From a virus, in IMG/VR virus record IMGVR_UViG_3300005466_000060, positions 1 to 27,333 of that record: DNA of 27,333 nt. One strand, written 5' to 3'. The position numbers were made by a program, and so were the translations under genes. The notes under the pieces were generated by a model. That model ran no database searches. It was not told the origin of the DNA and saw nothing but the letters and a program-made list of their open reading frames with translations. Shown in pieces: positions 1 to 27,333 of the stretch (positions within the stretch are counted from its first letter, which is position 1; the number at the start of each line of letters is the position of its first letter).

Positions 1-279
1 TTCTCGGACACTACAACTTTTAGAATATTTGTATTACAGCAGGACAATATTTATGTAAATAGCGTACAGGATACCATTGTTCTATATGGGTCTAATCCGC
101 TGAGCAGGTGGTTCAATCAATCGCCTACACCGAATAGAATGACAATAGGCAGAGCAGCGGGTAGTGCTGCGGCATTTGGATTGATAACGGTAAAACGTGT
201 ATCTTATTTCAACTCCAAGTTGAGTAATGGGGATATCGTAAGAGTTGTTAATGGACTTAAAGCTTACTATAACATATAA
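1..279 (+). CDS. Phage tail fibre / LamG-like protein, C-terminal end (5' truncated)
   Basis: The frame is open from the first base and ends at a TAA, giving the last 92 residues of a protein whose start lies outside the window. The fragment has the alternating beta-strand texture of concanavalin/LamG-like jelly-roll domains and finishes with a segment (VKRVSYFNSKLSNGDIV, then NGLKAYYNI) that resembles the usual last strands of LamG domains on phage tail proteins. Such domains bind carbohydrates and often sit at the tip of receptor-binding fibres. It is followed after 2 nt by the next gene, so it is probably co-transcribed with the lysis block. The family call rests on a short C-terminal piece and is moderate. 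Confidence 0.6.
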   Translation, partial: FSDTTTFRIFVLQQDNIYVNSVQDTIVLYGSNPLSRWFNQSPTPNRMTIGRAAGSAAAFGLITVKRVSYFNSKLSNGDIVRVVNGLKAYYNI

Positions 280-281
280 CT

Positions 282-647
282 ATGGCACTCAAGACACTTA
301 ATCACTTTGAAAAGGCATACATAGCCCAACAAAATTCTTTTTTTACCACATGTGAAATGGCCGCGCGTGCTCTGGCTCGTTATCTGTCAGAGCAAGTAAC
401 GCCTCCTGGTGATTATACTGGGTATTCTTGGGAGAATATCCAAGCATACTCAATTTCCATTTTGAAAAATGGAGTTGGCGATTCCAGGGAGTTCGCAAAG
501 CAGTTTCTCCAGTATCATACCGGGGAGATAGAAACAAATACCTTCGGAGAGGGGAATACTATAAATGTTTCTTTGCTGGCTGAATCATGGGCAATAAATA
601 ATGTGTTCGATTCATTCATGCATAACGTTTTCAAGCTTAACGCTTAA
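282..647 (+). CDS. Hypothetical phage protein, 121 aa
   Basis: The ATG lies 2 nt after the tail fibre stop codon, which suggests translational coupling. The product is soluble, mixed alpha/beta, with no signal peptide, membrane segment or cysteine motif that I recognise. Its position between the tail fibre and the membrane/lysis genes suggests a tail-associated or late function, but I do not recognise the family. Confidence 0.7.
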   Translation: MALKTLNHFEKAYIAQQNSFFTTCEMAARALARYLSEQVTPPGDYTGYSWENIQAYSISILKNGVGDSREFAKQFLQYHTGEIETNTFGEGNTINVSLLAESWAINNVFDSFMHNVFKLNA

Positions 648-653
648 AAATGC

Positions 654-950
654 ATGGCCGAAAAAGTCACATTTTCCTGGAGGAACTACACAAAGGCCAC
701 GCCGAGGAACTTGGAATATATCGCAGCATCCGCCCGTAGGATCATTGCTGTAATTGCTGGGACCACGATCATCATGGAATCTAGCAGGTGGGTTCCGTTC
801 GGAATTTTATTGGCCGGCGCCGTGATGGATGAGCTTAAGAACTTCTTTGCGCACGTGGCTGAAGGAGATCAGGAAGTCGTGTCTATCTCATATCCAGAAA
901 ATGTAGCAGATAAGGTGAGCATTAAACAAGAAACAAAAAAAGAAGAATGA
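654..950 (+). CDS. Small membrane protein, holin-like candidate (98 aa)
   Basis: Residues 28-40 and 46-60 are hydrophobic and separated by a short turn (ESSRW), compatible with one helical hairpin in the membrane. The N-terminus is basic and the C-terminal 25 residues are charged, ending KKEE. A two-helix small protein just upstream of a lysis cassette fits a holin or membrane accessory protein, but I cannot assign a family. The stop overlaps the start of the next gene (ATGA), a sign of coupled translation. Confidence 0.6.
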   Translation: MAEKVTFSWRNYTKATPRNLEYIAASARRIIAVIAGTTIIMESSRWVPFGILLAGAVMDELKNFFAHVAEGDQEVVSISYPENVADKVSIKQETKKEE

Positions 951-2362
951 GAATCTTAATTTTCCTATTTCTATCTATCACCTCCTTCGGACAGGACTGG
1001 CGCGATATATATTTCGCTTCGATTGCAAGGACAGCATCTGTACAAGCGACTTCGCAAACGAACATGCAAGCGATGACGACTGCGTGTGCTTGTGATTTCA
1101 CGATTCCAAGTTCGGCTTATTATGTTGATATTGATAAGAATACGAATGCTAATGCTTACGTGATCTCCCCTAAGCCCGGGCAGACAGTTTGTTTTGCCGA
1201 CGGTCAGCGGGCAGATTTGGAGGTTCATAATATCGTTGGCACGGCAATAGCACCTATTTGGTTCAGGAGTTGCGGAGGGACGATCTTTAAGGCAGGATTT
1301 GATAAGCACATGCTCTTCTTTTCCGGAAGCGCTTTCTTCAAAGTATTTGGGGATAACGGGGATGGCTACGGACCCATCGAGATCACCGGAGGAAATGCCG
1401 GTTTATCGGTAGCCAAGTTAAGCACGGATGCGGATATAGAGTTCATAAACTTCCATGATATAGGTTATGTAGCTTTTGAGGCGAAGACTGACCCGACCTG
1501 CGATAATAGGACATGGCGTGGTGGATTCATCATGCGCAATATCATATTCAGAAACAACACAATTCGGAATTGCCTTGATGGAGAGGGTGTATATATCGGC
1601 GAAAGCCATTATAACAGCGTAGGCGCTATCCAGCCAAAGCCCTGCCCTGATGGCACATCGACTGCGAAGGAACATCAAGTAATAGGGGTTCTCGTAGCGA
1701 ATAATATCATCAAAGGGACTGGGGCTGACGGTATACAGGTAGGCGCTACTACAGCAGATTGCGAAATCCATGATAATGATGTTTCGGATTATGGTAAAAA
1801 AAATGGATGGGCCCAGAATGCGGGCATTATCACCAATCCGGGCACCGTGGCTGATGTATACAACAACCGGGTTGATACAGGGACTGGATTCGGAATTCAA
1901 GATCAAGGGCCAGGCGGCGCAAAGATCCATGATAACTTGATTTTGAATCCTGGACAAGGTGGTATTTTATCGGCCATTTATCCAGTTGAAGGCATGATAA
2001 ACCTGCCGGCTACCCAGATCTACAATAACACGATTGTGAACGCGAAAGGCTCCGCACTCGAGTACTACGCCCCGGTAACCTTCAAGAACAACATATTTCA
2101 GCTGGCCACCGGCGCTGTAGCGTACAAGAAAGGCGGAAGTGCGGGCGTGCTCACCGAGTCGGGCAATACGCAACTATCCGGGATTTCCGGCAAGTTGGAC
2201 GCCATCTATGCGCCAGTGGCCGGGGCGGTTCCTGCGGGAGTAGGCTATAAGCCACTGCCCACGGTTGTAAAAGAGGCCGGATCTGTGGAACTTATTACGA
2301 CAAACGGAATAGACGAGTGGTGGATAACCAGTCCATCCGGGAAACGAAAGAAAATTGAATGA
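947..2362 (+). CDS. Secreted right-handed parallel beta-helix protein (pectate-lyase-like fold)
   Basis: Residues 1-15 form a short Sec-type signal peptide (basic MR, then ILIFLFLSITSFG) with a plausible cleavage before QDW. The body, roughly residues 140-400, is a run of short strands with Asn/Asp turns (NIIFRNNTIRN, VANNIIKGTGADGIQVG, IHDNDV, VYNNRVD, IYNNTIV) typical of PbH1 repeats in polysaccharide lyases and tailspikes. The last 25 residues form a separate beta-hairpin-like tail (ELITTNGIDEWWI). Tailspikes of this fold degrade or bind surface polysaccharide. The signal peptide is unexpected for a virion protein and suggests export from the infected cell. No catalytic residue can be assigned by eye. 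Start overlaps the preceding stop (ATGA). Confidence 0.75.
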   Translation: MRILIFLFLSITSFGQDWRDIYFASIARTASVQATSQTNMQAMTTACACDFTIPSSAYYVDIDKNTNANAYVISPKPGQTVCFADGQRADLEVHNIVGTAIAPIWFRSCGGTIFKAGFDKHMLFFSGSAFFKVFGDNGDGYGPIEITGGNAGLSVAKLSTDADIEFINFHDIGYVAFEAKTDPTCDNRTWRGGFIMRNIIFRNNTIRNCLDGEGVYIGESHYNSVGAIQPKPCPDGTSTAKEHQVIGVLVANNIIKGTGADGIQVGATTADCEIHDNDVSDYGKKNGWAQNAGIITNPGTVADVYNNRVDTGTGFGIQDQGPGGAKIHDNLILNPGQGGILSAIYPVEGMINLPATQIYNNTIVNAKGSALEYYAPVTFKNNIFQLATGAVAYKKGGSAGVLTESGNTQLSGISGKLDAIYAPVAGAVPAGVGYKPLPTVVKEAGSVELITTNGIDEWWITSPSGKRKKIE

Positions 2363-2523
2363 CAGCAGCCCTATTTGCCTTATGCACGCTTGCCGCATAC
2401 GGAGTCTTCCGGGCAGCGTCGTCGCTGGGCAAAAGGCTGAAGAGAGCCCGCCGGCTCCAAGAAGAAGCAGAAAAACTTAATGAAGAATATGCCACCAGAA
2501 GAAATCGAAGACCAAGTAACTGA
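2359..2523 (+). CDS. Small membrane protein, 54 aa
   Basis: The start codon overlaps the stop of the beta-helix gene (ATGA) and the frame ends at TGA 2521-2523. Residues 2-20 are hydrophobic (TAALFALCTLAAYGVFRAA), followed by a strongly basic, then Glu-rich helical stretch (KRLKRARRLQEEAEKLNEE). This is an N-in or N-out single-span protein with a cytoplasmic or periplasmic charged helix, similar in build to small phage lysis accessory proteins. It overlaps the next gene by 44 nt. The ATGA coupling is the main evidence that it is real. Confidence 0.55.
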   Translation: MTAALFALCTLAAYGVFRAASSLGKRLKRARRLQEEAEKLNEEYATRRNRRPSN

Positions 2524-2662
2524 TCAGGATACAGAAGAAACCGAGATCTATGATGAGCGTGTGTACAACATGACCATTAACATCTACGGAACATTCAACT
2601 CATTGATTATCAAGCAATACGGAAAGCCACACCAGCCGCCTCCACCGCCTGGAGGTTCATGA
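2480..2662 (+). CDS. Small acidic hypothetical protein, 60 aa, proline-rich end
   Basis: The N-terminal 28 residues are very acidic (EEIEDQ, DQDTEETEIYDE), followed by a short strand-rich part and a C-terminal PPPPPGGS. ATG codons at 2480 and 2489 are both possible starts. The coding sequence for the Pro-Gly tail also supplies a GGAGG 5 nt before the next ATG, which may act as a ribosome binding site there. The gene overlaps both neighbours, so it is probably part of the lysis/tail operon. No family recognised. Confidence 0.55.
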   Translation: MKNMPPEEIEDQVTDQDTEETEIYDERVYNMTINIYGTFNSLIIKQYGKPHQPPPPPGGS

Positions 2663-3051
2663 GCCGGCCGGTTAAGATATTTCTGCTGATCCTCGGGGCG
2701 TACTTTGTGGATGTCATATTTGACCTCATGCCAAGGGACGGGCAGCAACACAGCTTCTTCCCGTTATTCCATGGGTATGGGGACTGGGATGGGAAAATGA
2801 CCACTCAAAATTATGTGTACGGATATTGCCAACACGTGTTTTTGATTATGATTTTCCACGCGGTTCACGTCCACACCGGTCGGAAATTCTGGGACTGGTT
2901 GATGTGGCTTGAAGTTGTAGACGTAATTGATTATGGACTACATTACAACAGCGAGCTGTTCAAAATTTTTGGGCATAGCATTGAATTCAATTATTTTAAA
3001 TTTGTGGCTGTACTTTATTTTACTCACTTGGAATATGGAGCACGCACCTGA
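2659..3051 (+). CDS. Polytopic membrane protein, 130 aa
   Basis: Hydrophobic segments lie near residues 5-24, 54-71, 78-95 and 112-123, suggesting three or four membrane spans, with aromatic and His-rich connecting loops. The ATG overlaps the preceding stop (ATGA) and is preceded by GGAGG at 5 nt spacing, one of the few Shine-Dalgarno-like sites here. Its position directly upstream of a holin-like and an endolysin-like gene suggests a role in lysis or in the phage-modified membrane, but no family is recognised. Confidence 0.65.
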   Translation: MSRPVKIFLLILGAYFVDVIFDLMPRDGQQHSFFPLFHGYGDWDGKMTTQNYVYGYCQHVFLIMIFHAVHVHTGRKFWDWLMWLEVVDVIDYGLHYNSELFKIFGHSIEFNYFKFVAVLYFTHLEYGART

Positions 3052-3271
3052 CGGATGGTTTTATTACGCGGTTACACTGGCCTTCGGCGGGGCGCTGATC
3101 TTCATTATCCTGAAGTACACCGGGAAGATTGATGTTACCCTGGGCAAGATTCAGGAGGCTGTAAATGAGCTGAAGACAATGACAAGCCTACACGAGCAGC
3201 GACTTGATACCCATGATGATAACATCGAGGATCTTAAGAATCACGTTTTTAAGGTAAATTATAAGAAATGA
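3035..3271 (+). CDS. Holin-like / XhlA-like small membrane protein with coiled coil (78 aa)
   Basis: I place the start at the ATG at 3035, inside the end of the previous gene (17-nt overlap), because it begins directly before a membrane segment (residues 8-27, WFYYAVTLAFGGALIFIILK). Residues 32-70 form an amphipathic, probably coiled-coil helix (LGKIQEAVNELKTM, LHEQRLDTHDDNIEDL). One span plus a coiled coil is the build of haemolysin XhlA-like holin partners. It ends in an ATGA overlap with the DUF5675 gene, as expected for a holin-endolysin pair. Confidence 0.6.
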   Translation: MEHAPDGWFYYAVTLAFGGALIFIILKYTGKIDVTLGKIQEAVNELKTMTSLHEQRLDTHDDNIEDLKNHVFKVNYKK

Positions 3272-3747
3272 GCAAAACTACCGATCCTATATATACATCA
3301 GAACGGATCTACCTTCCCGACCGAACGCTGTCAAGCCTATACGCATCAAATGGGGGTATCATCGCCAAGATTCTGGAGCCTGCCTGGCGGAATAATGCGC
3401 GGGGTATATCATGTATCAAGGAGGGAATCTATACGGTAACATGGTCGCCGGCGGTATTACGCGACGATCCGAACACGCCAGACGATGAAAGCGGAGGTCG
3501 TATATTTCGTCCATACGAGCATTTTATTGTCCATGACACACCGGGCCGGGCTGGTATCCTGATCCACTCAGGGAACGATATAGCCCACACGGAAGGTTGT
3601 TTATTGCCGGGGAGTAGGTTCGCGAACTTCGACACTGATAAGCCAACGGTTGCCGATAGCCGTATCAAGCTCGCATGGATGGTTGCCAACATGCCACGCA
3701 AATGGAAGCTACGGATCTTGTCCAAGAGCGGCATTCCCTATACATAA
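3268..3747 (+). CDS. DUF5675 family protein, candidate endolysin
   Basis: The sequence follows the DUF5675 pattern: SCIKEGIY near residues 48-55, then IVHDTPGRAGILIHSGN at 87-103 and HTEGCLLPG at 107-115. The His100...Cys111 pair in a GILIHSGN...GC context is reminiscent of L,D-transpeptidase/YkuD-type active sites, so a role in cleaving or remodelling peptidoglycan is reasonable but not proven. In phages of Bacteroidota this family often sits in the lysis region. It is the last gene of the rightward block and is followed at once by a strong terminator. Confidence 0.75.
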   Translation: MSKTTDPIYTSERIYLPDRTLSSLYASNGGIIAKILEPAWRNNARGISCIKEGIYTVTWSPAVLRDDPNTPDDESGGRIFRPYEHFIVHDTPGRAGILIHSGNDIAHTEGCLLPGSRFANFDTDKPTVADSRIKLAWMVANMPRKWKLRILSKSGIPYT

Positions 3748-3750
3748 AAA

Positions 3751-3787
3751 CAAGAGCCCCGAATCCATCTGACTCGGGGCCTTTTTT
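3751..3787. terminator. Bidirectional intrinsic terminator between convergent genes
   Basis: The arms GCCCCGA (3756-3762) and TCGGGGC (3774-3780) form a 7-bp GC-rich stem with an 11-nt loop. A T6 run follows on the plus strand and an A-run precedes it (TTGTTTTT on the minus strand), so it can end transcription from both sides. It separates the rightward lysis block from the leftward KilA-N operon. Confidence 0.85.
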
Positions 3788-4454
3788 ATTTTACAGTATC
3801 AGAAAATGCCAAATCCAGCGCCTCTACCGGATATGTCTTTACCGTGCCGAACCGAGGATCGCTTACCTTACCCATGAGGTATCCATTTGCATTGCAAATA
3901 GAACTCGCCTTCTTACCAAGCCTGGCGGCTCCAGGCGCATCTATCTTGATGCCCCTAAGTGACGAGTACCCGGCGATCGTGAAATAATCCGTGGGGCTTG
4001 TAATGGCCTTGGATTCAATCTGCTTTACCTTCTCCTCAACAGCATTTAAACGCTGCTCCTGGGCAACAAGCAGCTGCACGTTTTGGAGCAGGGCCTCGGC
4101 GGCGGACAAAGGCTTTGCAATCTCTGTCTTGCCAGTGCGCATAAGCTCCGCAATTTTCCGGTTGCACCATAGAGCAAACTTTGGGTTTAGCCTGCGGGCG
4201 AACTCTACCACAAGCTCCTGATGAATCCAAGAACCCCCTTTTTCGCCGTTTTTAACGCTTCGAATATCTTCCAAGCGTAGATTTGAGTCTACACACAAGG
4301 CAGTTTCAAACTCCTGCCATGTGATTGTCTTGAAAATGTCCCCAGGCCTTTTATTAAAAGCGTCTGCCATAAGAGTTGCGTTCGCCATCAGTACGCCGTT
4401 GATTTCATCAAACTGGATCTGATAGCCTTCATAATTAAAAACTTGTATTGACAT
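3786..4454 (-). CDS. KilA-N domain protein, putative antirepressor/regulator (222 aa)
   Basis: Residues 1-110 match the KilA-N DNA-binding domain: an N-terminal strand pair, ANATLMADAFNKRPGDIFKT, a variable part, then GSWIHQELVVEFARRLNPKFALWCNRKI. Residues 118-150 are a likely coiled coil (LLQNVQLLVAQEQRLNAVEEKVKQ). Residues 155-215 form a second domain (DYFTIAGYSSLRGIKI, ARLGKKASSICNANGY, TYPVEALDLAF) seen at the C-terminus of many phage KilA-N and antirepressor proteins. It is the last gene of the long leftward operon, but lies beyond two hairpins and a 283-bp gap, so it may be separately controlled. Confidence 0.85.
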   Translation of the reverse strand: MSIQVFNYEGYQIQFDEINGVLMANATLMADAFNKRPGDIFKTITWQEFETALCVDSNLRLEDIRSVKNGEKGGSWIHQELVVEFARRLNPKFALWCNRKIAELMRTGKTEIAKPLSAAEALLQNVQLLVAQEQRLNAVEEKVKQIESKAITSPTDYFTIAGYSSLRGIKIDAPGAARLGKKASSICNANGYLMGKVSDPRFGTVKTYPVEALDLAFSDTVK

Positions 4455-4473
4455 AAGTTGTCATTAAAATAAA

Positions 4474-4525
4474 GAAGCCCGCATCAAATGCACGACCATT
4501 ACTTCGTGCACCCAATACGGGCTTC
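4474..4525 (-). terminator. Two-tier hairpin upstream of the KilA-N gene (attenuator-like)
   Basis: Outer arms GAAGCCCG (4474-4481) and CGGGCTTC (4518-4525) enclose inner arms TGCACG (4489-4494) and CGTGCA (4505-4510). Read leftward the hairpin is followed by TTTATTTT and then, about 20 nt further, by the KilA-N start codon. It could stop or attenuate transcription entering that gene. On the plus strand the T-run is displaced by five bases, so the leftward direction is favoured. Confidence 0.5.
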
Positions 4526-4576
4526 AAGTTCTTTTTAGATCCTGTTGTAATGGACAGATCGTGGTATAAAGATATG

Positions 4577-4613
4577 AAAAGCCCTCGATCCGGATAAGAA
4601 AGAGGGCTTTTTT
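4577..4613. terminator. Intrinsic terminator hairpin, possibly bidirectional
   Basis: GCCCTC (4581-4586) pairs with GAGGGC (4602-4607). It is followed by T6 on the plus strand and by TTTTC on the minus strand. Leftward it would end the candidate small RNA made from the promoter at 4681-4711. Confidence 0.7.
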
Positions 4614-4675
4614 AATGTCTAGAATGGCCGGGCTTGATCCCGGCATGTTCCTTCGTAGGCCTGGAACCGCCCGCG
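4577..4675 (-). ncRNA. Candidate ~100-nt small RNA
   Basis: This ORF-less stretch lies between a consensus leftward promoter and a terminator hairpin. The predicted RNA contains a stem with arms GTTCC (4647-4651) and GGAAC (4663-4667), a 6-bp GC stem with arms GCCGGG (4627-4632) and CCCGGC (4639-4644), then the terminator. It is inferred from promoter, hairpins and terminator only. I do not recognise a known RNA family, and the GC stem is not a proper tRNA T-arm because its loop does not fit. Confidence 0.45.
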
Positions 4676-4680
4676 CACGG

Positions 4681-4711
4681 CAAATTTAGCTAAAAAATCA
4701 TGCCTGCCAAT
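4681..4711 (-). promoter_or_regulatory. Bacteroidota-type promoter without a downstream ORF
   Basis: Read on the minus strand: TTG (plus 4708-4710), 19-nt spacer, then TAAATTTG (plus 4681-4688), an exact match to the -7 consensus TAnnTTTG. Transcription would start near 4675. The next leftward ORF is more than 200 nt away and behind two hairpins. Confidence 0.5.
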
Positions 4712-4737
4712 GTTTCCTCGAAAGGGAACGCGCCTTC

Positions 4738-5016
4738 CTAAATCGTCCGCCTATTCCACTTAGCGATCACCTCCATTCTGGCCGCCTCGGCAGTATCTAT
4801 CTTCCCCAGGCAAGTGAATACCTCGGCGCCACATTTGAATGTGTCATTACAAAATACTTTATAGACCACGTTTTGTGTATTCTCATTCTCCCACCCTGCG
4901 GACATGATGTTTTTGTTGCCGCAGAATGGACAAGGCAATAGCTCATTTGAGTGATACCCGGCATTGATTATATCCTTGTCGGTCGCAATAAAGTTTTCTT
5001 CTTTTATCTGTTTCAT
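4738..5016 (-). CDS. Lar-like restriction alleviation / zinc-ribbon protein (92 aa)
   Basis: The protein carries the Lar-family pattern: LLPCPFCGNKNIMSAG near residues 26-41, a second pair of cysteines around 54-62 (VFCNDTFKCGAEV), and a C-terminal helix AARMEVIAKWNRR. The four cysteines should bind zinc. Lar of the Rac prophage modulates type I restriction in E. coli, but many phage relatives carry this fold without a tested function. The start overlaps the upstream gene end by 4 nt (ATGA), so it belongs to the leftward operon. Confidence 0.7.
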   Translation of the reverse strand: MKQIKEENFIATDKDIINAGYHSNELLPCPFCGNKNIMSAGWENENTQNVVYKVFCNDTFKCGAEVFTCLGKIDTAEAARMEVIAKWNRRTI

Positions 5017-5444
5017 CTCTTTGCTGCTTTAATCCCCAGCCATATCCCCAGGACGAACACGCCGGCGAACATGACCCAGAACCACCATGGCGGCCCAGTC
5101 TTTGCAGTGATCGTTTTAGTCACCGTCACGGGCACGGTTATCTTGATCGTGTCAGGGAGGCACTCTCCGCTTACGTAAACGCTATCGTGGCGCACGAGTA
5201 CCTTAACCCGTAGTCTTTCCTTATCCAAGAAGATCGTGTCGCCTGGGGCGTTTACGACGACCGTATCGGTCTGAACTCGGGGCACCGGTACTTCCCGTTC
5301 GGTGAACACGGTATCGACGTGCCACACGGCTCCCATGGCCTCGGCTTTCTTTATCAGGCGTTCAGCCCGGCGGAGCTTGTAGGCGCTGCCGCACGATGCG
5401 AGCATCAGCGCGATCACTATGATGGTGGCGCGGGTTATCTGCAT
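5013..5444 (-). CDS. Lipoprotein with C-terminal membrane anchor, candidate unimolecular spanin (143 aa)
   Basis: Residues 1-18 are a lipoprotein signal peptide (IIVIALMLASC) with Cys18 as the lipidated residue. Residues 20-36 form a basic helix. Residues 40-115 are rich in Thr/Val strands (TDTVVVNAPGDTIFL, KITVPVTVTKTI). Residues 120-138 form one hydrophobic span (WWFWVMFAGVFVLGIWLGI) followed by KAAKR. Outer-membrane lipid anchor, beta-rich periplasmic part and inner-membrane C-terminus is the layout of u-spanins such as T1 gp11, which fuse the two membranes at lysis. The gene is far from the holin/endolysin pair and in the leftward operon, which is unusual, so another envelope role is possible. 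Confidence 0.55.
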   Translation of the reverse strand: MQITRATIIVIALMLASCGSAYKLRRAERLIKKAEAMGAVWHVDTVFTEREVPVPRVQTDTVVVNAPGDTIFLDKERLRVKVLVRHDSVYVSGECLPDTIKITVPVTVTKTITAKTGPPWWFWVMFAGVFVLGIWLGIKAAKR

Positions 5445-5710
5445 AACAAAAACCTTAACGCCATTGCGCCGGTTTGAACAGCCTCTTTCTGCATCTCAAC
5501 TATGCTACCGTTTTCATATTGCGCCATGAGCGCAGCACGAACAAGCTCGCCAGACTCTTCGGCCACAACAGCCGCACCATGTATTATATCGTCGGCGCCG
5601 CACCATTTCGGATGTTTTTCAGTTGCTCTCTGGAATTCATGTGCAATCTGTATAAGCCTGTGTTGCACATCTTCAGGTAGTTTATCAAACTCTTCTTTTG
5701 CGTTTATCAT
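5435..5710 (-). CDS. MazG-like all-alpha nucleotide pyrophosphohydrolase (91 aa)
   Basis: The signature helix pair is visible: AAVVAEESGELVRAAL (Glu51, Glu52, Glu55) followed by EMQKEAVQTGAMALRFL (Glu76, with Gln79 where an Asp is often found). These acidic residues bind Mg in MazG/dUTPase-like enzymes that split NTPs or dNTPs to the monophosphate and pyrophosphate. At 91 aa it is a minimal single-domain version. In phages such enzymes adjust nucleotide or alarmone pools. It overlaps the lipoprotein gene by 10 nt. The substrate cannot be told from sequence. Confidence 0.7.
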   Translation of the reverse strand: MINAKEEFDKLPEDVQHRLIQIAHEFQRATEKHPKWCGADDIIHGAAVVAEESGELVRAALMAQYENGSIVEMQKEAVQTGAMALRFLLCR

Positions 5711-5722
5711 TTTCCAATCAAT

Positions 5723-5935
5723 TTAAGTTCTTCTTTTCCTTCCTTGAATCAATTTTATCGCCGACCACGCGACGACTACAGCTCCGTATACCCAGAACCA
5801 GATAGGCACATCTTTGTAGAATGCCAGGTTTATAAAGCATGCGGACGTTATCGACAGAGAGAAAACGTACGGCCAGAATGCGCTGCGTCGTGCCTTAGTC
5901 TCCTTCTTGATCATCCACCCGTCAAGCATGTCCAT
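5723..5935 (-). CDS. Two-span membrane protein, 70 aa
   Basis: Hydrophobic segments at residues 19-40 (AFWPYVFSLSITSACFINLA) and 43-63 (VPIWFWVYGAVVVAWSAI) with a short DV turn, flanked by basic residues at both ends (KKETKARR and QGRKRRT), suggest a helical hairpin with both ends in the cytoplasm. It sits between the large hypothetical gene and the MazG-like gene with 12-nt gaps. Holin-like topology, but no family recognised. Confidence 0.6.
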   Translation of the reverse strand: MDMLDGWMIKKETKARRSAFWPYVFSLSITSACFINLAFYKDVPIWFWVYGAVVVAWSAIKLIQGRKRRT

Positions 5936-5939
5936 GGTA

Positions 5940-6890
5940 TTATTTATATTCCTTAAGAATCTCTAATATTCGAGAGCTAATGCTAGACCCAAGTTTTACC
6001 TTAAGCTTATCCTCGTTCTCGTGACAATAATCTAGCACCGGGTCCCAGACAAACAGTTCCTCCTCCTTCCATTGCTCCAGCTCCTTGATTCTCGCGTTCG
6101 CGGCCGCGAGTTGTTTCACCAGCTCATCATTATGTTTCTGGCACTCTTCGTTGATTTGCTGTGCTGGGATATCTGTACCGGCGAGCTGCTCATCACGAAA
6201 CATTGCGAGCATGTTAACCATCTGCCCGAAGTCTGCGCCTGGTATTATAGTGCTGTCGATTGATACTGGATTTATCCCCCAATACTTTTCGACGAATAGT
6301 TCACATTCGCAACGTGGTTTACCTTCGGATAAGTGAGCAATAGCGCGATCTTTCCAGTCCTTGACAATATCCGCCGCTTCCGCAGGCTTCATCTTGTCGA
6401 TATGAAATCCTTGTCCATGGACTTTTATCGATGGACCATCAGTTTTCGCAGGCTTCAGGCGAGCGATTCTATATAACCCACAACTAGGGGTGTTCTCGCA
6501 GTTATACCCGTCATGCTTGCACCCAAATCTGCAATCTTGGATTACTTCGATCTCTCCTTCGATCTCGATGAAACTGTCGGGCTTTGGATCTCCATGTCGT
6601 GGCCACTTTGCATCCATCCATATCTCATCAACATGCGCATCAGGCGTATAGTCTACGAGATGTAGGAGCATTCTCTTTATCGCGTACTCATCATCGAAAT
6701 GAATCGCCTCCTTCTTTGCTTCGGCGAGGGCTTTATAGTAGGCATCGTTCCCGCCTTCGATAGCCCATCCGGACGGCTCACCGTCAACACCCTGGGATTC
6801 CATCCATCCGAATTTTGTCTTCTCCGGCCAACCGCCAGGACGGTACATCGGCACGCCTTCCGGGGAGATCCATATCGTTGTTTTCTTCAT
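5940..6890 (-). CDS. Hypothetical phage protein, 316 aa
   Basis: The frame is open further upstream, but I start at the ATG at 6890 because the preceding gene ends at 6895 and because MKKTTIWISPEGVPMY looks like a natural N-terminus. The protein is soluble and acidic. It has six cysteines clustered near residues 120-140 (CRFGCKHDGYNCENTPSCG), which could bind metal, and a C-terminal helical part with a probable coiled coil (DELVKQLAAANARIKELEQWKEEE). The first half reads like a modular phage protein. I do not recognise the family. Confidence 0.65.
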   Translation of the reverse strand: MKKTTIWISPEGVPMYRPGGWPEKTKFGWMESQGVDGEPSGWAIEGGNDAYYKALAEAKKEAIHFDDEYAIKRMLLHLVDYTPDAHVDEIWMDAKWPRHGDPKPDSFIEIEGEIEVIQDCRFGCKHDGYNCENTPSCGLYRIARLKPAKTDGPSIKVHGQGFHIDKMKPAEAADIVKDWKDRAIAHLSEGKPRCECELFVEKYWGINPVSIDSTIIPGADFGQMVNMLAMFRDEQLAGTDIPAQQINEECQKHNDELVKQLAAANARIKELEQWKEEELFVWDPVLDYCHENEDKLKVKLGSSISSRILEILKEYK

Positions 6891-6894
6891 AGGT

Positions 6895-7086
6895 TTATTT
6901 CTTGTGTGGTTTAAATGGAAACTTTGATGATCTGAAGTATACATGTGTTTTAAATGCATGCTTTCTCCCAGTAGCAAGCCATGTACGCGTCTCACTTTTT
7001 GTCATGCTATCAGATATAGCTTCGGTAATTCCGTTAAGCCTATTTCTTGCAGTTATGCAGTATCTTTGCTCTATCTCGTCGCTCAT
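6895..7086 (-). CDS. Small basic hypothetical protein, 63 aa
   Basis: ATGA overlap with the upstream gene and a stop 4 nt before the next start support a real gene in the operon. The C-terminal half is basic and aromatic (HVYFRSSKFPFKPHKK). No motif recognised. Confidence 0.55.
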   Translation of the reverse strand: MSDEIEQRYCITARNRLNGITEAISDSMTKSETRTWLATGRKHAFKTHVYFRSSKFPFKPHKK

Positions 7087-7340
7087 CCCTTCACCTCGTT
7101 TTCGTTCTTCAGCGCTCTAATTGCAGCTTCTTTTAACCCCTCCAAGTGGCGAATAGCTGCTATCCATGTCTGAACCTGGCCGCTCTGCATCGACTCCAGC
7201 ATATGGTCAATGGCCTCAAACTTCCCCTGAATCCTGCCCTGCTCGAAGCCACGTTCGTATTCTGGCGTAGTAAGGATTGCGGTTTGCAACGGCTTCTTCG
7301 CTACAATGTCTTTCAGCTTATCTCTCGTTTCGTCGGTCAT
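7083..7340 (-). CDS. Helical hypothetical protein, 85 aa
   Basis: Almost wholly helical by eye, with a central segment (YERGFEQGRIQGKFEAIDHML) and a charged end. ATGA overlaps on both sides place it firmly in the operon. No family recognised. Confidence 0.6.
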   Translation of the reverse strand: MTDETRDKLKDIVAKKPLQTAILTTPEYERGFEQGRIQGKFEAIDHMLESMQSGQVQTWIAAIRHLEGLKEAAIRALKNENEVKG

Positions 7341-7513
7341 GGATTCCGTTTAAAGTTTGTTATTCCGCGCTTCGAAAGCTCCTGTTTGATCTCAGCAATT
7401 TCATTCAGATATTTTGAACGCTTATCACCAAGCTCATCGCATATACGTTCTTTCGTCGCCAGTTTGTCAAGCAACACCTCAACCGTGTCATGGAAAAACT
7501 TTGGTGTTTTCAT
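7337..7513 (-). CDS. Small helical hypothetical protein, 58 aa
   Basis: ATG at 7513 and stop at 7337-7339; both ends overlap the neighbouring genes by ATGA. The product is charged and helical with a heptad-like run (VEVLLDKLATKERICDELG), so it may form a coiled coil. The double ATGA coupling is strong support despite the small size. Confidence 0.6.
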   Translation of the reverse strand: MKTPKFFHDTVEVLLDKLATKERICDELGDKRSKYLNEIAEIKQELSKRGITNFKRNP

Positions 7514-7683
7514 ACGATTTTAACTTTTACGAACTTCTTCCCCGCGACCTCCACGACCTCGGCGTCGTACATCTTGAATCTACCACGCAGGTGCTTCAGG
7601 TTATGCCACCGGTAGATGGTATCCCTCGCTACCCCGATCTTATTCGCGAACTCGGCGAACGTGTATTGCTTTCCTTTCTTCAT
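7510..7683 (-). CDS. Small helix-turn-helix DNA-binding protein (excisionase/MerR-like), 57 aa
   Basis: Residues 7-28 (YTFAEFANKIGVARDTIYRW) read as a helix-turn-helix of the MerR/excisionase type, followed by a short basic strand-rich end. Such small proteins regulate transcription or bend DNA in recombination. No integrase is visible in this window. Starts and stops overlap both neighbours by ATGA. The call as a DNA-binding protein is reasonably safe, the biological role is not. Confidence 0.65.
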   Translation of the reverse strand: MKKGKQYTFAEFANKIGVARDTIYRWHNLKHLRGRFKMYDAEVVEVAGKKFVKVKIV

Positions 7684-8063
7684 ATCTTATCATTTTCGTA
7701 TACCGCGAGTCCATCATCTTTCAGACCGAATATGTCAAATCCTTTTCTTAGCAGATATAGCATAGTATCTGCACTGAACATATACCTTTGCTTGAAGTAT
7801 TCTATATAAGCTATACGCGGCTCTTCATCATCACACCAACCTATTTCCTTGGCCTCCTCATCGCTCATCGACTCCGGCGGGCGTAGGATTAGCTTTACTT
7901 CTCCTAAAGTAAAAGCGAATACATTATCCCCACGGTCACAAATAACCTGGTTATATTCTCTTGGATCAAGATCAGATTTAAAATACAGGAATTTACATTC
8001 ACCATATGGAGTGCTGATTTTACAGCCAGTGTATAGGTGCAGATAATCGCGTATGTCTTTCAT
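7680..8063 (-). CDS. Hypothetical phage protein, 127 aa
   Basis: The frame extends upstream, but the ATG at 8063 is preferred: MKDIRDYLHLYTGCKI looks like a natural start and a promoter-like element ends only 4 nt upstream. The protein is acidic, with strands in the first half and helices in the second (DTMLYLLRKGFDIFGL). No known family is recognised. Confidence 0.65.
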   Translation of the reverse strand: MKDIRDYLHLYTGCKISTPYGECKFLYFKSDLDPREYNQVICDRGDNVFAFTLGEVKLILRPPESMSDEEAKEIGWCDDEEPRIAYIEYFKQRYMFSADTMLYLLRKGFDIFGLKDDGLAVYENDKI

Positions 8064-8067
8064 GTCG

Positions 8068-8098
8068 TAAATATAAGACAAAGTTGTTAAGATGCAAA
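8068..8098 (-). promoter_or_regulatory. Possible internal Bacteroidota-type promoter
   Basis: Minus-strand TTTG (plus 8095-8098), 19-nt spacer, then TATATTTA (plus 8068-8075), one base from the consensus TAnnTTTG. It fills the only gap (8064-8098) in this part of the operon. Transcription from it would start at or next to the ATG at 8063, giving a nearly leaderless mRNA. Confidence 0.35.
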
Positions 8099-8368
8099 TT
8101 AGTTCGAATATATTCCCCAGATCTCGATCACGGCTTTCATAGGACTGGCATTCCATGGGCAGATATATTGATGTGTCTCCGCATGAATAACCCGGTTGAT
8201 CTGCCGCATATTAAGAATTGGAACTGGATCGTTTAACAGGTCGTTAATAGTTATTTCCGATTCTGAATACGGGGGAAGCGCTTTGTCTCCGGTTGCGATG
8301 AACTGCATCCTCTTCGTCTCTCCCATCATGCGGGCCACTAGCGCGATAAATTCGGTTTCGTTTTTCAT
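8099..8368 (-). CDS. Hypothetical protein, 89 aa
   Basis: Soluble, mixed secondary structure, no motif recognised. The start overlaps the methyltransferase stop by ATGA, so it is translationally coupled to it. Confidence 0.6.
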   Translation of the reverse strand: MKNETEFIALVARMMGETKRMQFIATGDKALPPYSESEITINDLLNDPVPILNMRQINRVIHAETHQYICPWNASPMKAVIEIWGIYSN

Positions 8369-9216
8369 AGTGTTATTGCTTCGATTGCCTTGAAGATTTG
8401 GAACGCAACTTGCGGGACGATGGCGTTTCCTGCGGCGTGAATGGAAGATCGCACCAGTCCGGAGGGTATCCCATCATTTCCAATACGTATCGGTGACTGA
8501 GTAGGGAATCGTGCCCATGTGCCAATTTCACAGATTTCGTTATTGACTCCTGATTCATGCCTTGGCTCGCCTTGAATCCGTCGTATGCTTGAGGCGTTGG
8601 CAATAGTCCTTTCTTGGCTAATTCGTTGAGGCTCGGGCCAAATCCATTTCCGTTCTTTTTCATCGACTTTGCCTTTATTCTGCGATTGTTCAGTTTCTCC
8701 ATATCCACGTCTCCGGGCATCATTGCTGTTGGAGTAGGCAATAAACCAACATCTATTACGACGGTGTGGAGCACCGACACCAGCAGCCGGAAGTATAACC
8801 GGTGTGACTTGGTAGCCTTGATTTTCCAAGTCACTGCACACCATTTCGAAGACCAGCCCTTTTGACCAATTAATGATGCCGAAAACATTTTCGCCCACGA
8901 CCCAGCCCGGTTGAATTTCTCGAACGACTCTAAGCATTTCCGGCCAGAGATGCCGGGGGTCATCAGTTCCGAGTCGTTTTCCGGCCGTGCTGAATGGCTG
9001 ACAAGGGAATCCTCCGGTAATAATGTCAACTGCGCCCCTATATTTCGTACCGTCGAATTCTTTAATGTCTCCATATCGTTTGGTTTGCGGGAAATTCTTT
9101 GCTAAAACCTTCTGACAGAATGCGTCCTTCTCAACTTGGAACACGTTGTTCCATCCCATCCATTGAGCGGCCAAGTCGAACCCACCTATACCAGAAAATA
9201 AGCTAGCGTGATTCAT
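8365..9216 (-). CDS. dcm-like: DNA (cytosine-5-)-methyltransferase (283 aa)
   Basis: All key C5-methyltransferase motifs are present: motif I FSGIGGF (7-13) for SAM binding, motif IV GGFPCQPFS with catalytic Cys72, motif VI ENV (109-111), motif VIII as HRRNR (151-155), and motif X GNAIVPQVAFQIF near 266-278. The target recognition part between motifs VIII and IX is short, about 80 residues. It should methylate cytosine in phage DNA, most likely to block host restriction, and no cognate endonuclease is visible. From residue 48 onward nearly the whole gene is also open in a second frame on the same strand (see 8373-9074). Coupled by ATGA to both neighbours. Confidence 0.95.
   Translation of the reverse strand: MNHASLFSGIGGFDLAAQWMGWNNVFQVEKDAFCQKVLAKNFPQTKRYGDIKEFDGTKYRGAVDIITGGFPCQPFSTAGKRLGTDDPRHLWPEMLRVVREIQPGWVVGENVFGIINWSKGLVFEMVCSDLENQGYQVTPVILPAAGVGAPHRRNRCWFIAYSNSNDARRRGYGETEQSQNKGKVDEKERKWIWPEPQRISQERTIANASSIRRIQGEPRHESGVNNEICEIGTWARFPTQSPIRIGNDGIPSGLVRSSIHAAGNAIVPQVAFQIFKAIEAITL
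8373..9074 (-). CDS. Overprinted ORF inside the C5-methyltransferase gene (233 aa)
   Basis: This frame is shifted +1 from the methyltransferase and stays open from an ATG at 9074 for 233 codons, covering about 82 percent of the enzyme gene. It does not read like a random shadow frame. It has SGRKCLESFEKF (43-54), GSWAKMFSASL (58-68), a WSS..C.VTWKIKATKS block (74-90) and HRLYFRL (91-97), two GLLPTP motifs (110-115 and 156-161), and a terminal MMGYPPDWCDLPF (200-212). From memory, proteins with these motifs occur widely in phages and metagenomes associated with C5-methyltransferases, but I cannot search. Function unknown; it could assist or regulate methylation. Confidence 0.55.
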   Translation of the reverse strand: METLKNSTVRNIGAQLTLLPEDSLVSHSARPENDSELMTPGISGRKCLESFEKFNRAGSWAKMFSASLIGQKGWSSKWCAVTWKIKATKSHRLYFRLLVSVLHTVVIDVGLLPTPTAMMPGDVDMEKLNNRRIKAKSMKKNGNGFGPSLNELAKKGLLPTPQAYDGFKASQGMNQESITKSVKLAHGHDSLLSHRYVLEMMGYPPDWCDLPFTPQETPSSRKLRSKSSRQSKQ

Positions 9217-9440
9217 TCCAGTTCAAATAAAAGGTTGTTCAGTTCCAGTCCGATGATCGCCCACATGGCTTTCTTATCAGGGTCTTTCTCGCTTCGTATG
9301 CGGGCTTTGATCCCATTGCAAACCTGGCGCACGGTGTTGCTCATCTTGTTTCGGCTATTCCGCTTAGGGAATATGTTGTACGAGTCGCCAGGATTACCGG
9401 ATTTGAACTTCGTCTTAACTTTGGCGTAGTCATGCTTCAT
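9213..9440 (-). CDS. Small basic hypothetical protein, 75 aa
   Basis: The stop overlaps the methyltransferase start (ATGA) and the start overlaps the upstream gene by 11 nt. The first half is Lys/Arg/Asn-rich and the second half is helical (KKAMWAIIGLELNNLLFELE). No family recognised. Confidence 0.6.
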   Translation of the reverse strand: MKHDYAKVKTKFKSGNPGDSYNIFPKRNSRNKMSNTVRQVCNGIKARIRSEKDPDKKAMWAIIGLELNNLLFELE

Positions 9441-10221
9441 CTTGTGTTTCGTTAAGTAGTTTCTTCGCCTTTCTGTGATACCCTTCTTTCTGGAAATCTG
9501 CTATCCATTGAAGGCGACGTTGTTTACGCTCTGGGCCATAAGGCTGCAATCTGAAGTGACCTCTTACATTGAAGGCGCCAGACGATACAAGATTCGTGTA
9601 CCATGTAGAGTCAATTACGGTAATGTCGGCGCTTGTCTTGTTGTTGTAGATTGCGTTTACCCTTCTATCATCCCATATCTGCGTATTAGGCTTCATGACC
9701 TTGGTTTCCACCTCGGCAAAATTGATGAACAGTTCAGCCGACAGTATTGTATACAATACGACATTCAATATTTCATCGTGAGTTTGAATGTTTAATATTG
9801 GTGGTATATCAGGGTAAGACCTGAAATGGAGGAGTTCGCTATCCAGTCGGTCAACGAAAACAGAAAACAGCATGCCAAATGCCGGTTTGTTAGGCACAAT
9901 AAAATGAGTCTGTCCATGAATGTTAATTCGATCACCCTCCACCAATAGAACGTAATGCAACACATGCGGATTTCCAGCCTTAGACATGTATATTAGTGAA
10001 CGACACGAATCAGTCAATTCCTTACGATGCGGCACAAGCTTTTTGTAATAGGTGAACATTGGGTCAATAATCGGCTTTGCTAGATAAGTCCGAACTGTAT
10101 CAGCGATAACGATCATTGATGCCATTTTATCCATTGTGACTTGATCAATAATTCCTACATAATTCTTAAGAACTATAGCATGATCAAAAAGTGCTGGGAA
10201 TCGTTCTTTATCAATTCTCAT
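9430..10221 (-). CDS. Conserved-looking hypothetical phage protein, 263 aa
   Basis: A soluble protein with a long mixed alpha/beta N-terminal part and a distinctive C-terminal block of about 60 residues: DSTWYTNLVSSGAFNVRGHF, then RLQPYGPERKQRRLQWI and a basic tail (GYHRKAKKLL). The GHFRLQPYG...R..RRL..I pattern looks like a short conserved module, possibly nucleic-acid binding because of its basic charge, but I cannot name a family. It lies between replication-like genes and the methyltransferase. Confidence 0.6.
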   Translation of the reverse strand: MRIDKERFPALFDHAIVLKNYVGIIDQVTMDKMASMIVIADTVRTYLAKPIIDPMFTYYKKLVPHRKELTDSCRSLIYMSKAGNPHVLHYVLLVEGDRINIHGQTHFIVPNKPAFGMLFSVFVDRLDSELLHFRSYPDIPPILNIQTHDEILNVVLYTILSAELFINFAEVETKVMKPNTQIWDDRRVNAIYNNKTSADITVIDSTWYTNLVSSGAFNVRGHFRLQPYGPERKQRRLQWIADFQKEGYHRKAKKLLNETQDEA

Positions 10222-10238
10222 TTCCGTCTGTTTAGCGT

Positions 10239-10442
10239 TTAATCATCTTCTGATAGATCGTAATTTTCAATCAATTCCGTGATGTTTTTTAGAAGATGTT
10301 CAGCATCACGTTTCGAAAGGCATATATATCCTGCATACATATCAAGATCAGGATTCCCTACACTTATATATAGCTTGCCTTTATCGTTCACGAATACGTC
10401 CATCTCGTGGCCATCTTTGTCTGTATACACTGTTCTAGTCAT
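10239..10442 (-). CDS. Small acidic hypothetical protein, 67 aa
   Basis: Strand-rich first half (TDKDGHEMDVFVNDKGKLYISVG) followed by a helix (RDAEHLLKNITELIENY), a small alpha/beta fold. It overlaps the upstream gene by 8 nt. No family recognised. Confidence 0.6.
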   Translation of the reverse strand: MTRTVYTDKDGHEMDVFVNDKGKLYISVGNPDLDMYAGYICLSKRDAEHLLKNITELIENYDLSEDD

Positions 10443-11013
10443 TTTCAGGTTTAGATTTTATTTCAGAGCTGATCGATTCTTTAAGGCGTTGAGCCCGGAA
10501 CTTGCTATAGGCGTCGTCTCCTTTCAGCCATGGGTCAGACTTGACCTCGCGCAACGCGGTACCTTCTTCAAGTCTTTTGCGAAACGATTCGTAGTCAACG
10601 TCCGGTAATTTTTCATTAGACACGGCTTTCAGTTTGTTGTGTTCAGCTTCGCGCTCTGCTGCCTTTTTGTCAAGGATAATAGCCATCCACCTTTGTATCC
10701 GGTCGGGAGTCAGGCGCCAATTAGATTCTGTGTTACCGCGTTCGTCCTGCGTGGGCGGCGGGTTCTTCAGCACGGTCATGATCGTATCAAGGTCCTCCCA
10801 TTGATAGTTGTCGTAGGTCCACTCAGCCAGGTACACGGCGTTGTCAGCGTCGAAGTTTGGCACCTGGTAAAGCTTCTGCAAGCGCATCAACGCCTCAGCC
10901 AGTTGCTTTAGAACTGCCGTTTTGCTGGCCTGCTCCCGGAGAATGACGTTTGTTGATAAGGTCGTCAATCCTGCTGCTTGCTGTGAAGGGACTGGTTTTG
11001 ACTGCTCGTGCAT
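10435..11013 (-). CDS. Probable replication accessory protein, 192 aa
   Basis: Residues 45-115 carry a pattern that I associate with a protein paired with replication initiator or loader-like proteins in Bacteroidota phages: LYQVPNF, a helix ending YDNYQWEDLDTIMTVLKNPP, then NWRLTPDRIQRWMAIIL. The remainder is charged and helical. The ATG at 11013 gives a 119-nt overlap in another frame with the upstream gene; a shorter start at Met43 would remove it but would cut into a likely helix. Function is inferred from neighbourhood and memory of the pattern only. Confidence 0.5.
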   Translation of the reverse strand: MHEQSKPVPSQQAAGLTTLSTNVILREQASKTAVLKQLAEALMRLQKLYQVPNFDADNAVYLAEWTYDNYQWEDLDTIMTVLKNPPPTQDERGNTESNWRLTPDRIQRWMAIILDKKAAEREAEHNKLKAVSNEKLPDVDYESFRKRLEEGTALREVKSDPWLKGDDAYSKFRAQRLKESISSEIKSKPEND

Positions 11014-11296
11014 ATGCTACATTGAATTTGCTGTTGACTATTGAAATTTCCAGGTGATCCAAGATCCATTGATCGTTGAGTGCGGCAAGGAATCCTTTCA
11101 GGCTATTGATAACCATCTCGGGACCTGTGTCCATCCCCTTTTGTTTAAGCTTTGTTTCGATCTTCATCAACAACTGCTTAAGATGGAATCCGTCCTTTTT
11201 GTCGAACACGTATTCCTCTCCTGTCTTATTCCGGTAGAATGAATACCATACATCAACCGCCGATTTATACAGCGGGTTTGGTTCCTTTTTTGCCAT
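10895..11296 (-). CDS. Probable phage replication protein (loader/organiser-like), 133 aa
   Basis: Residues 8-95 resemble the short helical proteins found at the head of replication modules in Bacteroidota phages: DVWYSFYRNKTGEEYVF, a loop, GFHLKQLLMKIETKL, then SLKGFLAALNDQWILD and a SIVNSKFNVAYAR motif. The C-terminal 40 residues are polar and possibly disordered (SPGAGQQNGSSKATG); they are the part that overlaps the next gene in another frame. A role in helicase loading or origin binding is inference. It overlaps the upstream zinc-knuckle/HTH gene by 32 nt. Confidence 0.5.
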   Translation of the reverse strand: MAKKEPNPLYKSAVDVWYSFYRNKTGEEYVFDKKDGFHLKQLLMKIETKLKQKGMDTGPEMVINSLKGFLAALNDQWILDHLEISIVNSKFNVAYARAVKTSPFTASSRIDDLINKRHSPGAGQQNGSSKATG

Positions 11297-11498
11297 GATC
11301 TTTGAGTATAAGGTAAACTGAACGTACAGACTTATAGCCTAATGCTCTTTGAATCTGTCGTAGGCTGTGACCTTTTTCGTGAAGTTTGTGAACAATCTCC
11401 CGTTTAACTTCGACTCTATCCACATCAAGTATTCGAGGATCTTCGATCTTTCCTGTCCCTCCGCATATCGGGCAATCTGTATTCCTTTTTTTTGTCAT
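11265..11498 (-). CDS. Small regulator with CxxC knuckle and helix-turn-helix (77 aa)
   Basis: Residues 9-16 are CPICGGTG, a half zinc knuckle of the DnaJ/RRNPP type, followed by a basic helix and then a helix-turn-helix-like segment (HEKGHSLRQIQRALGYKSVRSVYLIL, about 41-65). This suggests sequence-specific DNA binding. It is the first gene of the 7.7-kb leftward operon and its ATG lies 4 nt after a perfect -7 promoter element. An autoregulatory or early-gene control role is plausible. Confidence 0.65.
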   Translation of the reverse strand: MTKKRNTDCPICGGTGKIEDPRILDVDRVEVKREIVHKLHEKGHSLRQIQRALGYKSVRSVYLILKDHGKKGTKPAV

Positions 11499-11502
11499 GC
11501 TT

Positions 11503-11535
11503 CAAAGGTAATGTATTATACATACAATATACAAA
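11503..11535 (-). promoter_or_regulatory. Leftward early promoter with perfect Bacteroidota consensus
   Basis: On the minus strand TTTG (plus 11532-11535), 21-nt spacer, TACCTTTG (plus 11503-11510). Both elements match the consensus exactly. The expected start site falls at or beside the ATG at 11498, implying a leaderless or nearly leaderless transcript for the first gene of the operon. Confidence 0.7.
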
Positions 11536-11545
11536 CTGTATAATA
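11514..11545. promoter_or_regulatory. Inverted repeat, candidate operator
   Basis: TATTATACA (11514-11522) and TGTATAATA (11537-11545) are perfect 9-bp inverted copies 14 nt apart. They flank or cover the -33 element and most of the spacer of the early promoter, the right place for a repressor. The HTH product of the adjacent gene is one candidate ligand. Confidence 0.5.
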
Positions 11546-11591
11546 TATTTCTTGCCATCGTTTTTGCAGACCTTAGATTCCGATTTGAGGC

Positions 11592-11648
11592 GGTCAGTGA
11601 AAATAGGTTAGCCCCTCCCCCTCATAGAGACTAACCTATTCACTGACC
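11592..11648. repeat. Long imperfect inverted repeat
   Basis: Arms 11592-11611 and 11631-11648 match over 18 bp, with two extra A residues in the left arm (GGTCAGTGAAAATAGGTTAG versus CTAACCTATTCACTGACC), around a 19-nt loop of C-rich sequence. No T-run follows on either strand, so it is not a standard terminator. It may be the 3' domain of the neighbouring structured RNA or a DNA site such as an origin. Confidence 0.6.
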
Positions 11649-11861
11649 ATAATTTTGCGTCTCCTTGAGTTCTTCATCTCGGCTTGGCTGTCGAGCAGGA
11701 ATACAGGTTACCCACCATGCTCAACATTTAACAGTGATTGCGCGGTATAGTCGGCGTCCTGGCGGGGCTACATACTCACCAGGGGACTTACATACCTATT
11801 GCCTTGGATCGACAATGCGGGCACCGTAGTGCGGCCCTTTACGCGAAAGACCTATAAAAGC

Positions 11862-11915
11862 AGAAAGCCTCAGCGCAATTCGGGCTCTACTCCGAGTGAT
11901 GCGCTAAGGCTTTCT
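11862..11915 (-). terminator. Strong two-part hairpin after the leftward operon
   Basis: AGAAAGCCT (11862-11870) pairs with AGGCTTTCT (11907-11915), AGCGCA (11872-11877) with TGCGCT (11900-11905), and an inner CGG/CCG closes the loop. Leftward it is followed by GCTTTTAT, a weak T-run. It could end transcription of the operon ending at 12030, or be the 5' domain of the candidate RNA. Confidence 0.45.
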
Positions 11916-11933
11916 AAAATCTTTGATCTGTCA

Positions 11934-11965
11934 CAAAGGTAGAGCTTTCTATGCGACGGTCCAAA
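11934..11965 (-). promoter_or_regulatory. Leftward promoter into ORF-less region (proximal of tandem pair)
   Basis: Minus-strand TTTG (plus 11962-11965), 20-nt spacer, TACCTTTG (plus 11934-11941). Both elements are exact consensus. Start site expected near 11928, 13 nt before the first big hairpin. Confidence 0.65.
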
Positions 11966-11992
11966 TATACAGATTCTGTCGATTCTGACAAA
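11962..11992 (-). promoter_or_regulatory. Leftward promoter into ORF-less region (distal of tandem pair)
   Basis: Minus-strand TTTG (plus 11989-11992), 19-nt spacer, TATATTTG (plus 11962-11969). Its -7 element contains the -33 element of the proximal promoter, so the two overlap exactly. Confidence 0.6.
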
Positions 11993-12029
11993 CACTTCCG
12001 CAAATTGACTGCGAGATTGTCATTTTGCG

Positions 12030-12398
12030 TCATTTCACCATCTTCACCACAATAGGCCATCCTGTTGCTGAGATCTGATATTTATAACCGCAGATGCATG
12101 TTGTCTTTGCGCCTTCGATATCTTCCCGATCTGGACCGAATAGCGTAATATGCCCGCATACGCAGTTTATACCGAGCGCCAAGTTATTTTTATCCGAGAA
12201 CGTACATAATTCCTCGCCTTCCGATTGAAGCGTCCTGACACGATCTAAAAGGTAGATCTGCTCTTTGTTCCCGAACTCCAGGGGTACGACCTGTCCGTCC
12301 GCATTGTAAAACTTTCCGTTTTTCAGAATCATAGCAATGAAAGTAAGGTTATGATTATTGTCAAGATAGCGGCGACGCAAATCGCGCAACCCGTTCAT
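12030..12398 (-). CDS. Zinc-ribbon-like hypothetical protein, 122 aa
   Basis: Two CxC pairs, CVCGHITLFG and CICGYKYQI, about 18 residues apart near the C-terminus suggest a small zinc ribbon. The start at 12398 overlaps the upstream stop (ATGA), but an ATG at 12332 (MILKNGKFYNADGQVV) is also attractive. It is the last gene of the leftward recombination operon. No family recognised. Confidence 0.6.
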   Translation of the reverse strand: MNGLRDLRRRYLDNNHNLTFIAMILKNGKFYNADGQVVPLEFGNKEQIYLLDRVRTLQSEGEELCTFSDKNNLALGINCVCGHITLFGPDREDIEGAKTTCICGYKYQISATGWPIVVKMVK

Positions 12399-12697
12399 AG
12401 CGCCTTCTCCGAAGGAAGCATCGCCGCGTACTGCTCCTCCTCGTGATCATCGACGTGATAGTCCGTGTAATCGATCTGCTCATCGACGTGAAGATCCTCA
12501 AGCTCCTGGAAGTGCGACCCGAGATCCTCATCAACGATGTGAGTAGTTCCGAAATCATCAATAACACCGATGAAGTCTGTATCTTTTACATCTGTCCATT
12601 CATACATATTTCCCTGTCTGAACAAAGGCACAATATATGTGCCGTGGCTTCCCGGCTTCATGCCGCGATAAGTCTTAATGCACTGGTATCTCTTCAT
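12395..12697 (-). CDS. Acidic hypothetical protein, 100 aa
   Basis: The first 50 residues form a strand-rich small domain (KTYRGMKPGSHGTYIVPLF) of a kind often seen in phage proteins with SH3-like folds. The last 45 are extremely acidic with a Glu/Asp/His run (DLHVDEQIDYTDYHVDDHEE). An acidic, possibly DNA-mimicking tail is notable, but nothing more can be said. ATGA-coupled to both neighbours. Confidence 0.6.
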   Translation of the reverse strand: MKRYQCIKTYRGMKPGSHGTYIVPLFRQGNMYEWTDVKDTDFIGVIDDFGTTHIVDEDLGSHFQELEDLHVDEQIDYTDYHVDDHEEEQYAAMLPSEKAL

Positions 12698-12978
12698 TGC
12701 TTCGTTAATTTTGGTGCTCGTTGAGATTTCAATTCAAAGGTTACTGTTAATTCTTCTCGCTCATCTTTATCGTTATAAACGTAAGCGTGTAGGACAGATT
12801 TCCTTAAAAGGTATATTTCACCATAATGCCCATTTTCTCGCATGGTCTCGGTAGATGCCTGCATGACCATCATCTGTGAACAATCGATGGGGTTCTTGAG
12901 GTCTAATCCGACAGTCTCTCCGGCGGTCAGCATCAGATCCCGCGTATCTTTTTTGCAATTTGAAATAAAGTCGTTCAT
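12694..12978 (-). CDS. Hypothetical protein, 94 aa
   Basis: The start at 12978 (MNDFISNCKKDTRDL) is chosen because it makes an ATGA overlap with the upstream stop; the frame itself is open further. Helical first half, strand-rich second half (GEIYLLRKSVLHAYVY). Not recognised. Confidence 0.6.
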   Translation of the reverse strand: MNDFISNCKKDTRDLMLTAGETVGLDLKNPIDCSQMMVMQASTETMRENGHYGEIYLLRKSVLHAYVYNDKDEREELTVTFELKSQRAPKLTKQ

Positions 12979-13187
12979 GGTATCAGCAGGGTTAGAAGTG
13001 CGATGATTGTCCAGACCACCGGGCCGGCGAAGAAGAAAATATAAAAGCAAGCCTTGGCCCCGTTCATGTTGATCTCACGGCCCTTCAGGCTCAGGAGATA
13101 CGCGTAAGCCCTGTGAGCGCGGCGGTAGATCCTGCCGGTGAAGCTGAAGCGCTTAGGTAAAGCGAAGGCGTAAAGGAGATAGTTCAT
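12975..13187 (-). CDS. Small membrane protein, 70 aa
   Basis: A basic, Tyr-rich first half (RIYRRAHRAYAYLLSLKGRE) precedes one or two hydrophobic segments at 46-69 (CFYIFFFAGPVVWTIIALLTLLI). ATGA overlaps at both ends. An internal ATG at 13067 would give a 30-residue single-span protein. Function unknown. Confidence 0.55.
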   Translation of the reverse strand: MNYLLYAFALPKRFSFTGRIYRRAHRAYAYLLSLKGREINMNGAKACFYIFFFAGPVVWTIIALLTLLIP

Positions 13188-13546
13188 TGTGGTATCAGGG
13201 TTGGTGTTTCGTAAATATTACCGATCACGCGAATGTTTGTATCCCACCCGCCGATCGCGCCAGTGGCGAATACTTTAACCACGCGAGTCAAATTGTATCG
13301 AGCTGGATAACCTTTTGATGCGTCTGGCTCAAGATCGTAGCGTATTATATCGCCCTCCCATATCTGCTTGCCAGCCACGTCCTTCCAATCGATCATTTGC
13401 ATGATCTCCCAGTCAACCGACGTGTAGCTTTTCATCTTCTCGTGGAACTGGCCGACCACACCGTCGAAGCGAACAACATACGTATGCTCTTTCGGGTAGT
13501 GCATTTGCTTGCCATCCCATGCGCGAAACCTAAGTTCTCTTTTCAT
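13184..13546 (-). CDS. YopX family protein (120 aa)
   Basis: The N-terminus KRELRFRAWDGKQMHYP, the middle (LMQYTG-like position here MQMIDWKDVAGKQIWEGDII) and the end (VIGNIYETPTLI) are the hallmarks of the YopX family, common in phages and prophages of Firmicutes and Bacteroidota. The molecular role is not known. I chose the ATG at 13546, which overlaps the exonuclease stop by ATGA, rather than an upstream start in that gene. Confidence 0.85.
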   Translation of the reverse strand: MKRELRFRAWDGKQMHYPKEHTYVVRFDGVVGQFHEKMKSYTSVDWEIMQMIDWKDVAGKQIWEGDIIRYDLEPDASKGYPARYNLTRVVKVFATGAIGGWDTNIRVIGNIYETPTLIPQ

Positions 13547-14235
13547 GATAGTGCGTTTAAGAATTCCCGGCAATCTTTCACGCGCTGGTAGACCTTGCCG
13601 ATGATCTCCGGTGACGCCTTGAATTCCATCCCGATGTGGCGTTTCTCATTCGGAATATCATTATAAAGACTGATTCTATCAATCTCTGCGCATGCCTCTC
13701 CATATGCCTGAGTGTTACTATCATCAAGCCCGAGTCCGAGATCATACATCAATTTACGTTTACGGCTATCTATAAGCGGATCAGGCGTATCGATAAGAAC
13801 ATAGTCCACACTTGCCAGGTCACGCCCAGTCAGATCCATATACCCACGAACCTGGTATTCATAGGACTTGTTAATCGGCTTATAGAGTACCATATAAAAT
13901 GTGTATATATCCCAGGAAGATTTTATGTCTCGTACTCTTTCACTGGTTATAATGTCAGGAGTACCGATAATGAAATCGTTTTCAAACGTCTGTTGGTTCT
14001 TGACAAAGAACTGCTTTTTGAGGCGGGAGAGTAGAGTTATGCCGCTCTCCTCTACCATCAAACCCTTCTGTATATACCGGTTCTCTATCTCCTGCTTTCG
14101 TCCGTACGTCTCATCAATCCAGCATTCGAGAAGGTGTTTTTTGCACGTCTCGCCCAGGCCGGTGCCACTCCGGGGATCGGTCATTATGTCGCCCAGGGAC
14201 GAACAATGAAATTTGTAGTCGTCGAATTTCCCCAT
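13543..14235 (-). CDS. YqaJ-type PD-(D/E)XK exonuclease, recombination partner of RecT (230 aa)
   Basis: The catalytic core of the lambda-exonuclease/YqaJ superfamily is visible: a Glu pair near 62-63 (GLMVEESG), IIGTPDII with Asp94, and VRDIKSS with Asp103 and Lys105, followed by a helical part with YEYQVRGYMDL (about 125-135), the Gln-containing motif. It should chew 5' ends of double-stranded DNA to give 3' single strands for RecT. It starts within one base of the recT stop (TAATG), confirming the RecE/RecT-like module. Confidence 0.85.
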   Translation of the reverse strand: MGKFDDYKFHCSSLGDIMTDPRSGTGLGETCKKHLLECWIDETYGRKQEIENRYIQKGLMVEESGITLLSRLKKQFFVKNQQTFENDFIIGTPDIITSERVRDIKSSWDIYTFYMVLYKPINKSYEYQVRGYMDLTGRDLASVDYVLIDTPDPLIDSRKRKLMYDLGLGLDDSNTQAYGEACAEIDRISLYNDIPNEKRHIGMEFKASPEIIGKVYQRVKDCREFLNALS

Positions 14236-15113
14236 TACTTTTTGGCTTTGAGTTCATCCATCTTTACTGTGTATAGGTCAATCTGCGAGTCCTTAACGAA
14301 AGGCTCCAGCGCCTTAAGTTCATCCATAGTCTTAGCATCTTGGATCATTAGTATCACGCGCTCAGACTCGTGGTCGATCTGGTCGGGCTCGTTATCGACA
14401 TAAGTAATATCGGTGGCGTCTTCGTTGTTGACAACCGATTGATCGATGGTAACCGCGCGCTGCATCTCGACTGAAAGAGGACCCCACTTCGAAAGATTTG
14501 CCTTGATTACCGTCTTGATGGCCATCGCGTCAAAGTCGTCTTTCCATAACCCAAATCCTTTCTTATAGGTCTGGCTGTATTTAAGCCCGTGGGCCTTGAG
14601 TTGATCCACCGTAGAATAAAGTGTCTTTTGAAAGCCATTCAGGAGTTCGAAATACGACGCATATCCAATGATCTTCTCAGACGTTTTCTTAGTGAAATCG
14701 AAAGTGAAGCCGGTGAGCGGATTTTCTTCCACGAGCTGGCCTTCATAGATCGGCGTGGCCGATAGTGTGCGGTACATGCCAGACCGCTGCGCAAGCTGAA
14801 TGAACCCCTTATAGCCCATCTGAAATTGGGCCACCTGCTTATATGTTCCGTCCTTCTGACGTTGATTGTAGGGCACAATGTAGGCAAACCCAAGGTTGTT
14901 ATTCAGCGGCAGGTCCAGCGTCGCGGCTACTGCGGCAGAATGATAGATGCTGTGTGGATCGGCGTTGGCCAACAGCGCGTTCGACGCGACGATCTGAAGC
15001 ACCGACGTGATGAATTGCGGTGCCCTCTTGCCCAGCATTTCCTGGAATTTGTTCCGGACCTCATCGCGAGCGAAAAGGTTCTTTGTTGTAAGTTGTTGTG
15101 TTGGTTCGCTCAT
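14235..15113 (-). CDS. recT: RecT-family single-strand annealing protein (292 aa)
   Basis: Length and sequence match phage RecT: an N-terminal MLGKRAPQFITSVLQIV, then TLDLPLNNNLGFAYIVPYN, FQMGYKGFIQLAQRSGMYRT, and WKDDFDAMAIKTVIKANLSKWG. It binds ssDNA produced by the adjacent exonuclease and anneals complementary strands, serving phage recombination and repair. The C-terminal 50 residues are acidic and helical as in other RecTs. It is the best-conserved gene of the second leftward operon. The 43 nt upstream are AT-rich but no clear promoter is seen. Confidence 0.95.
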   Translation of the reverse strand: MSEPTQQLTTKNLFARDEVRNKFQEMLGKRAPQFITSVLQIVASNALLANADPHSIYHSAAVAATLDLPLNNNLGFAYIVPYNQRQKDGTYKQVAQFQMGYKGFIQLAQRSGMYRTLSATPIYEGQLVEENPLTGFTFDFTKKTSEKIIGYASYFELLNGFQKTLYSTVDQLKAHGLKYSQTYKKGFGLWKDDFDAMAIKTVIKANLSKWGPLSVEMQRAVTIDQSVVNNEDATDITYVDNEPDQIDHESERVILMIQDAKTMDELKALEPFVKDSQIDLYTVKMDELKAKK

Positions 15114-15156
15114 AATATTTTTATACTAATTTAAACAAAATAGCTGACAGGTTGTG

Positions 15157-15354
15157 TCACTTAACACGTTCTAATTTATAACCTATCGCCTCCATGTTCG
15201 CGCCGGTTCCGCTCGTCTTCCAGAACAGTTTCCCGCCTACGTGTATGAAGCGTGCGCACACGTGGGAGATTACCATGTCCTTGGTGGGCTCATGCCTGGT
15301 AACTACGCGCACCGCGTCGCCAGTCTTAAGGTCGTGTCCGTTGAATAGCTTCAT
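15157..15354 (-). CDS. Small hypothetical protein, 65 aa
   Basis: Strand-rich and basic, with a GDAVRVVTRHE and GGKLFWKTSGTG pattern suggesting a small barrel fold. ATGA overlap with the upstream gene. Not recognised. Confidence 0.6.
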   Translation of the reverse strand: MKLFNGHDLKTGDAVRVVTRHEPTKDMVISHVCARFIHVGGKLFWKTSGTGANMEAIGYKLERVK

Positions 15355-15551
15355 TGTGGAATATGGATAAAATTGTTTGCTGTTGCGAATGGGACAGTGC
15401 CATCTTTGTTTTTCTCATAGCAATCGTTTCCTTGTATTTCTCCGAAATTGTGAGAATGACCGTCATAGCCAACATATACACCGCTCACATCCTTCATTGC
15501 ATCAAGCCAATACCTCTGGCCAACAATAAGATCGTTTTTTTCTTCTTTCAT
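15351..15551 (-). CDS. Small hypothetical protein, 66 aa
   Basis: A strand-rich soluble protein, VGQRYWLDAMKDVSGVYVGY followed by polar loops. ATGA overlaps at both ends. Not recognised. Confidence 0.6.
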   Translation of the reverse strand: MKEEKNDLIVGQRYWLDAMKDVSGVYVGYDGHSHNFGEIQGNDCYEKNKDGTVPFATANNFIHIPQ

Positions 15552-15889
15552 GGTTTCACCTTTTTAAGAGTTTCTAGCGCTTCTTTTACCGCGAGGACTA
15601 AGCCCTCGCGATTGATGTTAGCGTCGAGAGCTAATTGAGCCTGGTTCTTCAGGTTATACAGCCTCGTGATCAGTTCCTGTTTGGTTGCTATCGACCCTAA
15701 ATAATTGGACTCCTGAATCTCCACGATGCCCATTGACGCATCGCTTTTTATAGCGTCTTCCAACAGATGAATCGTTCCCACCGTTGACGCCAACATGGGT
15801 TCTCGCGTTAAATCTGTTATCGTATCCTGTAAATGCTCTATCTGCTGGATCGCATCGTGCAGGACCTCCTGCATTTTTATCTTTATCAT
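15548..15889 (-). CDS. Helical hypothetical protein, 113 aa
   Basis: The frame extends upstream into the preceding gene, but the ATG at 15889 (MIKIKMQEVLHDAIQQIEHL) is preferred as it follows the upstream stop by 19 nt. The protein is almost all alpha with long heptad-like stretches, probably oligomeric. Not recognised. Confidence 0.6.
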   Translation of the reverse strand: MIKIKMQEVLHDAIQQIEHLQDTITDLTREPMLASTVGTIHLLEDAIKSDASMGIVEIQESNYLGSIATKQELITRLYNLKNQAQLALDANINREGLVLAVKEALETLKKVKP

Positions 15890-15908
15890 GCTTTTTCGGT
15901 TAGTTCGT

Positions 15909-16172
15909 TTATCCAAATGCCTCATCAGAGAAAGGATGAATGTCGTCCGTCCGATCATCATTTTGGCGAGACAGGATAGCGGCCTCATTCACGGTTATAA
16001 CATCCGGATTTTTGTACCTAAGCTTTCGCGCCTGGATCTCAGCTGCGCTTCGATTTTCAAATATCATCGCTCCGGTTACATCGGTCGCCCACCAAAGGGA
16101 TTTAGTCCGACGGCGATCTACGAGGAAAAGAGCTATTCCGCTGTGTCCCTCAGTTGTTACTACATATCCCAT
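15909..16172 (-). CDS. Hypothetical protein, 87 aa
   Basis: Small alpha/beta protein, with GYVVTTEGHSGIALFLVDRR at the start and a RSAAEIQARKLRYKNPDVI helix in the middle. The stop of the next upstream gene direction lies 2 nt away. Not recognised. Confidence 0.6.
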   Translation of the reverse strand: MGYVVTTEGHSGIALFLVDRRRTKSLWWATDVTGAMIFENRSAAEIQARKLRYKNPDVITVNEAAILSRQNDDRTDDIHPFSDEAFG

Positions 16173-16174
16173 AT

Positions 16175-16366
16175 TTATGCGTTGTCTGTTAAAAATTTAA
16201 TCTCTTTGTCTACTGCTTCCAGCTTCGCGCTGAACTCCTCAATCTGCGTCTCGTTGCCGCTGTTGTACGCCAGATACAGGATCGCGGCGATGAACGAGCG
16301 CGAGGTCTCAAGGCTCGAAAGCTTCTCTGAAAGATCCCAGGCCGGCGTGAGGAGCGTTAGTGTCAT
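16175..16366 (-). CDS. Small helical hypothetical protein, 63 aa
   Basis: The ATG at 16366 (MTLTLLTPAWDLSEKL) abuts the upstream stop, so it is preferred over a longer frame. Two helices, the second strongly charged (EFSAKLEAVDKEIKFL). Not recognised. Confidence 0.55.
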   Translation of the reverse strand: MTLTLLTPAWDLSEKLSSLETSRSFIAAILYLAYNSGNETQIEEFSAKLEAVDKEIKFLTDNA

Positions 16367-16368
16367 GG

Positions 16369-16557
16369 CTAATCGTTGTTTGCGTGATGATACCCAGGCT
16401 TGTTCGGGCGGTCGCAGAAATATTCCATTTCCCAAGGTCCGTACGCGTCTCTGAACTCCCATTCAGTTTCAAAATTTTCGCGCTTCGGCTTACATGCCTG
16501 CATGCGAGTCTCAAAATTTGATAGCTCCTTCTCGTATAGTTCCATGATCGTATCCAT
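16369..16557 (-). CDS. Small acidic hypothetical protein, 62 aa
   Basis: Helical start (MELYEKELSNFETRMQACK) and an aromatic end (WEMEYFCDRPNKPGYHH). Start overlaps the upstream stop by one base (TAATG). Not recognised. Confidence 0.55.
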   Translation of the reverse strand: MDTIMELYEKELSNFETRMQACKPKRENFETEWEFRDAYGPWEMEYFCDRPNKPGYHHANND

Positions 16558-16697
16558 TACAGTTTTGTTATGGTGAATAATGTGAAGCCGGATGGGGCCT
16601 CGGGGAGCTCAGAGCCTTCAATTTCAACATAGTCATATTGCCATGTTTTGAAAGCCCCATTCTCTGATCTGTACTTGCGGAAGATATAGCGGTTCAT
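16557..16697 (-). CDS. Micro-gene, 46-aa hypothetical protein
   Basis: ATG at 16697, stop TAA sharing one base with the next ATG (TAATG). The residues are strand-like and rich in aromatics (NRYIFRKYRSENGAFKTWQ). The tight junction is the main support for its being translated. Confidence 0.5.
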   Translation of the reverse strand: MNRYIFRKYRSENGAFKTWQYDYVEIEGSELPEAPSGFTLFTITKL

Positions 16698-16707
16698 GTC
16701 TGTAGAT

Positions 16708-16803
16708 TTAAATGGTGAAAGATAAGATCAGGACGATTGCGCCGGCGATCGCGACGAGCGCACTGAGATCCTGGCGGAGGTAGAATTTGATGTAGGTTTT
16801 CAT
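16708..16803 (-). CDS. Micro-gene, 31-aa single-span membrane protein
   Basis: The ATG at 16803 overlaps the upstream stop (ATGA). The product is a basic N-terminus (MKTYIKFYLRQD) followed by one hydrophobic helix (LSALVAIAGAIVLILSFTI) ending at the stop. Such tiny membrane proteins are common in phage early operons and usually missed by annotation. Confidence 0.5.
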   Translation of the reverse strand: MKTYIKFYLRQDLSALVAIAGAIVLILSFTI

Positions 16804-17006
16804 TTTTCTGAAAGTGAGATAAGTCTTGATCTGAATGTGTATAGCTGTGTTTGGAGCTCAAAAAGGTCATTTTCGTCGTTGATTTTATCAACCACGTTTT
16901 GCGACGTTCTTTTCTTACGCGCCCTATCATGAGCCTTGTTAACCATTTCCAGGTGGCGCTCGATTGAGCGTTGCGCTGCAAGTCTATAGTCTGATGGATT
17001 TTTCAT
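16800..17006 (-). CDS. Small charged helical protein, 68 aa
   Basis: Highly charged, helical throughout (AQRSIERHLEMVNKAHDRAR; DENDLFELQTQLYTFRSRL), likely a coiled coil. Overlaps the micro membrane gene by ATGA. Not recognised. Confidence 0.55.
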   Translation of the reverse strand: MKNPSDYRLAAQRSIERHLEMVNKAHDRARKKRTSQNVVDKINDENDLFELQTQLYTFRSRLISLSEK

Positions 17007-17017
17007 TGTAGTTTGGT

Positions 17018-17296
17018 TTAAAATTGACCGTCGTTAGTTGTGTTGATGCGTATGTGAACGTTGAAGTACTTGCCGTTCTCGATCTTTACAAAAGGCTTTA
17101 AGAAGTGGCAATGTGTAGCGAATTTGTAAGCTGCCAATTCATCAGTAAACACCACCTGCATCCTCCCATCTTCAACGAAAGCGCTATCAACAGCGAAAGG
17201 GTTCATGCCGTTAGCTTTGTGTGCGTCAGCCAAGATCGTGGTCAAAGCCGCTTTAGTTTTTTCGTTGCAATTAAACCAGTCGATGTTCAACTTCAT
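17018..17296 (-). CDS. First gene of the leftward operon, hypothetical (92 aa)
   Basis: Small alpha/beta protein (KTKAALTTILADAHKANG; RMQVVFTDELAAYKFA). It directly follows the leftward promoter/operator at 17319-17349 with a leader of about 20 nt, so it should be one of the first proteins made from this arm. Not recognised. Confidence 0.6.
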   Translation of the reverse strand: MKLNIDWFNCNEKTKAALTTILADAHKANGMNPFAVDSAFVEDGRMQVVFTDELAAYKFATHCHFLKPFVKIENGKYFNVHIRINTTNDGQF

Positions 17297-17318
17297 ATTG
17301 TTTACCGTTTGTGTGATA

Positions 17319-17349
17319 CAAAGATATACGAACGTATATCGACATGCAA
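17319..17349 (-). promoter_or_regulatory. Leftward promoter of the recombination operon
   Basis: Minus-strand TTG (plus 17347-17349), 20-nt spacer, TATCTTTG (plus 17319-17326), exact -7 consensus. The operator 17323-17340 overlaps the -7 element by four bases. Confidence 0.7.
17323..17340. promoter_or_regulatory. Palindromic operator, left copy
   Basis: GATATACG-AA-CGTATATC is a perfect 8-bp inverted repeat with a 2-bp centre. It is placed to block the leftward promoter and is nearly the same sequence as the right copy at 17415-17430. Confidence 0.65.
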
Positions 17350-17402
17350 GCTTTCACGATAAAATATTTTCAGATTTATTTTTAACGAAAGTTAGCCGAA
17401 GG

Positions 17403-17435
17403 TTTGGAATTGCAATATATGTTCATATATCTTTG
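17403..17435 (+). promoter_or_regulatory. Rightward promoter of the RHH-like regulator gene
   Basis: TTTG (17403-17406), 21-nt spacer, TATCTTTG (17428-17435), both exact consensus. The ATG at 17441 lies 5 nt after the -7 element, implying a leaderless or near-leaderless mRNA. Confidence 0.7.
17415..17430. promoter_or_regulatory. Palindromic operator, right copy
   Basis: ATATATG-TT-CATATAT is a perfect 7-bp inverted repeat with a 2-bp centre, overlapping the -7 element by three bases. Aligned with the left copy through the -7 box, 19 of 22 positions are identical. Confidence 0.65.
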
Positions 17436-17440
17436 TGCGC

Positions 17441-17587
17441 ATGGAGAGAGAACGAATAACCTGCGTTTGCGGTCCGAGGCTTAAAAAAGCTTACGAAAAA
17501 GCCGCAAAAAAGGCTGAAAAGACACTTTCGCAATACGTTGCGCAAGTGTTGCAGGAGCACGCAGAATTGAAAGGGATTAAGGAATAG
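17441..17587 (+). CDS. Ribbon-helix-helix-like small regulator (48 aa)
   Basis: The pattern is that of an Arc/CopG-type fold: a short strand (RITCVC), then helix 1 (RLKKAYEKAAKKAEKT), a turn, and helix 2 (LSQYVAQVLQEHAEL). RHH proteins bind palindromic DNA as dimers through the strand. Its own promoter and the opposing leftward promoter carry matching palindromes, so it is the natural candidate for a repressor of both arms. The strand is short and contains two Cys, so the fold call is moderate. Confidence 0.6.
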   Translation: MERERITCVCGPRLKKAYEKAAKKAEKTLSQYVAQVLQEHAELKGIKE

Positions 17588-18063
17588 CCCCGGCCCGGAG
17601 TTATAGGGGGTCTTCTCTGGGTTGGGGTTTGAAATATTGGATGGGGTGACGCTCGCATAAAGCCGGAAAAGGTCAGTCTATGATGGTCGAAGGCGGGTAA
17701 ATCGGAATGAGATCGTTCCCATTCGAGTGACGGGAGGCGGTGCATACTACGGACTCGATCCGAGGCGGCACGGCGAACCGCCCGACGTCACGAAGCATTG
17801 AAGAGATACTGCCGGAATTATCTGCCGGAGGAAGGTCGCGGGACAAGATTACAAAGCGGTAGTGGCACCACTCAAGACCACAGTCCCAACGTTCTGGTCC
17901 GTCGTTAAATGGACCCCGGGGATCACACCCCGGTTACTTGAAACCTTAGATGCGCGGAGGAAGAAGAGAAAGAAACCGCCTCGAAAGAGTAGGTAGTAAT
18001 AGGGTGCCGAGGTCGCTTTATGTAGAAGTGGAGCGCCCCGGTTTTTAAAGTAAATTGAAGAGG
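17588..18063 (+). other. GC-rich, hairpin-dense stretch without a convincing gene
   Basis: No frame with an ATG start stays open beyond about 45 codons. The stretch holds many perfect short inverted repeats: GTGACG/CGTCAC (17727-17732 and 17786-17791) enclosing GGA/TCC and GGCGG/CCGCC (17764-17768 and 17778-17782), then AGTGG/CCACT, GGTCC/GGACC (17896-17900 and 17911-17915) and CCGGGG/CCCCGG (17916-17921 and 17928-17933). It may be a structured RNA in the 3' part of the regulator transcript, or a decayed gene, since fragments such as SRSIEEILPELSAGG appear in shifted frames. Confidence 0.4.
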
Positions 18064-18285
18064 ATGAGGAAATGGATTTCAATTAATGATCGATTGCCTA
18101 AGATGGGCAAGCTCGTCATTTGTGGCAACATAACCGACGATTGGGTCGTAGCCGGTCAAATAGGATACGATCATAACTGGTATAACCAATTCGAAGATCA
18201 CACATCAGATGCTGCAATACAACCAACACACTGGCGCCCGATGCCATCATTCCAAGGTCCGACCGATAACTATATAAAACCATGA
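18064..18285 (+). CDS. DUF551 family protein (73 aa)
   Basis: The N-terminus RKWISINDRLPKMGK and the C-terminus IQPTHWRPMPS are the hallmarks of DUF551, a small domain common in phages, often near other small early genes, with no known function. I use the ATG at 18064; a TTG at 18055 in the same frame is less likely. ATGA overlap with the next gene. Confidence 0.85.
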   Translation: MRKWISINDRLPKMGKLVICGNITDDWVVAGQIGYDHNWYNQFEDHTSDAAIQPTHWRPMPSFQGPTDNYIKP

Positions 18286-18512
18286 CAAAAACGGCAGAGG
18301 AGTTTGTAAGAGAGTCGTGCCACATTACGGACGACACGGTAATATCGAATATTTCCGATGCAATAGGGGCGGCAGAGGCATTCGCCGCCCAGGAGGTCGA
18401 GGCGTTTAAGGACAAGTTAAGGACCGCTATAATGTATGCGGACGATGACGGAAGTTCGAGATACAGAGAAGGTATGAAATCAGTTCTCGACTTAATCGAC
18501 ATAGTGAAATGA
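18282..18512 (+). CDS. Helical hypothetical protein, 76 aa
   Basis: Acidic, helical (AIGAAEAFAAQEVEAFKDKL), no motif recognised. ATGA-coupled to both neighbours. Confidence 0.6.
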   Translation: MTKTAEEFVRESCHITDDTVISNISDAIGAAEAFAAQEVEAFKDKLRTAIMYADDDGSSRYREGMKSVLDLIDIVK

Positions 18513-18622
18513 GCGAGAAATTAGCAAACTTGAAACGTGAGTCGTGGATCAGAAATGTGATGCGCGTTCTTTCGTATTCACGCGATAAAGCAGAGGAAGC
18601 ATATAACCGGATATTCAAATGA
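18509..18622 (+). CDS. Micro-gene, 37-aa basic helical protein
   Basis: ATG at 18509 overlaps the upstream stop and its own stop overlaps the next ATG, both as ATGA. The product is helical and basic (LKRESWIRNVMRVLSYSRDK). The perfect double coupling supports translation. Confidence 0.5.
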   Translation: MSEKLANLKRESWIRNVMRVLSYSRDKAEEAYNRIFK

Positions 18623-18900
18623 GCGACCAGAACACAACACTTCGGCCCGAAAGCCCGCTGAATCAGAAAGGCCCGATCTGGCAGCAGATAGCAAAAAGCG
18701 CTGAAGCTGATTACGCTGAGTTTGGTGATACTGGAAGCGAGACGAGGGCCAATATCCTCGGACGCACTGACCAAGACAAGATCGCCACGAACAGGACCGT
18801 GGAGGAGGCTATTAAAATATTGAATCTTTATGCTTGGATGCTCGATACCAACGAAGACCGAGACACGTTAATCAAAGAACTCGAAAAACTGAGAAGATAA
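18619..18900 (+). CDS. Hypothetical protein, 93 aa
   Basis: Polar N-terminus and a helical C-terminal half (VEEAIKILNLYAWMLDTN...LIKELEKL). Stops 2 nt before the next gene. Not recognised. Confidence 0.6.
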   Translation: MSDQNTTLRPESPLNQKGPIWQQIAKSAEADYAEFGDTGSETRANILGRTDQDKIATNRTVEEAIKILNLYAWMLDTNEDRDTLIKELEKLRR

Positions 18901-18902
18901 AT

Positions 18903-19103
18903 ATGAAAGAAGAACTCGAAAAAGAAAAGATCCGCCTCGAAGCCGCTATCAAACTGCACGATGACCGTCACCAGGAAGCGGTCAAGATCGCTAACGTATT
19001 CCGGAAGCAGCTCAAAGGAATAGAACGGGCGCTCGCGGCTTATGAAGAGCCTACGCAGGCTGAGGTTGCGCAGGGCATTTCGGAGGGTCTTCAGAATGGC
19101 TAG
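18903..19103 (+). CDS. Coiled-coil hypothetical protein, 66 aa
   Basis: A single long amphipathic helix (EELEKEKIRLEAAIKLHDDR, VFRKQLKGIERALAAYEE) with heptad spacing. The ATG at 18903 sits just after the upstream stop. Overlaps the next gene by 8 nt. Confidence 0.6.
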   Translation: MKEELEKEKIRLEAAIKLHDDRHQEAVKIANVFRKQLKGIERALAAYEEPTQAEVAQGISEGLQNG

Positions 19104-19761
19104 AGTTCCCGTTATTGCTCCAGGGCCTTCGATATTCATATACGGCATTATCTACGAGGATAAGACCACCGAGTACATCCCGTTTCGGAATGAAGCAACT
19201 GAAAAGCTATGGAGGTTTGAAAACAATCCTATGATTCAGATCAGCGATACCATTTTAATGAATGGAGATCCTGATGATTTGGTCGGCGTTTTTTCATGGA
19301 AGTTTCCGCAAAAGACCGGCATGACAAAGACTATAGTCATGAATTACATTCATCGTAATCGCCTGTCAAAGCCAGATATTTATAACTTCTATCGTTTCAA
19401 TAAGCGTAGGATTCATTTCATGGATTGGTCTGACGCCGGGCATAAAGGTATTCGTGATTTTATAATTCGCTGCTGCGATCACTGCGGCATGAAATACAAT
19501 AATGATCCTGAGCACATAATCGCGGCAAATCAGTTCGTCGCCAAAAGACACGTCTACGTATCGTACATTAACGACGTGATAAAGCCATGTCTCGAATTAC
19601 TGGAGGGGCCGATGTGGGAGGAAGTCAGGCATGATGCCGGATATACTCGAGCATTGCCGGGGATCAAAGCCCAGGGGCTCTATAACTACATTCCGTTTTG
19701 CTTAGAAAGAATGATGATGCAGTATGTCAGTCATAGAAAATTAAACTGTATTGATATTTAG
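19096..19761 (+). CDS. Hypothetical protein at the head of the glycan island, 221 aa
   Basis: I use the ATG at 19096 (MARVPVIAPGPSIFIYG). The protein is soluble alpha/beta, with YEDKTTEYIPFRNEATEKLW near the start, FSWKFPQKTGMTKTIV in the middle and PFCLERMMMQYVSHRKLN at the end. The end resembles the C-terminal segment of some phage or capsule glycosyltransferase-like proteins (FILERLF type), which together with its position suggests a role in the glycan island, but I cannot confirm a family. It contains a Cys pair (RCCDHCG) near residue 131. Confidence 0.6.
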   Translation: MARVPVIAPGPSIFIYGIIYEDKTTEYIPFRNEATEKLWRFENNPMIQISDTILMNGDPDDLVGVFSWKFPQKTGMTKTIVMNYIHRNRLSKPDIYNFYRFNKRRIHFMDWSDAGHKGIRDFIIRCCDHCGMKYNNDPEHIIAANQFVAKRHVYVSYINDVIKPCLELLEGPMWEEVRHDAGYTRALPGIKAQGLYNYIPFCLERMMMQYVSHRKLNCIDI

Positions 19762-19772
19762 AATACATTTTT

Positions 19773-20303
19773 ATGAAAACTAAATTCTATCCGATTATTG
19801 GCTATGAAGACTTATATAGTATATCAAAAAAAGGTGATATCCTAGCTCATTCTTGGGAGGTCGTAAGGCCCACAAAAGGTTCTTTTTTAAAAAGGGAGAG
19901 ATTATTGACTCAATTCTTAAACCATAAAGGTTATCCATGCATAAGCCTTAGACTTAATGGGAAGAATAAAACATACTCCATTCATAGGTTACTCGCAATT
20001 CAATTTATACCAAATATTCACGGCAAGCCATCAGTAAACCATAAGAATGGGATCAAGACTGATAATCGTGTGAATAACCTTGAGTGGTGTACCGCGAAAG
20101 AGAATAGCGAACATGCTTTACTTAATGGCCTTTATAAAAGTGAAAAACCTATAGCATTGGTAAGTAATAACGGTAATGTAATCAAGAAATTCACATCTAT
20201 ACACTCGGCCTCCAGGCATACAGGTTACTCTGTTAGTGGGGTTCACCAGATCGCAAGCGGCATTACAAAAAATCCAGCCTCATTAATTTTCATATACTTA
20301 TGA
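19773..20303 (+). CDS. HNH homing endonuclease with NUMOD4/NUMOD1 domains (176 aa)
   Basis: Domain order: NUMOD4-like start (YPIIGYEDLYSISKKGDI, residues 6-23), HNH core (SIHRLLAIQFIP at 69-80, VNHKNG at 88-93, NNLEWCT at 101-107, so His71, His90 and Asn101 are candidates), then a NUMOD1-like DNA-binding end (KKFTSIHSASRHTGYSVSGV, about 138-157). Such free-standing nucleases cut cognate DNA lacking them and spread by homing. The gene is visibly AT-rich against its neighbours, has a 11-nt gap upstream and an ATGA overlap downstream, as expected for a recent insertion into an operon. Confidence 0.9.
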   Translation: MKTKFYPIIGYEDLYSISKKGDILAHSWEVVRPTKGSFLKRERLLTQFLNHKGYPCISLRLNGKNKTYSIHRLLAIQFIPNIHGKPSVNHKNGIKTDNRVNNLEWCTAKENSEHALLNGLYKSEKPIALVSNNGNVIKKFTSIHSASRHTGYSVSGVHQIASGITKNPASLIFIYL

Positions 20304-21016
20304 TCACCATATATACCATCGCATATAACGAGGAGATCATGCTACCTTACTTCGTTGCCCACTACCGCGAGCTATTCCCTGGTTGCCGCATCGTCGTGTA
20401 CAACAACATGAGCGACGATAACACGAAGAGCGTCGCGCTGGCACTCGGATGCGAGGTGATCGACTACGACACAGGTGGCAAGCTTTCCGACGCCAAATAC
20501 TTGGATATAAAAAACAATGCTTGGAAGCGCGCTGAAACGGACTGGGTATTAATCGTTGACATGGATGAGCACTGCCTTATTACCGAATCTGATCTTTTGA
20601 GAGAGTCTGCCGCCGGCACGAATATCCTGTGGTTCGAAGGTTGGAACATGGTGGCCATGAGACCTACGTTAGACGTTAAAACGATAGAATACGGCGTCCG
20701 TGCTCCTTCTTACGACAAGTCCTATTGTTTCAATCGGATCGAGATAGCGGAAATAATGTATAATCCAGGATGCCATACGGCGAACCCGATTACTGTCATG
20801 GGTGCATACCCGATAAAGTATAGCGAGAACGCGTATAAAGTCTTGCACTATAAGTACCTTAACGCTGATTATATGGTGAAGCGCCATGCCTTATTTGCCT
20901 CCAGGCTAAGTGACGACAACCGAAAGAAAGGATATGGTGGTCACTACCTTTACCCGGCATCAAAGATCAAAAGAGAATTTCAGGAGGCACAACGTAACGC
21001 GATAAAAGTAATATGA
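20300..21016 (+). CDS. GT-A type glycosyltransferase (family 2-like), 238 aa
   Basis: N-terminus ITIYTIAYNEEIMLPYFVAH and IVVYNNMSDDNTKSVA are the nucleotide-sugar binding elements of family-2-like transferases. VDMDE (86-90) is the DxD motif that binds the metal and sugar nucleotide. It ends with a basic helical tail. It should move a sugar from a nucleotide donor to an unknown acceptor: virion protein, phage DNA base or host surface glycan. ATGA coupling on both sides. Confidence 0.8.
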   Translation: MITIYTIAYNEEIMLPYFVAHYRELFPGCRIVVYNNMSDDNTKSVALALGCEVIDYDTGGKLSDAKYLDIKNNAWKRAETDWVLIVDMDEHCLITESDLLRESAAGTNILWFEGWNMVAMRPTLDVKTIEYGVRAPSYDKSYCFNRIEIAEIMYNPGCHTANPITVMGAYPIKYSENAYKVLHYKYLNADYMVKRHALFASRLSDDNRKKGYGGHYLYPASKIKREFQEAQRNAIKVI

Positions 21017-21564
21017 GCGAACCAACGAATGGTATATGGGGGCAATTTACCGCTGATAAGTATCATGCGCACAGTCAAGAACTGGCGGATTTCCTAATAG
21101 GATATCTCCCCAAAAATCAGCCAGTGATCGACCTGGGATGCGGCCAGGCATTCTATTTATCTGAGCTTGCAAAGAAGGATTTCCAATGTAAAGGCGTTGA
21201 AGGCTTCAGGTTAAAAAACTTCATGCATGAAGATGTGAAGATTCATGATTTAACCGAGCCGCTGGAGCTTCATATGCGCGGATCTGTGCTTTGCTTGGAA
21301 GTGATGGAGCACGTGCCGAAGTGGGCGGAACAGACGCTTTTAGGGACCATCAATATGCACTGCATCAATACCCTTGTTTTAAGTTGGGGATTACCTGGCC
21401 AGGCGGGCATAGGGCACATAAACCTTCAGCCACAAGAATATGCCATTTCTGAAATGGAACGAAGAGGGTTCAAATATCAAAAAGAAACTTCGGAGTCAGC
21501 CAGAGCAATTATCGGTGATAATACTTCATGGTTTAGGAACACTTTAATGTTCTTTACGCGATGA
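21013..21564 (+). CDS. SAM-dependent methyltransferase, class I (183 aa)
   Basis: VIDLGCG (38-44) is motif I for SAM binding; CLEVMEHVPKWAE (about 94-106) is a motif-IV-like segment; a strand TLVLSWG follows. The size and the context among sugar transferases suggest a small-molecule or sugar methylase capping a glycan, not a DNA methylase. No DPPY or PCQ motif is present. ATGA-coupled to the flanking transferase genes. Confidence 0.8.
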   Translation: MSEPTNGIWGQFTADKYHAHSQELADFLIGYLPKNQPVIDLGCGQAFYLSELAKKDFQCKGVEGFRLKNFMHEDVKIHDLTEPLELHMRGSVLCLEVMEHVPKWAEQTLLGTINMHCINTLVLSWGLPGQAGIGHINLQPQEYAISEMERRGFKYQKETSESARAIIGDNTSWFRNTLMFFTR

Positions 21565-22214
21565 AAGAAGTAACCGTTATAGTGACCGATAACAATCGCG
21601 TGGACCTCCTGCGTAAGACGCTCACGTCTTTCATGGCCATGAATACCTATCCTATCACCGGAGGTATGCATATCCACAACGATGGAAGGGACACGCTATT
21701 CAAAAGCATTATGCGAGATTATCGTTTCCTCGACGCTAAATGGTATTTCTCAGGACGCACAATAGGGTATGCCGCATCTTTGGACTTTCTTCTTTCAAAG
21801 GTGAGAACGGAATACGTTATGAATCTGGAGAGCGATTGGCTATTTCATAGTAATCCGGGATTCATAGAGCGGTCAATGCGGATACTGGAAGAAAACCCGG
21901 ATATACATCAATGCTGGATTCGCGATGAATCAGATCACGGACACCCTTTGGGCGAAGAGATAACCATCAGCGGAATCAGAGTTAAACCTGTCACACACGG
22001 GTATCGCAAGGCATGGAATGGATATTCATTAAATCCTGCTCTCCGGCGCATGAGTGATATCCGACGCATGTTCCCCAATGGACTTATCGAACACCGTGAC
22101 GAGATCGACCAGGCGAAGCATAGCGCACAATTTAACTATAAGGCTGTGTCCTTAGTTGATTCATCTATCAGGCACATCGGATATAACAGACGATCAATAA
22201 ATTTTAGACCATGA
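21561..22214 (+). CDS. GT-A-like glycosyltransferase (217 aa)
   Basis: VTVIVTDNNRVDLLRKTLTS is the first GT-A strand-helix unit, followed by MHIHNDG and GRTIGYAASLDFLL. The sequence NLESDWLF (88-95) replaces the usual DxD with ESD, which occurs in some family-2 relatives. HRDEIDQAKHS near 175 could be the acceptor-site acidic motif. Probably adds a second sugar in the same pathway. ATGA overlaps both neighbours. Confidence 0.7.
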   Translation: MKEVTVIVTDNNRVDLLRKTLTSFMAMNTYPITGGMHIHNDGRDTLFKSIMRDYRFLDAKWYFSGRTIGYAASLDFLLSKVRTEYVMNLESDWLFHSNPGFIERSMRILEENPDIHQCWIRDESDHGHPLGEEITISGIRVKPVTHGYRKAWNGYSLNPALRRMSDIRRMFPNGLIEHRDEIDQAKHSAQFNYKAVSLVDSSIRHIGYNRRSINFRP

Positions 22215-22462
22215 AATCAATAAAATTCCCTGGATGCGATATTGAGATTGGTAAAGATCAGCCTGAATATAATATTCTCCACGCTATGGTTGTCCCTAAT
22301 GCAGAAGGAGAAGTAATAATGTGTTTTGAGCTAACCGACGAAGAGGTTGAACAGATATGCAGAACGAAACGGATATACTATAAAAGGTTGACTTTCGGCA
22401 AGCCTTTCCAGCCAATGAACTTAATGGTAGATCTTTCGGACGGAATCGAATTAATGTCATGA
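22211..22462 (+). CDS. Small hypothetical protein, 83 aa
   Basis: Mixed alpha/beta, with a FELTDEEVEQICRTKRIYYK helix and strand-rich ends. ATGA coupling to both transferase genes places it in the glycan operon; it could be an adaptor or unrelated. Not recognised. Confidence 0.6.
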   Translation: MKSIKFPGCDIEIGKDQPEYNILHAMVVPNAEGEVIMCFELTDEEVEQICRTKRIYYKRLTFGKPFQPMNLMVDLSDGIELMS

Positions 22463-23205
22463 TAAAAGTATACTCAGGCCATCACGTGAAGTTCGCCGCT
22501 CTGCTTATGGTGGAGCAGCTTGGGAAACTCGGTCATACCGCTGAATGGGTCTCTGAGGTAGACCCGGAAAGCGAAGACATATGGATCATCTACCAGGCGG
22601 TAAGGGTAGCCAAATTTCCCAAAAAATATATTGTCTGCCAGACCGAGCCGCATGGCTCACACTGGTTTACAATGGCGTACCAACACATTTTGTCTCGGGC
22701 TATATGCATTTGGGACTACTCCGCAAAGAACACTCTCTCGTATGGATGCGGCCCGAAAATGAAAATAGCGCTTGTTCGCCCGGGAGTTAAGCTTCAGCCC
22801 CTCGTCGAAAAAGATATCGACTATCTATTCTACGGATGGATAGAAGGATCGCCGCACCGCGAAAGGGTGTTGAATGAGCTTTCCAAAAAGATCAACCTGA
22901 CCGTCGTTACTGACAAGCTCGAGCACGAGATGTGGGCGCTGTTATCGCGCACAAAGGTCGTTATCAACATCCAGTACAAGCCAGGCAACCCGCTGGAGGG
23001 ATACCGGATCTGTGAGGCGCTAAGTTACGGTTGCAAGGTCATAACCGAGGGATTCGATCCGCACTACCTCGGTGCCGTGATGTTCTCAGATGAGTGCTGG
23101 ATGCGCAATAACCTGCCATTCCGGGGCATTATTGAGAACGATCTCTTCAACATGGGTAATTTGGCAGAAATCAAAGAAGGCCTTAAAATCGCAGGAATAT
23201 TATGA
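22459..23205 (+). CDS. GT-B-like glycosyltransferase (248 aa)
   Basis: Two Rossmann-like halves: an N-terminal half with VKFAALLMVEQLGKLGHTAEW and a C-terminal half with EGYRICEALSYGCKVITEG (180-198), the typical E-x7-E-like donor-binding segment of family-1/4 transferases. At 248 aa it is short for GT-B (usual size 350-400), so it may be a compact phage version. Donor and acceptor are unknown. Confidence 0.75.
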   Translation: MIKVYSGHHVKFAALLMVEQLGKLGHTAEWVSEVDPESEDIWIIYQAVRVAKFPKKYIVCQTEPHGSHWFTMAYQHILSRAICIWDYSAKNTLSYGCGPKMKIALVRPGVKLQPLVEKDIDYLFYGWIEGSPHRERVLNELSKKINLTVVTDKLEHEMWALLSRTKVVINIQYKPGNPLEGYRICEALSYGCKVITEGFDPHYLGAVMFSDECWMRNNLPFRGIIENDLFNMGNLAEIKEGLKIAGIL

Positions 23206-23444
23206 AAAAAGGATGGAACAAAGGAGGTCGCGTAATCGACCCTATCACCTCGGCAGTAATTATTGGGTGGGTAATCTTCGCAATCCTGTGCAGCTCGTGT
23301 GCACCGTCCATGCAGGCACAGCAAGTCAGGCTGAAAGACAAGGCCGACCATAAGAAGGATAAGCCGAAGAATAATTACCTGCCACTGATTGGAATAGGAC
23401 TACTGAGCGCATGGGTAGTCGGACGCATAAACGAGGACAACTGA
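23202..23444 (+). CDS. Two-span membrane protein or lipoprotein, 80 aa
   Basis: Hydrophobic segments at 15-32 (ITSAVIIGWVIFAILCSS) and 59-74 (YLPLIGIGLLSAWVVG) are joined by a very basic linker (RLKDKADHKKDKPKNN). CSSC at 30-33 could be a weak lipobox. It is ATGA-coupled to the transferase and overlaps the Stealth gene by one base (TGATG). It may hold a glycan enzyme at the membrane; no family recognised. Confidence 0.6.
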   Translation: MKKGWNKGGRVIDPITSAVIIGWVIFAILCSSCAPSMQAQQVRLKDKADHKKDKPKNNYLPLIGIGLLSAWVVGRINEDN

Positions 23445-24142
23445 TGATCGATATTGTCTATGCCCTTGGAAAAGGATCCCGAATGAAGGATATCGAACTG
23501 CGGTTCAGCCTGCGGGCCATCGGGAAACATTTAAGCGGGTACGGGAAAGTTTTCCTTATCGGGGAATGCCCGGAATGGGCCCAAGGCGTCACGCACCTGC
23601 CATTCCCAGACGACGCACGGCTTTCCCCGGACCATAACATCATGCGCAAGATCTCCCATGCCTGCGCCTCGTCGGATGTTTCAAACGACTTTCTCTTCTT
23701 CAACGACGACCATTTCCTTCTATCACCGTTCCAAGTAGAACATTTTCCGGCATTCTATCAGGGAGACCTCGCAACATACTGCCGGCTCCGCGGACTCGAT
23801 GGGTACGGGAAACGGGCGAAAAGCACGCTGGATTACCTGAAATCAATGGATCTACCCATAAAGTACTTCGACGTACACACGCCGATACTCTATAATAAGT
23901 CGCTTTTCATGCAGCACGTCGCCGCTGCGCCAGGCTGGGGCGGCGAAGGATACATCATAAAAAGCCTTTACGCCAATAGACTCCAGCTCGCCGGAGAACC
24001 ATTCCGGGACCAGAAGATAAACGCCCCGCCGGGGCCCGACGTAAAGATCTTCTCCACATTCCCCCACATAAAAGCCTCAGTAACACGGTTTTTATCCGAA
24101 ACTTTCCCGGAACAGAGCCAATTTGAAAGGACCGACATTTAG
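23444..24142 (+). CDS. Stealth-like sugar-phosphate transferase (232 aa)
   Basis: The two best-conserved regions of Stealth proteins are visible: CR1-like IDIVYALG at the N-terminus and a CR2-like block with ELRFSLRAIGKHL, GKVFLIGECPEW, HNIMRKISHA and FLFFNDDHFLL, where Asp88-Asp89 are likely metal ligands. In bacteria Stealth proteins are hexose-1-phosphate transferases that build phosphoglycan capsules. This copy is shorter than most and lacks a clear CR3/CR4. It ends the glycan operon, and its 3' end contains a promoter-like site for the packaging genes. Start chosen at the ATG overlapping the upstream stop. Confidence 0.75.
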   Translation: MIDIVYALGKGSRMKDIELRFSLRAIGKHLSGYGKVFLIGECPEWAQGVTHLPFPDDARLSPDHNIMRKISHACASSDVSNDFLFFNDDHFLLSPFQVEHFPAFYQGDLATYCRLRGLDGYGKRAKSTLDYLKSMDLPIKYFDVHTPILYNKSLFMQHVAAAPGWGGEGYIIKSLYANRLQLAGEPFRDQKINAPPGPDVKIFSTFPHIKASVTRFLSETFPEQSQFERTDI

Positions 24143-24153
24143 CAGTACCTTCG
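24122..24153 (+). promoter_or_regulatory. Candidate promoter for the packaging operon
   Basis: TTTG (24122-24125) inside the end of the Stealth gene, 20-nt spacer, TACCTTCG (24146-24153), one base from TAnnTTTG. It lies 57 nt before the preferred terminase start. Confidence 0.4.
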
Positions 24154-24210
24154 CAATATCCGCATTGAGAAGAGCCCGGCGTGACCTGGCCCAGTAAATT
24201 GCGGGATTAT

Positions 24211-24672
24211 ATGGCAGCACCCGAAGGGAACCAGTTTTGGAGGCTCAGAACCAAGCACGGCCGCGATAAACTCTTCGCAGATCCAGAGCTATTATGGACC
24301 GAGTCCCAGGCTTATTTCGAGGCAACGGACAAAAGAAAATGGTGGAAGACTGAATTCAACGGAAAGGACGCAATAGAATGCCATGTCCCCACCGAAACAC
24401 CATATACCCTCACCGGCCTATTTGTTTACCTCGATATCAGCAAACAAACGTGGTCACAGTATAGGGATCGACAAGATTTTAGTGACGTCATTACGCGCAT
24501 AGAGCAGATTATCTACACTCAAAAGATCGAAGGTGCATCTACCGGCGCATTCAACGCAAACATCGTTGCGCGAGAACTGGGCCTTACCGACAAGAAAGAA
24601 CTCGACCACAAAGGCATTCCTGAAACCAACGTCACGTACAAAGTCACGCCCGAGGTGACGCCTGATGAATGA
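24211..24672 (+). CDS. terS: Terminase small subunit / DNA-packaging protein (gp3-like), 153 aa
   Basis: The sequence GNQFWRLRTKHGRDKLF, then TLTGLFVYLDISKQTWSQYR (a helix-turn-helix in the middle) and VITRIEQIIYTQKIEGASTGAFNANIVARELGL is the pattern of DNA-packaging gp3-like small terminases of Bacteroidota phages. It recognises the packaging site and loads the large subunit. I prefer the ATG at 24211 because family members usually begin at this point; a GTG at 24181 would add ten residues. It overlaps the large subunit by 8 nt. Confidence 0.85.
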   Translation: MAAPEGNQFWRLRTKHGRDKLFADPELLWTESQAYFEATDKRKWWKTEFNGKDAIECHVPTETPYTLTGLFVYLDISKQTWSQYRDRQDFSDVITRIEQIIYTQKIEGASTGAFNANIVARELGLTDKKELDHKGIPETNVTYKVTPEVTPDE

Positions 24673-26041
24673 GGTAGAAGTAAAGTGTACCATAGTCTTC
24701 AAGTGGAATGACGACGCCATACACGCACGCAACGAAGACGGCACAAGGAAATACCGGTACATTATAAATGAGGGGTCCAGCAGGTCCAGCAAGACCAGAT
24801 CCTTAATACAGGCTATTCACAAGTATTGCCAGCAGCATGCAGGGAAACGTTGCTCGGTTTGGAGAGCCACCAAGACAGATTGCTCGGCCACGGTGGGCGA
24901 CGATGTTCATAAGATTTTCCCAACGTTGCCGCTCGCTAGCACGATAAGGTATAACGCGACGGAGGACTACTACACATTCCACAATGGATCTGAGTTTGAG
25001 ATAAACGGCACAGACAACGCGGAGAAAGTCCATGGATACAACGGACACGTTATATGGTTGAATGAACCTTATTCTATATCCAGGGCTACATTCGATCAAC
25101 TCGATATGAGGGCCGAAGATTTCGTTGTGATAGACTGGAACCCTAAGCAGGCGCACTGGATAGACGACTTGAAGAAAGATCCTCGCACTATAATTATAAA
25201 GTCGACTTTCCGCAATAATCCATATTGCCCCGCAGAGCAAAAGAGAAAGATTCTGAGCTATCAGCCTGTGAAGATGTGCGACGTTGTGTTGTCGAAAATA
25301 ATGATAGAGTCTGAGGCTAAGGCATACGACCTTGTTGTAAACCCTATGAATCTTTCTGAGAAACAAATCAAAGAACTATCCCGATGCAAAGAGAATGAGC
25401 GAAAAGCATCGGCCAATGCGTTTAACTGGGCGGTATATGGCCTTGGCGAGAAGTCTGAGAAGCCCAACCGAATATTCTTCTGGGAGAAGATCAAAGATGA
25501 CGATTACCACAAGCTGGGCGCTCAACGATGGTATGGTATTGACTGGGGAGTCGTAGATCCTTTCGGCATCCTGGAGGCTAAGTATTACGATGGTGCCTTG
25601 TATTTCCATCAAAAGAACTACAAGTCGGAGAACGAGATAAAGGAAGGAATGTCAGTCATGCAGATTGAGGAGATAAACAAAGCGGAGGAAGGCCTAGTGA
25701 AGTGGCTCCTTCGCGAATTGAACATACCGAAGGATTGCTACCTGATCTGCGACAACAACCGGCCCATGAAGATCTTGGCGCTGCACGATATCGGTTACGA
25801 GTTCTCGCTCCCAGCACCGAAGCCACCCGGGTCAATAATCGACGGTATCGATATCCTGCGGGACATGAAGTGCTACTACACTGAAAACTCTTTGAACCTG
25901 GAGTATGAGCAGGAGAATTACGAACGCCAGGTTGATCGTTATGGTATCGTAATGGATGAGCCTGTCGACAAAGACAATCACCTTATGGACCCAGCGCGTT
26001 ACATAGCGCTATACCTAAAGTTGATCGGGATATTAAAATAG
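24665..26041 (+). CDS. terL: Terminase large subunit (PBSX-type ATPase/nuclease), 458 aa
   Basis: Walker A is GSSRSSKT (37-44). Walker B is VIWLNEP (129-135) with Glu134 as the catalytic carboxylate and Asn133 in place of the usual Asp. The C-terminal nuclease has GIDWGVVDP (near 290), ICDNN and a final DNHLMDPARYIALYL with the third acidic residue. It powers DNA translocation into the prohead and cuts concatemers. Length is normal for the family. The portal gene follows directly. Confidence 0.95.
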   Translation: MNEVEVKCTIVFKWNDDAIHARNEDGTRKYRYIINEGSSRSSKTRSLIQAIHKYCQQHAGKRCSVWRATKTDCSATVGDDVHKIFPTLPLASTIRYNATEDYYTFHNGSEFEINGTDNAEKVHGYNGHVIWLNEPYSISRATFDQLDMRAEDFVVIDWNPKQAHWIDDLKKDPRTIIIKSTFRNNPYCPAEQKRKILSYQPVKMCDVVLSKIMIESEAKAYDLVVNPMNLSEKQIKELSRCKENERKASANAFNWAVYGLGEKSEKPNRIFFWEKIKDDDYHKLGAQRWYGIDWGVVDPFGILEAKYYDGALYFHQKNYKSENEIKEGMSVMQIEEINKAEEGLVKWLLRELNIPKDCYLICDNNRPMKILALHDIGYEFSLPAPKPPGSIIDGIDILRDMKCYYTENSLNLEYEQENYERQVDRYGIVMDEPVDKDNHLMDPARYIALYLKLIGILK

Positions 26042-26103
26042 TTTGCCGCATTCTGCACAATCGCCAAAATAGGAATGACGTTAAAAATCGTTTAATTTCG
26101 GGT

Positions 26104-27333
26104 GTGAATGATTTCTTTATCCCGTTCGGGAATATATTCTCGGCCCTTCGCTCCCGCGCAAAGGGCATGTATCATTTTGGATACGAGATCATCAACGCCT
26201 CCACGCTGTTCAATACGATATCAAGGGACCGGGAGAAACTAGCGATTATCCTTTCAAACCCTGCCGTGCTCAAGGTATTCGCGCTACAATGCGATCTTTT
26301 CGCCATGGGTCGAGTATGTGTAAAAAATGCACAAGGTGAAGAAATCGACAACGATCCATTCATAAACCTACTTAAACAGCCTAACCCGTTCACGTTAACA
26401 GAGGCACAATTTCTGTGGGATTTCATGTTCTGGAATATGCTGGGCACATCGTATGCTTACGTAGATAGCTCAATCGTTGAAAAGAAAGGCAACAAGATGT
26501 ATTTCTTGGACCCTTCAAAGATCGAATGGCCGCAGGAACTTGACGCGAAGCGTGACAAACTGGTATTCTCCGATGCTGAAATGACAGCGATCAGGAAGAC
26601 AAATATTACATACCGTTACGCTGACGGTACCGCGTTCAAGTTCCCTTTCGATCGTCTTGTTATAGCCCACGACCTCACAAACTCCATAGGTAATTTTTTC
26701 AAGGGCCCGTCGCGCATGGATGCCTTAGTAAAGATTATATCCAACTCCGAACACGTACTCGATTCTGAGAACATCAACATCCGGTATACATCCAAGTTCA
26801 TGGTAGGGTCCGAAAACCAAGTGGGCGCTAATACTAAAATTGGATTGACGGAAGATGAGAAGAAAGATATAATCGAAAAGATTGATCGCAGCGAAAAGAA
26901 CGTTTACCCAGTAAAGGCAAAGATTAATATTCAGCGCTTCGTCGAGGACTTCGCAAAGCTCCAGCTTAAGGAAGAATACCTCCATCAATACTTCCTTATC
27001 GGAAATATGTACAACATTCCCAGGGATGTGCTCGAGGCGTATAACTCTGCCACCTACGAGAACCAGGAGAAGGCCCGGGCGGCCCACGTAAACTATACCT
27101 TGGAACCAAAGGGGAACCAGTTCATGGACGCTTTCGAGGTGTTTTTCGGTTATCGCCAGCAGGGCAAGAACATCAATATATCATGGGATCACCTTCCTTT
27201 TGTGCAGGTGTTCGCAAAAGAAAAGGCAGAGACTCGGAAGGTAGATGTAGAGGTGCTTCAATCCCTTATTACACTGCGCGTTCCGATGGATCAAATAAAT
27301 GCATATCTTGGTACAGAATTCGATATTCCCGAG
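26104..27333 (+). CDS. Portal protein (3' end outside the window)
   Basis: The frame is open to the last base of the window, giving at least 410 residues. LLKQPNPFTLTEAQFLWDF and the following WNMLGTSYAYV are typical of the HK97-like portal family, as are RLVIAHDL, GPSRMDALV and later the RDVLEAYNSATYENQEKAR region. It forms the ring through which DNA enters. No ATG lies near the frame start; GTG at 26104 is the best start, with the next ATG at about 26167. The frame remains open upstream into terL, so the true start is not certain. Confidence 0.8.
   Translation, partial: MNDFFIPFGNIFSALRSRAKGMYHFGYEIINASTLFNTISRDREKLAIILSNPAVLKVFALQCDLFAMGRVCVKNAQGEEIDNDPFINLLKQPNPFTLTEAQFLWDFMFWNMLGTSYAYVDSSIVEKKGNKMYFLDPSKIEWPQELDAKRDKLVFSDAEMTAIRKTNITYRYADGTAFKFPFDRLVIAHDLTNSIGNFFKGPSRMDALVKIISNSEHVLDSENINIRYTSKFMVGSENQVGANTKIGLTEDEKKDIIEKIDRSEKNVYPVKAKINIQRFVEDFAKLQLKEEYLHQYFLIGNMYNIPRDVLEAYNSATYENQEKARAAHVNYTLEPKGNQFMDAFEVFFGYRQQGKNINISWDHLPFVQVFAKEKAETRKVDVEVLQSLITLRVPMDQINAYLGTEFDIPE

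Follow-up and report, generated by a model that had tools for sequence, protein, structure and literature searches.

An overprinted frame within a phage C5-methyltransferase gene that most likely encodes its DNA-recognition subunit

The C5-methyltransferase gene of this phage overlaps a second conserved and selected reading frame, and the locus is best interpreted as encoding a two-subunit DNA cytosine-5 methyltransferase, comprising a catalytic alpha subunit and a target-recognising beta subunit. The window analysed was the whole 27,333-nucleotide stretch of IMG/VR record IMGVR_UViG_3300005466_000060. It is a phage sequence, carrying an exonuclease and RecT pair and a terminase large subunit (13543-15113 (-) and 24665-26041 (+)), as well as an HNH endonuclease (19773-20303), a family 2 glycosyltransferase (20300-21016) and a beta-helix protein (947-2362). 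The methyltransferase gene (ORF A) and the nested frame (ORF B, +1 relative to A and covering 82% of it) were resolved into the following parts, in which the roles of beta and of its cassettes are inferred:

8365-9216, minus strand: alpha, C5-methyltransferase catalytic subunit (ORF A, 283 aa), motifs I-VIII and X
8373-9074, minus strand: beta, overprinted target-recognition subunit (ORF B, 233 aa), +1 frame
9181-9201, minus strand: alpha motif I, LFSGIGG (SAM binding)
8989-9015, minus strand: alpha motif IV, GGFPCQPFS (catalytic Cys), overlapping beta
8884-8895, minus strand: alpha motif VI, GENV
8734-8763, minus strand: alpha motif VIII, RRNRCWFIAY
8431-8700, minus strand: alpha linker (residues 173-262), predicted disordered, passenger to the beta cassettes and motif IX
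8410-8430, minus strand: alpha motif X, GNAIVPQ
8772-8951, minus strand: beta N-terminal domain (B residues 42-101), overprinted on alpha motifs IV-VIII
8604-8741, minus strand: beta recognition cassette 1 (LPTPTAMM...KKGL)
8502-8603, minus strand: beta recognition cassette 2 (LPTPQAYD...DSL)
8454-8501, minus strand: beta motif IX, LSHRYVLEMMGYPPDW

ORF A was identified as a C5-methyltransferase by matches to PF00145 (E = 4e-51) and phrog_363 (E = 2e-72), and by similarity to M.HhaI in the PDB (E = 4e-33 over residues 2-168). ORF B matched the phage protein family phrog_1008 over most of its length (residues 13-218 of 233, E = 1.7e-20), although it had no Pfam match. The B frame contains two LLPTP repeats, the blocks CLESFEKF...GSWAKMF and WKIKATKS...LYF, and MMGYPPDWCDLPF. 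A sequence-only reading had proposed that such patterns occur in phage proteins and that one stretch of DNA encodes two proteins, probably linked to methylation; the first point was right and the interpretation is supported. An open +1 frame of this length is unlikely by chance; the observed 242-codon stop-free run was reached in 1 of 20,000 synonymous resamplings of A, and in 56 of 20,000 permutations of its own codons.

The overlap was retained in essentially every related locus tested. A profile of B recovered A in the overlapping frame, offset +1, in 99 of 100 sequences, although this set counted the window twice and included some near-duplicates; the exception (locus L017, 1209-1986) had its alpha and beta frames exchanged by an indel at a G run, reflecting either an assembly error or a broken copy. 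A profile of A, blind to B, recovered B in 80 of 80 loci, with many contigs shared with the first set. All 20 loci from bacterial genomes, all of them Bacteroidota, agreed. A second clade of B gave 79 of 80, the exception being a viral contig (L307, 133-1952) with two alpha/beta pairs in tandem, in which each copy is again +1 and the second alpha seems to lack motif I. After removal of duplicates, about 200 loci remained. Named phages with the arrangement include those of Paenibacillus, Lacticaseibacillus, Klebsiella, Escherichia, Acinetobacter, Stenotrophomonas, Streptomyces, Gordonia, Arthrobacter, Rhodococcus and cyanobacteria. Enterobacterial and Komagataeibacter phage alphas (L313, L315, L318 and L319) carry GEQV where motif VI GENV is expected, with a distinct N-terminus. 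phrog_1008 was found in 3 of 395 sampled Bacteroidota genomes, and plasmids gave 4 weak hits; a B-like match was noted within a DNA cytosine methyltransferase gene on Leptospira plasmid p2 (L120, 2299-3114; 28% identity, E = 2e-3). Relatives of the ESSI2 phage gene occur in 66 of 5426 E. coli genomes; on the E. coli EC20 chromosome (L328, 2489-3658) a relative is annotated by PGAP as two incomplete methyltransferase pseudogenes, which may be an alpha/beta overlap misread as broken.

Third-position variation showed that both frames are under selection. The third codon position of A is the second position of B. Third-base entropy at conserved fourfold A codons was 1.69 bits outside B and 1.10 inside (p = 2e-5), and was correlated with B residue conservation (Spearman -0.885). 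In 42 pairs that share no sequence, third-base identity at these codons was 59% before B, 80% and 86% within it, and 55% after it (p = 1e-20 and 3e-28); since the sequences are related, p-values that treat sites or pairs as independent are approximate. Substitutions per site at A positions 1/2/3 were.091/.042/.323 before B,.101/.048/.198 in the N part of the overlap,.341/.238/.285 in the C part and.155/.112/.393 after B. Frame A dominates the N part, while in the C part B is the better conserved frame.

The identity of B was most readily explained by what A lacks. A has motifs I-VIII and X, but no motif IX was found in the alignment. Its AF2 model was confident for most of residues 1-170 and for the motif X helix, and aligned to M.HhaI over 183 residues (Z = 21, rmsd 2.2), but residues 173-262, the stretch over the cassettes and C-terminus of B, were predicted to be disordered (pLDDT mostly under 50). 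A alone is therefore assigned as the catalytic part only. B ends in LSHRYVLEMMGYPPDW (consensus LNPRFVAEMMGFPPxW), in register with canonical motif IX (e.g., LTPRECARLQGFPDNF). The spacing from motif IX to X is 29 residues in single-chain enzymes, as counted on two sequences, and about 22 to 32 codons here. The direct profile match of B to canonical motif IX was weak (E = 0.04), and the link rests on an intermediate block from seven actinobacterial phages. In Gordonia JKSyngboy, Arthrobacter 1191A and Rhodococcus ReT1v-2, motifs IX and X lie in frame A; in phiBT1, Sebastisaurus, Chubster and TaylorSipht, both lie in frame B. These blocks were 43-51% identical to that of JKSyngboy whichever frame they were in; Pfam does not mark them. 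The B profile matched this block at E = 1.2e-6, and the block matched canonical IX-X at E = 9.8e-5; phrog_1008 itself matched the JKSyngboy alpha at residues 247-353 (E = 1.3e-32). The phiBT1 record (L311, 1104-2313) describes gp9.1 as 'may be inactive', yet the missing recognition part, IX and X lie in an unannotated overlapping frame directly downstream.

Between its N-terminal domain and motif IX, B holds one to four modules beginning LPTPTAxD (45, 72, 60 and 12 of 189 loci, respectively); the Arthrobacter phage Chubster (L323, 1414-2940) has a very long beta of over 400 aa with about eight recognition-like cassettes. In the window, cassette 1 was 47% identical to a cassette in an Arachidicoccus locus (L105), and cassette 2 showed 58% identity over 26 aa to locus L072. 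Between loci, 387 module pairs were at least 75% identical; median module identity was 84%, against 53% for the B N-domain and 75% for alpha residues 1-150. Of these pairs, 186 sat at different ordinal positions, and one module occurred after the N-domain or after several other modules, and before either of two other modules or motif IX, in the manner of shuffled target-recognition modules. Variation within modules fell on B codon position 3, and in matching cassettes frame B was 70-93% identical against 32-58% for frame A. So B is the selected frame there, and A is a passenger linker. However, AF2 modelling of B alone was poor (pLDDT 63) with no fold match, and its profile matched no PDB sequence; the recognition-domain assignment therefore rests on position, modularity and motif IX rather than structure, and that cassettes set specificity is by analogy.

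The first in-frame ATG of B lies at a median of A codon 48. SD-like sites preceded 42 of 200 B starts, against 172 of 2988 control ATGs (p = 4e-12); many were AAGGAG or AAGGAA within the D-V-K-E-L of A. The window's own B start has no clear Shine-Dalgarno site, although its relatives are in Bacteroidota, in which initiation may often do without one.

Taken together, these data support with high confidence, though in the absence of expression or activity data, a model in which frame A makes alpha (the catalytic domain, a disordered linker and motif X), while frame B, starting about 48 codons into A, makes beta (an overprinted N-terminal domain, recognition cassettes and motif IX). Beta would be translated separately, dock on alpha and supply the recognition domain and motif IX that alpha lacks, so that the two proteins form one sequence-specific methyltransferase marking phage DNA, probably against host restriction. 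The likely origin is a single-chain MTase gene whose recognition region came to be read in +1, with frame A kept open across it as a linker. A broader reading is only somewhat more likely than not: that this is a widespread class of phage enzymes in which each interchangeable cassette sets a DNA target, phages re-programming methylation by swapping cassettes that must stay open in both frames, while motifs IX and X have moved between frames during evolution.

Other explanations appear unlikely. The DNA order I-VIII, recognition, IX, X is canonical, and IX and X occur in either frame, which could indicate that ribosomes slip +1 after motif VIII to give a single-chain fusion; however, the B frame is also under selection upstream of motif VIII, which a fusion would not need, B has internal start codons with SD-like sites above background, and a fusion would lack X in most phages. 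It is equally doubtful that B is translated but does something else, such as inhibiting a restriction enzyme or regulating alpha, and only resembles motif IX. The function of the B N-domain is unknown and B has no Pfam match, but A lacks IX while B has it, the same IX-X block moves between frames, and the cassettes behave like target-recognition modules. That B is a mechanical shadow of codon choice in A, with no product, is refuted, despite the long +1 frames seen in occasional codon permutations, by near-universal conservation in diverged loci, synonymous suppression and the greater conservation of cassettes in frame B.

Long same-strand overlaps of two selected proteins in dsDNA phages are thought rare, and this one is conserved across phages of Bacteroidota, Firmicutes, Actinobacteria, Proteobacteria and cyanobacteria, where annotation often drops one frame or calls the gene broken. 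Overlaps like that of A and B are common in phages and partly annotated already, making the case less exceptional than the sequence-only reading had claimed; that reading also did not see that B most likely is the recognition domain plus motif IX of the same enzyme. The window proteins match phrog_363 and phrog_1008, and records for Paenibacillus phages Redbud, Diva and Lily annotate the nested frame as an 'internal gene', but these annotations give no mechanism and no link to motif IX, and phrog_1008 is labelled only 'DNA methyltransferase'. What appears to be new, in a literature search that did not cover most subscription journals and found no description of the phage overlap, is the combination of features, its breadth and the migration of IX and X between frames.

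Among known systems, M.EcoHK31I (target YGGCCR) is a two-subunit C5-methyltransferase; its large subunit has motifs I-VIII and X, and its small subunit has motif IX (PMC3404938) and is probably read from an alternative frame inside the large gene (Lee, Kam and Shaw 1995). The present system is interpreted as working like it. The recognition domain of M.EcoHK31I is predicted in the large subunit (PMC3404938); here the cassettes lie in frame B and A is disordered there, so the locus is not assigned to that type. The multispecific C5-methyltransferases of Bacillus subtilis phages SPR and phi3T (Guenthert 1986; Trautner 1996; listed in PMC4190342 and PMC12707154) probably carry several exchangeable recognition modules in tandem between motifs VIII and IX. 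The cassettes described here likewise lie in tandem between motifs VIII and IX and are shared between enzymes; however, those enzymes are probably single chains in one frame, while here the modules sit in the overprinted frame, apart from the catalytic motifs. In M.AquI (CYCGRG), part of the recognition region plus IX and X is on a second subunit (PMC3404938), as in phiBT1, Sebastisaurus, Chubster and TaylorSipht; but its variable region is split between the two subunits (PMC3404938), its genes apparently lack a long nested overlap, and most loci described here keep X on alpha.

Follow-up and report, generated by a model that had tools for sequence, protein, structure and literature searches.

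The ORF-less stretch and its promoters

The window, that is, the whole 27,333-base virus record, carries a leftward early region (recT, an exonuclease and a C5 methyltransferase gene) and rightward terminase genes. No credible ORF was found between 11499 and 12030, in agreement with an earlier sequence-only reading of this DNA, and the first gene after this stretch (11265–11498, minus strand) encodes a small HTH protein of 77 aa with weak HTH matches. Further along, the conserved protein encoded at 9430–10221 has three viral relatives only and none in genomes. The window contains no tRNA or tmRNA, and no repeats matching a retroelement template. Elsewhere, at 17318–17436, divergent -7 boxes (minus strand at 17319, plus strand at 17435) lie within a 22-nt inverted repeat with arms 75 nt apart, in what looks like an early/late control region. 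On opposite strands, recT and a methyltransferase-like gene have 25-nt start regions (15100–15124 and 21002–21026) that are 92% alike.

Promoters of the Bacteroidota -33/-7 type have TTTG at -33 and TAnnTTTG at -7 (PMC7366714), and those of the window match this type, with start sites predicted from sequence. Promoter P1 (11962–11992, minus strand; TTTG at 11989–11992, -7 box TATATTTG at 11962–11969) and the possible promoter P2 (11934–11965, minus strand; TTTG at 11962–11965, -7 box TACCTTTG at 11934–11941) are both exact matches, and they overlap as previously described, the -33 element of P2 being the end of the -7 box of P1. A third strict match, P3 (11503–11535, minus strand; -7 box TACCTTTG at 11503–11510), which had been overlooked, lies immediately before the HTH ORF and overlaps an operator-like inverted repeat (AATGTATTATACA/TGTATAATATATT, 11510–11549) beside this gene. 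With a strict match defined as TTTG, a spacer of 19–21 nt and TANNTTTG, three matches were observed in 11301–12300 against 0.008 expected from 2000 dinucleotide shuffles, and four in the whole window against 0.42 expected. A scan for the -33/-7 type gave no promoter on the opposite strand in 11300–12300.

The RNA predicted to start at P1 would open with hairpin A (11930–11957, minus strand; stem GUCGCA/UGUGAC), found by descriptor scan, whose loop strand GCUCUAC (11939–11945) is perfectly complementary over 7 bp to the strand GUAGAGC (11884–11890) in the loop of hairpin B (11861–11916, minus strand; 16–17 bp, AGAAAGCCUUAGCGCA/UGCGCUGAGGCUUUCU). A U-rich tract, read from the sequence, follows hairpin B (11849–11860, minus strand; CUUUUAUAGGUC); it is interrupted (UGCUUUUAU) and weaker than in the family of leaders to which this unit, hereafter element 1, is compared below. 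Hairpin B corresponds to the first strong stem of the sequence-only reading, which is real, although its placement 13 nt after the start holds for P2 only, the stem lying about 45 nt after the -7 box of P1. Hairpin A, the loop–loop match and a second copy of the unit at 4474–4558 had escaped notice. The -7 box of P2 sits inside the loop of hairpin A, and a transcript from P2 would be devoid of this hairpin. No P2-like second promoter was noticed among the other leaders inspected by eye, and P2 is possibly incidental.

The ORF-less region as a whole folds better than its shuffles (z -4.4). This excess stability comes from its two ends, the first unit (11855–11957, z -6.4) and the last hairpin (11592–11649), whereas the middle (11655–11860) folds no differently from shuffled sequences (z +0.25, matched by 111 of 200 shuffles). 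The ornate RNA with at least six hairpins that had been envisaged is therefore not confirmed, only the end structures exceeding chance. The last hairpin (minus strand), with the G-rich loop GAGGGGGAGGGG, has no kissing partner, no relative found and no minus-strand U tract, and together with the remaining 260 nt of the stretch it has no place in the leader unit proposed here. Homology searches of INPHARED, PLSDB and the phage loci fetched by RecT gave no DNA relatives of the whole region. An exact 18-mer match in IMG/VR (L002) and a 14-mer match in G005 (L085), both without the hairpin, look like chance.

A second copy and the sister phages

Element 2, found by a descriptor scan of the window, reproduces this architecture on the minus strand. 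Its hairpin A (4541–4558; stem CUGU/ACAG) exposes the strand CCAUUAC (4547–4553), complementary to GUAAUGG (4496–4502) in the 8-nt loop of a 22-bp hairpin B (4474–4525), so that its code differs from that of element 1. This hairpin B is the top-scoring hairpin in the window, and the hairpins B of the two elements are the two highest. The U-rich tract (4462–4473, UUUAUUUUAAUG) ends 7 nt before the start codon of the first gene after the element (3786–4454, minus strand), which encodes an antirepressor-type protein with a KilA-N domain (Pfam KilA-N, E 4e-13). The unit lies 20 nt upstream of this gene and folds with a z of -6.4 against shuffles. Just upstream of it, window 4559–4740 differs from the sister phages introduced below, with an additional terminator-like hairpin and with TATCTTTA as a weaker -7 box where these phages have TATATTTG.

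Two sister phages (G006 and G007) carry element 2 identical letter for letter, relatives of the genes upstream of P1, and the P1 site itself with 82–86% identity. In G006, P1 is followed by a leader with the code GUGCAU/AUGCAC and, about 11 nt on, by a replication-type gene; in G007 it is followed by a tRNA-Met gene, a leader with the code GUGGACG/CGUCCAC and a DUF1376-like gene. The tRNA-Met gene (L248:3589–3665) lies between the conserved P1 and the leader, a position from which tRNA 3'-end processing would put the leader near the RNA 5' end again. From the P1-leader point to 9440, the genes of the window differ from those of the sister phages, and the HTH gene was not found in the regions of G006 and G007 examined. 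The comparison points to an exchange of the replication module in the window, in which the new module would have brought P3 and would begin with the HTH gene. Element 1 would then not stand directly before a gene because the sister-type replication genes were exchanged here, and it is probably an orphan leader; it may have been left as such or act as a free-standing short RNA. A more distant relative (L083) shows the same layout, its element (GUAGCC/GGCUAC) being separated from the next good ORF by about 230 nt. Some tRNA-like impressions in that locus were weak and unsupported.

A leader family with matched and variable loops

The two elements share their anatomy with dozens of Bacteroidota phage loci, mostly upstream of replication or regulator genes. 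A -33/-7 promoter is followed, within a few nucleotides, by the leader start and a 5'-proximal strand, usually in the loop of a hairpin A and sometimes unpaired, then by a terminator-like hairpin B whose apical loop is perfectly complementary to this strand over 6–11 nt, a U-rich tract and an ATG. In the starting sample, made up of phage loci retrieved through RecT, the hairpins that score highest after -33/-7 promoters cluster 45–60 nt past the -7 box, and in several of these regions a smaller hairpin with a complementary apical loop, read by eye, precedes the big one. The genes downstream include DUF1376-type, Lin1244-type, HTH_36 replication-initiator type and helicase-like genes and KilA-N and Rha regulators.

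A scan of 133 further loci (total score of at least 50, T-rich tail and nearby ATG) yielded 33 candidates against none in locally shuffled DNA. A wider descriptor run over 2.29 Mb gave 46 candidates with a -7 box and an ATG 5–30 nt downstream, again against none in shuffled loci. After removal of redundancy, and under cut-offs that differ slightly from those of this count, the list comprises 38 entries, some of them doubtful; entries such as L172, L201, L184, L220:8590 and L222:37692 were left aside as chance-like or from non-Bacteroidota MAGs. Since these scans select for the loop match, a test free of this requirement was added upstream of one gene family, in which the strongest hairpin close to the ATG was taken and the 70 nt upstream were searched for a match to its loop. 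Of 51 own pairs, which are partly dependent as some belong to the same groups, 27 had a match of 7 nt, against 6.6% of swapped pairs. The 12 nt after hairpin B contain 7.8 T on average, in a scan that itself demands at least five, versus 3.1 at the corresponding position before other ORFs of the same loci; tails in the match-free test, where no T was required, are likewise mostly T-rich.

Cultured phages carry the leader as well, unannotated in each case: Bacteroides phage B40-8 before pRha, Flavobacterium phage FCL-2 with the code CAUCCAC/GUGGAUG, and Polaribacter phage P12002L before a replication protein. The promoter region is common to 78 FCL-2-like phages and most alignments stop just past it; in FCV-1 and V186 a different code, GUAGAGAG/CUCUCUAC, replaces CAUCCAC/GUGGAUG after the conserved promoter. 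BF702P1 retains the B40-8 code and BF766P1 differs from it by one base of loop B. Scanning gave no convincing copy in Flavobacterium phage 11b, Nonlabens phage P12024S, Cellulophaga phage phi10:1 (first 30 kb) or Flavobacterium phage 6H.

Sequence, complementarity, covariation and position are all directly seen in these loci. In alignment A5 (17 sequences, 16 distinct) the kissing helix is paired in 99.1% of cells, with five of its seven pairs changed on both sides, and in alignment A6 (13 sequences) it is paired in 100%, with five of nine pairs changed on both sides and up to four pair types. The covariation score was reached by none of 500 shuffles, and the signal is lost once the partner is shifted by one to three columns. 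Such Watson-Crick complementarity between two loops, conserved and covarying, is characteristic of a kissing-loop RNA. In A6 the 5' strand begins immediately at the promoter without lying in an evident hairpin, and the interaction in this group is better described as a pseudoknot than as a kissing complex. Within the leader, variation is greatest in the columns that pair, where the mean pairwise difference is 0.37 and 0.39, versus 0.10 and 0.20 in the stems; the code varies 2–4 times more than the stems, a contrast suggestive of diversifying selection. Two copies with unlike codes occur in one phage both in the window and in L015. Pairing letters that differ between phages yet always match are suggestive of a self-matching RNA switch, not described before, that would act on replication and regulator genes of these phages.

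These data bear on the possibility that no functional RNA exists, the hairpins and loop matches being due to chance, or 11861–11916 and 11592–11649 being DNA features such as an origin or a recombination site. The chance-level folding of the middle of the stretch and the lack of a gene adjoining element 1 would fit it. Against these stand the covariation in two independent alignments, with the same codes legible directly in ungapped sequences, the 46 candidates compared with none in shuffled loci, and the strand specificity of the promoter and the U tract, which make this explanation highly improbable. A lack of covariation and conservation in relatives was among the refuting conditions of the sequence-only reading, and covariation there proved strong. 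This gives good support to a phage leader RNA not described before, as a unit of about 100 nt (11849–11957) instead of the 340 nt first supposed. No Rfam 15 family matches at gathering score the leaders in the window, L083, L018, L025, L079 and 18 further loci, and no description of such a leader was found in the open-access literature, to which the search was restricted. By type the family falls among leader attenuators and loop–loop RNAs; its novelty, as far as could be tested, lies in their combination with a fast-changing, always-matched code in one transcript.

Possible function and comparison with known systems

Across the family, a GC-containing hairpin and a U-rich tract between the promoter and the first gene give the layout of an intrinsic-terminator attenuator, from which element 1 deviates by its weaker tract and by a next ORF that does not adjoin. 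The leading reading, for which belief and doubt are about evenly balanced, is that element 1 is one of two window copies of a new Bacteroidota phage 5'-leader family acting in cis as an attenuator, which a loop code specific to the phage would tune. Transcription and its start sites are predicted here from the DNA, as are termination and read-through. In this scenario hairpin B and the U tract would form an intrinsic terminator, conditioned by the intramolecular kissing helix. A correctly paired 5' end would favour read-through, the direction being a guess, and a leader with its 5' strand absent or already engaged would be terminated, so that, as proposed, the early gene would be made only from intact transcripts of its own. 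The variable code would prevent cross-action among leaders, whether these belong to one phage or to phages that infect together. A partner strand would be superfluous for a plain terminator ahead of genes that are needed, which favours a 5' end that conditions read-through. The antitermination-type element of the sequence-only reading is hypothetical, and the unit includes a terminator-like hairpin.

The distance from hairpin B to the ATG, typically 10–20 nt, is tight (median 15 nt, quartiles 12–19), a placement that would put hairpin B at the edge of the initiating ribosome. A 5'-terminal hairpin, with which the leaders usually open, is a classic mRNA stabiliser. Both features would suit the same RNA family acting on translation or mRNA stability without regulated termination, the 5' kissing structure protecting the message or positioning or blocking the ribosome. 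This appears doubtful, given that the context is U-rich whereas that of other start codons in the same loci is A-rich, and that the faster change of the kissing letters than of the stems is left unaccounted for. A cis-only structural role could likewise explain everything but the fast code change.

Loops that are hypervariable yet matched, the unlike codes of the two copies in the window and in L015, and the frequent position upstream of replication or antirepressor-type genes would also be expected if the terminated leader were a trans-acting small RNA in copy-number or superinfection control, its code changing to escape the RNAs of other phages. IsrK offers a precedent for an sRNA made by a terminator together with a read-through mRNA (PMC4825925). 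Both strands lie in one RNA, in which cis pairing is expected first, and no separate antisense gene was found, so that this explanation is judged unlikely.

Returning to the attenuator reading, the variable yet matched loops raise a question of RNA specificity, namely, whether they serve cis folding only or distinguish self from non-self between phages. A tentative extension, considered more doubtful than likely, is an RNA self-recognition code in which matched, fast-diversifying loops would tie replication and regulatory gene expression to the phage's own transcript, with leader-specific immunity or incompatibility between phages. Regulatory RNAs are little known in phages of the Bacteroidota, a dominant gut and aquatic phylum, in which the family would be widespread and unannotated. 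Phages in culture carry it, among them ones that infect Bacteroides fragilis and Flavobacterium columnare, which makes it testable at once.

Among known systems, IsrK of prophage Gifsy-1 is a short RNA ended by a terminator, with read-through into an antirepressor-type operon (PMC4825925), a position comparable to those of element 2 and the B40-8 copy; IsrK, whose host is enteric, is not known to carry an intramolecular kissing code. The DUF805b RNA (RF02914) resembles the new leaders in being short, structured and placed ahead of a gene of Bacteroidota phages, but it has another sequence and another model. One phage carries both, with a DUF805b RNA at L095:3071–3103 (42.8 bits) and a ParB-like gene 20 nt downstream of it. 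The put RNA of HK022 is an RNA-only antitermination element at early phage promoters, conserved in sequence and not known to have loop–loop pairing or a terminator of its own. Like the new leaders, it places a pair of hairpins at the beginning of an early transcript; in the new leaders the second hairpin is terminator-like and the loops match with a variable code. Antisense RNAs control plasmid replication in ColE1 (RNAI/RNAII) and through rep-gene attenuation. As in the new leaders, control of this kind involves loop–loop recognition upstream of replication genes, with variable loops setting the specificity; however, it employs two separate RNAs from opposite strands, whereas a single transcript contains both loops of the new leaders, for which no counter-transcript was found. 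RNAII of pMV158 belongs to the same type of antisense control of plasmid replication (PMC4485353). The self-recognition reading would thus resemble the plasmid copy-control RNAs, but encoded in a single transcript.
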